Source: Agromyces lapidis (lineage in GTDB: Bacteria; Actinomycetota; Actinomycetes; Actinomycetales; Microbacteriaceae). From it: a stretch of DNA of 64,000 nucleotides. The stretch covers positions 310,001 to 374,000 of the forward strand of contig NZ_WBIQ01000005.1 in the NCBI RefSeq assembly GCF_009749405.1. The letters are read 5' to 3'. This document shows positions 1-64,000 of the stretch, in pieces; position 1 is the stretch's first letter; each line of letters starts with the position of its first letter. The notes beneath the pieces were generated by a model. That model ran no database searches and was not told the DNA's origin. It saw only the letters and a list, made by a program, of their open reading frames with translations. A program made the position numbers and the translations under genes.

Positions 1-258
1 ATCGGTTCCGAGCAGGCCCAGGCATCCGAGTCGATCGACGCGATCCTGACCGGTGACGACACCGTCGTCTCGCTGAAGCCGCAGTTCCTCCTCGACGGCC
101 TCGGCGCCGTGCACTCCGAGTTCGTTCGGATCTCGTTCACGAAGACCGAGAACCCGAACAAGCCCGGCCCGGTGCTCATCACGAGCCAGACCTCGCGCGA
201 GCAGGCAGGCGCCGACAGCTACCGGTACCTGCTGCAGCCGAACCTGCTGCTGCGCTGA
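1..258 (+). CDS. dnaN: DNA polymerase III beta clamp, C-terminal part
   Basis: The reading frame is open from the first base and ends with TGA at 256-258, giving the last 85 residues of the sliding clamp that tethers DNA polymerase III to DNA. The tail reads SYRYLLQPNLLLR, close to the usual beta-clamp ending around the MP(M/V)R/LLR C-terminus, and it lies directly before recF as in most actinobacteria. The 5' part is outside the window, so domains I and II are not visible. A hairpin follows the stop. Confidence 0.93.
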   Translation: MGSEQAQASESIDAILTGDDTVVSLKPQFLLDGLGAVHSEFVRISFTKTENPNKPGPVLITSQTSREQAGADSYRYLLQPNLLLR

Positions 259-279
259 CCCGCGGGGGCGGCGCGACGT

Positions 280-310
280 CGACTCGATCTCCACGACCGG
301 GGTCGAGTCG
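280..310 (+). terminator. Hairpin after dnaN
   Basis: Arms 280-289 and 301-310 pair over 10 bp (8 bp perfect CGACTCGA/TCGAGTCG, then a wobble and a G-C pair) around an 11-base loop, followed by GCTTTCGT. It probably ends the dnaN transcript or attenuates read-through into recF. There is no long T tract. Confidence 0.5.
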
Positions 311-405
311 GCTTTCGTCCGGTCGATGAACGGGTGGATGCCACGTGCCGCGCTGTCGGCGGGCGCCGGTAGCGTAGGCGTGGTCGAACGAGAGGAGCGG
401 TGCCC

Positions 406-1656
406 GTGCACGTCGCCCGACTCTCCCTCACCGACTACCGCAACTACGAGCGCGCCGAGCTCGAGCTCGGGCCGGGCGCGACGGTGCTCGTGGGCCGCAA
501 CGGCCAGGGCAAGACCAACCTCGTCGAGTCGATCGGCTACCTCGCCACGCTCGGATCGCACCGCGTCTCGGGCGACCAGGCGCTGATCCGGGCGGGCGCC
601 GATGCCGCGATCGTCCGGGCGCTCCTCGCCCACGGCGACCGCGAGCTGCTCGTCGAGTTGCAGCTCAACCGCCAGGGTGCCAACCGGGCGCAGCTCAACC
701 GCTCGCCCGTGAAGACCCGCGAACTGCCGCGCTACGCGCACAGCGTGCTGTTCGCCCCCGAAGACCTCGCGATCGTCCGCGGCGAGCCGGGGGTCCGTCG
801 GCGCATGCTCGACGAGCTCCTCGTGCAGCGCACCCCGCGGCTCGGCGGGGTCATGGCCGACTACGAGCGCGTGCTGAAGCAGCGCAACACCCTGCTGAAG
901 AGCGCTCGCGCCCGGGGCCTCGCGGCCGAGAAGCTCACGACGCTCGACATCTGGGACGAGCGGCTGATCGCGCTCGGCTCGGAGCTCATCGACCAGCGGC
1001 TCGCGCTCATCGCCGAACTCGGCGATCCGGTGGCGGCCGCCTACCACTCGATCGTCGATGCCGATCACCGTCCCGAGCTCCGGGCCGTGCTCTCGATCGA
1101 CGGCGGCGACGCAGAGGGCGACGAAGGCGGTGTCGACGCGAGTCCGAGCGCGTCGGGCACGGCTCCGTCGACGTCGTCGACCGCCGAGCGCTTCGCCGCC
1201 GCGCTCGGCGCGCTGCGCGGCAAAGAGCTCGAGCGGGGCGTCACCCTCGTGGGCCCGCACCGCGACGACGTCCTCCTCCTCCTCAACGGGCTGCCGGCGA
1301 AGGGCTACGCCAGTCACGGCGAGTCCTGGTCGTTCGCCCTGGCCCTCCGCCTCGCCTCGGCCGAGCTGCTCCGCCGCGACTCGAGCACCGGCGACCCCGT
1401 CCTCGTGCTCGACGACGTCTTCGCCGAGCTCGATCGCTTGCGACGCGAGCGGCTCGCGACCGCGATCGCGGGCTTCGAGCAGGTGCTCGTCACGGCGGCG
1501 GTCCTCGAAGACGTGCCGTCGCCCCTCGTCGCGCGTATCGTGCACATCGAGTCGGGGCGCATCGTCGAAGCCGCGCAGACGAACGACCTCGACGTCGACG
1601 CTCGGTCCGACGTCGGCGAGGCATCCGATCGAGAAGGCGACCATGCCGATGGCTGA
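406..1656 (+). CDS. recF: DNA replication and repair protein RecF
   Basis: RecF is an SMC/ABC-like ATPase that loads RecA at single-stranded gaps. The protein opens HVARLSLTDYRNYERAEL, the usual RecF start, has a Walker A GRNGQGKT at about residues 30-37, LSGG-equivalent ESWSFALALRLAS and Walker B LVLDDVFAELD near residues 328-340. I chose GTG at 406 because AGGAG at 393-397 sits 8 bases before it; GTG at 400 is only 2 bases away. The segment near residues 225-255 (GDAEGDEGGVDASPSASG) is a low-complexity insertion, and the C-terminal 30 residues are acidic, making it longer than the usual 370-400 residues. Its end overlaps the next start by 14 bases. Confidence 0.95.
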   Translation: MHVARLSLTDYRNYERAELELGPGATVLVGRNGQGKTNLVESIGYLATLGSHRVSGDQALIRAGADAAIVRALLAHGDRELLVELQLNRQGANRAQLNRSPVKTRELPRYAHSVLFAPEDLAIVRGEPGVRRRMLDELLVQRTPRLGGVMADYERVLKQRNTLLKSARARGLAAEKLTTLDIWDERLIALGSELIDQRLALIAELGDPVAAAYHSIVDADHRPELRAVLSIDGGDAEGDEGGVDASPSASGTAPSTSSTAERFAAALGALRGKELERGVTLVGPHRDDVLLLLNGLPAKGYASHGESWSFALALRLASAELLRRDSSTGDPVLVLDDVFAELDRLRRERLATAIAGFEQVLVTAAVLEDVPSPLVARIVHIESGRIVEAAQTNDLDVDARSDVGEASDREGDHADG

Positions 1657-2140
1657 GGCATCTGAGGCATCCCGGGTCTACCGGCACTTCCGCGAGATCT
1701 TCGGCGGAGAGCCCCGGTTGCGTACCGGGCGTGCGACGAGGGTGCGCACTCGCGACGACGGCGAGAACCAGCCGTTCACCCCGGGTCGCGACCCGAAGGC
1801 GCTCGGCGCGACGCTCGACGGACTGAGCGCGCAGCTCGGCTGGACGGGGCCGCTGTCGCAGCACGACGTGCTCGCCTCATGGGCCGAGATCGTCGGCGAG
1901 GAGACCGCGCGGCACTCCGAGGCGATCGCGATCGAGGGCGGCGTGCTGCAGGTGCGCTGCGAGTCGACGGCATGGGCGACCCAGCTCAGGCTGATGCGCA
2001 CGCAGCTCGTCACCGAGATCGTCTCGCGGTACCCGGGGGCGGGCGTCGAGACCATCCGCTTCCAAGGGCCAGACGCCCCCACCTGGAAAAAGGGCCCCAG
2101 ATCGGTTCCAGGGCGCGGTCCGCGCGATACCTACGGCTGA
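1643..2140 (+). CDS. DciA-like DUF721 protein
   Basis: A 165-residue DUF721 protein, the family that includes DciA, an ancestral loader or assistant of the replicative helicase DnaB. The C-terminal half (residues 55-145) has the conserved W.EIVG ... H.....EGGVLQVRCESTAWATQLRLM pattern of the family. The first 50 residues are a charged, probably flexible N-terminus. ATG 1643 overlaps the recF end by 14 bases, with GAGAAGG at 1631-1637 as a ribosome site; a second in-frame ATG lies at 1649. Position between recF and gyrB is the standard actinobacterial one. Its helicase-loader role here is inferred from the family. Confidence 0.88.
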   Translation: MPMAEASEASRVYRHFREIFGGEPRLRTGRATRVRTRDDGENQPFTPGRDPKALGATLDGLSAQLGWTGPLSQHDVLASWAEIVGEETARHSEAIAIEGGVLQVRCESTAWATQLRLMRTQLVTEIVSRYPGAGVETIRFQGPDAPTWKKGPRSVPGRGPRDTYG

Positions 2141-2161
2141 CAAGGCCAAAACGGTCACTGA

Positions 2162-6882
<4,721 letters not shown>

Positions 6883-6890
<8 letters not shown>

Positions 6891-7287
6891 CGTCGCCGAG
6901 AAGCTGGCCCGCAAGTCGAGCAAGCGCGCCCCGGCCAAGCAGGTGCGCCTGCGGCTGGTCTACGTCGACTTCTGGTCGGCCGTGAAGCTGTCGTTCCTCG
7001 TGGCCGTCTGCCTCGCCGTCGTGTCGATCGTCGCGACCTTCCTCATCTGGACGGTGCTCAACTCGACCGACGTGTTCGCGAAGCTCAACGAGCTCGTGAA
7101 GGACGTGGCCGGCACCGGTGGCGACCTGTCGTCGATCCTGTCGCTCGGCAACGTGATGGGCTTCTCGGTCGTCGCTGCGCTGCTGAACCTCGTCGTGACG
7201 ACCGCGCTCGGCGCGATCGTGGCGGTGCTCTACAACCTCAGTGTGAAGATCACCGGCGGCATCCTGGTCGGGTTCACGAACAACTAG
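6883..7287 (+). CDS. DUF3566 transmembrane protein
   Basis: A 134-residue membrane protein of the DUF3566 family, which in actinobacteria almost always follows gyrA. A basic N-terminal tail ([17 protein letters not shown]) is followed by one membrane segment at about 30-54 and a second near 95-122, joined by a stretch containing [16 protein letters not shown] 6883 overlaps the gyrA stop by 8 bases, so it is translationally coupled to gyrase. Function is unknown. Confidence 0.9.
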
Positions 7288-7299
7288 GCGCCCTGGGTG

Positions 7300-7314
7300 G
7301 GGCGCTGCGCGCCC
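7300..7314 (+). terminator. Weak hairpin after the gyrase operon
   Basis: GGGCGC (7300-7305) and GCGCCC (7309-7314) can pair around TGC, 13 bases after the DUF3566 stop. It is short and has no T run, so termination is only possible. Confidence 0.35.
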
Positions 7315-7386
7315 TGCCGATGGCCGAGTTCGGCTCGATTCGGATATTCCTGAACTCTCAGGTAGTCTGTCCTTCGGCCGAAACAC

Positions 7387-7460
7387 GGGGATATAGCTCA
7401 GGCGGTTAGAGCGCTTCGCTGATAACGAAGAGGTCCGAGGTTCAAGTCCTCGTATCCCCA
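7387..7460 (+). tRNA. tRNA-Ile (GAT)
   Basis: A 74-base cloverleaf: acceptor GGGGATA with TATCCCC plus discriminator A, D arm TAGCTCAGGCGGTTAGAGC, anticodon stem CTTCG/CGAAG with GAT at 7421-7423, and T arm CGAGGTTCAAGTCCTCG. The CCA end is not encoded. TAGTCT at 7363-7368 may be the -10 of its promoter, with TTCGGA (7339-7344) as a poor -35. Confidence 0.97.
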
Positions 7461-7503
7461 CTCTGAAAATTCCACAACACCACGGATGCCTCGCATCCGG
7501 CCC

Positions 7504-7576
7504 GGGGCCTTAGCTCAGTTGGTAGAGCGCCTGCTTTGCAAGCAGGATGTCAGGAGTTCGAATCTCCTAGGCTCCA
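7504..7576 (+). tRNA. tRNA-Ala (TGC)
   Basis: A 73-base cloverleaf: acceptor GGGGCCT with AGGCTCC plus discriminator A, anticodon stem CCTGC/GCAGG with TGC at 7537-7539, and T arm AGGAGTTCGAATCTCCT. It lies 43 bases after tRNA-Ile and is probably co-transcribed. The Ile-Ala pair after gyrA is a common actinobacterial arrangement. Confidence 0.97.
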
Positions 7577-7669
7577 CTCCAGAAAAACACCTCCCTCGCG
7601 CTGCAGCATTCGATACTGTTGGCTCAACCCGGTGATCTTGCCGCGGTATCGCCGTCAGGGGGAATCTAC

Positions 7670-8059
7670 ATGGCATTCGACACCAACTTCTGGGATGTCT
7701 TCAGCGGTCTGTTCGGCTTCTTCGTCTTCGTCGCCTATCTGGTGGCGCTCTTCTCGGTCATCGCCGATCTGTTCCGCGACCCGAAGCTCGCCGGTTGGGC
7801 GAAGGCGATCTGGCTGCTGTTCCTGATCTTCGTGCCGTTCATCACGGTGCTCGTGTACCTGATCGCTCGCGGCAGCAGCTTCGCGGCCCGCGAGAACGCC
7901 CGGCGCAGCGCGTATCACGAGTACATCGACGACCACGGCGACGTGTCGGCGTACAACCCGAATGACGAGGTCGCGAGGGCGCAGGGCCTCGGTGGCGACC
8001 CGACGATCAGCGGCGCGCAGTTCGACGAGGTGCAGCGCGACTCGATGCGCGAAGGCTGA
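7670..8059 (+). CDS. Small membrane protein with PLDc_N-type domain
   Basis: A 129-residue protein with two membrane helices at about 12-34 and 46-67; the second carries the WAKAIWLLFLIFVPFITVLVYLIARG pattern typical of the phospholipase-D N-terminal (PLDc_N) domain found alone in many actinobacterial membrane proteins. The remaining 60 residues are a soluble acidic tail ending in a short-helix pattern (ISGAQFDEVQRDSMREG) that resembles SHOCT-like tails. AGGGGGA at 7657-7663 precedes ATG 7670 by 6 bases. No catalytic motif is present; the function is unknown. Confidence 0.82.
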   Translation: MAFDTNFWDVFSGLFGFFVFVAYLVALFSVIADLFRDPKLAGWAKAIWLLFLIFVPFITVLVYLIARGSSFAARENARRSAYHEYIDDHGDVSAYNPNDEVARAQGLGGDPTISGAQFDEVQRDSMREG

Positions 8060-8112
8060 GCCGCGCTCGGTGCGCTCGTGATCGATCCTGCTCACGCGGG
8101 TAGGGTGACGGG

Positions 8113-8556
8113 ATGGACATCCGCATCGCCGCGTATGGCGTGATCATCCGCGACGAGCACATTCTGCTCGCGCACTGGAACGAGCACGGCCGATCCGGCT
8201 GGACGCTGCCGGGTGGCGGTGTCGAGGGCAGCGAGCACCCGGTCCAGGCGGCGCGGCGCGAGATCGCGGAGGAGACCGGGTACGAGGCATCCATCGATCG
8301 CCTGCTCGGCATCGACACGATGGTGATCCCGGCGTCGAAGCGTCGGACGGGCGCAGCCCCGCTCTACGCGATGCGGGTGATCTACCGTGCGAGCGTCGTC
8401 GGCGGCGAACTGCGCGACGAGGTCGACGGTTCGAGCGATGAGGCGCGGTGGGTGCCGCTCGCGGAAGTCTCGACGCTGCACCGCGTGAGCCTGCTCGACA
8501 TCGCGCTGCGTCTGAACGCGGCGGAGCCGCCGGACGGGGTGCCGCCGACCGCATAG
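8113..8556 (+). CDS. NUDIX hydrolase
   Basis: A 147-residue NUDIX enzyme that would hydrolyse a nucleoside diphosphate linked to another group. The NUDIX box is canonical at residues 35-57: Gly35, Glu41, then REIAEETGY with Arg49, Glu50, Glu53 and Glu54 for metal binding. The fold covers the whole chain, so no extra domain indicates a substrate. ATG 8113 follows GGTGACGGG, a weak ribosome site. It faces the small reverse-strand gene that ends at 8723. Confidence 0.9.
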   Translation: MDIRIAAYGVIIRDEHILLAHWNEHGRSGWTLPGGGVEGSEHPVQAARREIAEETGYEASIDRLLGIDTMVIPASKRRTGAAPLYAMRVIYRASVVGGELRDEVDGSSDEARWVPLAEVSTLHRVSLLDIALRLNAAEPPDGVPPTA

Positions 8557-8722
8557 GGCCGCGACACGCTCGCCCCCGACGTCGAGGCTCCGGCCGCGAT
8601 GGCGGCCGAATCGTCGGCGACGGGGGCGAGGGCGGCGCAGTGCCGCGCGAACGGCGCCGCCGCGAGGGCGACGGCGCCGTCCGGTGCTGGGCTGGTCGTG
8701 ATGGCGTTCATGCGATCACGAC

Positions 8723-8971
8723 TCAGAGGTTGGGGCCGAGGAGGGCGATCCGCTGGAGATCGCCGGCACGGACCCGGTGCGCGAGCGCGGTGTTCTGCTG
8801 GCGCAGGAGCACGGCTTCGTGCGAGACGCGCTCGCTCTGTCGACGGCTCCACGCGATGAGTGCGAGGCCGGCGCGCAGGGCGATCCGCTCGTTGAGTCGG
8901 CGTGCCTGGGCACGCATGGCGATGGCCTGCCCGGAATCGGACTGACCGAGGGCGAGAGAACTGGTGTTCAC
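8723..8971 (-). CDS. Small hypothetical protein, 82 residues
   Basis: Starts at GTG 8971 with a good ribosome site (AAGGAAA, 6 bases upstream on the reverse strand) and ends at TGA 8723. The product, MNTSSLALGQSDSGQAIAMR..., has a probable helical core (RLNERIALRAGLALIAWSRRQSERVSHEAVLLRQQNTALAHRV) with a short hydrophobic patch ALRAGLALIAW. It is Arg-rich. I do not recognise a family. A strong ribosome site and actinobacterial codon use support coding. A promoter-like pair lies upstream at 9394-9423. Confidence 0.6.
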   Translation of the reverse strand: MNTSSLALGQSDSGQAIAMRAQARRLNERIALRAGLALIAWSRRQSERVSHEAVLLRQQNTALAHRVRAGDLQRIALLGPNL

Positions 8972-9269
8972 GTCGTTTCCTTCTTTGGGTGTGGTTGGGT
9001 GCACCGGTCGGTGCGGGGCGCCGATCGACCGGGTGGCCGAAGGCGTCGTCTGAGAGGGGTGAGCGCCGGCGCGGGAGCCTCGCAACACGTGCGGGGGAGC
9101 GTGCCGGGGAGCGCGGCTGAGCCGCGGGCCTTCGATCGGGCTGCTGGGCGACCCGGCGACCGTGTGATCGACTCGATCAGTCGATGACGGATGCCGCGGA
9201 TCGCAGCAGCTCACACCTCGAAGGCGGAATGGCAGTCGCGCACGAGAGACGCGTCGCCGGGGCGGAGAA
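8972..9269. other. Spacer between two small reverse-strand ORFs
   Basis: I see no convincing gene here. On the reverse strand the frame of the 82-residue protein stays open up to 9214, but that extension is Pro/Ser/Arg-rich, has no ribosome site and looks like non-coding GC-rich sequence. It could be the 5' leader of the 8723-8971 gene. Confidence 0.4.
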
Positions 9270-9344
9270 CTAGCAGGCCGGAGCGGTGAGGAGGATCACC
9301 GTTCGACCAGCGGTAAATGCTGGGGTGAAGATGTGCTTCATCAT
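9270..9344 (-). CDS. Possible 24-residue peptide
   Basis: A short ORF, MMKHIFTPAFTAGRTVILLT then APAC, stop TAG at 9270-9272. Its start ATG 9344 (or 9341) is preceded by AGAGGAG at 9353-9359 on the reverse strand, one of the best ribosome sites in the window, at 8-base spacing. The product is basic then hydrophobic and ends in Cys. A promoter-like element sits just upstream. It may be a leader peptide or small membrane peptide; the assignment rests on the ribosome site only. Confidence 0.4.
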   Translation of the reverse strand: MMKHIFTPAFTAGRTVILLTAPAC

Positions 9345-9393
9345 CGGGATCAACTCCTCTCTGTGGCTCTGGCGCGTTTCGCACCGGTCATTG

Positions 9394-9423
9394 ACACTAG
9401 CGGTGGATTCACACCGACCGCAA
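9394..9423 (-). promoter_or_regulatory. Candidate promoter for the small reverse-strand ORFs
   Basis: On the reverse strand TTGCGG (9418-9423) and TAGTGT (9394-9399) are 18 bases apart, a plausible sigma-70 type -35/-10 pair reading toward the 24- and 82-residue ORFs. The region is clearly less GC-rich than its surroundings. Confidence 0.45.
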
Positions 9424-9478
9424 GGCATTTCTTCAGATTCGTGAAAAATCAGTGCCGGCCCTGAGATCGCGGCGCGTC

Positions 9479-10219
9479 TCAGGCCTCGGACTCACCGACT
9501 GCAGTGGCTGCAGTGGCCGCCTCGGCCACGCGTTCGGCCGACTGGATGACGGCCTCGACGCCGAGCATGAACAGCTCGCGGTCCTCGAGGTCGACGAGAC
9601 GCGAGTTGATCGAGGTGATCAGCGGGTAGCGTCGAGGGTCGGCGAGGATGGGGCCCTCGAACCAGGGGCTCGGGGCGAACTCGTCTTCCATCACCCCTCG
9701 GTCGCGCTGCTCACCGCGGGCGCGGGCGATGCCCGCGGCACTGGAGAGCACGTGCGCGGCGAACAGCGCGTAATGGCGCACGAGGTCGTCGCCGCTGAGG
9801 CCGGCGCGGGTGAAGGCGTCGAGCATGAGTTCGACGGCGTCGAGTTCGCCTTGGCCGTGGGTGGTGAGCACGGTCGCCTCGACACCGATGGCCGGATGTT
9901 TCGCGAAGAGGTCGAGGGTCGCGATCGCCAGTTGCCGGAGTCGATCGCGCCAGGCTTCGGGCGGGGCCGTGACCGTCTGCAGGCCGCGGAGCGTCAAGGC
10001 GTCGAGGAGCGCCTCCATGAGCTGCTCCTTGTTGCGGAAGTGACGGTAGATCGCGGTCGGATCGGCGCCGAGGTGCGCCCCGAGCTCGCGCACCGAGAGC
10101 GACGACGAGGCGGCGGTCGCGGCGAGTTCGATCCCGGCGGCCACGATCGAATCGCGATCGAGCCGGGCCTTTCCCTGCCCGCCGTTCGCGCGGCGTCGTG
10201 GGGTGCTCGTCGTGGGCAT
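9479..10219 (-). CDS. TetR-family transcriptional regulator
   Basis: A 246-residue TetR repressor. After a basic tail (TPRRRANGGQGKARLDRDSIV) the helix-turn-helix lies at about 40-66 (LSVRELGAHLGADPTAIYRHFRNKEQLMEALL), followed by a helical ligand-binding domain of the TetR_C type. It is transcribed away from the amidohydrolase/ABC operon starting at 10417, and a perfect inverted repeat lies between them at 10331-10357. The simplest reading is an autoregulated repressor that releases the transport operon on binding its ligand; that is inferred from position. Confidence 0.9.
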   Translation of the reverse strand: MPTTSTPRRRANGGQGKARLDRDSIVAAGIELAATAASSSLSVRELGAHLGADPTAIYRHFRNKEQLMEALLDALTLRGLQTVTAPPEAWRDRLRQLAIATLDLFAKHPAIGVEATVLTTHGQGELDAVELMLDAFTRAGLSGDDLVRHYALFAAHVLSSAAGIARARGEQRDRGVMEDEFAPSPWFEGPILADPRRYPLITSINSRLVDLEDRELFMLGVEAVIQSAERVAEAATAATAVGESEA

Positions 10220-10330
10220 TCGCCCCTCCTCATCGGCTGCAGTGCCTCTTCATGCTGCCACGCCCGCGACCCCTGTGTCGCGATGACCTCGCAGGCGCGG
10301 CAGCCGGATCAGCATAACAATCGGATCAAG

Positions 10331-10357
10331 GGTGATGTCAACGCCGTTGACATCACC
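10331..10357. promoter_or_regulatory. Perfect inverted-repeat operator for TetR
   Basis: GGTGATGTCAAC (10331-10342) and its exact reverse complement GTTGACATCACC (10346-10357) flank GCC. A 12-3-12 perfect palindrome between a divergent TetR gene and its neighbour operon is a strong operator candidate. TTGACA (10347-10352) inside the right arm could also be the -35 of the forward promoter, with CTAACG (10369-10374) as a -10 at 16-base spacing, so repressor binding would block RNA polymerase. Confidence 0.85.
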
Positions 10358-10416
10358 TCGGGTGCGGGCTAACGTCGCCTCGTCCGACCCATTCGATGAG
10401 GAAACGAGGAGCCGAC

Positions 10417-12102
10417 GTGCCAGCTGATGCGGTGTTCACCGGGGGAGCAGTCTTCACAGGGACGGGGCAGCCCTTGCAGGGTCGTGCCGTCGTGGTGACG
10501 GGCGGCGTCATCACCGCGATCGTGGACGAGGCGGAGGCATCCGCCTTCATCGATGACGACACGCGAGTGGTCGAGCTCGGCGGCGCCCTGCTCAGCCCCG
10601 GCTTCCAGGACGCGCACATCCACCCCGTCGGCGGCGGCGTCGAGCTGCTGCAGTGCAACCTCACCGAAGCGGGCGACGCCGACGAGGCCGTTGCGATGAT
10701 CGCGGCCTACGCCGCGGCGAACCCCGACGAGCCGTGGATCCTCGGGGGCGGCTGGTCGATGGATCACTTCCCGGGCGGCGCGCCCGTGCGCGCACTGCTC
10801 GACGCGGTCGTGCCCGACCGGCCGGTGCTGCTCGCGAGCCGCGACCACCACAGCGCCTGGGCGAACACCGCGGCGATGCGGATCGCCGGCATCGACGCAG
10901 ACACCCCCGACCCCGAAGACGGCCGCATCGAACGCGAGAGCGACGGACACCCTGCCGGCACCTTCCACGAAGGTGCCGCGGAGCTCTTCGCCGAGGTGCG
11001 GCCCTCGAACGACCCCGAACTCGTCTACCGAGGACTCCTCCGCGCGCAGGAGGAGCTCATCGCCCTCGGCATCACGGGATGGCAGGACGCCCTCATCGGC
11101 TCCGCCGCGGGCGTGCCCGACGCGTACGCTGCGTACCTCCGTGCGCTCGACGAGGGCGCCCTCAAGGTGCACGTCGTCGGAGCGCAGTGGTGGGAGCGCT
11201 CGGGCGGCCTCGAGCAGGTCGCCGAGATGGTGCGACGCCGCGAGGAACTGCGCGCCCTCGGCCACGGCGACCGGTTCACCCTCGGCGCCACGAAGATCAT
11301 GGTCGACGGCGTCGCCGAGAACCAGACGGCGGCGATGCTGACGCCCTACCGCGACGCGCACGGCCACGACACGCACAACCACGGGCTCTCGTTCGTCGAT
11401 CCGGCGATGCTCGCCGAAGCGGTCACGGCGCTCGACGCCGAGGGTCAGCAGGTGCACATGCACGCGCTCGGCGATCGTGCCGTGCGCGAGGCGCTCGACG
11501 CCGTCGCGGCCGCCCGCGCCGCGAACGGGCCGAGCGATGCGCGCCACCACCTCGCGCACCTCCAGATCGTCGCCGAAGCCGAGACGGCGCGGTTCGCGGC
11601 GCTCGACGCGGTCGCGAACCTGCAGATGCTGTGGGCCACCCACGAGGACCAGATCGACGAGCTGACCCTGCCGTTCCTGCAGGACGGCCAGGAGGCGCGG
11701 CAGTACCCGTTCGGCGATCTCGTCCGCGACGGCGCGCGACTCGCGGCCGGCAGCGACTGGCCCGTCTCGACGGCCGACCCGATCGCCGCGATCCACATCG
11801 CGGTCACCCGCGTCGCGCCCGGCGTCGACGCGGGCCCGCTCGGAGGCGCGCAGCAGTGCCTCGAGCTCGCCACGGCGCTGGCCGCCTACACCTCCGGCAC
11901 CGCCTACGTGAACCACCGCGATCACGACACCGGGTACATCCGCGAGGGGTACCTCGCGAACCTCGTCGTGCTCGAACCCGATCCCTTCACCGTTCCCGCC
12001 GAGGAGATCCATCGCACGACGGTCGCCTCGACGTGGATCGAGGGTGAAGCGGCCTACCACCGCGACGCCCTGCCCAGCACCGTCCCGTCCCTCACCGCCT
12101 GA
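10417..12102 (+). CDS. YtcJ-like metal-dependent amidohydrolase
   Basis: A 561-residue enzyme of the amidohydrolase superfamily, Amidohydro_3/YtcJ group, which hydrolyses C-N bonds in amide or N-formyl type compounds. Visible metal-site features are DAHIHP with His67 and His69, HMHALGDRAVREAL, HHLAHLQIV, and the final metal-binding Asp in AAGSDWPVSTADP. There is no signal peptide, so it acts in the cytoplasm on imported substrate. I chose GTG 10417 because GAGGAG (10406-10411) is 5 bases before it; ATG 10396 is in frame but lacks a ribosome site. It is the first gene of the operon with a peptide-type importer, which probably supplies its substrate. Confidence 0.9.
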   Translation: MPADAVFTGGAVFTGTGQPLQGRAVVVTGGVITAIVDEAEASAFIDDDTRVVELGGALLSPGFQDAHIHPVGGGVELLQCNLTEAGDADEAVAMIAAYAAANPDEPWILGGGWSMDHFPGGAPVRALLDAVVPDRPVLLASRDHHSAWANTAAMRIAGIDADTPDPEDGRIERESDGHPAGTFHEGAAELFAEVRPSNDPELVYRGLLRAQEELIALGITGWQDALIGSAAGVPDAYAAYLRALDEGALKVHVVGAQWWERSGGLEQVAEMVRRREELRALGHGDRFTLGATKIMVDGVAENQTAAMLTPYRDAHGHDTHNHGLSFVDPAMLAEAVTALDAEGQQVHMHALGDRAVREALDAVAAARAANGPSDARHHLAHLQIVAEAETARFAALDAVANLQMLWATHEDQIDELTLPFLQDGQEARQYPFGDLVRDGARLAAGSDWPVSTADPIAAIHIAVTRVAPGVDAGPLGGAQQCLELATALAAYTSGTAYVNHRDHDTGYIREGYLANLVVLEPDPFTVPAEEIHRTTVASTWIEGEAAYHRDALPSTVPSLTA

Positions 12103-12122
12103 CCCCTGAGGAGAACACCCGC

Positions 12123-13769
12123 ATGTCCAACCTCCGCACCCCCGCCGGCCGGCGCAACGTCGCGCTCGTCGCCGGAGGCGTCGCCGCGTTGCTCGCGCTC
12201 ACCGGCTGCACCTCCGATCCTGCAGCCGACGAGCCGGCCAGCGCGGAATGGGAGCTCTCGACCGAGACCCCCGCGCCGTCCGGCGACATCGACTCGTACA
12301 GCTGGGTGAGCTACGCCGAGCCGTACTCGCTCGACTACGCCTACGCCTTCGACTACGCCGACAACCAGGTGCTCGCGAACGTCTGCGAGTCCCTGCTCCG
12401 GCTCAACCCCGACTACTCGCTCAGCCCTGGACTCGCCGAGTCCTTCGAGCAGACGAGCCCGACCACGTGGGTCTACACGCTCCGCGACGGCGTCACCTTC
12501 CACGACGGCACGCCGCTCACGGCCGCCGACGCCGTGGCGTCCATGAGCCGCCACCTCGATCCCGCAGTCGGCTCGTCGTGGTTCTCGGTGTACCAGAACG
12601 TCGCCTCGATCGAGCAGACCGGCGACCTCGAGGTCACCGTCACCACGACGATCCCCGATTCCCAGTTCAACCAGGGCATGGGCGGCTCGGCCGGAGTCAT
12701 CGAGTCGGCGGCGACGCTCGCCGAGAAGGGCGCCGACTACGGCAACTCGACCGGCCTCGTGAACTGCACCGGCCCGTTCGAGCTCACCGAGTGGAAGTCG
12801 GGCGAGTCGGTCACCCTCACCCGCTACGACGACTACTGGGACGACGAGCTCGCCGCCAAGTCGGGCGAGGTGAAGTTCGTCTTCATGGGCGACTCGACCG
12901 CCCGCGTGAACGCGCTGAAGTCGGGCGACGTCGACGGCGGCTGGATGCTTCCCGTCGACGGGATCGCCCAGCTCCAGCAGACCAGCGGCGACGTGTACTT
13001 CGGACTCAGCACCGCCGTCTCGAGCCTCATCGTGTCGAACCTCGACGGTCCGCTCGGCGACGTGCGGGTGCGCCAGGCGCTGCTCATGGCGCTCGACCGC
13101 GAGGGCATCCTCGACGCGGCGGCGAAGGGCTTCGGCGAGGTGACGAACGCGCTCACCACCGAATCGGTCTGGGGCGCCGCGAGCGACGCGACCCGCGAGG
13201 AGGCCTTCGGCGGCCTCGCGGACTACCCCTACGACGTCGAGGCCGCGAAGCAGCTCGTCGAGGAGGCAGGCGCGACCGGCCAGAAGATCGTCATCAAGAC
13301 GGCGCCGATCGGCAACGACTTCGCCGTGATCTCGCAGGCGACCGTCGCGGCGGCCCAGTCGATCGGGCTCGAGGCCGAGATCGAGACGGTCACGCCGAGT
13401 GCGTACACGGCGCTCTTCAGCGACCCGAGCGCACGCGAGGGCGTCGACCTCTTCTACACCGTCTGGTACCTCTCGAGCCCCGACCCGCTCGAGATGTACG
13501 GCGTGCTGCGCACCGGCGAGTTCAGCAACTACGGCGAATGGTCGAACCCCGAGTTCGACGCGATCGCGGACGAGGCGGTCGGCATCGTCGACCCCGACGA
13601 GCGCGCGCAGAAGTCGGCAGAGCTCCAGCACATCGCGAACGAGGAGCTGCCGTGGCTGCCCCTGTTCACCGGCCCGACGACGCTCTTCCTCGGTGAGCGC
13701 ATCACCGGCGTCGCACCTTCGATCAACTACCTCTACTACCCCTGGGCGGCCACCATTGGCGCTCGATAG
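12123..13769 (+). CDS. ABC transporter substrate-binding lipoprotein, family 5
   Basis: A 548-residue SBP_bac_5 (DppA/OppA-like) protein that captures the operon's substrate outside the membrane. The signal peptide ends in the lipobox ALTGC with the lipid-anchored Cys29. Family signatures include LSPGLAESFEQTSPTTWVYTLRDGVTFHDGTPLTAADAV. GAGGAGAAC at 12108-12116 precedes ATG 12123. The stop lies inside the next gene's start region, which overlaps by 14 bases. The ligand is not predictable from sequence; peptides, opines, glutathione or glycosides are all known for this family. Confidence 0.93.
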   Translation: MSNLRTPAGRRNVALVAGGVAALLALTGCTSDPAADEPASAEWELSTETPAPSGDIDSYSWVSYAEPYSLDYAYAFDYADNQVLANVCESLLRLNPDYSLSPGLAESFEQTSPTTWVYTLRDGVTFHDGTPLTAADAVASMSRHLDPAVGSSWFSVYQNVASIEQTGDLEVTVTTTIPDSQFNQGMGGSAGVIESAATLAEKGADYGNSTGLVNCTGPFELTEWKSGESVTLTRYDDYWDDELAAKSGEVKFVFMGDSTARVNALKSGDVDGGWMLPVDGIAQLQQTSGDVYFGLSTAVSSLIVSNLDGPLGDVRVRQALLMALDREGILDAAAKGFGEVTNALTTESVWGAASDATREEAFGGLADYPYDVEAAKQLVEEAGATGQKIVIKTAPIGNDFAVISQATVAAAQSIGLEAEIETVTPSAYTALFSDPSAREGVDLFYTVWYLSSPDPLEMYGVLRTGEFSNYGEWSNPEFDAIADEAVGIVDPDERAQKSAELQHIANEELPWLPLFTGPTTLFLGERITGVAPSINYLYYPWAATIGAR

Positions 13770-14793
13770 TTCCACGGTCGCGGTCGCCGCTCAGAATGCG
13801 GCGGCCGCGAACCCGCGGTTCGGCGGCCGGTTCACGGCCGCCGGACTCCGGCGGGTCGCCGGCAAGCTCGGCAGCCTCGTCCTGACGCTCTTCCTGGCAT
13901 CCCTGCTCGTCTTCTTCTCGCGCTTCCTCGTGCCGGGCGACCCGGTCACCTTCCTGCTGCGGGGCCGCAAGCCGAGCCCCGAGGCGATCGCCCAGGTGAC
14001 CGAGCAGTACGGCCTCGACCTGCCGCCGTGGCAGCAGTACCTGAACTGGCTCGTCGGCGCGGTGCAGGGCGACTTCGGCCGTTCGCTGCAGTACCGGCAG
14101 GACGTCTCGACGGTGCTCGGCGAACGACTGCCGGTCACCCTGATGCTCGTCGTGATGGCAGGCCTCCTCATCGCGATCGTCGGCCTCTCCGCCGGCATCG
14201 TCGCCGCACTCAACCGGGGCAAGGCGCTCGACCGCTTCACCCTCATCGGCCTGACGATGCTCAGCGCAGTCCCGTCGTTCGTCGGTTCGATCGTGCTCAT
14301 CGCGATCTTCGCGGTGCAGCTCGGCTGGTTCCCGACCTTCGGTTCGGGCGAGGGCTTCGGCGACATGGTCTACCACCTCGTGCTGCCGTCGATCGCGCTC
14401 GCGATCGTGTTCGTCGTGCTCGTCGGCAAGGTCACCCGATCCTCGATGGTCGAGCAACTCGACCGCGAGCACGTCGAGGTGGCGATCAGCCGCGGACTCA
14501 AGCGGGGCACCGTGATCCGCCGCCACGTGTTCCGCAACGCGCTCGGCCCGATCCTCACCGTGAGCGGCATCCTCGTCGCCGGTCTGCTCGTGGCCTCGAC
14601 GATCGTCGAGGCCGCCTTCGGACTCGCGGGCATGGGCTCGCTGCTCGTGCAATCGGTCGACCGGCTCGACTTCCCGGTGGTGCAGGCGATCGTCATGTTC
14701 GTCGTCACCGCCTTCGTCGTCGTCAACGCGATCATCGACATCGCCGAACCCTGGATCGACCCCCGATCCGCCGCTGGAGCTGCTGCCAGATGA
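13756..14793 (+). CDS. ABC transporter permease, DppB-like
   Basis: A 345-residue inner-membrane permease of the peptide/nickel importer type. It has six predicted membrane helices starting at about residue 38 and the cytoplasmic EAA loop (REHVEVAISRGLKRGTVIRRHVFRNALGP) that contacts the ATPase. The start is TTG 13756, overlapping the binding-protein stop by 14 bases; no better in-frame ATG/GTG exists upstream of the first helix. The last bases form an ATGA overlap with the second permease. Confidence 0.92.
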   Translation: MALDSSTVAVAAQNAAAANPRFGGRFTAAGLRRVAGKLGSLVLTLFLASLLVFFSRFLVPGDPVTFLLRGRKPSPEAIAQVTEQYGLDLPPWQQYLNWLVGAVQGDFGRSLQYRQDVSTVLGERLPVTLMLVVMAGLLIAIVGLSAGIVAALNRGKALDRFTLIGLTMLSAVPSFVGSIVLIAIFAVQLGWFPTFGSGEGFGDMVYHLVLPSIALAIVFVVLVGKVTRSSMVEQLDREHVEVAISRGLKRGTVIRRHVFRNALGPILTVSGILVAGLLVASTIVEAAFGLAGMGSLLVQSVDRLDFPVVQAIVMFVVTAFVVVNAIIDIAEPWIDPRSAAGAAAR

Positions 14794-15656
14794 CCACCCC
14801 GACCCCCACCCTCGCCGTCGAGGTCATGCGGGCGCCGCGCCTGCGGCCCGCGGGCATCACCTTCGGCATCGCCCTCGGCATCGTCTCGGTGATGACGCTC
14901 GCTGCGATCTTCGCCCCCTTCATCGCGCCGTACCCGCCCGACCAGCTCGACTTCGCCGCGGTGAACGCCGGGCCGAGCGCCGCCCATTGGCTCGGCACCG
15001 ACGCACTCGGTCGCGACCTCCTGTCGCGACTGATCTACGGCGCGCGCACCGCCCTCCTCGGTCCGCTCCTCGTCGTGATCGGCTCGACGATCATCGGCAT
15101 GCTGCTCGGCCTGCTCGCGGGCTGGCGCGGGGGATGGATCGACTCGGTGCTCGGTCGCGTCTTCGACGTGCTGTTCGCCTTCCCGTCGCTCCTCCTCGCG
15201 ATCATGGCCGTCGCGCTCTTCGGCAAGGGGCTCATCGCGCCGGTGATCGCCATGAGCATCGCCTACGCGCCGTTCGTCGCACGCCTGACCCGGGCGCTCG
15301 TGAAAGCCGAGCGCACGCGGCCGTACGTCTCGGCGTACCGGGTGCAGGGCTTCAGCGGTCCGTGGATCGCCCTCCGGCGGGTGCTGCCGAACGTGACGCC
15401 GATCGTCGGCGCGCAGTCGACGCTGAACTTCGGCTACGTGCTCGCCGAACTCGCCGGCCTCTCGTTCCTCGGCCTCGGCGTGCAGCCGCCGACGCCCGAC
15501 TGGGGTGCCATGATCAACGAGGCCCAGCCCGGCATCGTCGGGGGCTTCTTCCTGCCGGCCATCGTTCCCGCCGTCGCGGTCGTGCTCGTGGTCGTCGCCG
15601 TCAACATCATCGGAGAAGAACTCTCCGAGCGCATCGGAGGGGAGATCCCCGCATGA
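14790..15656 (+). CDS. ABC transporter permease, DppC-like
   Basis: The 288-residue partner permease. It has the N-terminal helix and periplasmic HWLGTDALGRDLLSRLIYGART motif that marks DppC/OppC proteins, five further helices and an EAA loop (SAYRVQGFSGPWIALRRVLPN). The ATG at 14790 shares four bases with the preceding stop, and its own stop overlaps the ATPase start, so the operon is translationally coupled throughout. Confidence 0.93.
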   Translation: MTTPTPTLAVEVMRAPRLRPAGITFGIALGIVSVMTLAAIFAPFIAPYPPDQLDFAAVNAGPSAAHWLGTDALGRDLLSRLIYGARTALLGPLLVVIGSTIIGMLLGLLAGWRGGWIDSVLGRVFDVLFAFPSLLLAIMAVALFGKGLIAPVIAMSIAYAPFVARLTRALVKAERTRPYVSAYRVQGFSGPWIALRRVLPNVTPIVGAQSTLNFGYVLAELAGLSFLGLGVQPPTPDWGAMINEAQPGIVGGFFLPAIVPAVAVVLVVVAVNIIGEELSERIGGEIPA

Positions 15657-17311
15657 GCCTGCTCGACATCTCGGAGCTCACGCTCGACCTGCCGAACGGC
15701 ACGCGCCTGCTCGACGGCATCTCGCTCTCAGTGGACGCGGGGGAGACCGTCGGCCTCGTCGGCGAGTCGGGTTCGGGCAAGTCGCTCACCGCGCGGTCCG
15801 TGCTGGGCCTCACGCCCGACGGGGCCCGGCTCGGCGGCCGCGTCGAGCTCGACGGACGCGAGGTGATCGGTGCGAGCGCCGCCGGCATCCTCGATCTGCG
15901 TCGCCACGCGGCATCCATGATCTTCCAGGACCCCAGAGCGGGCATCAATCCGATGCGAACGCTCGGGGACCACATGACCGAGACGCTGCGACTCTGCGAG
16001 GGCCGGTCGAAGGCCGACGCGACGGCCCGCGCCGCCGAGCTGCTCGCCTCGGTGCAGCTGCCCCGCCCGGAGGAGCACCTGAAGCAGTACCCGCACGAGT
16101 TCTCGGGCGGCATGCTGCAGCGCGTCATGATCGCCGGCGCCCTGACGAGCTCGCCCAAGCTGCTCATCTGCGACGAGCCCACCACGGCGCTCGACGTCAC
16201 CACGCAGGCCGAGATCATCCGGGTGCTCATCGAGCAGCGTTCGAGCCGCGGCATGGGCATGCTCTTCATCACGCACGACCTCAACCTGGCGGCCTCGATC
16301 TGCGACCGGGTCGTCGTGATGAGCGCGGGACGAGTGGAGGAGACGGGTGACGCGCGCCGCGTCTTCAGCGCCCCGCAGGGCGAGTACACGAAGCGCCTCG
16401 TCGCGGCGACGCCGACGATCGCGGCCGCCACCGGCGCCACCGGCGTCGACGTGATCGATGTGCGCGCGGTGCCGAGCATCGAGACCGAGCGCTCCGACGC
16501 GGAGCCGATGCTCGCGGCGAACGGCATCTCGAAGACGTACCACCTGCGCGGCAAGACCGAGGTCAACGCGGTCGTCGACGCTTCGATCTCGATCGCGCGC
16601 GGCGGCGCCCTCGCAGTCGTGGGGGAGTCGGGCTCGGGCAAGTCGACGCTCGCTCGCATGATCGTCGGCCTCGAACAGGCGGATGCCGGAGACATCCGCA
16701 TCGCCGGCCGCGAACGCACCGAGATCCCGCGCGGACGCGCGGCGCGTCTCGCCCACGCGCGCAGCGTCCAGATGGTGTTCCAGGATCCGTACCTCTCGCT
16801 CGATCCGCGCATGACGGCGGGTCGTTCGATCGAGGATGCGCTGCGACTGCATACGAAGCTCTCGACGTCCGACGCGCGAGCCCGTGTGCTGGCCCTCCTC
16901 GAGCAGGTCGGCCTCGGTGAGAAGCACGCGCAGGCCCGCCCTCGAACGCTCTCGGGCGGTCAGCGGCAGCGCGTCGCGATCGCCAGGGCGCTCGCCATCG
17001 ATCCCGATGTGCTCGTGATGGACGAGGCGACTAGTGCACTGGATGTCTCGGTGCAGGCGCAGGTGCTCGACGTGCTCGCCGAGATCCGTCGCGAACGCGG
17101 CCTGACCGTGCTCTTCATCAGCCACGACCTCGCCGTCGTGCGTCGGGTGTGCGAGGAGACGGTGGTGATGCGCCGCGGTCGGATCGTCGAGCGCGGGCGC
17201 ACCGCGGCGCTCCTCGCGGCCCCGGAGCATCCGTACACGCAACTGCTCATCGACTCGGTGCCGCGGCCCGACTGGGCGGTCGACCCCGTCGCCGACCAGA
17301 AGTCCGCCTGA
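15653..17311 (+). CDS. Fused double ABC ATPase (DppD-DppF type)
   Basis: A 552-residue protein joining two complete ATPase domains that power the importer. Domain 1 has Walker A GESGSGKS (Lys43), signature SGGMLQ and Walker B LLICDEPTTALD; domain 2 has Walker A GESGSGKST (Lys330), signature LSGGQRQR and Walker B VLVMDEATSALD. The linker near residues 255-285 is Ala/Thr-rich. In many bacteria the two halves are separate genes; the fusion is common in actinobacteria. It completes the operon, and a strong terminator follows. Confidence 0.94.
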   Translation: MSLLDISELTLDLPNGTRLLDGISLSVDAGETVGLVGESGSGKSLTARSVLGLTPDGARLGGRVELDGREVIGASAAGILDLRRHAASMIFQDPRAGINPMRTLGDHMTETLRLCEGRSKADATARAAELLASVQLPRPEEHLKQYPHEFSGGMLQRVMIAGALTSSPKLLICDEPTTALDVTTQAEIIRVLIEQRSSRGMGMLFITHDLNLAASICDRVVVMSAGRVEETGDARRVFSAPQGEYTKRLVAATPTIAAATGATGVDVIDVRAVPSIETERSDAEPMLAANGISKTYHLRGKTEVNAVVDASISIARGGALAVVGESGSGKSTLARMIVGLEQADAGDIRIAGRERTEIPRGRAARLAHARSVQMVFQDPYLSLDPRMTAGRSIEDALRLHTKLSTSDARARVLALLEQVGLGEKHAQARPRTLSGGQRQRVAIARALAIDPDVLVMDEATSALDVSVQAQVLDVLAEIRRERGLTVLFISHDLAVVRRVCEETVVMRRGRIVERGRTAALLAAPEHPYTQLLIDSVPRPDWAVDPVADQKSA

Positions 17312-17355
17312 CCGGGCCGCGGCGAATCCTCGCGGCGCGCTGCAGCGGAAACACG

Positions 17356-17383
17356 GAACGGCCCCGCACCTGCGGGGCCGTTC
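17356..17383. terminator. Bidirectional terminator after the ABC operon
   Basis: Arms GAACGGCCCCGC (17356-17367) and GCGGGGCCGTTC (17372-17383) are perfectly complementary with a 4-base loop. It lies between two convergent genes and can serve both directions. Confidence 0.85.
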
Positions 17384-17402
17384 TGCGTACTCCTCCGTCG
17401 AC

Positions 17403-17915
17403 TCAGACGGTCGTCGTGCCGTTCGGCTCGTCGTCGGCGACCCACAGTTCGTCGTCGGCGCGGAACGTCTGCCAGACGGCGTAGGCGACCCCGGCCGCGG
17501 CGATGATGCCGGCCCCGATCGCGAGGTAGGTGCCGACGCCGGGGCCCTGCTTCTTCTCGACGACGGCGACGGCGCGCGGCGAGACGCGCTCGACCGCGCG
17601 GCGCACGCGCGCGTCGTTGGCGATGTCGCCGATCGAGAGGATCGAGCCGAGCACATTGCCGAGCCCCTGCTCGACGTTGTCGCCGGCGACCTTCGCGGCC
17701 TGACCGACGCGCGCGACGCCCGGCCGGACATAGCTCTCGTAGCCCGTGCGGACCCTCGGCACGACTTCTTCACGCGTGAGGTGCCCCAACTGACGACTGG
17801 CCTCCCGTGCGACGGCATTCGCGTGCTCGAGCACGATCTGCTGGTTCCCCCAGAGGTCCTCCGCGCTGCTCTGCAGTCGCTTGAGTTCCTTCCGACGCTT
17901 GCGTGACAGGCTCAT
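17403..17915 (-). CDS. Membrane-anchored hypothetical protein
   Basis: A 170-residue protein of a type common in Microbacteriaceae but without a known function. A basic N-terminus (SRKRRKELKRLQ) leads into an amphipathic helical region (residues 20-95), then one membrane helix at about 127-147 (TYLAIGAGIIAAAGVAYAVW) and a short acidic tail. ATG 17915 is preceded by GGAGG with 5-base spacing; the longer upstream frame has no ribosome site. It is convergent with the ABC operon and divergent from the cyclophilin gene. Confidence 0.78.
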   Translation of the reverse strand: MSLSRKRRKELKRLQSSAEDLWGNQQIVLEHANAVAREASRQLGHLTREEVVPRVRTGYESYVRPGVARVGQAAKVAGDNVEQGLGNVLGSILSIGDIANDARVRRAVERVSPRAVAVVEKKQGPGVGTYLAIGAGIIAAAGVAYAVWQTFRADDELWVADDEPNGTTTV

Positions 17916-18034
17916 CTCGACCTCCATCGTTGTGCAGCGAACTCCTCCATCTTGCCACCGAACCGGCTGGAAGCGAGGTGAGAGTCTCATTCCGGCATGC
18001 CGCCTTGCGAATCCGTGCATGACAGAATATGAGG

Positions 18035-18574
18035 ATGCCGATTCACACCGCAGTCGCGACGCTCAACACCAACCACGGCCCCATCAAGGTCGACCTCTAC
18101 GGCGACCACGCACCGAAGACCGTCAAGAACTTCGTGGGCCTCGCCACGGGCGAGATCGAGTGGACGCACCCCGCCACCGGCCAGAAGACCACCGACCCGC
18201 TGTACGACGGCGTCATCTTCCACCGCATCATCCCCGGCTTCATGATCCAGGGCGGCGACCCGCTCGGCCAGGGCATCGGCGGCCCCGGCTACCAGTTCGA
18301 CGACGAGATCAACCCCGAGCTCGACTTCACCGAGCCCTACGTGCTCGCCATGGCCAACGCGGGCATCCAGATGGGTCGCGGCACCAACGGCTCGCAGTTC
18401 TTCATCACGGTCGGCCCCACCACCTGGCTGCAGGGCAAGCACTCCATCTTCGGCAAGGTCACGGATGCCGAGAGCCAGGCGGTCGTCGACAAGCTCGCCA
18501 CCGTGGCGACCGACGGCCGCGACAAGCCGCTCGAGGACATCGTCATCGAGAGCATCACCGTCGAGCAGGTCTGA
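18035..18574 (+). CDS. Peptidyl-prolyl cis-trans isomerase, cyclophilin type
   Basis: A 179-residue cytoplasmic cyclophilin that speeds proline isomerisation. Active-site signatures are YDGVIFHRIIPGFMIQGGDP (Arg, Phe, Met, Gln), MANAGIQMGRGTNGSQFFITVGPTTWLQGKHSIFG. I chose ATG 18035 (MPIHTAVATL); an in-frame ATG at 18029 would add two residues. The sequence CAGAAT at 18023-18028, 6 bases before ATG 18035, looks like a -10 hexamer for a leaderless transcript. The rhomboid gene follows after 7 bases. Confidence 0.94.
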   Translation: MPIHTAVATLNTNHGPIKVDLYGDHAPKTVKNFVGLATGEIEWTHPATGQKTTDPLYDGVIFHRIIPGFMIQGGDPLGQGIGGPGYQFDDEINPELDFTEPYVLAMANAGIQMGRGTNGSQFFITVGPTTWLQGKHSIFGKVTDAESQAVVDKLATVATDGRDKPLEDIVIESITVEQV

Positions 18575-18581
18575 CCGAGCG

Positions 18582-19457
18582 GTGAGCACGGTTCCTTCAG
18601 CCGGTGCCGGTCCGGCTGATCGGTCGAACTTCTGCTATCGGCACCCCGATCGGCAGAGTTTCGTGCTGTGCCAGCGCTGCGGGCGCACCATCTGCCCCGA
18701 GTGCATGACGCAGGCGGCGGTCGGCGTCATCTGCCCCGAGTGCATGCGCGAGCAGCGCGCGAGCGCCCCCCGCACCAAGCCGGCCGTGCTCACGCGAGTG
18801 CGCTCGGCGGCGGGGCGCGGGGCCCCGGTCGTGACGTATTCGCTGATCGGCATCACGCTCGCGGTGTTCGTGCTGCAGCTGATCCCGGGGCTCGCGATCA
18901 CCGATCGCCTGCTGTACGCCGGCGTCTACTCGATCCCGGGCAACCTCGAGCCGTGGCGCATGATCACCTCGGTGTTCGTGCACTCGACCGGGCTCATCTT
19001 CCACGTGCTGCTCAACATGTACACGCTGTGGATCTTCGGCCAGCTGCTCGAGGGCCTGCTCGGACGCTGGCGGTTCCTCGCGCTGTACCTGATCTCGGGC
19101 CTCGGTGGTTCGGTCGGCGTGCTCTGGCTCTCCGACCCGCGCGTCGGCGTCGTCGGGGCATCCGGTGCCATCTTCGGCCTGATGGGCGCGTTCCTCGTGA
19201 TCCAGCGCCGTCTCGGCGGCCAGACCACGCAGTTGTTCGTGCTGCTCGGCATCAACCTCGTGATCGGCTTCGTGCCGGGGTTCAACGTCGCGTGGCAGGC
19301 GCACCTCGGCGGGCTCGTGACCGGCGCGCTCATCGGACTGATCTTCGTCGAGACGCGCAAGCGCTCGCAGCAGGCGCTGCAGGTCTGGCTGCTCGTGGGC
19401 GTGGTCGCCGTGCTCCTCGTGCTCAGCCTGCGGTACTTCTTCTTCCCGGTCTTCTGA
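18582..19457 (+). CDS. Rhomboid-family intramembrane serine protease
   Basis: A 291-residue rhomboid that cleaves proteins within the membrane. The catalytic dyad is Ser194 (GASGAIFG) and His241 (AHLGG), with the supporting HxxxN (HVLLN, 141-145) in the second helix. The N-terminal 55 residues form a zinc-binding B-box-like module with eight Cys/His ligands (CYRHP...CQRCGRTICPECM...CPEC), a fusion seen in actinobacterial rhomboids. Six helices are predicted between 82 and 288. GTG 18582 is 7 bases after the cyclophilin stop. Substrates are unknown. Confidence 0.93.
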   Translation: MSTVPSAGAGPADRSNFCYRHPDRQSFVLCQRCGRTICPECMTQAAVGVICPECMREQRASAPRTKPAVLTRVRSAAGRGAPVVTYSLIGITLAVFVLQLIPGLAITDRLLYAGVYSIPGNLEPWRMITSVFVHSTGLIFHVLLNMYTLWIFGQLLEGLLGRWRFLALYLISGLGGSVGVLWLSDPRVGVVGASGAIFGLMGAFLVIQRRLGGQTTQLFVLLGINLVIGFVPGFNVAWQAHLGGLVTGALIGLIFVETRKRSQQALQVWLLVGVVAVLLVLSLRYFFFPVF

Positions 19458-19490
19458 GGGCGGGGCGAGGCGCTCCGCCCGCACGGGCAC

Positions 19491-19612
19491 TTATCCACAG
19501 CACTGTCCACAGCTGTTGAGAGTTACACCGGTGTTATTCCCGAGATCCCAGTAATCACGCGGAATTCCACTTGTGCACAACTGTGGAGAACTGTGGAGAA
19601 GCTTGTGGATGG
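19491..19612. promoter_or_regulatory. Cluster of DnaA-box-like sequences
   Basis: Within 122 bases I see TTATCCACA (19491-19499, exact consensus), CTGTCCACA (19503-19511), TTGTGCACA (19571-19579) whose reverse also fits, TGTGGAGAA twice (19582-19590 and 19592-19600, one mismatch from TGTGGACAA) and TGTGGATGG (19604-19612, two mismatches). The intervening stretch (19513-19570) is unusually AT-rich for this genome. oriC itself should lie upstream of dnaN, so this is a secondary DnaA-binding site candidate. Confidence 0.7.
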
Positions 19613-19630
19613 GGTCCGGAGGCATACAGA

Positions 19631-19658
19631 AAGGGCGGATGCCGAAGCATCCGCCCTT
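19631..19658. terminator. Terminator downstream of crgA
   Basis: AAGGGCGGATGC (19631-19642) and GCATCCGCCCTT (19647-19658) pair perfectly around CGAA, 20 bases past the crgA stop on the reverse strand. Confidence 0.85.
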
Positions 19659-19677
19659 CGCGTGTCGAGCGCCGGCG

Positions 19678-19920
19678 TCAGCGCCAGCGAGTGGTCATGA
19701 GGAAGCCGACGAAGGCGATGCCGAAGCCGATCAGGATGTTCCACGAGCCGAGGTCGGCGATGGGGTAGCGGCCCTGGCTGATGTAGAAGACCAGGATCCA
19801 CGCGAGTCCGAGCAGCATGAAGCCGAACATGACGGGCTTGAACCAGACGGGGTTCGGCGCCTCTTCGCCGCTCGCTGCGACTTCAGCGCGCGCCGGCTTC
19901 GATGATTTCGTACGTGCCAT
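19678..19920 (-). CDS. crgA: Cell division protein CrgA
   Basis: An 80-residue CrgA, which in mycobacteria and Streptomyces joins the divisome, binding FtsZ, FtsQ, FtsI and PknA substrates. It shows the family pattern NPVWFKPVMFGFMLLGLAWILVFYISQGRYPI...LGSWNILIGFGIAFVGFLMTTRWR with two membrane helices and a polar N-terminus. A -10 hexamer TAGAAT lies at 19928-19933, only 7 bases before the ATG, so the mRNA is probably leaderless. Its position beside the kinase operon is the usual actinobacterial one. Confidence 0.95.
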   Translation of the reverse strand: MARTKSSKPARAEVAASGEEAPNPVWFKPVMFGFMLLGLAWILVFYISQGRYPIADLGSWNILIGFGIAFVGFLMTTRWR

Positions 19921-19978
19921 GCCCGCGATTCTATCCGAGGCTGCCGTGCGCTCACAGCGAGAAGTCGTTTCGGCCGAA

Positions 19979-19984
19979 TAGAAT
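19979..19984 (+). promoter_or_regulatory. -10 hexamer of a leaderless sortase transcript
   Basis: TAGAAT ends 7 bases before the ATG at 19992, with no ribosome site between, which fits a transcript that starts at the A of the start codon. The divergent crgA gene has the same TAGAAT-CGC arrangement at 19928-19933. Confidence 0.6.
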
Positions 19985-19991
19985 CGCCCCT

Positions 19992-20810
19992 ATGTCCGAG
20001 TCGCTGCCCGACGGCCGGCGCGCGCGTCGTGCCGCCGAGGAAGCCCCCCGCACGCGCCCGAAGCCGCGCGTGAGCGTGGTCGGCGTCCTCGGCGAACTGC
20101 TGCTGACCGCGGGCGTGCTCATCCTGCTGTTCCTCGGCTGGCAGTTGTGGTGGAACGACGCGATCATGGCCGGGCAGCAGTCGCAGGCGGCCTCGGCGCT
20201 GAGCGACGACTGGGCCGCGCAGGATCGCGGTGCCCGCGGCGACACCCCGCCGCCCGCGCCCGAAGACGCGGGTGAGCCCGTCGTCGACACCACCGAGTAC
20301 GCGAACGCCGAGCCGTTCGCCGTGATGTACGTGCCGCGCTTCGATACTCCCGGCACGCACGACTCGGTGCGCAACATCGCCGAGGGCTACGGCCTCGACG
20401 TGCTCAACAGCTTCGAGCTCGGCGTGGGCCACTACCCGGGCACCCAGATGCCCGGCGAGGTCGGCAACTTCGCGATCGCCGCGCACCGCAGCGCCTACGG
20501 CGGCGGCATGCACGAGATCGAGCAGCTCCAGCTCGGCGACGCGATCTACATCCAGACGAAGGACGGCTGGTACACGTACCGCTTCCGCGACTTCGAGTAC
20601 GTGACGCCGGCGACGACCGAGGTGCTCTCGCCCGTGCCGCACCACCCCGAGCTCCAGCCGACCGACCGCATCATCACGCTCACGAGCTGCAACCCGCTCT
20701 ACTCGACCGACGAGCGCATCATCGCGTACGGGGTGCTCGAGTCGTGGCAGCCCGGGGCCGCGAACCCGCCCGCCGAGATCGCCTCGGTCGTCGCAGAATG
20801 GGGTGACTGA
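19992..20810 (+). CDS. Class E sortase
   Basis: A 272-residue membrane-bound transpeptidase of sortase class E, which attaches proteins to the peptidoglycan, usually via LAxTG motifs. After a basic N-terminus there is one membrane helix at 28-50, a Pro-rich spacer, then the sortase fold with catalytic His165 (AAHRS), Cys233 (TLTSCNP) and Arg242 (DERIIAYG). The order sortase - small membrane protein - trpG/pabA beside crgA is common in actinobacteria. No substrate with an LAxTG signal was noticed in this window. Confidence 0.93.
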   Translation: MSESLPDGRRARRAAEEAPRTRPKPRVSVVGVLGELLLTAGVLILLFLGWQLWWNDAIMAGQQSQAASALSDDWAAQDRGARGDTPPPAPEDAGEPVVDTTEYANAEPFAVMYVPRFDTPGTHDSVRNIAEGYGLDVLNSFELGVGHYPGTQMPGEVGNFAIAAHRSAYGGGMHEIEQLQLGDAIYIQTKDGWYTYRFRDFEYVTPATTEVLSPVPHHPELQPTDRIITLTSCNPLYSTDERIIAYGVLESWQPGAANPPAEIASVVAEWGD

Positions 20811-20811
20811 G

Positions 20812-20970
20812 ATGTACGGCGCACTCTGGCGCATCCTTCCCGGCCCGGTGTGGCTACGAATCATCCTGCTGCTCGTGCTCATCGTCGCAGCCGTCTACGC
20901 GCTCTTCACGTGGGTGTTCCCGTGGGTCGACGCGCAGCTCAATCCGATCAACGTCACGGTGGAAGAATGA
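20812..20970 (+). CDS. Small membrane protein, 52 residues
   Basis: Begins at ATG 20812, one base after the sortase stop, and ends with TGA 20968-20970. The product MYGALWRILPGPVWLRIILL... has a single membrane helix at about 15-40 and a short tail ending NVTVEE. This small ORF between the sortase and trpG/pabA genes is a recurrent feature of Micrococcales. Its stop overlaps the next start in ATGA, which supports real translation. Function is unknown. Confidence 0.8.
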   Translation: MYGALWRILPGPVWLRIILLLVLIVAAVYALFTWVFPWVDAQLNPINVTVEE

Positions 20971-21608
20971 CCCGCATCCTCGTCATCGACAATTACGACA
21001 GCTTCGTCTACACGCTGAACGGATACCTGCGCGAACTCGGTGCAGAGACCGACGTGGTGCGCAACGACGAGATCCCGGTCGACGAGGTCGCCGAGCGCAT
21101 CGCGCAGTACGACGCCGTACTGATCTCGCCCGGCCCCGGCAAGCCCTCCGACGCGGGCGTCTCCATCCCCGTCGTCGAGGCGGCGCTCGCGAGCGGACAG
21201 CCGATCCTCGGCGTCTGCCTCGGACATCAGGCCATCGCCGAGGCGTTCGGCGCGGTCGTGACCAACGCCGAAGAGCTCATGCACGGCAAGACCTCGCGCA
21301 TCGAGCACGACGGCAGCGCGTTCTACGACGGCGTGCCGCAGCCGTTCACCGCCACGAGGTATCACTCGCTGGCGGTGGTGGATGACACGGTGCCGCCCTC
21401 GCTCGTCGTGACGAGTCGCACGAGCGGCGGCGTGATCATGGGACTCCGGCACGAGTCGGCGCCGATCTTCGGTGTGCAGTTCCACCCCGAGTCGGTGCTC
21501 ACCGAGGGCGGTTACCGCATGCTCGGCAACTGGCTCGCCGTCGCGGGGCTGCCCGAGGCGCGCGAGCGCGCCGAGCACCTGAGCCCGCTGGTCCGCGCGA
21601 ACGCCTGA
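20967..21608 (+). CDS. Aminodeoxychorismate/anthranilate synthase glutaminase subunit
   Basis: A 213-residue class I glutamine amidotransferase that releases ammonia for anthranilate or 4-amino-4-deoxychorismate synthesis (TrpG/PabA). Start MTRILVIDNYDSFVYTLNGYL is typical; the triad is Cys84 (GVCLGHQ), His173 and Glu175 (QFHPES). No partner synthase component is in the window, so TrpG and PabA roles cannot be told apart; near crgA and the kinase genes it is often annotated pabA/trpG. It overlaps the preceding small gene by 4 bases. Confidence 0.92.
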   Translation: MTRILVIDNYDSFVYTLNGYLRELGAETDVVRNDEIPVDEVAERIAQYDAVLISPGPGKPSDAGVSIPVVEAALASGQPILGVCLGHQAIAEAFGAVVTNAEELMHGKTSRIEHDGSAFYDGVPQPFTATRYHSLAVVDDTVPPSLVVTSRTSGGVIMGLRHESAPIFGVQFHPESVLTEGGYRMLGNWLAVAGLPEARERAEHLSPLVRANA

Positions 21609-21734
21609 CTTCGCACTGGGCGGCGCCTCTCGTAGTTCGGCCGATCTTCGCGCCTGCGCCTGCGCCGTCGCCGTCGCGGTGCGATGCCGCCGTGGTGAAC
21701 CGCGGTCGCGCCGCGGCCCGAACCGTGCCCGGAG

Positions 21735-23429
21735 TCAGCCCGCGCAGTAGGTCAGCTCGACGTCGGAGCGCTGCGGAACGCCGCCGGGAGCGAGCGACTG
21801 CTGCGTGACGGGTGAACCGGGCGCCGTCGGGCACGAGGGGTCGGGCTTCGGGATCGGGTTCAGCTGCAGCTCGTCGGAGGTCAGGAAGTCGGATGCCGCG
21901 GACAGCGTCTGCCCGGTCAGGTCGGGCAGCGTGACCTGGCCGTTCGACAGCACGAATTCGACGGTCGAACCCTTCTCGACCGATGTTCCGCCCTCGGGCG
22001 AGGTCTGCATCACGGTGTCGGCCGCGACGCTCGGCGAGTTCTCGCGCATCTCTTTGCCGGCGACGAGGCCGGCGGCCTCGAGCGCGGCCTTGGCTTCGGT
22101 CAGCGACATGTTCACGGTGTCGGGTACCGTGACGGCCTCGCGCCCGGTCGAGATGTAGACCGAGATCGCGGTGTTCGCGTCGACGATCTCGCCTGCAGCG
22201 GGATCGGTGCGGACCACCTGATCGGCCGGCACCGTCTCGCTCGTCTCCTCGAGGCGGGTGGCGGGAAGCCCCAGCGACTGGAGCTCTTCGACGGCCTGCT
22301 CGTAGGTCATTCCGGTGAGTACCGGTACCTCGCGCGCATTCGACGGGAGGTCGTCCTTCGGCTGCAGGTTGAAGGCCCAGTACATCACTGCGATCACGAT
22401 CACGACGACGGCGATGATGCCCGCCCAGATCCAGATCGCCGGCGGGCGTCGCTGCGTGCGCGACATCGTCTCGTCCTCGGTGAGCTGGCGCAGTGCGAGC
22501 TCCGAGCTCGAGAGCGACGCCGTCGGCGCGCCGAAGAGCATCGTGGCCTGGTCGGGTTCGCGGTGCACGGGCACCCGACCGGCCGCGGCGGTGTCGACGT
22601 CGGCACGGAACTCGACGGCCGTCTGGTAGCGCTGCTCGCGATCCTTCGTGAGCGCGTGCAGCACGACCGCGTCGAGTGCGGGAGACACCTTCGGATTGAT
22701 GATGCTCGGCTTGACCGGTCGTTCGCTGACGTGCTGATAGGCGACGGCGACCGGGGTGTCGCCGCGGAACGGCGGACGCCCGGTGAGCATCTCGAAGAGC
22801 ACGACGCCCGTCGAGTAGAGGTCGGTGCGCGCATCGACCGTCTCGCCCTTCGCCTGCTCGGGCGAGAAGTACGAGGCGGTGCCGAGAATCGCGGTCGTCT
22901 GGGCGACGGTCGTCGCCGAGTCGGAGACCGCACGTGCGATGCCGAAGTCCATCACCTTCACCTGGCCGGTGGTGGTGATCATGATGTTGCCCGGCTTGAT
23001 GTCGCGGTGAACGACCCCGGCGCGGTGGGAGTACTCGAGCGCGGTCAGCACCCCGTCGATGACGCGCACGGCCGCCGCGGGCTCGAGCGGACCGTCGTGG
23101 ATGATGTCCTTGAGAAGGCGCCCCTCGACGAACTCCATGACGATGAACGGCAGCTGCACCTCTTGGCCGGCCGAGTCGACCACGGTCTCCTCGCCGGCGT
23201 CGAACACGCGCACGATCGTCGGGTGCGCCATGCGCGCGGCCGACTGCGCCTCCTGGCGGAAGCGCATGCGGAACGCCGGGTCGGTCGCGAGCTGCGGCTT
23301 CAGCAGCTTGATCGCGACCTGGCGGCCGAGCCGGGTGTCGGTGCCGACGTGCACATCGGACATGCCTCCGCGACCGATGAGGGCGCCCACGCGATAACGT
23401 CCGGCGAGGACGCGTCCTTCATCGCTCAC
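21735..23429 (-). CDS. pknB: Serine/threonine kinase PknB with PASTA domains
   Basis: A 564-residue receptor kinase that senses peptidoglycan fragments and phosphorylates cell-wall and division proteins. The kinase domain (10-275) has the P-loop GRGGMSDV, Lys41, HRDIKPGN (141-148), DFG (161-163) and an activation segment with TT. One membrane helix lies at about 330-350, followed by three PASTA domains (about 365-430, 432-498, 500-564); the last holds two Cys (SCPTAP and TYCAG) that may form a disulphide. GTG 23429 is preceded by AAAGGAA at 8-base spacing; an ATG at 23447 is less likely. Last gene of the cluster. Confidence 0.95.
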   Translation of the reverse strand: MSDEGRVLAGRYRVGALIGRGGMSDVHVGTDTRLGRQVAIKLLKPQLATDPAFRMRFRQEAQSAARMAHPTIVRVFDAGEETVVDSAGQEVQLPFIVMEFVEGRLLKDIIHDGPLEPAAAVRVIDGVLTALEYSHRAGVVHRDIKPGNIMITTTGQVKVMDFGIARAVSDSATTVAQTTAILGTASYFSPEQAKGETVDARTDLYSTGVVLFEMLTGRPPFRGDTPVAVAYQHVSERPVKPSIINPKVSPALDAVVLHALTKDREQRYQTAVEFRADVDTAAAGRVPVHREPDQATMLFGAPTASLSSSELALRQLTEDETMSRTQRRPPAIWIWAGIIAVVVIVIAVMYWAFNLQPKDDLPSNAREVPVLTGMTYEQAVEELQSLGLPATRLEETSETVPADQVVRTDPAAGEIVDANTAISVYISTGREAVTVPDTVNMSLTEAKAALEAAGLVAGKEMRENSPSVAADTVMQTSPEGGTSVEKGSTVEFVLSNGQVTLPDLTGQTLSAASDFLTSDELQLNPIPKPDPSCPTAPGSPVTQQSLAPGGVPQRSDVELTYCAG

Positions 23430-23517
23430 GGGGGCGGTTCCTTTCATTCGGTCGGAAGGTCGATGTTCTACTTCTGCAGTCGCGTTGCGGAGCGCTCGAC
23501 GGGACGAGCGCCCACAG

Positions 23518-25215
23518 TCAATCGGTCGCGGGCCCCTCGATGATCGTCACCGTCGCGGCGGGCGACGTCGGGGAGTTCAGCTGACCGCAGAAGTACTGGT
23601 AGGTCACGTTGATCGTGTCACCGGGTGCCGCGTCGGCGTTCGTCGTGATCGTCACGTTCGTCGCGCCGGCGCCGAGCGGCGGTGCCGCCGCGGCGGGGCC
23701 GTCGACGTTCACCTGATATCCCGAGAGCGTCTGCCCGGCAGGGCACTGCGCAGCCGACCACTTCACCTCGAACGAGGCACCTGGAGCGACCTCGGCCGGT
23801 GTCACGGTCGGCGCCGAGCCCGGAGCAGCGGGCGTCTCGGGCGAGGCGTAGTACGTGATCGTCACTTCGCTGCCGATCGGAACCGGCCCGGTCGGGTTGA
23901 CCTCGTACACGATGCCGGCCTGCGACGGGTCGGTCGCCGCATTGCCCTCGACCGCGTTCGCGACCATGTCGAGACCATCGAGCTTGGCGCGTGCGTCGTC
24001 GACCGACAGGCCGACGAAGTCGGCGCTGTTGATCTGTGCCGTCGTCGGTGCCTCGCTCGTCGGCGGAGGGGTCGTGGCGGTCTCAGATGGGGTCGACGGC
24101 GGCGTCGACGGGGTCGACGACTTGACCGGGTCCTTCTCGCCAGAGTTCAGCGCGATGGCGATGATGGTGCCGATCAGCACGATGGCGAGCAGCGCGATGA
24201 GCACGATCAGCGGCCACGTCCACGGGCTGCGCTTCTTCTTCTCGGGCTCGCCGTCCTCGCCGAGCTCCTCGCCGTCGGCGGCCGTCGGGAGGATCGTCGT
24301 GGCGGCGGTCGCGCCGGCCTGCGGCATGAGCATCGTCGCTGCGGTGAGACCGGCCGCACCGAGCACCGCCGGCACCGCCGCAGAGGCCGCCTGCACGTCG
24401 CCGCGTCGGAGCGCGGTCGCAGCACGGGCGAGGTGCGCCGCGGTCTGCGGCCGGTCGGCCGGGTTCTTCGCGATGCACGAGTAGACGAGGTTGCGCACCG
24501 GCTCGGAGACCGTGACCGGAAGATCGGGCGGCGTCTCGTTGATCTGCGCCATGGCGATGGCCACCTGCGACTCGCCCGTGAACGGGCGACGGCCGGCGAG
24601 GGCCTCGTAGGCGACGATGCCGAGCGAGTAGATGTCGGTCGTCGGCGACGCCGGGTGTCCGGAGGCCTGCTCGGGCGAGAGGTACTGCACCGTGCCCATG
24701 ACCTGGCCGGTCGCGGTCAGCGGCACCTGGTCGGCGATGCGCGCGATGCCGAAGTCGGTGATCTTGACGCGTCCGTCTGGCGTGATCAGCAGGTTGCCGG
24801 GTTTGATGTCGCGGTGCACGAGGCCCGCCGCGTGCGCGGCCTGCAGGGCAGCAGCGGTCTGCGCCACGATGTCGAGGACCTTGTCGGTCGACAGCACGTG
24901 CTCGCGCTCGAGGATGGTCGAGAGCGCCTCGCCCGGAACGAGCTCCATCACGAGGTAGGCGCTGCCCTCCTCCTCGCCGTAGTCGAAGACGTTGGCGATG
25001 CCCTCGTGGTTGACGAGTGCGGCGTGACGGGCCTCGGCGCGGAAGCGCTCGAGGAAGCCCGGGTCGCCGAGGTACTCGTCCTTCAGGATCTTGATCGCGA
25101 CCTGACGGCCGATGACGAGGTCGGTGGCCTGCCACACCTCGCCCATCCCGCCGATCGCGATGCGGGATTGCAGCTCGTAGCGCCCTCCGAAGGTGAGCCC
25201 TGCGCTCGGTCTCAT
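23518..25215 (-). CDS. pknA: Serine/threonine kinase PknA-like
   Basis: A 565-residue membrane kinase encoded between pbpA and pknB, the place of PknA. Kinase features are GGMGEVWQA, Lys42, HRDIKPGN (134-141) and DFG (154-156). After an Ala-rich juxtamembrane stretch a membrane helix lies at about 282-304. Unlike mycobacterial PknA, it has a large extracellular part of about 250 residues: a Thr/Pro-rich stalk, one PASTA-like domain (ADFVGLSVDDARAKLDGLDM...VPIGSEVTITYY), then a beta-rich module with two Cys (AAQCPAG, YFCGQ). ATG 25215 overlaps the pbpA stop by 4 bases. Confidence 0.92.
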   Translation of the reverse strand: MRPSAGLTFGGRYELQSRIAIGGMGEVWQATDLVIGRQVAIKILKDEYLGDPGFLERFRAEARHAALVNHEGIANVFDYGEEEGSAYLVMELVPGEALSTILEREHVLSTDKVLDIVAQTAAALQAAHAAGLVHRDIKPGNLLITPDGRVKITDFGIARIADQVPLTATGQVMGTVQYLSPEQASGHPASPTTDIYSLGIVAYEALAGRRPFTGESQVAIAMAQINETPPDLPVTVSEPVRNLVYSCIAKNPADRPQTAAHLARAATALRRGDVQAASAAVPAVLGAAGLTAATMLMPQAGATAATTILPTAADGEELGEDGEPEKKKRSPWTWPLIVLIALLAIVLIGTIIAIALNSGEKDPVKSSTPSTPPSTPSETATTPPPTSEAPTTAQINSADFVGLSVDDARAKLDGLDMVANAVEGNAATDPSQAGIVYEVNPTGPVPIGSEVTITYYASPETPAAPGSAPTVTPAEVAPGASFEVKWSAAQCPAGQTLSGYQVNVDGPAAAAPPLGAGATNVTITTNADAAPGDTINVTYQYFCGQLNSPTSPAATVTIIEGPATD

Positions 25216-26666
25216 TTGTTCAGCACCGCCTCTAGTACCTGCTTTGCGATGGGTGCGGCTATGAGATTGCCGTACCCCTCCTGACCAAGTCCCCCGCCAT
25301 CCTCCACGAGCACCGTGATTGCATACTGAGGGTCGTCCGCGGGGGCGAACCCGGTGAACCACAAGGTATACGGGTCATCCTCGCCGTTCTCCGCGGTTCC
25401 GGTCTTCCCGGCCACGCTGACGCCGTCTATTCTTGCATTACTCGCGGCCCCGTTCTCGACGCCGTTGACCATCATCTGCACCATGGTGTCGGCCGTCGCC
25501 TCGCTGATCGCCCGACCGAACTCGCTCGGCTCGAACTCCTCCAGCGGGCGGAGGTCGGGCGCCGTGATCTGATCGACGAGGTCGGGGTTCATCACGATGC
25601 CGTCGTTCGCGATCGCGGCCGACACCATCGCCATCTGCAGCGGGGTCGCACGCACGTCGCCCTGGCCGAACGCCGTGAGCGCGGTCTGCGCGTCGTCGAG
25701 CCCCTGCGGGTAGGTGCTCGGCTCGGTCTCGGTGGGGATGAGGAACTCGCTGTCGAAGCCGAACTTCTCGGCCTGGTCGCGGATCGCGTTGTCGCCGAGT
25801 TCGATGCCGAGCTCGGCGAACGGGATGTTGCACGACAGTCGAAGCGCGTCGGCGAGGGTGACGGTCGCGCCGCCGCCGCAGGTGCCGCCGCCGGAGTTGC
25901 GCACGACCGAGGTCGACCCGGGAAGGGTGAACTCGCCGGGGTTCGGGAAGGTGGAATCGGGGGTGTACCGGCCCGACTCGAGGGCGGCGGCCGTGACGAC
26001 GAGCTTGAAGACCGAGCCGGGCGGGTTCATGTCGCCGCCCGTCGCACGGTTGAACAGGGGGTCGCCCGGGTCGGCGAGGAGGCCCTCGTAGGTCGCCTGC
26101 ACCTGCTCGCCGTCGTGCACGGTCATGGTGTTCGGGTCGAAGGTGGGCTTCGTGACCATCGCGAGGATCCGCCCGGTCTCGGGCTCGGTGACGATGACGG
26201 CGCCGGTGTAGTCGCCGAGCGCATCCCAGGCGGCCTGCTGCGCGACCGGGTCGATCGCCACCTCGACCGAGGCGCCGACCGGGTCCTGTCCGGAGATCAG
26301 GCGGTTCAGCTGGTCGAAGAACTGGCTCGACGACTGCCCGCTCAGGTAGTCGTTGAGCGAGCGCTCGAGGCCGGTCGCCTCGCCGTTGACCGGGATGTAT
26401 CCGGTGACGGGCGCGTAGAGCGGGCCGTTCGAGTACGTGCGCTGGAAGCGGTAGAAGTCGTCGGTCGCCGTCGAGTAGGCGATGGGGTCGCCGTCGACGA
26501 GGATCGGTCCGCGCTCGACCGAGTAGCTCTCGTACAGCGTGCGCGAGTTGCGGGGGTCGGCGGCGAGGCTGTCGGCCTGCACGAACTGGATCAGCGTCGA
26601 CGACACGAGGAGCGTCACGAACATGATCAGTGCGACGATCGAGACGCGCTTGAGCTCCCGGTTCAT
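25212..26666 (-). CDS. pbpA: Penicillin-binding protein PbpA (class B transpeptidase)
   Basis: A 484-residue class B PBP that cross-links peptidoglycan outside the membrane. A single N-terminal anchor (8-28) precedes the dimerisation domain and the transpeptidase domain, with SVFK (active Ser218, Lys221), SCN (278-280) and KTGTAE (421-426). It pairs with the RodA glycosyltransferase encoded just upstream and overlaps it by 4 bases. In mycobacteria PbpA acts in division and is controlled by PknB. Confidence 0.95.
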   Translation of the reverse strand: MNRELKRVSIVALIMFVTLLVSSTLIQFVQADSLAADPRNSRTLYESYSVERGPILVDGDPIAYSTATDDFYRFQRTYSNGPLYAPVTGYIPVNGEATGLERSLNDYLSGQSSSQFFDQLNRLISGQDPVGASVEVAIDPVAQQAAWDALGDYTGAVIVTEPETGRILAMVTKPTFDPNTMTVHDGEQVQATYEGLLADPGDPLFNRATGGDMNPPGSVFKLVVTAAALESGRYTPDSTFPNPGEFTLPGSTSVVRNSGGGTCGGGATVTLADALRLSCNIPFAELGIELGDNAIRDQAEKFGFDSEFLIPTETEPSTYPQGLDDAQTALTAFGQGDVRATPLQMAMVSAAIANDGIVMNPDLVDQITAPDLRPLEEFEPSEFGRAISEATADTMVQMMVNGVENGAASNARIDGVSVAGKTGTAENGEDDPYTLWFTGFAPADDPQYAITVLVEDGGGLGQEGYGNLIAAPIAKQVLEAVLNK

Positions 26667-28096
26667 CCGTCGATCACCAGCCTCGGATGGTTGCGGACGG
26701 TGTCGGAGAGCCGCAGCAGCAGGGCGACGATGATCCAGTTGGCCACGAGCGAGGAACCGCCCGCCGCGAGGAACGGCGTCGTGAGGCCGGTCAGCGGGAT
26801 GACCCGGGTCACGCCGCCGACGACGATGAACACCTGCAGGGCCACGACGAAGGCGAGGCCGACGCCGAGCAGCTTGCCGAAGTCGTCCTGGCCGGCGAAG
26901 CCGATGCGGAAGCCGCGCGCCACGAACAGCAGGTAGAGGGCGAGGATGGCGAAGATGCCGGCGAGGCCGAGCTCCTCGCCGAGGCTCGCGATGATGTAGT
27001 CGCTCTGCGGCACCGGCGTGAGGTCGGGGCGCCCCTGGCCCCACCCGGTGCCGATGAGTCCGCCGTTGGCGAGGCCGAACAGCCCCTGCACCAGCTGATA
27101 GCTGCCGCCCGGGTCGGCGTTGAAGCGCTCGTCGCTGAAGGGGGTGAGCCAGTTCGCGAAGCGGTTGCCGACGTAGTCGAGCGTCTGGCTCGCGATGATC
27201 GCGCCGGCGAGGAACAGCGAGAGTCCGAGCACGACCCACGAGAGCCGGCTCGTCGCGACGTAGAGCATCACGAGGAACAGGCCGAAGTAGAGCAGGGCCG
27301 TGCCGAGATCGCGCTGGAACACGATGACCGACATCGAGAGCGCCCACACGATGAGCAGCGGGCCGAGATCGCGGGCGCGGGGGAACTGCATGCCGAGGAA
27401 CTTCTTGCCCACCATCGACAGGGAGTCGCGGTTGCGCACGAGGTATCCGGCGAAGAAGACCGCGAGGGCGATCTTCGCGATCTCACCGGGCTGGAAGGTC
27501 GCGATGTCGCCGAAGCCGATCCAGACCTGGGCGCCGCCGCGCGACTGCCCGAGCCCGGGGACGAGCGGCAGGATGAGCAGGATGATGGCGACGAGGCCCG
27601 CGAGGTAGGTGTAGCGGAAGAGCACCCGGTGGTTGCGGATGACGAAGATCGTCGCGATCGCGCAGATGATGGCGATCGCGCTCCACGCGATCTGACGCAC
27701 CGCCGCGCTCTCCCAGCCGGCGTCGCCCTCGGCGATGTCGATGCGGTAGATCATCGCGATGCCGAGGCCGTTCAGCACCGTCGCGATCGGCAGCAGGAAG
27801 GGGTCGGCGTCGCGGGCGACGAAGCGCATCGCGATGTGCAGGCCGAACACGAGGACCGAGAGGCCCGCACCGAGGAGCACGAGCTGGGTGTCGATGCGGC
27901 CGAGGGCGCCGAGCTGCACGAGCACGATCGCCGAGGCGTTGATGAAGCACGCCACGATGAGCAGCCAGAACTCGAGATTGCGCAGCTTCTGGGGGATCCG
28001 GATGCGCCGGATGCCGCTCGGCGGCGTCGCAGGGCGCGCCGGAGCCCCGCCGTCGCCGGCGGTGGTCACGCGACCCGTCGCGGCGTGGTCAGTCAA
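26663..28096 (-). CDS. rodA: FtsW/RodA/SpoVE-family glycan polymerase
   Basis: A 477-residue SEDS protein that polymerises lipid II into glycan strands. About 12 membrane helices follow a 40-residue cytoplasmic tail; SEDS signatures include RGGAQVWIGFGDIATFQPGEIAKIALAVFFAGYL and the late SDYIIASLGEELGLAG. The start is TTG 28096, with GGAGGAG 4 bases before it, overlapping the phosphatase gene by 8 bases. Position directly before pbpA fits a dedicated SEDS-bPBP pair. Confidence 0.94.
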   Translation of the reverse strand: MTDHAATGRVTTAGDGGAPARPATPPSGIRRIRIPQKLRNLEFWLLIVACFINASAIVLVQLGALGRIDTQLVLLGAGLSVLVFGLHIAMRFVARDADPFLLPIATVLNGLGIAMIYRIDIAEGDAGWESAAVRQIAWSAIAIICAIATIFVIRNHRVLFRYTYLAGLVAIILLILPLVPGLGQSRGGAQVWIGFGDIATFQPGEIAKIALAVFFAGYLVRNRDSLSMVGKKFLGMQFPRARDLGPLLIVWALSMSVIVFQRDLGTALLYFGLFLVMLYVATSRLSWVVLGLSLFLAGAIIASQTLDYVGNRFANWLTPFSDERFNADPGGSYQLVQGLFGLANGGLIGTGWGQGRPDLTPVPQSDYIIASLGEELGLAGIFAILALYLLFVARGFRIGFAGQDDFGKLLGVGLAFVVALQVFIVVGGVTRVIPLTGLTTPFLAAGGSSLVANWIIVALLLRLSDTVRNHPRLVIDG

Positions 28097-29321
28097 GGGA
28101 CTCCTCCAAGCGCTGCACGATCTGGAAGGCCTCCGTGAACGACCCCGCGCTGATCGTCTGCACGACGCGCTGCTGGTCGTAGGTGCGCAGTTCGGCGATG
28201 TCGATGTCGGTCTCGGTGTGCAGCTCGTGCAGCGAGATCGGGCCGAGATTCTGCTGGATGCCCTGGTAGATGGCGACCCGGCCGTTCGACTCGCCCACGT
28301 AGTAGCGGGTCTGGGTCCACTGATAGCTGAGCAGGATCGCGGCGAAGATCGCCGCGATGAACATCGCGATCCAGAAGCCCCACACCCAACGGCGGCGACG
28401 GCGGCGACGGGCGTCCTCTTCGATGATCTCGTCGAAGTAGTCGGCCGAGTCGGGTTCGAAGTGCGTCTCCTGCACGGGGTGCGGCCTGAACGGCGTCAGT
28501 CGGATGCCTCGTGGCCGCACCGGTTCGAGGGCCGCGCCGAAGGCGAGCGGAGCCGCGGCCGAACCGACGATGAGCGGCGGCGTCGCGGGCGCGGCGGGCT
28601 CGCCGATGTCGACGAGCACGACCGTGACGTTGTCGGGGGCGCCGCCGTCGAGCGAGGCCTTCACGAGGCGGTCGGCGACCTGCTTCGCGCCGACGTCGGC
28701 CGACATGAACTCGTGGATCTCGTCGAAGGAGACGACGCCCGACAATCCGTCGGAGCACAGCATCCACCGGTCGCCGTCTCGGGTGTCGAGCACCATCTGG
28801 TCGATCTCGGGTGACGCCTCGACGTCGCCGAGCACGCGCATGAGCACCGAGCGGCGGGGGTGCACCATGGCCTCTTCGGCGGTGATGCGGCCGGCGTCGA
28901 CGAGGCGCTGCACGAAGGTGTGGTCGGTCGAGATCTGGCTGAGCTCGCCCGAGCGCAGCAGGTAGATGCGCGAGTCGCCGATGTGCGAGATGACGACGCG
29001 GTCGCCGAGGTACAGCATCGAGCTGACCGTCGTGCCCATGCCGGTCAGCTCGGAGTGCTCGGCCACCGTCTCGGCGAGGCGCCGGTTCGCGGCGATGAGG
29101 GCGCCCTCGAGCGCCGCCGCAGCCTCGGGTGCGCTGTCGTAGTCGACATCGGCCTCGGCGATGCGACGCGTCGCGATCGCGCTCGCGACGTCACCGCCGG
29201 CGTGGCCGCCCATGCCGTCGGCGACGAGGAACAACCGGCGCCCGGCGTAACCGGAGTCCTGATTGTTCGAGCGGATCCGCCCGACGTGCGAGACCGCTGC
29301 GCTCGCCTTCACCGTCGGCAT
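28089..29321 (-). CDS. pstP: PP2C-type serine/threonine phosphatase PstP
   Basis: A 410-residue membrane-anchored PPM/PP2C phosphatase that reverses phosphorylation by the two kinases of this cluster. Metal-binding motifs are RSNNQDS, DGMGGHAGGDVAS, HIGDSRIYLLR, CSDGLSGVV and GGAPDNVTVVLVD. After residue 300 come an Arg run, one membrane helix at about 311-331, and an 80-residue extracellular tail (TRYYVGESNGRVAIYQGIQQNLG...). ATG 29321 is 3 bases after fhaB ends. Confidence 0.95.
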   Translation of the reverse strand: MPTVKASAAVSHVGRIRSNNQDSGYAGRRLFLVADGMGGHAGGDVASAIATRRIAEADVDYDSAPEAAAALEGALIAANRRLAETVAEHSELTGMGTTVSSMLYLGDRVVISHIGDSRIYLLRSGELSQISTDHTFVQRLVDAGRITAEEAMVHPRRSVLMRVLGDVEASPEIDQMVLDTRDGDRWMLCSDGLSGVVSFDEIHEFMSADVGAKQVADRLVKASLDGGAPDNVTVVLVDIGEPAAPATPPLIVGSAAAPLAFGAALEPVRPRGIRLTPFRPHPVQETHFEPDSADYFDEIIEEDARRRRRRRWVWGFWIAMFIAAIFAAILLSYQWTQTRYYVGESNGRVAIYQGIQQNLGPISLHELHTETDIDIAELRTYDQQRVVQTISAGSFTEAFQIVQRLEESLD

Positions 29322-29324
29322 GGA

Positions 29325-29870
29325 CTACCGCCGCAGCTCGAACGTCGTCGCTCCGACCTTCACGGTGGCTCCGAGCGGGATCGGGGTGGGCACGGTCACT
29401 CGGGAGCCGTTGAGGAAGGTGCCGTTCGTCGAGTCGAGGTCCTGGATCATCCAGCGGTCGTTCCAGAGCATCAGCCGCGCGTGGTGGGTCGAGGTGTAGT
29501 CGTCGCGGATGATGATCGCCGAGTCGCTCGAGCGGCCGATGGTGATCTCGTCGCGCCCGAGCGGGAACTCGACGCCCGACTTCGCGCCGCTCGTGATCAC
29601 GAGCCGCGTCGCGTTGCTGCTCGACGCGAGCTCACCGGCGCCGCCGGAGGCGGTCGGCGTCGAGACCGGCGCCGTGGGCGCCGCAGCGGGCACGGGGGAG
29701 CTCGGGAACGCGGAGGCCGCGGCGGGGGCGGCGGTCGCCGTCTCGGGCTGCAGCTTGCGCACGCGCTGGCCGAACAGGTCGCTGCGCAGCGCGTAGACGA
29801 TCGCGAAGATGAACACCCACAGGAGGATCAGGAAGCCCAGTTGCAGGACGACCAGGGTCAGTTCGCTCAT
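29325..29870 (-). CDS. fhaB: FHA-domain protein FhaB
   Basis: A 181-residue protein with one N-terminal membrane helix (about 5-28), an Ala/Pro linker and a C-terminal FHA domain (about 88-181) that binds phosphothreonine: IGRSSDSAIIIRDDYTSTHHARLM ... DLDSTNGTFLNGSRV. The conserved Arg, Ser/His and Asn of FHA domains are all present. It matches FhaB/FipA of mycobacteria, which links kinase signalling to division. ATG 29870 overlaps fhaA by 4 bases. Confidence 0.93.
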   Translation of the reverse strand: MSELTLVVLQLGFLILLWVFIFAIVYALRSDLFGQRVRKLQPETATAAPAAASAFPSSPVPAAAPTAPVSTPTASGGAGELASSSNATRLVITSGAKSGVEFPLGRDEITIGRSSDSAIIIRDDYTSTHHARLMLWNDRWMIQDLDSTNGTFLNGSRVTVPTPIPLGATVKVGATTFELRR

Positions 29871-30613
29871 TCGCCGGCTCCCCAGAATCCGCCCATGTCG
29901 TGGCGCTGCGTCGCCGGCGCGGCGCGGCGCGGTTCGCCTGCGCCGCCTGCGGCCTGCGCGAGCACCCGGAACACGATACGCGAGCGACCGATCGTGATGA
30001 CCGAGTCGGGTTCGAGGATCGACTCCTTCACGGCGGCACCGTCGAGCTGCGTGCCGTTCGTCGAGCCGAGGTCGCGCACCCGGGCGCGCGAGCCGTCCCA
30101 CTGGACTTCGGCGTGGCGGCGCGAAGCGCCGGAGTCGTCGAGGGTGACGTCGGCCTCGCTGCCGCGACCGATGACCGTGCGGCCCTTGAGGATCGGGTAG
30201 CGCTTGCCGTCGACGTCGAGCACCGGGGTCCAGGCGACCTGGCCCTTCACGTTCTGCGAGTCGACCTGCACCATTCCGACGCTGAGGCTCTCGTCGGAGC
30301 GGAGCCCGATCGTGATGCCGCCGGCGAACTGGAAGTGCTGGCTCGCCGCGTGCCGCTGCACGAGGTCGACGAGCTCGTCGATGAGCGCCGGCCCGAGCGA
30401 CGACATGCGCTCGTGGTCGGCCGGCGACATGCGCACGGTGAAGTTGTTCGGCACGAGCACGCGGTCGCGCGACACGACCGCCGCCTTGGTGTCGATCTCT
30501 CGCTTGAGCGCCGAGGTGATCTCGACCGGCTGCAGCCCCGAGCGGAAGGTCTTCGCGAACGCGCCGTTGACGGCGCGCTCGAGACCTTTCTCGAAGTTGT
30601 CCAGTAGGCCCAC
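29867..30613 (-). CDS. fhaA: FhaA-like DUF3662 and FHA domain protein
   Basis: A 248-residue cytoplasmic protein. The N-terminal DUF3662 domain (1-125) starts MGLLDNFEKGLERAVNGAFAK like FhaA, and a C-terminal FHA domain (about 145-228) has IGRGSEADVTLDDSGASRRHAEVQWD...DLGSTNGTQLDG. In mycobacteria FhaA binds phosphorylated MurJ (MviN) and limits lipid II export. It is the first gene of the seven-gene reverse cluster. The start is GTG 30613; a possible -10 TAACAT is at 30647-30652. Confidence 0.94.
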   Translation of the reverse strand: MGLLDNFEKGLERAVNGAFAKTFRSGLQPVEITSALKREIDTKAAVVSRDRVLVPNNFTVRMSPADHERMSSLGPALIDELVDLVQRHAASQHFQFAGGITIGLRSDESLSVGMVQVDSQNVKGQVAWTPVLDVDGKRYPILKGRTVIGRGSEADVTLDDSGASRRHAEVQWDGSRARVRDLGSTNGTQLDGAAVKESILEPDSVITIGRSRIVFRVLAQAAGGAGEPRRAAPATQRHDMGGFWGAGE

Positions 30614-30678
30614 AGGTCTCCCGATTCCGGTGTCTGACTTCGCGTCATGTTAGCGCGAGCGGCTGGCAACACCCCGGA

Positions 30679-33192
30679 TCAGTCGATCGGGATGACCGTT
30701 TCGATGTCGTCGGCGTCGAGTGACAGGGTCGGGATCGACGCCGTCAGCAGGGTACCGTCCGCCCGCCTGGTGCCCGTGACATCCCGCATCGTCGGCGAGC
30801 CGTAGCGGCGCGGACCCTGCCCGTCGAGCGGCACCGTCACCGGGAGGCCGGACGAGATCGTCACCTCGGTGCCGCGCACCGAGACGGTCGCCTCGATGCC
30901 CTCCTCGACCGCGAACGTGATGGCCTCGGGCTCGAGCTCGGCGCGCAACCGGGTGCCGCGCAGCGTCACCCGGAAGGTGAGCCGCGACCAGCCGTCGGGC
31001 AGGCGCGGATCGAAGGTGAACCGTCCGCCGTGGTCGCGGAATCCGCCGAAGCCCGAGACCAGCGCGCTCCAGACGCCACCGGTGGATGCCACGTGCACGC
31101 CGTCGGCCGCGTTGTGATGCAGGTCGGCGAGGTCGACGAACAGCGCCGAACGGAAGTAGCGCATCGCGAGCTCGTGATACCCGACCTCGGCCGCGATGAT
31201 CGACTGCACGACGGCCGACAGCGTGGAGTCGCCCGTCGTCAGCGGGTCGTAGTACTCGAAGTTGGCCCGCTTCGCCTCGGCCGAGAAGCGGTCGCCCTGC
31301 AGGTACAGGGCGAGCACGACGTCGGCCTGCTTCAGCACCTGGAAGCGGTAGATGACGAGCGGGTGGTAGTGCAGCAGCAGCGGCCGGCGGTCGTCGGGGG
31401 TGTTCTCGAGGTCCCACAGCTCCTTCTGGAGGAAGGCGGAGTCCTGCGGGTGGATGCCCAGCTGCTCGTCGAAGGGGATGTGCATGTGCGCGGCGGCGCG
31501 GCGCCAGCTCGCGACCTCGGACGGCGTCACGCCGAGCCGCTCGACGAGCCGGTGGTAGCCCGGGGCGTCGTGCACCTGCAGGGTGTCGATCGCGGCGGCC
31601 GCCGCGGCGAGGTTCGCCCGTGCCATCACGTTCGTGTACAGGTTGTCGTTCACGACCGTCGTGTACTCGTCGGGGCCGGTGACGCCGTGGATGTGGAACA
31701 CGTCGTCGGCGTTCGAGCGCCAGAACCCGAGGTCCTCCCACATGCGGGCCGTCTCGACGAGGATGTCGATCGCGCCGCGCGCGAGGAACTCCTCGTCGCC
31801 CGTGGCCGCCACGTACTGGCAGAGCGCGTAGGAGACGTCGGCGTCGATGTGGTACTGCGCCGTGCCCGCCGCGTAGTAGGCGCTCGACTCCTGCCCGTTG
31901 ATCGTGCGCCAGGGGAAGAGCGCGCCGCGCTGGTTCAGCTCGAGCGCGCGCGACCGGGCGGCGTCGAGCATGCGCTGCCGGAAGCGCAGCACGTTGCGGG
32001 CGACGATCGGGGCGGTGTAGCTGAGGAACGGCATCACGTACACCTCGGTGTCCCAGAAGTAGTGGCCGCCGTAGCCCGAGCCGCTCACGCCCTTCGCGGC
32101 GACCCCGCCGCCGTCGGTGCGCGCGGTCGCCTGTGCGAGCTGGAAGAGGTTCCACCTGGTCGCCTGCTGCAGCACCGGCTCGCCCGCGATCTCGACGTCG
32201 GACCGCGCCCAGTAGTCGTCGAGCCAGGCCCGCTGCTGTGCGAACAGCTCGCCCGTGCCGAGCTCGGCCGCCCGGTCGAGGGTGCGGTCGCAGCGGTCGA
32301 CGAGCTCGCGAGCCGGCACCTTGCGGGCCGTGTGGTAGCTCACCGTCTTCGTGATGCGGATCGGCATGCCCTGCTTCGCCTGCACCCGGTACACGTGCTT
32401 GGCGAGGTCGTCGCCGATCGTGCCCGTCTCGGTGAACGGGTTGTCGGTCGTGATCTGGTGCTCGGCGCCGACCGCGAGGGTCATGCCCGAGTTCGTGCAC
32501 TGGTAGCCGAGCACGTAGCGACCGCCCTGGGCGCGATTCACGCGCGGCTGCAGCACCCGCTCGGTGAACTGCTCGGCCCGCCGCGGGTCGAACGTGCCCG
32601 GCGACTCCTGCATCACGCCGCCGCGGTACTCGTCGCGGCCATCCTGACGGTTCAGGATCTGGCTCGAGATCGTCACCGCCGCATCGGCGTCGAGCAGCTC
32701 GACCTCGTAGTCGATGACTGCGAGGTGGCGGTCGGTGAAGCTCGTCATGCGGCGGCTCGTGATGAGCACGCGCTTGCCTGCGGGCGTGCGCCACTCGATC
32801 GACCGGCTGAGCGCCCCCAGGCGGAAGTCGAGTCGGCGCTCGTACGAGCGCAGCTCGGCCTCGGTGAGCACGAGCGGCTCGTCGTCGACGTAGAGGCGGA
32901 TGATCTTGGCATCCGGCGCGTTGACGATCGTCTGCCCGACCCGGGCGAAGCCGAACGCCTCCTCGGCGTGGCGGATCGGCCACGTCTCGTGGAACCCGTT
33001 CACGAACGTGCCGTGCATGTGGCCGTCGCGGCCCTCCTCGACGTTGCCGCGCAGGCCCAGGTAGCCGTTGCCGACCCCGAAGAGCGTCTCGGTGCGACCC
33101 ATGTCGGCGTCGCCGAACTCGGTCTCGACGAGCGCCCACTCGTCGATCGGGAAGCGGCTGCGGTTCAGCGGGTCGTCGTCGGCGAACCTCAT
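30679..33192 (-). CDS. Glycoside hydrolase family 65 disaccharide phosphorylase
   Basis: An 837-residue GH65 enzyme. Members cleave maltose, trehalose, kojibiose or similar alpha-glucosides with phosphate to give beta-glucose 1-phosphate and glucose. The general acid is Glu509 in GPDEYT; the domain order (N-terminal beta-sandwich, (alpha/alpha)6 barrel from about 330, C-terminal beta-sheet) is complete, with GYGGHYFWDTEVYVMPF and LHYHPLVIYR motifs. Substrate cannot be fixed from sequence. It overlaps the phosphoglucomutase-like gene by 4 bases, whose product would convert beta-glucose 1-phosphate to glucose 6-phosphate. Confidence 0.93.
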   Translation of the reverse strand: MRFADDDPLNRSRFPIDEWALVETEFGDADMGRTETLFGVGNGYLGLRGNVEEGRDGHMHGTFVNGFHETWPIRHAEEAFGFARVGQTIVNAPDAKIIRLYVDDEPLVLTEAELRSYERRLDFRLGALSRSIEWRTPAGKRVLITSRRMTSFTDRHLAVIDYEVELLDADAAVTISSQILNRQDGRDEYRGGVMQESPGTFDPRRAEQFTERVLQPRVNRAQGGRYVLGYQCTNSGMTLAVGAEHQITTDNPFTETGTIGDDLAKHVYRVQAKQGMPIRITKTVSYHTARKVPARELVDRCDRTLDRAAELGTGELFAQQRAWLDDYWARSDVEIAGEPVLQQATRWNLFQLAQATARTDGGGVAAKGVSGSGYGGHYFWDTEVYVMPFLSYTAPIVARNVLRFRQRMLDAARSRALELNQRGALFPWRTINGQESSAYYAAGTAQYHIDADVSYALCQYVAATGDEEFLARGAIDILVETARMWEDLGFWRSNADDVFHIHGVTGPDEYTTVVNDNLYTNVMARANLAAAAAAIDTLQVHDAPGYHRLVERLGVTPSEVASWRRAAAHMHIPFDEQLGIHPQDSAFLQKELWDLENTPDDRRPLLLHYHPLVIYRFQVLKQADVVLALYLQGDRFSAEAKRANFEYYDPLTTGDSTLSAVVQSIIAAEVGYHELAMRYFRSALFVDLADLHHNAADGVHVASTGGVWSALVSGFGGFRDHGGRFTFDPRLPDGWSRLTFRVTLRGTRLRAELEPEAITFAVEEGIEATVSVRGTEVTISSGLPVTVPLDGQGPRRYGSPTMRDVTGTRRADGTLLTASIPTLSLDADDIETVIPID

Positions 33193-33977
33193 GCGTCGTC
33201 CTCTCGGGTGGCGGGTGAACTCTCTTCTGGCGAGAAGTCGAGTGTCGGGATCAGTTCGTCGAGCTCGTCGACCACGACGTCGGCGCCGAGGCGCTCGAGC
33301 GTGCCTCGTCCGACCCCGCGGTCGACGCCGACCACGAGCCCGAAGTCGCCGGCGGCGCCGGCCTGCACGCCCGACTCGGCGTCCTCGACGACGGCGCACG
33401 CGGTCGTCGGCAGTCCGAGCAGTTCGGCGGCCCGCTCGTAGGTGTCGGGGGCCGGCTTGCCGGGCAGGCCCTCGGCCGCGGCGTAGCCGCCGTCGACGAC
33501 GACCTCGAAGCGATCGGCGAGGCCTGCTGCGGCGAGCACGGCCGGGGCGTTCTTCGAGCTCGAGACGACGGCCACGAGGCATCCGGCCGCCTCGACCGCG
33601 TCGAGGAATGCGACGCTCGCCGGATACGGCGCGACGCCCTCGTCGGCCAGGGTCTCGTTGAAGGCGGCGTTCTTGCGGTTGCCGAGACCGTGCACGGTGT
33701 CGAGCTCGGGCGCGTCGCTCACCTCGCCCTCGGCGATGCGGATGCCGCGACTCGCGAGCAGGCTGCGGACCCCGTCGTAGCGCGGCTTGCCGTCGATGTG
33801 GGCGAAGTAGTCGCCCTCGGAGTACGGGGCGGCGCCGTGCAGCTCGAGGTAGGGGGTGAAGAGCCGCGCCCAGGCGTGCATGTGCACGATCGCCGTGGGC
33901 GTGAGCACGCCGTCGAGGTCGAAGAGCCAGCCGCGGATGCCACGGAGATCGAGTCGCTCGTCGGGGGAGTGGGTCAC
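33189..33977 (-). CDS. HAD-family beta-phosphoglucomutase-like enzyme
   Basis: A 262-residue HAD hydrolase of the beta-phosphoglucomutase type. Motif I is FDLDGVLT with nucleophile Asp and acid-base Asp; then VVSSSKNAP (motif II), KPAPDTYERAAELLG (motif III Lys) and VVEDAESGVQAG (motif IV). The cap domain is helical. With the coupled GH65 phosphorylase it forms the usual disaccharide-to-glucose-6-phosphate pathway. Start GTG 33977 follows AAAGGAG. A trehalose-phosphatase-like activity would be the alternative, but gene context favours the mutase. Confidence 0.9.
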   Translation of the reverse strand: MTHSPDERLDLRGIRGWLFDLDGVLTPTAIVHMHAWARLFTPYLELHGAAPYSEGDYFAHIDGKPRYDGVRSLLASRGIRIAEGEVSDAPELDTVHGLGNRKNAAFNETLADEGVAPYPASVAFLDAVEAAGCLVAVVSSSKNAPAVLAAAGLADRFEVVVDGGYAAAEGLPGKPAPDTYERAAELLGLPTTACAVVEDAESGVQAGAAGDFGLVVGVDRGVGRGTLERLGADVVVDELDELIPTLDFSPEESSPATREDDA

Positions 33978-34306
33978 GTGGGCGCTCCTTTCGTCGCATC
34001 GGTCGTGGGCGCCGGTACCCGGGTCTCGATGCTATTCCCGGGCGGCGGCCCGGCGCGAGGTACGGCCGGGACTCTGAGGGGATGCCAAGGGTTCGTGCGG
34101 GTCGCCGCCGCGCGCTTTCGTCGAGTCGTACGACGATCCGGTCGACGCGCCGGGGGGTCGCGGCGGGTCGCGCGGATCATGGTGCAACTCGACACGCACT
34201 GGGGCCGTTGGGACGGGCGGATGCGTGGGCTGCCGCCTCGAATGGAGTTGTGGCGCGCGAGATGTTAGGCTCTCGTGGCTGGACGCACTTCGGTGCGACC
34301 ACACAT
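33978..34306. other. Intergenic region before tRNA-Leu
   Basis: It holds the ribosome site of the reverse-strand phosphoglucomutase-like gene near 33984-33990 and presumably its promoter plus that of tRNA-Leu. I could not find convincing hexamers or an ORF here. Confidence 0.4.
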
Positions 34307-34390
34307 GCGCGAGTGGCGGAATTGGCAGACGCGCTGGCTTCAGGTGCCAGTACTCGCAAGGGTGTGGGGGTTCAAGTCCCCCCTCGCGCA
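34307..34390 (+). tRNA. tRNA-Leu (CAG)
   Basis: An 84-base class II tRNA: acceptor GCGCGAG with CTCGCGC plus A, D arm with TGGCGGAATTGGCAGAC, anticodon stem CTGGC/GCCAG with CAG at 34341-34343, a variable arm (TACTCGCAAGGGTG) and T arm GGGGGTTCAAGTCCCCC. No CCA is encoded. Confidence 0.97.
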
Positions 34391-34396
34391 CAAACG

Positions 34397-34422
34397 AAGG
34401 CCCCCGATCCGTCGGGGGCCTT
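34397..34422 (+). terminator. Terminator of tRNA-Leu
   Basis: AAGGCCCCCGA (34397-34407) pairs with TCGGGGGCCTT (34412-34422) around a 4-base loop, 6 bases after the tRNA, ending in a short T run. Confidence 0.88.
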
Positions 34423-34576
34423 TCGCGTTCCCGGGAGGAGTGCGGCGTCTCACGTGAAAGTCGATCACGATTCGGGATCGGACCCCGGCGCATCGATCCT
34501 CCAGATGCTTGGATGGATCGCCCGACCGTCCCCGGTGCGCCCCCGAAGGCGCACCGCCCCTACTCCGAGGTGATGA

Positions 34577-35596
34577 TTGACCGACCCTGCACCCCCGAAA
34601 TACGGTGTCCGCCTCCCGAGCGAGGAGTCTCCGACGGAGTCCGTGCTGCCGACCCCGGATTCCCTCGCCGTCGATGCCGAGGCATCCGTCGCCCCCGTGC
34701 GACGCCGGCGGTGGGGCGCGATCATCGCGATCTCGCTGCTGGGCGTCGCGCTCGCCGGTGCCGTGGCCGGGTGCGCCTGGTTCTTCCTCCAGCTCGACGC
34801 CGCGCAGAACCGGATCTCCGAGCAGGAGCAGGAGCTCGAGCAGCAGCGTGAGCTCATCGACGAGAAGGAGACGTTCGGCGCGGCAATGGATGCCCTGCTC
34901 GAGTCGACCGTCAAGTTCGACGACGTGCTCACCGCCTCGGTCGTGCCGTGGGAGGACTACCGGCGTCTCGCCGTGCAGGCGTGGGCGCATCGTTGGGACG
35001 CCGATGCGGTCGCGAGCGACACCCGGGCCGTCGAGCAGGCGGCCGCCGAGCTCGACGCCAGCTGGAACGAGGCTCAGCAGCAGGCGGGGTCGAACGCGAG
35101 CGGTTCGGGCTACGAGGCGGTCATCGACCGACTCTCGGGCGGCTTCGTGAGCTCCGTCGTCGATGACGCGAAGGCGATCTGCGCAGATGGCGACGACGGC
35201 GGCGACCGCGAACTGCTCGCGTGCGTCTTCAACGACGACCCGTACGTCGTGCACTTCGACGCGGCAGCGGATTCGGTGCCCTACATGAACGACGAACTCC
35301 GTGCCGGGATCGCGTACCACGAGTTCGCGCACGTGCTGCAGATCACGAACCCCACCGCCACCCGGGAGGCGCTGCCCGCGTTCGACGGCGACGGCGAAGT
35401 CATGGCCGACTGCTTCGCCCTCACCTTCCTCGACGGATGGCAGCTCGACCACCGCATCTGGACCAGCGACTACGAGTACTGGGACGTGAACATCGGCTAC
35501 GGCACGGCCTGCACCGGTGCACAGCAGCAGGTGGTCCGCGACTGGCACGCGAAGCTCGGTGTCGAGCTCCAGCCCGTGTCGAGCAAGGCGCTCTGA
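34577..35596 (+). CDS. Membrane-anchored HExxH putative metalloprotease
   Basis: A 339-residue protein I cannot assign to a named family. Residues 1-45 are acidic and Pro-rich, 46-70 form a membrane anchor (IIAISLLGVALAGAVAGCAWFF), and 72-97 look like a short coiled coil (AQNRISEQEQELEQQRELIDEKE). The extracellular domain has the zincin motif HEFAH (His238, Glu239, His242) and a downstream GEVMADCF where Glu264 could be the third zinc ligand. Three other Cys lie in the outer domain (at ICADG, LACVF and TACTG), besides the one at MADCF. The start is TTG 34577 after GAGG. The protease activity is inferred only. Confidence 0.75.
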   Translation: MTDPAPPKYGVRLPSEESPTESVLPTPDSLAVDAEASVAPVRRRRWGAIIAISLLGVALAGAVAGCAWFFLQLDAAQNRISEQEQELEQQRELIDEKETFGAAMDALLESTVKFDDVLTASVVPWEDYRRLAVQAWAHRWDADAVASDTRAVEQAAAELDASWNEAQQQAGSNASGSGYEAVIDRLSGGFVSSVVDDAKAICADGDDGGDRELLACVFNDDPYVVHFDAAADSVPYMNDELRAGIAYHEFAHVLQITNPTATREALPAFDGDGEVMADCFALTFLDGWQLDHRIWTSDYEYWDVNIGYGTACTGAQQQVVRDWHAKLGVELQPVSSKAL

Positions 35597-35636
35597 GGCG
35601 ACGGGCGCGGCACGCGGCATCCGCTGCCTCGGAACG

Positions 35637-35665
35637 GAAGAGTCCCCGCCGCAGCGGGGCTCTTC
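35637..35665. terminator. Bidirectional terminator
   Basis: GAAGAG-T-CCCCGC (35637-35649) pairs with GCGGGGCTCTTC (35654-35665) with a single bulged T and a 4-base loop, between two convergent genes. Confidence 0.82.
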
Positions 35666-35692
35666 GTCGTTCGGGGGCACCTGCGGCCGAGG

Positions 35693-36547
<855 letters not shown>

Positions 36548-36553
36548 TCATAT

Positions 36554-36622
36554 CTAACTGGAATAGTGAATTGATCCGGTTAGTTCTGGTGAGTGCAACG
36601 CTATAACCCGATAGCTATTCCA
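36554..36622. promoter_or_regulatory. AT-rich divergent control region with inverted repeats
   Basis: CTAACTGG (36554-36561) and CCGGTTAG (36577-36584) are inverted with one mismatch; TGGAATAG (36559-36566) and CTATTCCA (36615-36622) are a perfect inverted pair about 48 bases apart. The stretch 36545-36640 is far richer in A+T than its surroundings and separates the hydrolase and CGNR regulator genes. Confidence 0.6.
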
Positions 36623-36668
36623 TGCAAGTTAGAATTTGGACACACTGGTTGAACCCCGAGGAGTCGAC

Positions 36669-37172
36669 ATGACGGAACCCATTGAGACGGCAGGGTTGCT
36701 GCTCGACCTCGTCAACTCCCGTCTCGTCTACGACGAGCGGGTCGAAGACGAGCTCGACGACGAGCACGGGCCGACCTGGCTGCGCGCGCACGGAGCGCCC
36801 GCCGAAGCCGCGGACCTCGCCGACGCCCGAGAGGTGCGCGACGCTCTCGTCGCAGTCTTGCGGGGCACTCGCTCGCCCGACGCGCTCGCGCCCTGGCTCG
36901 CCGAGATGGCCAGTCGGCCGGAGCTCGACGCCGAGGCCGGGCTCGTCTGGCGCGATCGCGACGGCGACGGCCGCCGTATCGGCGGCGCGGCCATCCGCGA
37001 GTGGGCGGCGTTGCAGTCACCGTCGGGCTCCCGCATCCGCCCGTGCGCGGCACCCGACTGCCAGCACTTCTTCATCGACACGAGCCGTGCGAACGCGCGA
37101 CGCTGGCACTCGATGGAGACCTGCGGCAATCGCGAGAAGGCTCGTCGGCACTACGCGAAGACGGTCGTCTGA
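36669..37172 (+). CDS. CGNR zinc-finger regulator
   Basis: A 167-residue protein with the N-terminal ABATE (putative stress-responsive) domain and a C-terminal CGNR zinc finger: Cys ligands in RPCAAPDC...METCGNREKARRHYAK. Such proteins act as transcriptional regulators. ATG 36669 follows GAGGAG at 5-base spacing. It is divergent from the alpha/beta hydrolase, its likely target. Confidence 0.9.
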   Translation: MTEPIETAGLLLDLVNSRLVYDERVEDELDDEHGPTWLRAHGAPAEAADLADAREVRDALVAVLRGTRSPDALAPWLAEMASRPELDAEAGLVWRDRDGDGRRIGGAAIREWAALQSPSGSRIRPCAAPDCQHFFIDTSRANARRWHSMETCGNREKARRHYAKTVV

Positions 37173-37203
37173 AGCCGGGCCGCGCCCCGGAGACTCCGCC
37201 GGT

Positions 37204-37758
37204 TCAGCGTGCCGTGGCCGATCGCGCCTTGCCCTCGTCGGACATGAGCAGCTGTCGAGCCGTCTCATAGACGTGGTGCCAGCGACGCTCGAACTCGAGC
37301 TCGTCGATCTTGCCGTCGCTCAGCTGCGACTCCGCGGCGTTCATCGTCGCGACGAGCCGGTTCGCGGTGGCCTGGCGCGCGAGCAGCCCGCCGTCGCGGG
37401 TTCCCGGCGGCACCTCGGTCATCAGCTGGACGACGGAGCGGCGCAGGCGCCGGCAGCGGGAGCCGAGGGCGACCAGGAGCGCGATGATCACCCCCGCTGT
37501 GACCGCGAAGGCGGCCGGTATCGGCATGGTCGTGCTGAATCCGGCCAGACACAGCCAGAAGAGCATGACGGCGAACAGGGGAGCGGATCTCCAGGCGCGA
37601 AGCCATCGTCGTTCGCCGGTCGAGGATCCGGGCGGGTAGACGGTGACCGTGCGGACGACGACGCCGTACCTGCCCACGATCGCCGAGGTGTCGCCCCAGC
37701 GGTGACGGCCGTCTCGGAGCGCGACCCACTCGCGGGCGCACGCGGCTGTGATGGTCAT
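37204..37758 (-). CDS. Hypothetical protein with two membrane helices
   Basis: A 184-residue protein with no family I recognise. A soluble start with WVALRDGRHRWGDTSAIVGRYGVVVRTVTVYPPG resembles a beta-strand-rich module, followed by membrane helices at about 59-77 and 79-100, and a helical tail LSDGKIDELEFERRWHHVYETARQLL that resembles a SHOCT-like or short coil element. It is convergent with the CGNR gene. Confidence 0.7.
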   Translation of the reverse strand: MTITAACAREWVALRDGRHRWGDTSAIVGRYGVVVRTVTVYPPGSSTGERRWLRAWRSAPLFAVMLFWLCLAGFSTTMPIPAAFAVTAGVIIALLVALGSRCRRLRRSVVQLMTEVPPGTRDGGLLARQATANRLVATMNAAESQLSDGKIDELEFERRWHHVYETARQLLMSDEGKARSATAR

Positions 37759-37982
37759 GTTCCCGGTCTACGCCGAGCAACCCTGCGGCGGCTCGGTCTC
37801 GACGATTCCGAAACGCCCGGGGGCCGGAATCAAACGCTCTCCTCACGCTCGCCCGGTCGGAGGCCCTCGCGGACTCGGGCGCGGCACGCGGCATCCAGTA
37901 CCTCGGAATGATTGCGCCGGGGAGCCGGGCCAGACATCCTTGATCGGAGCCTTGCCCGAACCCACCCGAACGAAGGAACCCC

Positions 37983-39509
37983 GTGCTCGAGTTCTTCGCC
38001 GCTGCCCCGATCATCGGCATCATCGTCCTCGTCGTCATCGCCGCCATCATCCTGTGGATCTGGGCGAAGGTGCTGTACCGCAACGTCTCGCCCGACGAGG
38101 CGATCGTCGTCACCGGCAAGCGTTCGCGCCGCCGCATGGTCGACGGCGTCGACACCGAGGAGTCGGGCCAGCGCGTCGTGCATGGCCAGGGCGTGTGGAT
38201 CATGCCCTTCTTCCAGAAGGCGCACAAGATCTCGCTGCGCTCGCGGGCGATCGAGATCCGCGCCGAGGCGCAGACCAACAACGGCATCACCGTGCACGTC
38301 GACGCCGTCGCGATCGTGAAGGTCGGCGACTCGGCCGCCTCGATCCGCGCCGCCGCGCAGCGGTTCCTCGGGCAGGACAAGAACATCGACATGTTCGCCC
38401 AGGAGGTGCTCTCGGGTTCGCTTCGCGCCTCGATCGGCGCGACCGACGTGCTCACGATCATCAACCGCCGCGACGAGCTCTCGGCCGCCGTGCTCGGCGT
38501 CGCCCGCGAGTCGCTCGTCAACCAGGGCCTCGACGTCGACTCGTTCGAGATCAAGGGCATCTCCGACACCAACGGCTACATCGACGACCTCGGCCGTGCC
38601 GAGCAGGCGAAGGTGCGCAAGCAGGCCGAGATCGCCGAGGCCGTCGCGCAGCGCGAGGCCCGCGAGGCCGTGATCGCCGCCGAGCAGACCGTCGCCGAGC
38701 GCGAGGCCGAGCTCGCCCAGCGCAAGGCCGCGCTGCAGCGCGAGACCGACAAGGCGATGGCCGAGGCCGCCGCCGCCCGCCCGCTCGCCGAGGCGCTCTC
38801 GCAGCAGGAGGTCGTCGCCCAGCAGGAGATCACCGCCCAGAAGAAGGCTGCGCTACGCGCCGCCGAGCTCGACTCCGAGGTCAAGGCCGTCGCCGACGCG
38901 CAGGCGTACAAGGTGAAGGTCGAGGCCGAGGCCTCCGCCGAGGCGGTGCGCATCGCCGCCGACGCCGACCGCATCGCCCGCACCGCCTCCGCCGAGGCGC
39001 TCAAGGCCGAGGGCCTCGCCGAGGCCGACGCGATCCAGGCGAAGGGTGCCGCCGAGGCAGCTGCCACGAAGGCCGCGGCCGAGGCCGTCGCCCAGCAGTC
39101 CGAGGCGCTGCTGCAGATGCGGGTCATCGACGCGCTGCCGCTCATCGCCCGCGAGCTCGCCGCGCCGATGTCGAACATCGACCAGCTCACCGTCGTCTCG
39201 ACCGACGGCGCCTCGCAGCTCGCGAAGAACGCCGTCTCGGGCATCACCGAGGTCGACGCGATGCTGAGCTCGACGATGGGCGTGGGCCTCCGCGAACTCC
39301 TGGGCTCGATCATCGGCGGTGCCGCCGCCGGCGGTGCCGCCGCGCGCGCCTCCGAGCGCGACGGTGCCGAGGTCGTCGCCGGACTCGGCGCGAGCGTCGG
39401 AGCCGGTGTCGGCGCCGGCGTCGCCGAGGCGATCTCGCCGATCGCCGACCGGCTCGAGGGGCTGCAGTCGCAGCTCGACGACGACGCCGCCGACGCGAAC
39501 CGCTCCTGA
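37983..39509 (+). CDS. SPFH/flotillin-family protein
   Basis: A 508-residue flotillin-like protein expected in ordered membrane patches. An N-terminal hydrophobic segment (6-30) is followed by the SPFH/band 7 domain (about 33-190), a long Ala/Glu-rich coiled coil (about 200-370: EAVAQREAREAVIAAEQTVAEREAELAQRKAALQ...), and a Gly/Ala-rich tail (440-480). GTG 37983 follows GAAGGAAC. There is no NfeD-type partner next to it. Confidence 0.92.
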   Translation: MLEFFAAAPIIGIIVLVVIAAIILWIWAKVLYRNVSPDEAIVVTGKRSRRRMVDGVDTEESGQRVVHGQGVWIMPFFQKAHKISLRSRAIEIRAEAQTNNGITVHVDAVAIVKVGDSAASIRAAAQRFLGQDKNIDMFAQEVLSGSLRASIGATDVLTIINRRDELSAAVLGVARESLVNQGLDVDSFEIKGISDTNGYIDDLGRAEQAKVRKQAEIAEAVAQREAREAVIAAEQTVAEREAELAQRKAALQRETDKAMAEAAAARPLAEALSQQEVVAQQEITAQKKAALRAAELDSEVKAVADAQAYKVKVEAEASAEAVRIAADADRIARTASAEALKAEGLAEADAIQAKGAAEAAATKAAAEAVAQQSEALLQMRVIDALPLIARELAAPMSNIDQLTVVSTDGASQLAKNAVSGITEVDAMLSSTMGVGLRELLGSIIGGAAAGGAAARASERDGAEVVAGLGASVGAGVGAGVAEAISPIADRLEGLQSQLDDDAADANRS

Positions 39510-39537
39510 CCGGCCCGCGGTTCCGACCGCGCTGATC

Positions 39538-39572
39538 GATGCCGAGTGCCCCGTACCCGGGTGCTCGGCATC
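39538..39572 (+). terminator. Terminator after the SPFH gene
   Basis: GATGCCGAG (39538-39546) pairs with CTCGGCATC (39564-39572), extended by two wobble and three G-C pairs toward the loop, 28 bases past the stop. Confidence 0.7.
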
Positions 39573-39732
39573 GTGCGCGCGTCGATCGTGCGAGCGGCGG
39601 AGCGGCATCGCGGCAGGGCGGTAGAGCAGCCGAGCGGCACGGCGTCAGCCCGGCGCGGTCGGCTCAATCGTTCGATCGATGTGGCGCGCGCGGCATCCGG
39701 CCATGCTTGAAGGAACGCCGGAAGGGATCGTC

Positions 39733-40191
39733 ATGCTCAAGTTGTTCTACGCCGCGTTCGCGTACATGGTCGTCGGGGTGGCCTCGGGCCTGTACTACCG
39801 CGAGCTCACGAAGTCGCAGGGCTTCCCCGAGGGGGAGTTCACGCAGCTGGGGCTCGCGCACACGCACCTCCTGACGCTCGGTTTCATCGTGCTGCTCATC
39901 GTGCTCGTGCTCGAGAAGGTGTTCGAGCTGTCGAAGAGCCCGCTGTTCGGCTGGTTCTTCTGGGTCTACAACGCGGGCGTGATTCTGACCTCGGCGATGC
40001 TCGTCTGGCATGGCACGCTCACGGTGCTGGGCGAGGATTCGGGCGCCGCCATCGCGGGCATCGCGGGCCTCGGCCACATCGTGGTGACGGCGGGCATGGT
40101 GCTGCTGTTCCTCGCGCTGCGCACCCGCGTCGTCGCCGCGGTCGCCGCCAAGCGCGCTGCCGACACGGTCGACGCGGGAGTTGCGGGGTAG
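39733..40191 (+). CDS. DUF2871 membrane protein
   Basis: A 152-residue integral membrane protein of the DUF2871 family. Four helices are predicted (about 4-22, 40-64, 74-97, 105-130) with conserved LGLAHTHLLTLGF and GHIVVTAGMVLLF stretches that contain His residues. GGAAGGG (39719-39725) is 7 bases before ATG 39733. It stands alone; its function is unknown. Confidence 0.85.
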   Translation: MLKLFYAAFAYMVVGVASGLYYRELTKSQGFPEGEFTQLGLAHTHLLTLGFIVLLIVLVLEKVFELSKSPLFGWFFWVYNAGVILTSAMLVWHGTLTVLGEDSGAAIAGIAGLGHIVVTAGMVLLFLALRTRVVAAVAAKRAADTVDAGVAG

Positions 40192-40235
40192 CTCGCCGCA
40201 CCGTGGCGGAGCCCGGTACCCGCTTGCCATTGGAG

Positions 40236-40252
40236 AGTTTTGTTGCAAAACT
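40236..40252. promoter_or_regulatory. MarR-type operator before the monooxygenase operon
   Basis: AGTTTTG (40236-40242) and CAAAACT (40246-40252) form a perfect 7-3-7 palindrome, with GAGA/TATCTC imperfectly extending it. TTGCCA at 40224-40229 may be the -35 of the promoter, and ACTATC at 40250-40255 covers the -10 distance, so a bound MarR would block transcription of the operon that encodes it. Confidence 0.75.
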
Positions 40253-40310
40253 ATCTCTGCGCAGCGGGCACGAGCGACGAGTCCGATGACGCGCACCTGA
40301 CAAGGAGGCC

Positions 40311-41669
40311 ATGGTGAAGATCGTCATCGCAGGAGCGGGTATCGGCGGGCTCGCCGCAGCACTCAGCCTGCACCGCGCCGGATTCCGCGACATCACGATC
40401 TACGAGCGGGTGCGCGAGCTGAAGCCCCTCGGCGTCGGCATCAACCTGCTGCCCCACGCGGTGCGCGAACTGACCGAGCTCGGCCTCGCCGACGAGGTGG
40501 CCGCGATCGGGGTGCCGCCGAGCCGGCTCTCGTACTACAACCGGTTCGGCCAGCCGATCTGGTCCGAGCCGCGCGGACTCGACGCGGGCTACCGCTGGCC
40601 GCAGCTGTCGGTGCATCGCGGCGAGTTCCAGCTGCTGCTCGCGCGCGAGGTCGAGCGCCGCCTCGGCTCCGACGCCATCCGGCTCGGCTGCCGGCTCGTC
40701 TCGGTCGAGCACCTCGACCCCGCGTCGCCCGAGGCTCGAGCCGCCGGCCACGCCGAGTTCGCGCGCTTCGTGCGCGAGGGGGCCGGGGGCGGGGCCGAGG
40801 AGGTCGAGGTGGCCGCGGACGTCGTGATCGGCGCCGACGGCATCCACTCGGCGATGCGCGCCCAGGCCTGCCCCGACGAGGGCGGGCCCGTGTGGAACGG
40901 GCTCATCCTCTGGCGCGGCACCGCGACCGTGCCCACGTACCTCGACGGCCGCACCATGATCATGGCGGGCGACGGCGAGCAGAAGTTCGTCTCGTATCCG
41001 CTCGTCGCGCCGGGGGCCGATGCGGGCGCCACCCGACTCAATTTCATCGCCGAGCGCCGCGCCCCCGAGGGCGTCGACGAGACGGCCGACTGGAACCACG
41101 CCGTCGACCCGGGCCCGATCGAGCAGCTCTTCGCCGACTGGAGCTTCGACTGGCTCGACGTGCCCGCGGTCATCGCCGCAGCCGACGAGATCCTCGAGTA
41201 CCCGATGGTCGACCGGAACGCCCTGCCGCAGTGGACCTTCGGCGGTTCGACCCTCATCGGCGATGCCGCGCACGCGATGTACCCGAACGGGTCGAACGGC
41301 GCCTCGCAGGCGATCATCGACGGGCGCACGCTCGCGTTCCACCTCGCGAACGAGACGGCGGGTCGGGATGTCTCGACCGACGTCGCCCGGGCGAACGCGG
41401 TGCGCACCGCGCTCGAGGCGTACGAGGCCGACCGTCGTCCGGCCACTGCCCGCCTGCTCGAGATGACCCGCCAGCTCGGCCCGGAGAAGGTGATGCAGCT
41501 CGCGTACGACCGCGCACCGCAGGGCTTCGCGCACGTCAACGACGTCATCCCGGCCGACGAGCTGCAGGAGGTCGCCGACGGCTACAAGCGCGCCGCCGGC
41601 TTCCACCCGTCGGCCCTCAACGAGCGGGCGTCGCTCACGCCCGAGTCGGCACCCGAGGTGGAAGACTGA
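40311..41669 (+). CDS. FAD-dependent monooxygenase
   Basis: A 452-residue class A flavoprotein monooxygenase. It has the FAD GAGIGGLAAALSL fingerprint at the N-terminus, GADGIHSAMR (the DG motif) and GDAAHAMYPNGSNGASQAIID (the GD motif binding FAD ribityl and NADH). The pattern resembles PhzS-type aromatic or phenazine hydroxylases, but the substrate is not known. AAGGAGG at 40302-40308 is 2 bases from ATG 40311 and 5 from GTG 40314, so the latter could be the true start. Followed by a MarR gene and DUF3237; the three form one operon. Confidence 0.9.
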   Translation: MVKIVIAGAGIGGLAAALSLHRAGFRDITIYERVRELKPLGVGINLLPHAVRELTELGLADEVAAIGVPPSRLSYYNRFGQPIWSEPRGLDAGYRWPQLSVHRGEFQLLLAREVERRLGSDAIRLGCRLVSVEHLDPASPEARAAGHAEFARFVREGAGGGAEEVEVAADVVIGADGIHSAMRAQACPDEGGPVWNGLILWRGTATVPTYLDGRTMIMAGDGEQKFVSYPLVAPGADAGATRLNFIAERRAPEGVDETADWNHAVDPGPIEQLFADWSFDWLDVPAVIAAADEILEYPMVDRNALPQWTFGGSTLIGDAAHAMYPNGSNGASQAIIDGRTLAFHLANETAGRDVSTDVARANAVRTALEAYEADRRPATARLLEMTRQLGPEKVMQLAYDRAPQGFAHVNDVIPADELQEVADGYKRAAGFHPSALNERASLTPESAPEVED

Positions 41670-41673
41670 GGCG

Positions 41674-42192
41674 ATGGAACAGCGCCGGCACGAGGCCTCC
41701 GAGGTCGAGAACACGGATGCCCCGGACCCGGCCGATTCCTCGGCCGGACTCGCGCGGCTGAACCAGGTCATCTCGCCGCTCCGGCGAGGCTTGCTGAAGG
41801 CCGCCCGGGCCGCCGAGCAGCTGCCCGATCTGCCCGACGCGCAGATCGAGGTGCTGCGCGCCCTGCCCGCCGGCGTCGTGCGATCGCCCGGCGAGCTCGC
41901 GGTCGACCTCGGCCTCAGCCGGCCGACCGTGAGCAACCTGCTGAAGGCGATGGAGGCGGCGGGCCTCGTGACGAGGGAGGTGCCGACCGGCGACCGGCGG
42001 CGGGTCGAGGTGCACGCGTCGAAGCGGGCGCTCGGCCTCTTCGATCGATTCGATCGGGCGAGCGCGAACGTGCTCGACGAGGCGCTCGCGGCCCTCAGCG
42101 ACGATGACCGCGCCTTGCTCGCCGACGCGCTGCCGGCGCTCGAGCGACTGCGCGACGTCGTGCAGGACGCGGCGCGCGGGAGCGCCTCGTGA
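41674..42192 (+). CDS. MarR-family transcriptional regulator
   Basis: A 172-residue MarR repressor. The winged helix lies at about 66-125 (RSPGELAVDLGLSRPTVSNLLKAMEAAGLVTREVPTGDRRRVEVHAS) with helices before and after for dimerisation. It is in the operon of the flavin monooxygenase and DUF3237 and probably binds the palindrome at 40236-40252. The start is ATG 41674, 4 bases after the monooxygenase stop; the DUF3237 start overlaps its end by 4. Confidence 0.92.
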   Translation: MEQRRHEASEVENTDAPDPADSSAGLARLNQVISPLRRGLLKAARAAEQLPDLPDAQIEVLRALPAGVVRSPGELAVDLGLSRPTVSNLLKAMEAAGLVTREVPTGDRRRVEVHASKRALGLFDRFDRASANVLDEALAALSDDDRALLADALPALERLRDVVQDAARGSAS

Positions 42193-42677
42193 GCGGGACG
42201 GTCGCAGGGGCATCCCACCCCCTGATGGCACCCGAGCTCGAGTTCGTCTTCGAGCTGCGCGTGGCGGTCGGGCCGGAACAGCACGTCGGCCGCGGACCTG
42301 GCGAAGAGCTCGGCTTCACGCCGATCACCGGCGGCACCGTGTCGGGCCCCGCGCTCGACGGCGAGGTGGTCGCGGGCGGCGGTGACTGGTGGGTCTACCG
42401 CGGCGACACCACGCAGCTCGATGCGCGCTACCTGCTGCGCGCGTCCGACGGTGCGGTGATCGACGTGATGAACCGCGGCTACCATCGCGCCGATGAGGCG
42501 CTCGCGCGACGGCTCGAGGCAGGCGAGCCGGTGACGGAACAGGAGCTGTACTACCGCACGGCGCCGGTGTTCCAGACGGATGCGCCGGCGCACCGCTGGC
42601 TCGCCGAGCACCAGTTCATCGGCCTCGCGCGGCCCGAGCCGGGGCACGTCTGCATCCGCGTCTTCGTCGTACGGTGA
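42189..42677 (+). CDS. DUF3237 domain protein
   Basis: A 162-residue DUF3237 protein, a small barrel-shaped family often found with aromatic or steroid catabolic genes. Family features are LEFVFELRVAVG...GGTVSGPALDGEVVAGGGDWWVYRGDTTQLDARYLLRASDGAVIDVMNRGY. The GTG start overlaps the MarR stop (GTGA), so expression is coupled. It may bind or convert a product of the monooxygenase. Confidence 0.87.
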   Translation: MSGTVAGASHPLMAPELEFVFELRVAVGPEQHVGRGPGEELGFTPITGGTVSGPALDGEVVAGGGDWWVYRGDTTQLDARYLLRASDGAVIDVMNRGYHRADEALARRLEAGEPVTEQELYYRTAPVFQTDAPAHRWLAEHQFIGLARPEPGHVCIRVFVVR

Positions 42678-42729
42678 CGGGGCCGGTCTGGCGCCCCGGT
42701 GAGGTGCGTCAATCGACCCCGCTGGGCGA

Positions 42730-43326
42730 TCACGCGTCGAGAGGCCGCCACATGGTGGTGACCGGGGCGCCGTCCAGGGGAGAGGCGAAGCCGCCGACCC
42801 GGCGGAATCCGGCCCGCTCGTAGCGGCGGTCGTTCTCGGGGTTCGTCGATTCGAGGTAGGCCGGGAGGCCCTCGGCGGCGAAGGACCGCAGGTTCTCGGC
42901 GAGCATGCGCTGCCCCAGCCCCTCACCGCGGCGCGACGGGTTCGACGCGAGCAGGCTCAGGTACATGTGCCTCTCGCCGTGAGGGTGGTTCGACTCGAAC
43001 GCCGCCATGAGCCCGTCGAACGCGCGCCGCTGTTCGGCGTCGAGCCGGGCCTCGACGATCGCCTCGACCTCGGCGAACTGCTGCTCGGTCATCTCGGGCT
43101 CGCCCGAGGGCAGCCACACCGCGACCGCGTCGCCGTCGTCGACGACCCACACCGTCCGGTACGGCAGGGCGCCTTCGACGAAGCGGCGCCAGAGGGGTTC
43201 GAGATGACTCGTGTCGCCGTCGGGGCGGCGCAGCACCGGACCCCAGACGGGGTCTTCGGCGAAGGCGAGGGCGAGCGTGGTGGCGATTGCGGGGGCGTCG
43301 GCGTCGTCGGCGAGTCTGAGGTGCAC
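42730..43326 (-). CDS. GNAT-family N-acetyltransferase
   Basis: A 198-residue acetyltransferase. Motif A binding acetyl-CoA is LASNPSRRGEGLGQRMLAENL (R/Q-x-x-G-x-G/A), followed by the motif B region AYLESTNPENDRRYERAGFRRVG. The acceptor substrate is not evident. The start is GTG 43326; 64 bases separate it from the divergent DNA glycosylase gene. Confidence 0.88.
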   Translation of the reverse strand: MHLRLADDADAPAIATTLALAFAEDPVWGPVLRRPDGDTSHLEPLWRRFVEGALPYRTVWVVDDGDAVAVWLPSGEPEMTEQQFAEVEAIVEARLDAEQRRAFDGLMAAFESNHPHGERHMYLSLLASNPSRRGEGLGQRMLAENLRSFAAEGLPAYLESTNPENDRRYERAGFRRVGGFASPLDGAPVTTMWRPLDA

Positions 43327-43390
43327 GGGTTCATCGTCGCACGGCGCACGCGCCCGCGCCGCTGTCAGCCGCGTGAGGCACACTGGTGCG

Positions 43391-44308
43391 GTGATCGCCG
43401 ACCATGCCCTCGAATGGCGGCCGCGGCATCCGACCGATCTCCGACAGACCCTCGGAAGCCTGCGCCGGGGCTTCGGCGACCCCGCGTTCCACCTCGACCG
43501 GGCGGGTGCGGTGTGGCGCGCGGTGCGCACCGTCGACGGCGATGCCACGATCCGCGTGCGGCAGCTGCCGGGCGGTCTGCTGCGCTGCGAGGGCTGGGGG
43601 CCCGGGGCGGGCCTCGCGGTCGAGCAGGCGCCCGAACTGCTCGGCGAGCACGACGACCCGAGCGGGTTCGTGCCGCTGCTGCCCGTGCTCGACACAGCCC
43701 ACCGCCGCAATCCGGGGTTGCGGGTGCCGCGCACGGCGCAGGTCTTCGAAGCGCTCGCCGCCTCGATCCTCGAGCAGAAGGTGATCACCCAGCAGGCGCA
43801 CGACTCGTGGCGCCGACTCGTCGTCCGCTTCGGCGCGGTCGCGCCCGGGCCGACGCCCCGGCCCATGCACGTGGTGCCGAGCCCCGAGCAGTGGCGGGCG
43901 ATTCCGAGCTGGGAATGGCACAAGGCCGGCGTCGACCCGCGACGCGCGGCGACGGTGCAGAACGCGGCCCGGCATGGGCGGCGCCTCGAGGAGGCGGCAG
44001 GCATGAGTCAGGCGGATGCCACGGCGCGCCTGGTGCTCATGCCCGGCGTCGGGCCGTGGACCGCCGCGGAAGTCGCGCAGCGCGCCCTCGGCGATGCCGA
44101 TGCCGTGTCGGTCGGCGACTACCACCTCTCGAACTACATCGGGCATGCGCTCGCCGGGCGTGACATGAGCGACGAGGAGATGCTCGAGGCGTTGGCGCCC
44201 TGGGCCGGGCACCGGTACCGAGTGGTGCGCCTGCTCGGCGCGGCCGGCGTGCGCGGGCGACCGCGGCGCGGACCGCGGATGCCCTTCGTCGACCACCGAG
44301 CCATCTGA
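43391..44308 (+). CDS. AlkA-like DNA-3-methyladenine glycosylase
   Basis: A 305-residue HhH-GPD base-excision enzyme of the AlkA group that removes alkylated bases. The helix-hairpin-helix is LMPGVGPWTAAEVAQRAL and the catalytic Asp is in DAVSVGDYHLSNYIG. An N-terminal beta-rich domain of about 100 residues precedes the HhH core. The start is GTG 43391; a GC-rich hairpin follows the stop. Confidence 0.88.
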   Translation: MIADHALEWRPRHPTDLRQTLGSLRRGFGDPAFHLDRAGAVWRAVRTVDGDATIRVRQLPGGLLRCEGWGPGAGLAVEQAPELLGEHDDPSGFVPLLPVLDTAHRRNPGLRVPRTAQVFEALAASILEQKVITQQAHDSWRRLVVRFGAVAPGPTPRPMHVVPSPEQWRAIPSWEWHKAGVDPRRAATVQNAARHGRRLEEAAGMSQADATARLVLMPGVGPWTAAEVAQRALGDADAVSVGDYHLSNYIGHALAGRDMSDEEMLEALAPWAGHRYRVVRLLGAAGVRGRPRRGPRMPFVDHRAI

Positions 44309-44310
44309 GG

Positions 44311-44331
44311 CGGGCCCCGGCCCGGGGCCCG
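44311..44331 (+). terminator. GC-rich hairpin after the glycosylase gene
   Basis: CGGGCCCCG (44311-44319) pairs perfectly with CGGGGCCCG (44323-44331) over a 3-base loop, 2 bases past the stop; there is no T tract. Confidence 0.6.
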
Positions 44332-44351
44332 CGGGGCGGGGCCCGCGGGGC
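44324..44351. repeat. Two tandem copies of a 14-base unit
   Basis: GGGGCCCGCGGGGC occurs at 44324-44337 and 44338-44351 without interruption, followed by GGGGGT. The rest of the gap up to 44599 contains CTTCGGTACTTCGGTACC (44419-44436) but no ORF or regulatory site I can support. Confidence 0.6.
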
Positions 44352-44599
44352 GGGGGTCGAGGGCAGGTGGCGGGCGGTGTGCGGTTCGGCATCGGCGGGG
44401 AGACCTATCATCCGTCGAACCTTCGGTACTTCGGTACCGGTGTCGCGCAAGAGAAGGTCCCGGTGGCGCGGTGGGGGCGGTGGGGCGTTGGCCCGGAGCA
44501 TCCGCAGTGGGGCGTCGGCCGGGCGTCCTGCGGGGGTACGGCGACGTCACCGGGAGAGCTCGCCCGAGCGGACTCGCCCGCGTTGCCGGCCCCGAGCGG

Positions 44600-45679
44600 C
44601 TACGAGCCGAGCGGGCGGTGCAGCAGCGCGGCGGCGGTACTGGTGAACTCGTCGAGGATCGCGGCGACGGGGCGCGATTCGCGCAGGAGTCCGACGCCCT
44701 GACCGGCGTCGACCGGAATGAGCGCATGGTCGCCGTCGCGGTTGGCCGCCACGATCGCGGCGCGCAGGGCGACGAGGTCGGCGCCGTCGATCGCGACCGC
44801 CTCAGTGCGCAGCTCGTCGACGCGTTCGAGCCACTCGTCGACCAGGTCGTTGCGGATGACACGCTCGGGGAACCGTTCGGGCCACGGGAGCCCGAGCGCG
44901 GCATCGAGCGCGCTCGTGTTCACGGTGTCGTCGCCGGTCGCGGCGAGCAGCACCTCGATCGCCGCGGGCGGGGTGAGCGTCTCGGTCGAGGCGGAGAGCG
45001 CGGTGCCGATCCAGGCGCCCGCGGCGCCGGCCGCGAGCACGGCCGCGAGGGTGCGGCCCGAGCCGATGCCGCCGGCCGCGAGCACCGCCGGCCGGTCGGG
45101 CGTCGGAGCACCGCCCGTCGTCGTGCCCCCGCCCGGCGTGACCCCCAGCGGCTCGATCGCATCGAGCACGGCGTCGAGGAGTGCGAGCGTGCCGATGCGG
45201 GGATCGCCGTGCCCGCCGCCGTCGGATCCGCGCGCCACGATGACGTCGACGCCGGCGTCGGCCGCGATCAGGGCCTCGGCCGCCGTGTAGACCTGCGTCG
45301 CCGCGAGGGCGCCGATGGCGTGCACGCGGTCGACCCACTCGAAGCGTTCGGCGAAGCTCACCGAGACGAGCGCCGGGCGCGCCTCGAGCGCCACGTCGAG
45401 CAGCGCGGGATCGCGTTCGATGCCCCAGTGCACGAGCCCGATGCCGAAGGGCTCGCCCGCGCGGTCGCGTTCGAGTTCGACGAGTTGCGCGGCGAGCTTC
45501 GCCGCCGACCCCGCACTGCCCATGCCGATCATGCCGAGGGCCCCGGCCCGCGACACCGCGCTCGCGAAGCGGCCGCCCGCGACCCCGCCCATCGGCGCGC
45601 TCACGATCGGGGTCGTGAGACCGAGCGACGCCGACCACGGTGTCGAGAGCGTCGGGGGAGCGGCCGGGTGCCGGCTCAC
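44600..45679 (-). CDS. Nitronate monooxygenase-like flavoprotein
   Basis: A 359-residue FMN-dependent TIM-barrel enzyme of the nitronate monooxygenase/2-nitropropane dioxygenase family. It shows TPIVSAPMGGVAGG at the start, VIVARGSDGGGHGD with the catalytic His, and AAGGIGSGRTLAAVLAAGAAGAWIGTAL (FMN phosphate site). Start GTG 45679 overlaps the flavin reductase stop by 4 bases, so reduced flavin supply and oxygenase are translated together. The true substrate may be an enoyl or nitro compound; I cannot tell which. Confidence 0.87.
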   Translation of the reverse strand: MSRHPAAPPTLSTPWSASLGLTTPIVSAPMGGVAGGRFASAVSRAGALGMIGMGSAGSAAKLAAQLVELERDRAGEPFGIGLVHWGIERDPALLDVALEARPALVSVSFAERFEWVDRVHAIGALAATQVYTAAEALIAADAGVDVIVARGSDGGGHGDPRIGTLALLDAVLDAIEPLGVTPGGGTTTGGAPTPDRPAVLAAGGIGSGRTLAAVLAAGAAGAWIGTALSASTETLTPPAAIEVLLAATGDDTVNTSALDAALGLPWPERFPERVIRNDLVDEWLERVDELRTEAVAIDGADLVALRAAIVAANRDGDHALIPVDAGQGVGLLRESRPVAAILDEFTSTAAALLHRPLGS

Positions 45680-46572
45680 GGCTGCAACTCCTGCCGCGCG
45701 GCCCACTCGAGGAACGCGGGGTCGGCCGAGACGATGCGCGACACCTCTTCGCCGCCGTCGCAGCGGCAGAGGCTCACGATCGCCCCGTCGGCGCCGAGCT
45801 GACGCACGGCCCAGGTGCCGCCGAAGCCCTCCCACCGGTCGAGCTCGTCGAGCGGGGAGGCGGGCAAGGCGGGCGACGCGGGCCAGGCGGAAGCGGGCGA
45901 TGCGGAATCCGGAGCGGATGCCGCATCCGGCACCGGCTCGCGCGTGTCGGGCGGGCCCGGCGCGATGGGCGACTTGCGGGTCCAGCCGACGTGCTCGCCG
46001 CGGTCGAAGAAGTGGCGGAAGCTGTAGATCAGCGGGTGCCAGGCGTGCGGGTCGATGTGGTTCGTGCCGGGCACGACGAGTTCGGGCAGCGCATGCACGC
46101 GCACCACCTCGACCTCGACCATGAAGTAGCCGGGATCGACGCCGGCGGTGGTGCGCCGCACCTCGCCCTCGAACTGCAGCGGTGCCTCGCGCACGCGCGG
46201 AGGGGACACCAGCTCCGAGGGTTTCGTCGTGAATCCGGCGAGTTCGAACTTGCGCGGTTCGAAACGATACTGCCCGGCCTTCGCCTCGGGCACCGGATCG
46301 CGGCCGGTCGCCGCCGAGAGCCGCTCGACCCCGCGCCACTGCGTCGCGGCCGGGAAGTTCACCGTCAGCTGAGGACGTTCGGCGAGGTTCGCCGCCGTCT
46401 GCCCGTCGGCCTCGAGCCCGAGCACGAGCATGCGGCCGAGCGCCCAGTGCGAGGAGGCGGGGGCGAGGTTCGGCGTGCCGTCGGGGTTCTCGGTGACGAC
46501 GAGGTAGACCGGCGTGCCGACGTAGAGGACGCTCGGCTCGATCACGAGGTGGTCGGAGGTCTCGGCATCCAT
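45676..46572 (-). CDS. Flavin reductase-like FMN-binding protein
   Basis: A 298-residue flavin reductase-domain protein. The split-barrel FMN-binding part spans about 12-165, with NLAPASSHWALGRMLVLGLEADGQTAANLAERPQLTVNFP. A 25-residue Ala/Ser/Pro/Asp insert (about 214-240) and a C-terminal region WEGFGGTWAVRQLGADGAIVSLCRC follow. It probably supplies reduced flavin or works with the coupled nitronate-monooxygenase-like enzyme. Confidence 0.85.
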   Translation of the reverse strand: MDAETSDHLVIEPSVLYVGTPVYLVVTENPDGTPNLAPASSHWALGRMLVLGLEADGQTAANLAERPQLTVNFPAATQWRGVERLSAATGRDPVPEAKAGQYRFEPRKFELAGFTTKPSELVSPPRVREAPLQFEGEVRRTTAGVDPGYFMVEVEVVRVHALPELVVPGTNHIDPHAWHPLIYSFRHFFDRGEHVGWTRKSPIAPGPPDTREPVPDAASAPDSASPASAWPASPALPASPLDELDRWEGFGGTWAVRQLGADGAIVSLCRCDGGEEVSRIVSADPAFLEWAARQELQP

Positions 46573-46732
46573 CGTGCGCCCTTCTCTGCGGATGCCCTCA
46601 CGCTACGCCCGCCCGTGGGCGATCTCGGCTCTGTGACGCCCTTCACCGGAGAGGCATAGCCAACACATACCTTCGTCGCCTACGGTCGTCAGGGCGGCGA
46701 GCCGCGCCGCACCCCCGACCCGAAGGACCACT

Positions 46733-47245
46733 GTGACCTCGAACACCCCGACCCGCGCCCTGCCCAACCTGCCGCTCATCGGCACCTGGGTCGCCGCCCT
46801 CGCACTGCTCGGCGTCGGCCTCTGGCTGCTCAACACGTCGAACGCGTCGCAGGTCGAGCTGTACACGTCGCAGTCGCAGGACTACGCGGCCTACCTCGGC
46901 GCCCAGACCGGCACGACCGTCGGCGGCCTGCTGATCGCGGTCGGCGCGCTCGCCATCGTCATCGCCGCGGCGACGCAGGCGGTCGCCTGGTCGATCGCGC
47001 GCCGCGCATCGCAGGTGGAGGCCGCGGCGCCGGTCGAGTTCGACGAGGTCGACGAGTTCGAGGTCGAATTCGCCGAGGCCCCGGTCGCCACGGCCGAAGC
47101 TGCGCCCGAGGCGCCCGAGGCGCCCGAGGCGCCCGAGGCGCCCGCCGCCGAGCCGGTCGCGCCCGCCGCCGAGCAGGTCGCGCCCGCAGAGCCCGCCGCC
47201 GAGCAGGTCGAGGCCGACGCACCCGAGCAGGCCGACAAGAAGTAA
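46733..47245 (+). CDS. Two-helix membrane protein with Ala-Pro-Glu repeats
   Basis: A 170-residue protein with helices at about 12-34 and 61-86 and a long acidic cytoplasmic tail rich in Ala, Pro and Glu: the APE triplet repeats from residue 124, then APAEQ-type repeats and a Lys-Lys end. Start GTG 46733 follows GAAGGA at 6-base spacing. Related proteins occur in Microbacterium, where an old 'dinucleotide-utilizing' label has no sequence support. No function can be assigned. Confidence 0.75.
   Translation: MTSNTPTRALPNLPLIGTWVAALALLGVGLWLLNTSNASQVELYTSQSQDYAAYLGAQTGTTVGGLLIAVGALAIVIAAATQAVAWSIARRASQVEAAAPVEFDEVDEFEVEFAEAPVATAEAAPEAPEAPEAPEAPAAEPVAPAAEQVAPAEPAAEQVEADAPEQADKK
47102..47137 (+). 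repeat. Four tandem copies of GCGCCCGAG
   Basis: The 9-base unit GCGCCCGAG occurs four times in a row at 47102-47137, each copy encoding the residues EAP in register. Unit number is likely to vary between strains through slipped replication, without a frameshift. Confidence 0.85.
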
Positions 47246-47260
47246 CCCGCAGAACAGGTG

Positions 47261-47713
47261 TCAGCCGGCCGGGCGCTCGATCGAGCGCCCGGCCGCTGCG
47301 TTCCCGGCTCCTGTCGCGCTCTCGAGGCCCCACTCGACGAGCGGCTGCAGCAGCTCGATGAGCCTGAGCCCCGCCGCGCTCGGCGTGTAGGCGATCGTCA
47401 CCGGCGTCGTCGCCTTCACGTGCCGCTCGATCATGCCCTCGGCCTCGAGTTCGCGCAGCCTGGCCGCGAGCAGGCGATCGGAGATGCCCGTCACCGTGGC
47501 CCGGTACTCCGAGAACCGTCGGGCGCCGCGGACGCCCGCGAGCAGGATCGCGCCGTTCCACTTGCGGCCGGCGAACTCGATCGTCGTCTGGAATCGTCGG
47601 CACGCCTCGTCGTCGATGTGCCCGAGCCCCTCGAGTCGCGCGCGATGCGCGGCGAGATCGTCGCTGCCCGGGGCGGGCGCGGGAATGATCGGCTGCTCAA
47701 TCTCGCTTACCAC
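47261..47713 (-). CDS. HxlR-type transcriptional regulator
   Basis: A 150-residue regulator with the HxlR winged helix at about 30-110: KWNGAILLAGVRGARRFSEYRATVTGISDRLLAARLRELEAEGMIERHV. GTG 47713 is chosen because upstream frame lacks a ribosome site; the start codon itself lies inside a palindrome at 47705-47721. It is divergent from the fused flavin/FAD oxidoreductase gene, its likely target. Confidence 0.86.
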   Translation of the reverse strand: MVSEIEQPIIPAPAPGSDDLAAHRARLEGLGHIDDEACRRFQTTIEFAGRKWNGAILLAGVRGARRFSEYRATVTGISDRLLAARLRELEAEGMIERHVKATTPVTIAYTPSAAGLRLIELLQPLVEWGLESATGAGNAAAGRSIERPAG

Positions 47714-47728
47714 AAGTAAGCAGCTTAC
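47705..47728. promoter_or_regulatory. HxlR operator with three half-sites
   Basis: GCTTAC (47705-47710) and GTAAGC (47716-47721) form a perfect palindrome with 5 bases between, and a third GCTTAC lies at 47723-47728. The site covers the regulator's own start codon and lies 65 bases before the divergent oxidoreductase gene. Confidence 0.7.
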
Positions 47729-47792
47729 CCGAGAGGCGCGGATGAGGCATCCGTGCAGCATGCTGGGGGAGACGTGGAAAGGGACCCGCACG

Positions 47793-50084
47793 ATGCACTA
47801 CGGCCATGAACTCGAGTTCGGCACCTTCATCACCCCGACGAACGACCCGCCGCAGGCGCCGGTGCGCCTCGCCGAGCTCAGCGAGGCCGCAGGCTACGAC
47901 CTGGTCACCTTCCAGGACCACCCGTACCAGCCGCGCTTCCACGACACGCAGACGCTCATGACGTGGGTCGCCGCACGCACCGAACGCATCCGCATCGCGG
48001 CGAACGTCGCGAACGTGCCGCTGCGCCCGCCCGCCGTGCTCGCCCGCTCGGCGGCGAGCATCGACCTGCTCTCGGACGGGCGCTTCGAACTCGCGCTCGG
48101 CGCCGGCGGCTTCTGGGACGCGATCGAGGCGATGGGCGGCCGCCGACTCACGCCCGGGCAGGCGGTCGACGCGCTCTCCGAGGCGATCGACGTGATCCGC
48201 GGCGTGTGGGATCAGGGCGAGCGCGCCCGGTTCCAGCTCGACGGCGACTACTACCGCATCGACGGCGCCAAGCGCGGACCGGCTCCGGCGCACAACATCC
48301 CCATCTGGATCGGCGCGTTGAAGCCCCGCATGCTCCGCCTCATCGGCCGTAAGGGCGACGGCTGGCTGCCCTCGCTCGCCTACCTGCAACCCGGCGACCT
48401 CGCCCGTGCGAACGCGACGATCGACGAGGCGGCCACCGCCGCCGGGCGCGACCCGCGCGAGATCCGCCGCCTGCTGAACGTCGGCGGCCGCTTCTCAGCG
48501 GGCGGTCGCGGCGGCATGCTCGACGGACCCGCCGAGCAGTGGGTCGAGCAGCTGCTGCCGTACGTCGTCGACGACGGCGTCAGCACCTTCATCCTCGCGA
48601 GCGACGACCCCGGCACCATCCGTCACTTCGCCGACGAGGTCGCGCCAGGCCTCCGCGAGGCGGCCGCACGCGAGCTGGGGGCGAGCGCCGGCACGGCATC
48701 GGATGCCTCGGGGTCGACCTCGCTCGCCGGCGCCGCGCCCGGTCGCAGCACCGCGGTGCGGGCCAAGCGCCGCGACGGCATCGATTACGACGCACTGCCC
48801 GCCCGGCTCGCCGCCCGGGCGATCGAGCCGGGCGACGCGGGCTACGCCCGGGTGAAGTCGACCTATCTCCGGGGCGGCGCCCCCGGTCTCGTGCTGCAGC
48901 CGACCACCGCGACCGAGGTCGCCGACGCCGTGCGCTTCGCGGCGCGGCACCCCGAGGTGCCGTTCGGCGTGCGCAGCGGCGGCCACGGCATCAGCGGCCG
49001 CTCGACGAACGACGGCGGCATCGTCGTCGACCTCTCGAAGATGCACGGCATGAGCGTGCTCGACGAGGCGAGCCGGCTCGTGCGCATCGAGGCCGGTGCG
49101 CGCTGGAAGGACGTCGCCGCGTTCCTCGCCCCGCACGGCTGGGCGCTCAGCTCGGGCGACTACGGCGGCGTCGGCGTCGGCGGCCTCGCGACGGCGGGCG
49201 GCATCGGCTACCTCGCCCGCGAGCACGGACTCACCATCGACCACCTGCGGGCCGCCGAGCTCGTGCTGGCCGACGGTCGGGTCGTGCGGGCCGATGCCAC
49301 GGAGCATCCCGAACTCTTCTGGGCCGTGCGGGGGGCCGGTGCGAGCTTCGGCATCGTGACCGCGTTCGAGTTCGAGGTCGGCTTCGCGCAGCTCGCGTTC
49401 GATGCGAGCGACCGCGCCGGGTTTCTCGAGGCGTGGGGCAGGTGGGTGGTCGAGTCGCCGCGCGACGTGACGAGCTTCCTCATCATGGGCGGCACCCGGC
49501 CCGGGCAGCCGCCCGTCGCGAACGTCATGACGATGATCGACTCCGACGACCCCGACACCGTGCTCGAACGCCTGCAGCCGCTCGCCGACGCCGCCCCGCT
49601 CATCGGGCAGGACGTGCGCCTCTCCACCTACGACGCCGTGATGGCGAACGCGGGCGACGAGAGCCACGGCGCCGAGGGCGAGCCGACCTCGCGCTCCGGC
49701 CTCATCGGCCGGGTCACCCCCGAGTTCGCGCGTGCTGCGGCCCGGTACCTCGACGAGGGGGCGAGCTACTTCTTCCAGCTGCGCGCGGTCGGCGGGGCCG
49801 TGCACGACGTGCCCGCCGACGCGACCGCGTTCGCGCACCGGTCGGCCGAGTTCTCGGTCGTCGCGTTCGGCTCGTCGAGCATGCGCACGAGCGAGCGGTG
49901 GGACGAGCTCATCGCCCCGCACACCGCGGGCGCCTACCTCAGCTTCGAGACGATGCAGGGCGAGCGGGCCGTCGCGGCGGCGTTCCCGCCGGCGACGCTC
50001 GAGCGCCTGCGGGCGCTCAAGGCCGAGGTCGACCCGGGCAACCTGTTCCGCGACAACGCGAACCTCGGGGCGGCGGCCGGGTAG
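47793..50084 (+). CDS. Fused LLM-class flavin oxidoreductase and BBE-type FAD oxidase
   Basis: A 763-residue two-domain enzyme. Residues 1-300 are a luciferase-like monooxygenase (LLM) domain: ELEFGTFITPTNDPPQAPVRLAELSEAAGYDLVTFQDHPYQPRF, with DGRFELALGAGG and PIWIGALKPRMLRLIGRKGDGW, binding FMN or F420. A flexible linker (about 303-340) leads to an FAD-linked oxidase (341-763) of the berberine-bridge type with RSGGHGISGRS, where His398 could hold FAD covalently, and the C-terminal BBE tail DPGNLFRDNANL. ATG 47793 follows GAAAGGGA. The two domains normally occur on separate proteins. Confidence 0.88.
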   Translation: MHYGHELEFGTFITPTNDPPQAPVRLAELSEAAGYDLVTFQDHPYQPRFHDTQTLMTWVAARTERIRIAANVANVPLRPPAVLARSAASIDLLSDGRFELALGAGGFWDAIEAMGGRRLTPGQAVDALSEAIDVIRGVWDQGERARFQLDGDYYRIDGAKRGPAPAHNIPIWIGALKPRMLRLIGRKGDGWLPSLAYLQPGDLARANATIDEAATAAGRDPREIRRLLNVGGRFSAGGRGGMLDGPAEQWVEQLLPYVVDDGVSTFILASDDPGTIRHFADEVAPGLREAAARELGASAGTASDASGSTSLAGAAPGRSTAVRAKRRDGIDYDALPARLAARAIEPGDAGYARVKSTYLRGGAPGLVLQPTTATEVADAVRFAARHPEVPFGVRSGGHGISGRSTNDGGIVVDLSKMHGMSVLDEASRLVRIEAGARWKDVAAFLAPHGWALSSGDYGGVGVGGLATAGGIGYLAREHGLTIDHLRAAELVLADGRVVRADATEHPELFWAVRGAGASFGIVTAFEFEVGFAQLAFDASDRAGFLEAWGRWVVESPRDVTSFLIMGGTRPGQPPVANVMTMIDSDDPDTVLERLQPLADAAPLIGQDVRLSTYDAVMANAGDESHGAEGEPTSRSGLIGRVTPEFARAAARYLDEGASYFFQLRAVGGAVHDVPADATAFAHRSAEFSVVAFGSSSMRTSERWDELIAPHTAGAYLSFETMQGERAVAAAFPPATLERLRALKAEVDPGNLFRDNANLGAAAG

Positions 50085-50099
50085 CGCGCGCCGCCGGCG

Positions 50100-50984
50100 T
50101 CAGGCCCCGAGCAGGGCGTCGAGGCTCGGGTGCAGGTGCCGGGTGACGAGCACGGATGCCGCGTGCCGGGCGCCCGCCTCGAGCGCCTCGTCGAGCCCGG
50201 AGCCGGCGAGGGTCGCGTCGAGCACGCCCGCCATGAACGCGTCGCCCGCGCCGTTCGTATCGCGCACCGTGGTCGGCACGGCCGCGACGTCGTGCCGGGT
50301 CATCCGCTCGTCGAGCGCCACGGCCCCGTCGGCGCCGAGCGTGCAGACGACGAGCGAGGCGCCGCCCTCGATGCACGAGCGCATGAACGGCAGCGGATCG
50401 TCGCCGATGCGGTCGGCGTTCATGAAGATCGCGTCGGCCGCCTCGATGAAGGGGCGGTGGAACCCGCTCTCGCCGTCGTAGTCGTGGATATCGGTCCAGA
50501 TGGGCCGTCCGCTCGCCTTCGCCGCCGGGATCAGCCGGCGCGAGAGCTCGGAGAGGTCGAGGATCAGCGCCGAGGCATCCGCCATCGTGTGCCGCAGCTC
50601 GGCGTCGAGCTCGGCGTCGCTGCCCTCGCCGGGGTCGGCGGGAGTCGAGAGGAACAGCGAGACCCGCTCGCCCGCGCGCGTCATGAGGTTGACGTGGCGT
50701 TCGGTGACGCCGCCGTCGCCCGCGATGAGCGCGACGCCCGCCTGCGCGAGCAGCCGCTTCACGCGCGCGCCGTCGTCGTCGGCGCCGAAGAGCGCGTGCA
50801 GGCGGACCCGACGGCCGAGGCCGACGAGGCCGAGGGCCTTGCCCGCCGAGGTCGCGCCGACGGTCTCGTACTCCTCGAGTGCGAACTGCATGTGCGGCAC
50901 CGGCTCGGGCAGCCGGTCGAGGACGACGATGCGGTTCCACGAGGCCGGCCCCGCGATGAAGACGTGTTCGCTCACCCGCCCCAT
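50100..50984 (-). CDS. PfkB-family carbohydrate kinase
   Basis: A 294-residue ribokinase-like enzyme. The PfkB signature is DTNGAGDAFMAGVL (anion hole and catalytic Asp), with an N-terminal substrate site GATSAGKALGLVGLG. The sugar acceptor is unknown. It is divergent from the acetyl-xylan-esterase-like gene, with 55 bases between. The true start could be ATG 50984 or GTG 50975. Confidence 0.88.
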   Translation of the reverse strand: MGRVSEHVFIAGPASWNRIVVLDRLPEPVPHMQFALEEYETVGATSAGKALGLVGLGRRVRLHALFGADDDGARVKRLLAQAGVALIAGDGGVTERHVNLMTRAGERVSLFLSTPADPGEGSDAELDAELRHTMADASALILDLSELSRRLIPAAKASGRPIWTDIHDYDGESGFHRPFIEAADAIFMNADRIGDDPLPFMRSCIEGGASLVVCTLGADGAVALDERMTRHDVAAVPTTVRDTNGAGDAFMAGVLDATLAGSGLDEALEAGARHAASVLVTRHLHPSLDALLGA

Positions 50985-51039
50985 TCTGGCGGATCGCCGC
51001 TCCGATACGCTGAATTCTCCGCCGAGCGAAGGATGCCAC

Positions 51040-52011
51040 GTGCCACGACTTGATGCGCCGATCGACGAGCTGCGCGACTACCGCCCCGCGGTCGCCGAGC
51101 CGGCCGACTTCGATGCGTTCTGGGCGCGCACGATCGCGGATTCGCGGGCCCTCGCACGTGCGCCGCGGCTCGAACGCGTGGCGTCGCCGCTCACGGCGGT
51201 CGAGGTGTACGACCTCGAGTTCAGCGGCTTCGGGGGCGACCCGGTGCGCGGGTGGTTCCTCGTTCCTTCGGGCACCCGAGGGCGGTTGCCCGCGGTGGTC
51301 GAGTACCTCGGCTACGGCGGCGGCCGGGGCCTGCCGCACGAGCGGCTCAGCTGGGCGGCATCCGGCTACGCCTACCTGCTCATGGACACCCGCGGGCAGG
51401 GGTCGGTCTGGGGCACCGGCGGCGCGACGCCCGACCCCCACGGCACCGGCTCGTCGGCGCCCGGGTTCATGACGCGCGGCATCGACGACCCCGCTGCGTA
51501 CTACTACCGGCGCGTGTTCACCGACGCCGTGCTCGCGATCGACGCCGTGCGCAGCCTCGAGCGCGTCGACCCCGATCGGGTCGCCGTCGCCGGCACCAGC
51601 CAGGGCGGCGGCATCTCGATCGCGGCGGCCGCGCTCGCCGAGGGGCTCGTCGGGGCGATGCCCGACGTCCCGTTCCTCTGCCACTTCGAGCGCGCGGTCG
51701 GCCTCACCGATCGCGACCCGTACCAGGAGATCGTGCGGTACCTCGCCGTGCACCGCGGTGCGAGCGAGCGGGTGTTCGAGACGCTCTCGTACTTCGACGG
51801 CGCGAACTTCGCCAAGCGCGCCCGCGTGCCCGCGCTGTTCTCGGTCGCGCTCATGGACCCGGTGTGCCCGCCGTCGACGGTGTACGCCGCGCGCAACCTC
51901 TGGGGGGCGAGCGCCGAGATCGTCGAGTACGCGTTCAACGAGCACGAGGGCGGCCAGGGCGAGCAGTGGCAGCGCCAGGCGGCGTGGCTGGCGGCGGCGC
52001 TCGCGGGCTGA
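51040..52011 (+). CDS. Acetyl xylan esterase / cephalosporin deacetylase-like
   Basis: A 323-residue carbohydrate esterase family 7 (AXE1) enzyme that removes acetyl groups from sugars. Features are DFDAFWARTIADSRAL at the N-terminus, RGQGSVWGTGG, nucleophile Ser in AGTSQGGGIS, and the late Asp (ALMDPVCPP) and His (EHEGGQ). The family forms doughnut-like hexamers. GAAGGA at 51028-51033 precedes GTG 51040. There is no signal peptide, so it would deacetylate imported xylo-oligomers. Confidence 0.92.
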   Translation: MPRLDAPIDELRDYRPAVAEPADFDAFWARTIADSRALARAPRLERVASPLTAVEVYDLEFSGFGGDPVRGWFLVPSGTRGRLPAVVEYLGYGGGRGLPHERLSWAASGYAYLLMDTRGQGSVWGTGGATPDPHGTGSSAPGFMTRGIDDPAAYYYRRVFTDAVLAIDAVRSLERVDPDRVAVAGTSQGGGISIAAAALAEGLVGAMPDVPFLCHFERAVGLTDRDPYQEIVRYLAVHRGASERVFETLSYFDGANFAKRARVPALFSVALMDPVCPPSTVYAARNLWGASAEIVEYAFNEHEGGQGEQWQRQAAWLAAALAG

Positions 52012-52106
52012 GCCCCGTCTCCCGGGTTCCGGGGCACCCCTGATTCGGTGCGCCGGCGTGAGGAGTACACCCGAAGCTGAGTGAACCTCAGTGAAAGGGG
52101 TGCATC

Positions 52107-53213
52107 ATGCCACTGCGCATCGGCGGCGTCGAGTTGTTCATGGGGCCCAGCTCGGTCGGCGGACCAGACGACCTCGACCTCGCCGTCCGCGAGTTCATCG
52201 CGGGCGCGAAGCACAGCCTCGCGATCGCGGTGCAGGAGATCGACTCCCGGCCCATCACCCAAGCCGTGCTCGACGCGAAGCGGCGGGGCCTCAGGGTGCG
52301 CGTCATCCTCGAGGGCGACTACCTCACCGAGGAGAAGGCGCTCGCCGACCCCTGGAACAGCCTCGGCGCCCACGAGGAGAACCGCACCATCCACGGCGCG
52401 CTGCTCAAGGCGAAGGTCGACGTCATCAGCGACCTGAACCCGAAGATCTTCCACCAGAAGTTCATCGTGCGGGACTCGGGCAAGACCAAGGCCGCCGTCC
52501 TCACGGGCTCGACGAACTTCACCCACACCGACACCGGCACGAACGCCACCTCGGGCCGGGGGAGCGGCCAGAACCTCAACCACGTCGTCGTGCTGCACGG
52601 GCAGCGCGCCGCGACCGAGTACCTGCGCGAGTTCGAGCGCATGCGGTCGGGCACCTTCGGCGAGCTCCACGAGCGGGTCGAACCGAAGCCGAAGGAGTTC
52701 GGCCTGCCCGCCGTGCGCGTGAAGCCGCTGTTCGCGCCCCGCCACGGGCCCGAGATGGAGATCATGAAGCAGATGCTGAAGGCCCGCGAGTCGATCGACT
52801 TCGCGATGTTCACCTTCGCCCAGTCGTCGGGGATCGACGACACGATGATCCGCCTGCGGCCGCTCGTGCAGCGGATCCGCGGCGTGCTCGATCGCGACCA
52901 GGGCGCCGCGAAGTGGGCGGCGACGAGCGACCTCGGTCGCGGCGACGTCGAGCTGTACGCCAACAAGCGCGGCACCGGGGTGCGCAAGCTCCACCACAAG
53001 CTCATGGTCATCGACGAGCGGCTGCTCATCGTCGGCAGCTTCAACTACACCGAGCCCGCCAACACGATCAACGACGAGAACATCATCGTCATCGGCGACC
53101 TCGAAGAGCAGGATGCCGCGGCGGAGGCCGCGCAACGGCAGCTCGCCGCCTACGCGCTCACCGAGATCCAGCGCATCGTCGACGAGCTCGCCGTGCCGAT
53201 CCCGGTCGCCTGA
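52107..53213 (+). CDS. Phospholipase D-fold protein with two HKD motifs
   Basis: A 368-residue PLD superfamily protein. Two HxK motifs are present: HQKFIVRDS...TGSTNFTHTDTGTN and HHKLMVIDERLLIVGSFNYTEPANTINDEN. The first lacks the usual Asp spacing of classical PLDs but keeps the Lys and Asn-rich end. Such two-HKD soluble proteins include nucleases, phosphodiesterases and phospholipases; the cytoplasmic form without a signal peptide favours a nuclease-like or phosphodiesterase activity. AAAGGGG at 52094-52100 is 6 bases before ATG 52107. Confidence 0.88.
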   Translation: MPLRIGGVELFMGPSSVGGPDDLDLAVREFIAGAKHSLAIAVQEIDSRPITQAVLDAKRRGLRVRVILEGDYLTEEKALADPWNSLGAHEENRTIHGALLKAKVDVISDLNPKIFHQKFIVRDSGKTKAAVLTGSTNFTHTDTGTNATSGRGSGQNLNHVVVLHGQRAATEYLREFERMRSGTFGELHERVEPKPKEFGLPAVRVKPLFAPRHGPEMEIMKQMLKARESIDFAMFTFAQSSGIDDTMIRLRPLVQRIRGVLDRDQGAAKWAATSDLGRGDVELYANKRGTGVRKLHHKLMVIDERLLIVGSFNYTEPANTINDENIIVIGDLEEQDAAAEAAQRQLAAYALTEIQRIVDELAVPIPVA

Positions 53214-53234
53214 GCGGCGGCGCCGCGGCGCCCG

Positions 53235-54674
53235 TCACATCGTGTCGAGGATCGAGACCAGCTGCTCGAACGTCGTCATCGGGTTCACGATCGCGAATCG
53301 GGTGTTCGGCCGGCCGGCGTGCGAGCTCGGCGTCACGAACGCGCGCTGCTCGTCGAGCAGCTTCGCCGACCAGCGCTCGTAGTCGTCCATCGTCCACCCC
53401 TCGCGTTCGAAGACGACGATCGAGAGCTGCGGGTCGCGCACGAGCTTCAGCTCGGGGCGGTTGCGGATCTCGTCGGCGATGCGCTGGGCGAGCTCGAGCG
53501 AGTTCGTGATCGCGTCGCGGTACGCCGCCGCGCCGTACGTCGCGAGCGAGAACCAGAACGGCAGCCCGCGGGGGCGGCGGGTGAGCTGCACCGCGTAGTC
53601 CGACGGGCTCCACTCGGGCTTGCCGGTGAGGGTGTCGAGGTACTCGGCGTGCTGGGTGTGCGCGCGGCGCCCGATCTCGGGGTCGCGGTAGATGAGCGCG
53701 CACGCGTCGAAGGGGGCGAAGAGCCATTTGTGCGGGTCGACGATGACCGAGTCGGCGCGCTCGACGCCCGCGTAGCGCTCGCGGGCGAGCGGCGAGAGCA
53801 TGCCGGTCAGGCCGTAGGCGCCGTCGATGTGCAGCCAGAAGTCGAACTCGTCCTTCAGTGCCGCGATGGAGGCGACGTCGTCGACGATGCCGAAGTTCGT
53901 CGAGCCGGTGGTCGCGATGACCGCGAAGACGTCGTCGCCGTGCTCCTCGAGCGCCGCGCGCACGGCGTCGCCCCGGAGCATCCCATCGTCGCCCGCGGGC
54001 ACGAGCACGACGTCGACGTCCATGACCTTCGCGGCCGACTTGTTCGACGAGTGCGCCTCGCTCGAGCAGACGAGCTTCCAGCGTGCGGGCATGGGCTCGC
54101 CCGCGGCGGTGCGCTTCTCGCGGGCGACCTCGCGCGCGGCGACGAGCGCCGAGAGGTTGCCGATCGTGCCGCCCTGCACGAAGACGCCGCCGGCGCCGGC
54201 AGGCAGGCCGAACTCGTGCGCGAGCCAGGTGAGCACCTCGTTCTCGGCGTGCACCGCGCCCGAGCCCTCCATCCAGCTGCCGCCGTAGAGGCTCGATGCC
54301 GAGACGACGAGGTCGAACGCCATGGCGGCCTTCGTCGGCGCCGCGGGGATGAACGAGAGGTACTGCGGGTGGTCGATCGTGATGCACGCGGGCGCGAGCA
54401 CGTGCTCGAAGATCGAGAGCGCGCGCGTCGCGCCGATGCCCTGCTCGTCGATGGTGCGGCCGGCGAGGCGGGTGAGCTCGGCCTCGGTCTCGGGCTTGTC
54501 GAGCGGGGTGTCGGTCGAGAGCAGGCGGCGCCGCGAGTAGTCGAGCACGAGGTCGACGATGGCCTCGGTCTCGCCGGTGACGGCGTGCATGCGGGTGGGG
54601 CCCTGGGATGCCTCGGGCCGGCGACGCCCGAGGGAGGCGTCGTTCTCGGGCGCGAGTTCGTGGTCGATGGTCAC
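53235..54674 (-). CDS. PLP-dependent decarboxylase, aromatic-amino-acid type
   Basis: A 479-residue group II pyridoxal-5-phosphate decarboxylase. The PLP lysine is Lys316 in VDPHKWLF, Asp284 in LHIDGAYG holds the pyridine nitrogen, and FVQGGTIGNLSALVAAREVA is the cofactor phosphate region. Similar enzymes make tyramine, tryptamine, dopamine or cysteamine. Start GTG 54674 is preceded by GGAGA. The N-terminal 27 residues are unusually polar. Confidence 0.92.
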   Translation of the reverse strand: MTIDHELAPENDASLGRRRPEASQGPTRMHAVTGETEAIVDLVLDYSRRRLLSTDTPLDKPETEAELTRLAGRTIDEQGIGATRALSIFEHVLAPACITIDHPQYLSFIPAAPTKAAMAFDLVVSASSLYGGSWMEGSGAVHAENEVLTWLAHEFGLPAGAGGVFVQGGTIGNLSALVAAREVAREKRTAAGEPMPARWKLVCSSEAHSSNKSAAKVMDVDVVLVPAGDDGMLRGDAVRAALEEHGDDVFAVIATTGSTNFGIVDDVASIAALKDEFDFWLHIDGAYGLTGMLSPLARERYAGVERADSVIVDPHKWLFAPFDACALIYRDPEIGRRAHTQHAEYLDTLTGKPEWSPSDYAVQLTRRPRGLPFWFSLATYGAAAYRDAITNSLELAQRIADEIRNRPELKLVRDPQLSIVVFEREGWTMDDYERWSAKLLDEQRAFVTPSSHAGRPNTRFAIVNPMTTFEQLVSILDTM

Positions 54675-54851
54675 TGGAGTCTCCGGCGGGTACGTCAGGT
54701 GGTGGCGACACAAGTGTGAACACCCGCGCGCCAGAACGCAAACTTTCGGCAGAGAATCATGTTCTGGCGCACGATCCCGACGAACTGGACGAGGTCTCGC
54801 AAGAATCATGCGCCCTGCGACGGATCCGCGCAGCCCACCTCGACTGCTCGC

Positions 54852-54891
54852 TTGCGCAGCGAGGTTCACCGTTCTAGACTGACTAGTCAGT
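54852..54891 (+). promoter_or_regulatory. Promoter and TetR operator of the YhgE operon
   Basis: TTGCGC (54852-54857) and TAGACT (54875-54880) are 17 bases apart, a normal -35/-10 pair. The perfect 14-base palindrome ACTGACTAGTCAGT (54878-54891) overlaps the -10 and the expected start point. It is a typical TetR site, likely bound by the TetR encoded at 58005. Confidence 0.88.
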
Positions 54892-54910
54892 ACAAAACGA
54901 AGGATGCATC

Positions 54911-55651
54911 GTGCCGATCATCGTGCGGGCGCATGAACTCGCCCTCCACTCCAAGCGCGGCCCCGTCTACGGGCCCGTCTCGCTCGTCGCCGACTCCGGC
55001 CTCACCGTCGTCGCCGGCCCGGCCGGCAGCGGCCGCACGAGCCTCCTGCTCACGCTCGCCGCGCGCATGAAGCCCTCGAGCGGCCACCTCGAGACCCTCG
55101 GCTACGACCTGCCCCGCCGTGCGCGGCCGGTGCAGCGCGCCACCGCCATCGCGGGGTTCCAGGGCATCGACACCCTCGAGGAGTCGGTCACCGTGGGCGC
55201 TGCGATCCGTGAGCGGGCCGCCTGGCTCTCGCCGTGGTGGGCCTTCATCCGGCGCACCGACGAGGCAGAGCTCCGTCGCGTGCTCGCCCCGGTCTTCGGC
55301 GAGGTGCCGCTGCCCGCCGTCGACACCCTCATCTGGGACCTCGACGAGGTGCAGACCGTGCTTCTCCGCATCGCCCTCGCGATGATGAGCGAGCCCGACG
55401 CGCTCTTCTTCGACCAGATCGAGCAGTTGCAGTCGCCAGAGGCGCGCCGCACGCTCTGGCTGCGCCTCGACGCGATCACCCGCGCGGGCACCGCCGTCAT
55501 CGCCTCGGCGGCCGCACCCGAACTCGAACTCTGGGCCGAGCTCGGCCTCGCCCCGCACGTCGTCGACCTCACCGCAGCGGCGGGCGAGGCATCCGCTGCA
55601 CCGCGCGACGACGCGTCCGACCTCACCGACCTCATCCTGGAGCACGCCTGA
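54911..55651 (+). CDS. ABC-ATPase-like protein with degenerate motifs
   Basis: A 246-residue protein with an ABC ATPase fold but altered key residues: the P-loop reads GPAGSGRTS, so Arg replaces the Walker A Lys; there is no LSGGQ signature (WDLDEVQTVLLRIALAM is in its place) and Walker B reads DALFFDQIE. The central segment RAAWLSPWWAFIRRTDEAE is amphipathic. GTG 54911 follows GAAGGA. It shares an operon with the YhgE/Pip protein, starting with no gap. It may bind but not hydrolyse ATP. Confidence 0.8.
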   Translation: MPIIVRAHELALHSKRGPVYGPVSLVADSGLTVVAGPAGSGRTSLLLTLAARMKPSSGHLETLGYDLPRRARPVQRATAIAGFQGIDTLEESVTVGAAIRERAAWLSPWWAFIRRTDEAELRRVLAPVFGEVPLPAVDTLIWDLDEVQTVLLRIALAMMSEPDALFFDQIEQLQSPEARRTLWLRLDAITRAGTAVIASAAAPELELWAELGLAPHVVDLTAAAGEASAAPRDDASDLTDLILEHA

Positions 55652-57990
55652 TGTTCGCCTTCCTCTCCTCCGGCACCGAGCTGCGCCGCTTCCGCAAGGG
55701 CGTGCTGCCCAAGATCGCGCTCGTCGTGCTGCTGTTCATCCCGCTCATCTACGGCGCCCTCTACCTCTGGGCGTTCTGGGCGCCCACCGACGAGATGAAG
55801 AACCTCCCGGTCGCCCTCGTCAACGAGGACGCGGGCGCCACGGTCGGCGGTGAGCGGCTGACGGCCGGCGACGACCTCGTCACCGAGCTCACCGACCGCG
55901 GCGACCTCGACTGGCAGGTCACCGACGCGGCGGATGCCACCACCGGCGTGCAGGACGGCGACTACTACTTCTCGGTGACCATCCCCGAGGACTTCTCGGC
56001 CGACGCCGTCTCCGTCGCCGACGACGACCCGACGCCCGCGACGGTCGAGGTCGAGTACAACGACGCGAACAGCTTCCTCGCCTCGACCCTCGGCAAGCAG
56101 GCCATGGTGCAGCTGCGCGACACCGTCGCCGAGAACGTGAGCAAGCAGACCGCCGACACCATGCTCGTCGCGATCGGGGAGGCGGGCGACGGCATCCGCG
56201 AGGCCGCCGACGGTGCGGGCACCCTCGCCGACGGCCTCGCGACCGCCGACGCCGGCGCCGGCCGACTCGTCGTCGGCCTCGGCGACCTCACGAGCGGGGC
56301 GGGGGCGCTCGACGCGGGCGCGATCCGGCTCGCCGACGGCTCGGGCACTCTTGCCGACGGGCTCGACCAGCTTTCCGCGGGTGCGGGCAGCCTCTCGAGC
56401 GGTACGGGCACCCTCGCGGGCGGGCTCGGGCAGCTCGCCGGCGGCGCGGGAACGCTCTCGAACGGCACCTCGACCCTCGCGGGCGGGCTCGACCAGCTCG
56501 CCGCCGGTGCGAGCGGGCTCTCGACCGGTGCGACGAAGGTCGCCGACGGGGCCGGGGCGCTCTCGACGCAGCTCGGCACGGCCGCCGCCGGCGCAGGGCA
56601 GCTCGCGACCGGTTCGCACCAGCTCGCCGACGGTGCAGGGCAGATCGCCACGCAGACCGAACAGCTCGCCGGCGGCAGCGCCCAGCTCAGCGGCTCGCTC
56701 GACGCGCTGCTCGCCGCCGCGCAGGCGAACCCCGACGTCCCCGTCTCCGCCTACCTCGATTCCCTCCAGCAGGCGGCCGACGGCGCCGCGACCCTCGACG
56801 CCGGGGCGCAGGCCGCGGTTCCGCAGGTGCAGGGCTACGCCGCAGGCACCACCGCGTTCGCCGGCAAGGTCGACGCCCTCTCGGCCGGGCTGAACGCCGG
56901 CGTCCCGAAGGCCGCCGACCTCGCCAGCGGCTCCGCGCAGCTGCGCGACGGCGCGGCGACGCTCGCCCAGAAGTCGGGCACCGCCGCATCCGGAGCGCAC
57001 GACCTCGCGAACGGTGCCGCGACCCTCGCCCAGAAGTCCGGCGACGCGGCATCCGGTGCGACGACCCTCGCGAACGGCGCGGCGACCCTCGCCGGCAAAT
57101 CGGGCGACGCCGCCTCCGGCGCACACACCGTCGCCGACGGCGCCGCCCAGCTGAGCGCCGGCACCGGCGACCTCGCCGACGGCGCCTCGCAGCTCGCCGA
57201 GGGCGGCACCACCCTCGCGGCGGGCACCGGCAAGCTGGCCGACGGCAGCCGCACCCTCGCGGACGGGCTCGACGAGGGTGCCGAAGCCGCACCGAACATG
57301 AGCGAGTCCGACATCGAGGCGAAGGCCGAGGTGATGGCCGCGCCCGTGCAGCTCGACGAGAGCTCGCAGAACGCGGCGTCGAGCTTCGGCGAAGGGTTCG
57401 CCCCCTTCTTCATCGCGCTCGCGACCTTCGTCGGCGGCCTGATCATGTGGCTCATCCTGCGTGCGCTGCCGACCCGCGCGCTCGCCGCCTCGGCCAGCGG
57501 TCTCCGCGCCGTGATGACCGGGTTCCTCCCGGCGATGGCGATCGGCCTCGGGCAGGTCGTGATCATGGTGCTGGTGCTCGTCTACGGCATCGGCCTCGAA
57601 CCCGAGTACTGGCTCGCGACGAGCGCGTTCATCTACCTCGTGACCCTTGCGTTCCTCGCCCTGCAGCAGATGTTCATCATCGTGCTCGGCACCGCGGCCG
57701 GCCGCGTCGTCAGCCTCGTGCTGCTCATGCTGCAGCTGAGCTCGTCGGGCGGCACGTACCCCGTCGAGACGACGCCCGAGTTCTTCCAGGTGCTGCACCC
57801 GTTCATGCCCGCCTCCTACGTGGTGAGCGGCCTGCGCGAGCTCATCACCGGCGGGGTGGACTCTAGACTGTGGCTCTCGGTGCTCGTGATGGCCGGCATC
57901 CTCGTCGGCTCGCTCGCGATCAGCGCGGGGAGCGCCGGCAAGCAGCGGATGTGGAGCGTCAGCCGCCTGCACCCCGAGCTCGCGATCTGA
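55651..57990 (+). CDS. YhgE/Pip-family membrane protein
   Basis: A 779-residue membrane protein of the YhgE/Pip family, related to the T7SS-associated EsaA and to MmpL-like/phage-infection proteins. One helix at about 22-44 is followed by an extracellular domain of 550 residues: 50-175 globular, then 180-560 a run of short repeats around the DG/SGAxxLAxG theme (TLADGL, QLSAGAGSL, TLAGGLGQL), and five more helices from about 585 to 765. Such chains are thought to form long helical rods. It is encoded in one operon with the ATPase-like protein and TetR. Confidence 0.9.
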   Translation: MFAFLSSGTELRRFRKGVLPKIALVVLLFIPLIYGALYLWAFWAPTDEMKNLPVALVNEDAGATVGGERLTAGDDLVTELTDRGDLDWQVTDAADATTGVQDGDYYFSVTIPEDFSADAVSVADDDPTPATVEVEYNDANSFLASTLGKQAMVQLRDTVAENVSKQTADTMLVAIGEAGDGIREAADGAGTLADGLATADAGAGRLVVGLGDLTSGAGALDAGAIRLADGSGTLADGLDQLSAGAGSLSSGTGTLAGGLGQLAGGAGTLSNGTSTLAGGLDQLAAGASGLSTGATKVADGAGALSTQLGTAAAGAGQLATGSHQLADGAGQIATQTEQLAGGSAQLSGSLDALLAAAQANPDVPVSAYLDSLQQAADGAATLDAGAQAAVPQVQGYAAGTTAFAGKVDALSAGLNAGVPKAADLASGSAQLRDGAATLAQKSGTAASGAHDLANGAATLAQKSGDAASGATTLANGAATLAGKSGDAASGAHTVADGAAQLSAGTGDLADGASQLAEGGTTLAAGTGKLADGSRTLADGLDEGAEAAPNMSESDIEAKAEVMAAPVQLDESSQNAASSFGEGFAPFFIALATFVGGLIMWLILRALPTRALAASASGLRAVMTGFLPAMAIGLGQVVIMVLVLVYGIGLEPEYWLATSAFIYLVTLAFLALQQMFIIVLGTAAGRVVSLVLLMLQLSSSGGTYPVETTPEFFQVLHPFMPASYVVSGLRELITGGVDSRLWLSVLVMAGILVGSLAISAGSAGKQRMWSVSRLHPELAI

Positions 57991-58004
57991 CCTGAGGAGC
58001 GACC

Positions 58005-58571
58005 ATGGCCCGCGCGAACACCACCAAGCGCGCCATCCTCGACGCCGCGCTCGAGCTGGCGGCGACGAAGGGCATCACCGGCACCACGATGGACGAGGTC
58101 GCCGAGCTCGCCGGAGTCGCGAAGGGCAGCCTGTACTACAACTTCAGCTCGAAGGACCAGCTGTTCGAGGCCATGCTGCAGGAGGGGGTCGGCTCGCTCG
58201 CCGACTCCCTCCGCACGGCCAAGGGCGAGCTGCGCGGCTGGCCGGCGATCGAGGCGCTCGTGCGCCAGCTGCTCGACCGGATCGCCGCGAACGCACCGCT
58301 CGCGAAGCTCATGGCCTCCGAGATCTTCCGCACCGACCGGGCCTGGCAGCAGACGCTGTTCGCCCTGCGGCACGAGGCGCTCGCCGTGTTCGAGGCGGCG
58401 ATCGACGAGACGGAGGTGCCGGCGGGCCGTGCGGGCATCATGGCCTCGAGCGTCTTCGGGGCGGTGCTCCTCGCCGGTCTCGAGTGGCTCGTCTTCGAAC
58501 CCGAGCGGTCGCGCGACGAGGTCGCCGCCGGCATCCTCGCGACGCTGAACACGTCGGCGCCCATCGAGTAG
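58005..58571 (+). CDS. TetR-family transcriptional regulator
   Basis: A 188-residue TetR repressor with the HTH at about 24-52 (TTMDEVAELAGVAKGSLYYNFSSKDQLFEAML). It is the last gene of the ATPase-like/YhgE operon, whose promoter carries the perfect palindrome at 54878-54891. ATG 58005 follows GAGGAG. Autoregulation through that site is inferred. Confidence 0.93.
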   Translation: MARANTTKRAILDAALELAATKGITGTTMDEVAELAGVAKGSLYYNFSSKDQLFEAMLQEGVGSLADSLRTAKGELRGWPAIEALVRQLLDRIAANAPLAKLMASEIFRTDRAWQQTLFALRHEALAVFEAAIDETEVPAGRAGIMASSVFGAVLLAGLEWLVFEPERSRDEVAAGILATLNTSAPIE

Positions 58572-58595
58572 CGTCGTGCCTGCCAGACTCATCGG

Positions 58596-58928
58596 ATGGC
58601 CTGGCTCTTCCTCACGCTCGCGATCGCCTTCGAAGTCGCGGCCACCAGTTTCATCGGCAAGACCGAGGGCTTCACGAAGCCCTGGTGGACGGTCGGCGTG
58701 CTCGGCCTCTACGGCGTCTCGTTCGCGATGCTCGCCCAAGCGGTGCGCGAACTCGAGATCGGCATGGTCTACGCCATCTGGTCGGGCGTCGGCACCGCGG
58801 CCATCGTCGCGATCGGCGTGCTGTTCCTCGGCGAGAGCCTCACGGTGCCGAAGCTGTTCGGCATCGGCCTGATCGTCGCCGGGGTGCTCGTGCTGAACCT
58901 CTTCGCGGCGCCCGCAGCGCACGGCTGA
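58596..58928 (+). CDS. Small multidrug resistance (SMR) family transporter
   Basis: A 110-residue SMR protein with four membrane helices. Glu13 in LAIAFEVAATSFIGKTEGF is the proton- and drug-binding residue. The pattern AIWSGVGTAAIVAIGVLFLGESL is typical of the family (EmrE/QacE/SugE group). Whether it exports guanidinium or quaternary amines cannot be decided. No partner subunit is beside it. Confidence 0.92.
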   Translation: MAWLFLTLAIAFEVAATSFIGKTEGFTKPWWTVGVLGLYGVSFAMLAQAVRELEIGMVYAIWSGVGTAAIVAIGVLFLGESLTVPKLFGIGLIVAGVLVLNLFAAPAAHG

Positions 58929-59325
58929 GCCTGTTCATCGCCGCGGGCGTCGCGCACCGAGCACCTGACCGCGACTGGCTCGCGTGCGCGCGGACCATGC
59001 CGCAGTGCGATGGGTGGCCTCCGATTCGGTGAGGTCGGTTGCGCCTCACCCGGTGAGCGTCAGCGCCCCGTGCTGCGATGGATGCTTCCTCTTTCGCGTA
59101 TGCCAGTTGCGCCTCAGCCGGTGGGCGCGCGAGTCGCGTGCGGCTCAGGGCGCCTCATTCGAGCGAATGACCCACCCAGTGAATGAGGCGGAACTGGCAT
59201 TGCGTGAAGGGCAACCTCTCCGCGAGTCGGCGGGGGCGAGCCAAGCGAAGGCGGCTCGGACAGAGCCGCGCGCAGAGCGGGCCGGCCTCGGGGGATGCCG
59301 GGCATCCTGCCTCAGATGCCTCGAC
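58929..59325. other. Non-coding region with a repeat cluster
   Basis: Between the SMR gene and the amino acid permease gene (reverse strand) I find no ORF with a ribosome site. The stretch 59038-59199 carries several copies of a short repeat, described separately. Confidence 0.55.
59038..59199. repeat. Short intergenic repeat cluster with a perfect hairpin
   Basis: GTTGCGCCTCACCCGGTG (59038-59055) recurs at 59106-59123 as GTTGCGCCTCAGCCGGTG. TGCCAGTTGCGCCTCA (59101-59116) is found again inverted at 59184-59199 with one change. CGCCTCATTC (59151-59160) and GAATGAGGCG (59181-59190) form a perfect 10-bp hairpin. The set resembles a small REP-like element or a terminator cluster. Confidence 0.7.
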
Positions 59326-60924
59326 TCACTCGTCGTCCTTGCGGCTGCCGAAGCGCGGCGGGTTGTCGACCGCCGGCCGTTCGGCCACGACCGGGAACGC
59401 CCCGGTGTGCCCCTCGCGCTCCTTCGCCGCGGCGGCGATGCGCCCGCGGAACGCGAACCACCCGATGATGAGCATCGGGATGAGTGCAAGGCTGCAGAGC
59501 AGCACCCATCGGCCGGTCTCGGAGAACGCCATGGTGACGAGCACGAACGCGAGGAAGGCGAGCGTGAGGTATCCCGTATAGGGGGCGCCCCACAGGCGGA
59601 ACGCCGGCCGCTCGAGGCGGCCCTGCCTCGCCCATCTCGCGAGCTGCATCTGGCACAGGATGATCGTCGCCCAGCCGCCGATGATGCCGATCGCGGCGAC
59701 CTCGAGCACGATCTCGAACGCCTGCGAGGGCACGATCGCGTTGAGCCCGACGCCGAGCAGCGTGACGACCGCGGTGAGCAGGATGCCGCCGTACGGCACG
59801 CCGTTGCCGCTCATCCGCTCGGTGAACCGCGGCGCCGAGCCGTTGACCGCCATCGAGCGCAGGATGCGCCCGGTCGAGTAGAGTCCGGCGTTCAGTGACG
59901 AGAGCGCCGCCGTCAGCACCACGAAGTTCATGACCGAGGCCGAGACCGCGGCCGCGTCGGGGGAGCCGAGGTGCGAGAAGAAGGTGACGAACGGCGACTC
60001 GCCGGCCTCGTACGAGGTGTACGGCAGCAGCAGCGAGAGCAGCAGCACCGAGCCGAGGTAGAACACCGCGATGCGGAGTACGACGGTGTTGACGGCCTTC
60101 GGCATGACCTTGCGCGGTTCGGCCGTCTCACCGGCCGCGGTGCCCACGAGCTCGATCGCGGCGTACGCGAAGACGACGCCCGAGATCGCGAGGATCGGCG
60201 CGACCGCGCCCATCGGGAACCAGCCGCCGTTGTCGGCGATGACCGAGAAGCCGGTCGGGCCGACGTCGGTCTGGCCGCCGAAGACGATGAACAGGATGCC
60301 GAAGACGAGGAAGACGAGGAGGGCGGCGACCTTGATGAGCGCGAACCAGAACTCCATCTCGCCGAACATCTTCACCGAGACGAGGTTCAACGAGAGCACC
60401 ACGACGAGGGCGATGAGCGCGATCACCCATTGCGGAATCGCCTGCAGCGGGGGCCAGTACTGGGCCCAGAACTTCACGTACAGGGCCGCGGCCGTGACAT
60501 CCACGATGGAGGTGAACGCCCAGTTGAGGAAGTACAGCCAACCCGCGGTGTACGCCATCTTCTCGCCGTAGAACTCGCGCGCGTACGAGACGAACGAGCC
60601 CGAGCTCGGTCGATGCAGCACGAGCTCGCCGAGTGCACGCAGGATGAGGAACGCGAAGAACCCGCATACCGCGTAGACGATGAGCAGCGACGGCCCCGAG
60701 CTGTTCAGCCGCCCGCCCGCACCCATGAACAGGCCCGTGCCGATCGCGCCGCCGATCGCGATCATCTGGATCTGCCGCGCCTTCAGCGTCTTGTGGTAGC
60801 CGTGCTCCTCGTTCGAGAAGTCCTGCACGGCGAGCATCTCGTCGCCGATGCGCTCCCGGTAGTTCTCGAAGTCGTCGGCCGGGTCGTGCTCCGGGATGTG
60901 GTCGGGCGTGTGCTGCGTCGTCAT
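59326..60924 (-). CDS. Amino acid permease, AnsP/GabP-type
   Basis: A 532-residue APC transporter with 12 predicted helices, of the group that includes GabP, CycA and AnsP. Consensus stretches are [20 protein letters not shown] (first helix) and [32 protein letters not shown]. The substrate is not clear. ATG 60924 follows GGGGGAG at 5-base spacing. The N-terminal tail is acidic and rich in His/Asp. Confidence 0.92.
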
Positions 60925-61050
60925 CGTGCTCCCCCTCAACCAAGGGCGGTCACGGTGACGGGAACGTCACATGCGCGACCTCCGGCTTGGTCACACGATA
61001 CGCGCGGGAGGGTTTCGCGTGGATGCCGCGGGGTGCTCCGCTGCCGCGCG

Positions 61051-61305
61051 TCAGGCTGCGCGCCGCGCGTGCACTCCGGTGGACGGGACGAAGGTGAACC
61101 GCGTGCGCGGCTGTGCCCGTCGGCCGGGGCGCATCCGCTCGGCGCGCCGCGCGGGCAGCGCGGCCGCGAGGCGCGCTTCGTCGAACTCGTCGGCGACGCG
61201 GCTCTCGGAGTTCGGCCGCAGGTGGCTGCCGTCGCGCGGGCAGGCGCAGGCGAGGCGGGTCTCCTCGCCGAGCGGTCCGTACACGAACTCGATGTGGTGG
61301 GCCAT
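61051..61305 (-). CDS. Small hypothetical protein, 84 residues
   Basis: Starts at ATG 61305 after GGAAGGGGA, a good ribosome site, and ends at TGA 61051. The product MAHHIEFVYGPLGEETRLACACP... has a CAC motif and a basic, Arg-rich second half. I recognise no family. Its separate position, with 126 bases of non-coding DNA on the permease side, suggests an independent transcript. Confidence 0.55.
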   Translation of the reverse strand: MAHHIEFVYGPLGEETRLACACPRDGSHLRPNSESRVADEFDEARLAAALPARRAERMRPGRRAQPRTRFTFVPSTGVHARRAA

Positions 61306-61422
61306 GGCGCTTCCCCTTCCCGTCGGCAGAACAGATGGCTCTGCTTGAGAGATGCGCGCGGGCGCAGATCATGACGCGGGTCGGGGATGCTTCGTTCCGC
61401 ACGTTTCAGGACGAGCGGGCGC

Positions 61423-63192
61423 TCAGGCGCCGTCGAGGCCCTTCAGCTCGACGCTGATCTGCTCGGCGTCGAGGTCTTCGAGGGCGGCGCTCAGCGCGGC
61501 GGCGCTGAACCGGCCCTCGTCGCGGGCGTCGAGCAGGGCGGTGCGCTCGGCCTCGATCATGCGCAGGCGAAGTCGGCGCACCTGCTCGGGGTCGACACGG
61601 GGCGCGGATGCCTCGCGGCCGGTGGGTTTCGCACCGCCGATGCCGCCGACGCCCGCGGCATCGGCCTCGTCCGTGGCATCCGTCTCGCCGGCGCCCTCGT
61701 CGTTGGAGACCTGCCAGGCCGCACGCATGCGCTCGGCGATCATGCGCGACTGCGCGTCGCCCGACTCGGCGAGCTCGTGCATCGCGGCCGCGCGCAGCAG
61801 GTCGCGGAGCTCGCGCCGCTCGGCGGCGCCCGGGCCGGGATCGCGTGCGGGGATGAGCCAGCGCACGAGCCAGGGCAGCGTGCTGCCCTGGACGAGCAGC
61901 GAGGTCACCGCGACGAGGAACGCGATGAAGACGAGCATCGAACGGTTCGGGGTGTCGGCCGGCAGGGTCTGCGCGGCGACGAGCGTCACGACGCCGCGCA
62001 TGCCGGCCCACACGATGATCGTGCCGTCGCGCCAGTCGAGCGACTCGTCGACGTAGTAGTCGAGGTCGGCGACCCGCCGCCGCAGCATCGAACGGAATCG
62101 TGCCGACCTCGCGTGGTCGGGTGCACGGCCCGCGCGCAGCGCGAACGCTGCGGTGTCGGTGGGGAGCGCCTGCAGCTGCTCCTTCACGCGGGCGCCGCGC
62201 TGCGCGCGCCGTCCGAGCGTCCGGATCAGCGGGGCCACGTACGCGGCGCGGACCAGCGTGACCGCGACGAGCGCGATCGCCGCGATGCCGACCGCCCCCC
62301 AGGTGCCGGTGTGCCCCTGCTCGACGTCGTCGACGAGGGCGGTCAGCTCGAGCCCCATCACGAGGAACACCGCGCCCTCGAGCACGAGCTCGACGGTGCG
62401 CCAGTTCTGCACGTCGGAGAGGCGATGCCGGGGACTCAGGTACTTCGCCGCCCCGCGCCCGGTGATGAGACCGGCGACGACCGCCGCGACGAGCCCCGAG
62501 GCGCCGAGGAGCTCGGCGGGGATCGAGGCGAGGAACGGCATCGTGAACGAGATGACCGTGTTCACCGTCGGGTTCGAGACCCGGGCGCGGACCCGCAGGC
62601 TCACCCAGCCGACGACCGCGCCGATGGCGGTCGCCACGGCGACCGAGTACACGAAGGTTCCGGTCACGCCCCAGATCGAGACGGATGCCGCGGCCGCGGC
62701 GATCGCGGAACGCAGGAGCACGAGCGCCGTCGCGTCGTTGAGCAGGCTCTCGCCCTCGAGCATCGCGACGACCCGCGGCGAGACGCCGAGGCGTTTCACG
62801 ATCGAGGTCGCGACCGCGTCGGTCGGGCTCACGATGGCGCCGAGGGCGATGCCGATCGCGAGGTCGATACCCGGGATGATCCACGTGAACAGCAGCCCGA
62901 GCAGCACCGAGCTCACGACCACGAGCACGACCGAGAGGCCGCCGATCGCGCCGAAGTCGCGGCGGAACTCCATCGCCGGCATCGACACCGCCGCCGAGTA
63001 CAGCAGCGGCGGCAGCACCCCGGCGATGATCCACTCGGGGTCGATCTCGATCGGCGGCACCGAGGGGAGCAGGCTGACCCCGAGCCCGGCGACGACGAGC
63101 AGCAGCGGCGCCGCGACGCCGAGCTTCGGTCCGATCGCGGTCGCGGCGGCGATGGCGAGGAGCGCGAGCACCCCGGCCAGCAGCAGGTCCAT
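61423..63192 (-). CDS. Cation/proton antiporter, CPA1 type
   Basis: A 589-residue Na+(K+)/H+ antiporter with about 12 helices. CPA1 signatures are GIALGAIVSPTDAVATSIVKRLGV (Ser-Pro-Thr-Asp-Ala), LEGESLLNDATALVLL (Asn-Asp pair) and AGMRGVVTLVAAQTLP. A cytoplasmic tail from about 465 holds a charged helix with RRELRDLLRAAAMHEL and a Gly/Asp-rich stretch. ATG 63192 starts at the first helix; upstream frame is Arg-rich and not coding. Confidence 0.94.
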   Translation of the reverse strand: MDLLLAGVLALLAIAAATAIGPKLGVAAPLLLVVAGLGVSLLPSVPPIEIDPEWIIAGVLPPLLYSAAVSMPAMEFRRDFGAIGGLSVVLVVVSSVLLGLLFTWIIPGIDLAIGIALGAIVSPTDAVATSIVKRLGVSPRVVAMLEGESLLNDATALVLLRSAIAAAAASVSIWGVTGTFVYSVAVATAIGAVVGWVSLRVRARVSNPTVNTVISFTMPFLASIPAELLGASGLVAAVVAGLITGRGAAKYLSPRHRLSDVQNWRTVELVLEGAVFLVMGLELTALVDDVEQGHTGTWGAVGIAAIALVAVTLVRAAYVAPLIRTLGRRAQRGARVKEQLQALPTDTAAFALRAGRAPDHARSARFRSMLRRRVADLDYYVDESLDWRDGTIIVWAGMRGVVTLVAAQTLPADTPNRSMLVFIAFLVAVTSLLVQGSTLPWLVRWLIPARDPGPGAAERRELRDLLRAAAMHELAESGDAQSRMIAERMRAAWQVSNDEGAGETDATDEADAAGVGGIGGAKPTGREASAPRVDPEQVRRLRLRMIEAERTALLDARDEGRFSAAALSAALEDLDAEQISVELKGLDGA

Positions 63193-63260
63193 TCGCCCAT
63201 TCTGGCTCCCTCCGCGACCGCGGCGGCATCGGCGTCGGCGGTGTGTGGTGTGCTGGGCGC

Positions 63261-64000
63261 ATGGGTTTCGACGCGCAGTTCCTGGGAGTGACGGCCCCGA
63301 TGCCGCGGCCGAAGCCCGGCCCCGAGGCATCCGAGTGCGTCGACCTCGCCTACGTGCACTTCTCGGTCGTGCTCGACCCGGTGCGGCGGTTCGCCCGGGT
63401 CACCGGCGTGAACGTCGACGGGGCCGCACTGCTCGATCTCGCGCGCGGCGGCGACGAGTGGCGGCTCGACGAGCGGGTGCCCGCCGACTGGCAGGCCGGC
63501 CCGGCGGTCTACGCCGCGAACGACCTCGATCGCGGCCATCTCGTGCGCCGCCGCGACCCGGTCTGGGGCGAGCCGGTCGTCGCCGCCCGGGCGAACGCCG
63601 ACACCTTCCACTACACGAACGCCGCGCCCCAGGCCGCCGGGTTCAACCAGTCGAAGGAGCTCTGGCTCGGCCTCGAAGACCATGTACTCGCCTACGCCGA
63701 GACGACGGCGCAGCGGCTGAGCGTCTTCACCGCCCCCGTGCTCGGCGACGACGATCCCGGGTACCGCGGCATCCGGGTGCCGCTGCAGTTCTGGAAGGTG
63801 GTCGCGTGGAACACGGGCGCCGCGCTCGCCGCGACCGCGTTCGTGCTCGACCAGTCGCCCCTCGTCGACACGAGCGAGGTGCGCCCGCCCGAACCCGGTG
63901 CCGTGCCGCCGCTCGGCCCGTTCCGCACCTTCCAGGTTCCCGTGGCCGATGTCGCGGCGCTGGCCGGCCTCGAGATGCCCGAGCTCGTCGCGGCCGACGT
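63261..64000 (+). CDS. DNA/RNA non-specific endonuclease, 5' part
   Basis: Open to the window end; the first 246 residues are visible. The catalytic DRGHLVRR motif (His in the active site) and NAAPQAAGFNQ with the Mg2+-binding Asn match the NUC1/NucA-type beta-beta-alpha metal endonuclease family. There is no signal peptide at the N-terminus (MGFDAQFLGV), unlike secreted members, so it is probably intracellular. The 3' end is missing. It is divergent from the antiporter gene. Confidence 0.9.
   Translation, partial: MGFDAQFLGVTAPMPRPKPGPEASECVDLAYVHFSVVLDPVRRFARVTGVNVDGAALLDLARGGDEWRLDERVPADWQAGPAVYAANDLDRGHLVRRRDPVWGEPVVAARANADTFHYTNAAPQAAGFNQSKELWLGLEDHVLAYAETTAQRLSVFTAPVLGDDDPGYRGIRVPLQFWKVVAWNTGAALAATAFVLDQSPLVDTSEVRPPEPGAVPPLGPFRTFQVPVADVAALAGLEMPELVAAD

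Follow-up and report, generated by a model that had tools for sequence, protein, structure and literature searches.

A 64,000-nucleotide stretch of Agromyces lapidis DNA (hereafter the window) contains a single open reading frame that joins a luciferase-like (LLM) domain to an FAD-linked oxidase, with a gene for an HxlR-type regulator reading away from it. The locus raises the question of what two such redox modules do in one polypeptide: which cofactors they use, whether they belong together, and which signal turns the gene on. The features concerned are the following.

47261..47713, minus strand: divergent HxlR (DUF24) regulator with its GTG start inside the operator (Pfam; nearest solved structure YodB).
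47600..47602, minus strand: codon of the only Cys in the regulator, which aligns with the first one in YodB (alignment to 5hs7).
47706..47728, no strand assigned: putative operator of three half-sites, CTTAC-N5-GTAAG-N3-CTTAC, with zero mismatches; sole site in its own genome.
47793..50084, plus strand: fusion gene, 763 aa, LLM domain, linker and FAD (BBE-type) oxidase (open frame, Pfam, relatives).
47793..48692, plus strand: LLM (luciferase-like hydride transferase) domain, residues 1-300, with a D42-H43 motif (Pfam PF00296; best PDB matches the F420-dependent Mer and FGD).
48693..48791, plus strand: linker, at about residues 301-333, differing among relatives in both length and sequence (alignment A1).
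48792..50081, plus strand: FAD oxidase domain, residues 334-763, FAD_binding_4 plus BBE (Pfam; EncM aligned over 334-759).
48984..48986, plus strand: codon of His398, the predicted 8-alpha covalent FAD attachment (GGH motif; invariant in 64 fusions).

The frame runs from an ATG at 47793 to a TAG at 50084 without internal stops, and a purine-rich stretch, GGAAAGGGA, lies 5' of the ATG at 47776-47784. Pfam places Bac_luciferase (PF00296) at residues 8-228 with 168 bits (cut-off 27.9), FAD_binding_4 at residues 365-500 with 112.1 bits (cut-off 26.4) and BBE at residues 718-757 with 22.6 bits (cut-off 20.6); with all three matches above their cut-offs and the frame unbroken, the fusion proposed in a first-pass annotation of this DNA is real. 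Because similarity to EncM covers residues 334-759, the linker is placed at about residues 301-333, close to the 37 residues initially proposed. The GGH motif occurs once in the protein and its histidine is His398, the residue that had been put forward as the covalent FAD site and that does not vary among the 64 fusions aligned, in keeping with its predicted role. An assembly artefact or a chance frame was ruled out by the recurrence of the same fusion elsewhere. Scanning of GTDB genomes with alignment A1 returned 580 pattern matches, 539 of which encode a relative, and the best 80 were kept; both domains share one open frame at all 80 of these named loci, a set that is biased because selection favoured the loci matching the entire query best.

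By their tree labels, the 80 named loci belong to Actinomycetota, Chloroflexota and Thermomicrobiota, and the nearest named fusion, that of Agromyces italicus, is 92% identical over the protein. An even draw of 394 genomes of the class contains 73 genomes with a match at E <= 1e-100, and 48 of these 73, the own genome among them, have one full-length match, beginning no later than query residue 30 and reaching at least 750. The fusion is carried by 27 of 60 genomes, namely the own and 59 relatives; two of the 27 copies are frame-shifted (L022, L024) and two have a decayed LLM domain (L026, L027). Plasmid records gave four matches, one of which covers most of the query and lies in a record of chromosome size (11.85 million bases). 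The rarity attributed to the fusion at first is thus refuted, by the full-length matches in the class sample as well as by the single frame at the best 80 of 539 loci: the fusion is common and old rather than rare. As for the two outcomes named beforehand as fatal, a frame broken in relatives and a routine fusion of known substrate, the frame is intact at all 80 of those loci and shifted in L022 and L024, and the fusion is indeed widespread, though no known substrate was found for it. No description of an LLM-FAD oxidase fusion was found in the open-licence literature, and a term search of the main text of an F420 review (PMC8498797) returned neither "fused" nor "berberine" nor "salvage". The architecture therefore combines known kinds of domain and is widespread yet undescribed, as far as open-licence literature searches reach. 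Among the 28 neighbour clusters listed around the fusion, the HxlR gene is the commonest (37 of 75 loci, at a median distance of 74 bases) and the others occur at 16 loci or fewer; a biosynthetic gene cluster was rejected, since these 28 clusters include no conserved pathway neighbours, and nothing among them points to a substrate.

The regulator matches the HxlR profile PF01638 with 70.1 bits (cut-off 20.8). Its start, read as the GTG at 47713, falls within the three half-sites at 47706-47728, as had been claimed. At up to one mismatch the own genome contains this site only, compared with none in the reversed control; in 40 genomes searched at the same threshold the site occurs in nine, once in each and always just upstream of the fusion, while the reversed control gave three matches, one each in three genomes. 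For a broader survey, 132 fused locus records were thinned to 109 distinct upstream stretches and the operator was scored in fixed 260-base regions. A divergent HxlR gene lies within 400 bases in 53 of the 109 stretches, and all 53 have both the Cys and the operator at up to three mismatches of 15; at L022, L024 and L088 the divergent HxlR gene is further off, with the Cys present and, respectively, 1, 2 and 3 mismatches in the operator. The operator and the Cys thus accompany the divergent regulator at 56 of 56 loci, and the operator is found at 0 of the 53 loci without one, where the best site has five mismatches and where one locus (L127) has a same-strand HxlR-like gene that lacks the Cys. 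Upstream DNA with shuffled letters reaches three or fewer mismatches in 0.09% of cases. These figures support the dedicated HxlR control that the first reading had proposed. This control is not universal: an HxlR gene stands at 41 of the 80 named loci (best 80 of 539), a divergent MarR gene at 11 of them (20 of the 132 records, not thinned) and neither at 28. Among these other switches, Pfam upheld MarR for three query genes and assigned TetR to a gene upstream of the L055 fusion.

The best PDB match of the regulator is YodB, and its single Cys aligns with the first Cys of YodB, which forms quinone adducts according to PMC8063818. In its DUF24 fold, as judged by sequence, and in an N-terminal Cys at the YodB position, it resembles the HxlR quinone sensors of the YodB/QsrR type; it differs from YodB, for which PMC8063818 records a second Cys101, in having one Cys, and from both in an operator of three half-sites. 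Scores against the NCBIfam models for RrpB/RrpA stay far below the cut-offs (NF047364, 40.1 of 175; NF047367, 31.3 of 185). By similarity, then, the regulator is probably a sensor of the quinone or electrophile type, and it would point to thiol-reactive compounds as its signal. The quinone or aldehyde sensing suggested at the outset is supported to that extent, through the match to YodB and the constancy of the Cys, but for no more than the 41 of the best 80 (of 539) loci that have the regulator.

Which cofactor would serve the LLM domain? The ten best PDB sequences comprise six named as F420-dependent, three methylene-H4MPT reductases, which we take to be F420 enzymes, and one luciferase-family protein without an assignment; FMNH2 enzymes begin after those ten, at 4.9e-11. 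The F420-dependent LLM hydride transferases (Mer, FGD and hydroxymycolic acid dehydrogenase) match residues 8-230 and have the D-H motif in common with the domain, although they stand alone whereas it is fused. At the level of subfamilies, the LLM part remains below the cut-off in the 25 NCBIfam families listed of 40 matched, F420 LLM subfamilies such as TIGR03560 among them, the best being TIGR03619 with 126.8 of 166.9.

The distribution of cofD, a gene for F420 synthesis, points the same way. All 48 class-sample genomes with the fusion have it, compared with 321 of the 394 genomes overall (hypergeometric 2.6e-5, kinship uncorrected), and so do all 73 class genomes matching at E <= 1e-100. 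Presence was read off the list of 321; a hand-made list of absentees, which accounts for 72 of the 73 genomes without the gene, contains no matched genome. Within the own family in this sample, all 11 matched genomes have cofD, as do 5 of the 10 unmatched ones; in the 60 genomes comprising the own and its relatives, cofD scores above the cut-off in 26 of the 27 that carry the fusion and in 20 of the 33 that lack it (Fisher 0.0015, kinship uncorrected). The exception is an Agromyces genome (G016) with a fusion and no cofD match; that fusion (L025) has an altered start and a linker enlarged by a repeat-rich insert in alignment A1, and no HxlR gene was found beside it. In the own genome, cofD and cofE score above their cut-offs; its npdG-like matches remain below theirs, and neither cofG nor cofH was recognised. 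In the class sample, 19 of the 48 genomes with the fusion, one of them the own, likewise give no cofG match. Without cofG, F420 would have to come from imported Fo or from a route that escaped recognition.

These gaps, together with the fusion in G016 and a flavin-reductase-like gene at 45676-46572, could instead be read as signs of an LLM domain that uses FMN as an ordinary flavin-dependent monooxygenase, its product then being oxidised by the FAD domain. We consider that unlikely, since the closest solved relatives of the domain are F420 enzymes, every fusion genome of the class sample has cofD, the own genome has both cofD and cofE, and only a few of the fusion copies in Agromyces have the flavin-reductase gene nearby. 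F420 is accordingly favoured over FMN as the predicted cofactor, though G016 and the missing cofG and cofH count against it.

The C-terminal domain belongs over residues 334-759 to the same FAD oxidase family as EncM of enterocin biosynthesis, mitomycin radical oxidase and 6-hydroxy-D-nicotine oxidase, and shares with them the His of the GGH motif. It differs from them in that their chains have no LLM domain and in that no conserved biosynthetic neighbours surround the fusion. Membership of the BagK/FevA1 equivalog is not indicated by the score of 157 bits against an NCBIfam cut-off of 800. A bicovalent berberine bridge enzyme was set aside: the second, Cys-borne FAD link of such enzymes would presumably fall at Tyr457, and this position holds Tyr, Ser or Phe, and no Cys, in A1. 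EncM binds FAD via His78, as stated in PMC7662398. The T139 and H138 of EncM correspond in the alignment to V460 and G459 of the fusion, and PMC7662398 reports that EncM T139V displayed oxidase activity. With both pocket residues replaced, flavin-N5-oxide chemistry is not expected, and an oxygenase of the EncM type was rejected on that basis.

Whether the two modules belong together can be judged from genomes that hold them apart. In G131 the fusion (L049, L180) stands under HxlR and, elsewhere, an operator with zero mismatches precedes an unfused LLM gene (40% identity), the TGA of which overlaps, as ATGA, the ATG of a separate FAD-oxidase gene (46%). The same overlapping pair stands in G115 under a site with two mismatches (LLM 38.7%; oxidase 61.5% over the first 182 residues fetched). 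An LLM gene follows such a site in G188, with no oxidase match in the roughly 550 bases fetched beyond; neither an LLM nor an oxidase gene occurs in the 1.5 kb fetched beyond the site in G198, nor any match to either near the site of up to two mismatches in G202. Sites at up to two mismatches were found in 13 of the 16 genomes searched, and the weaker ones prove little alone because the reversed control also gives 0 to 2 per genome; what carries weight is the position of the sites before LLM genes.

A second line of evidence comes from lineages in which the fused LLM domain has decayed. The survey took in 123 distinct oxidase frames. The DHP motif is kept with no second LLM gene detected in 100 of them (L122, where a cut-off second LLM begins downstream, is included here) and kept beside a second LLM gene in 10; it is lost through in-frame decay, with an intact second LLM gene adjacent, in 11 (L026, L027, L151-L159), which is not a rate because L151-L162 were picked for split matches or a neighbour in the class-sample search. 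In the remaining two (L022 and L024, both Agromyces) the LLM domain is interrupted by a frameshift and no second LLM gene is present, the apparent second match of L022 being its own shifted frame; either sequencing error or real loss would account for them. In-frame decay without a neighbouring LLM gene occurs in none of the 123 frames. The association of decay with a second LLM gene (table 11/0/10/102; Fisher 2e-10) is overstated by that value, because decay needs only three changes on the oxidase tree, about three origins, and the supported branches supply just two independent pairs, fewer than a sign test needs.

The modules are thus found fused, as overlapping genes, or with a second LLM gene where the fused one has decayed, which argues for one working unit. 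The unfused pair under the same operator and the restriction of decay to loci with a second LLM gene support a coupling of the two domains in evolution. The functional union envisaged in the first-pass annotation stands in this evolutionary sense; a shared chemistry would be a further step. Two enzymes with different reactions, fused for co-expression or stability and sharing no chemistry, would suit the long, variable linker and the decay of the fused LLM domain in some lineages; we hold this to be improbable, as the pair is kept together unfused under the same operator and in-frame decay is confined to loci where a second LLM gene adjoins (11 of 11).

The reading we prefer, at somewhat under even odds (roughly 0.47), is that of a stand-alone enzyme, made on induction, in which a hydride step with F420 is coupled to O2-dependent oxidation by FAD on one compound. 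The N-terminal domain would be a luciferase-like hydride transferase of the F420 type, and the C-terminal domain an FAD oxidase of the EncM/mitomycin radical oxidase/6-hydroxynicotine oxidase branch that holds its FAD through His398 alone and has oxygen as electron acceptor. Both centres would have one compound as their target, with F420-dependent hydride transfer at the first and O2-dependent dehydrogenation at the second. HxlR bound to the three half-sites would repress both genes until an electrophile (a quinone, an aldehyde or similar) alkylated or oxidised its single Cys and released it, so that the enzyme would be made in the presence of its compound or of another that attacks thiols likewise. 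A shared small substrate passing through these two steps is the simplest reading; a relay from F420H2 through FAD to O2 is a bolder one.

Such a relay could serve internal recycling, the LLM domain using F420 to oxidise a substrate and O2 serving the FAD domain to reoxidise F420H2 in a self-sufficient F420-dependent dehydrogenase, and PMC8498797 does describe F420 LLM enzymes as dehydrogenases or reductases. Fusion and overlapping genes alike would hold the two modules of this arrangement together. Aerobes must have an oxidant for F420H2, which also fits; FAD oxidases of the EncM-type branch, however, act on small organic substrates, and we regard recycling as quite improbable. The preferred two-step enzyme bears on a wider class, as there are many F420 LLM enzymes and most are without assignment: a fusion that is conserved fixes which oxidase partners which LLM enzyme, and the inducer of a dedicated sensor offers a direct route to the substrate. 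Genomes with late but without early F420 genes raise the separate, testable question of imported Fo.

The decayed domains, which range from 48% identity (L159) to remnants that barely match (L151-L153, L027), provide a natural experiment on whether an LLM domain can become a structural partner. From pairwise dN and dS, the dN/dS of decayed LLM domains is 0.29 (L154/L155), 0.24 (L156/L157) and 0.81 (L151/L027), that of the oxidase domains of the same pairs 0.11, 0.13 and 0.34, respectively; intact pairs give, for LLM and oxidase, 0.16 and 0.23 (window/L033), 0.22 and 0.35 (window/L037), and 0.24 and 0.20 (L086/L087). The decayed LLM domains are therefore relaxed relative to their oxidase; two of the three pairs still look constrained and the third (0.81) nearly not. 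An extended reading would have the centres obligately coupled, through the F420H2-FAD-O2 relay or a channelled four-electron conversion, and the fused LLM domain of some lineages serving as an inactive scaffold to which a separate LLM protein, itself active, is recruited to form a LuxAB-like heterodimer on the oxidase; we think it rather unlikely. Bacterial luciferase, which we take as the comparison, pairs an intact LLM protein with a decayed LLM partner, as do the 11 loci here, with the differences that a heterodimer is only conjectured at these loci and that the decayed partner bears an FAD oxidase.

The inventory of F420 genes covered 37 Agromyces genomes, our own and the 36 of the genus sample (G001-G036). 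Within this set the late gene cofD scored above the cut-off in 34 genomes, whereas the early gene cofG did so in just two and cofH in none, two strong cofH matches lying below the cut-off. The late gene cofE is present in our own genome, the sole one tested for it. In the class sample, all 11 group g67 genomes that matched the fusion query (E <= 1e-100) were on the cofD list and none was on the cofG list. This pattern suggests Fo import or an unknown route.

In two single-contig Agromyces genomes the fusion has its LLM domain interrupted by a frameshift, at about 8000-8050 in locus record L022 and about 6680 in L024, which may represent either sequencing error or recent loss. A further Agromyces fusion (L025, genome G016) has an altered start and a larger, repeat-rich linker; no HxlR gene was found beside it, its genome gave no cofD match, and it is perhaps heading towards loss.

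An operator-like site lies in genome G198:

G198:C10:19353-19375, operator-like site with 2 mismatches (L169)

Neither an LLM nor an oxidase gene was found in the stretch fetched beyond it; in a relative, the corresponding place is occupied by an unfused LLM and oxidase pair.

Two further genes of the window are:

45676-46572, (-) strand, flavin-reductase-like gene (PF01613)
46733-47245, (+) strand, small protein with a tail of EAPEAP repeats

The former lies near the fusion, an arrangement seen in only a few Agromyces, and the sole match of the latter, to Tetraspanin, fell below the cut-off. At locus L038 of a relative, where no HxlR gene was detected, the neighbouring PfkB gene was matched piecewise across two frames (8289-8768).
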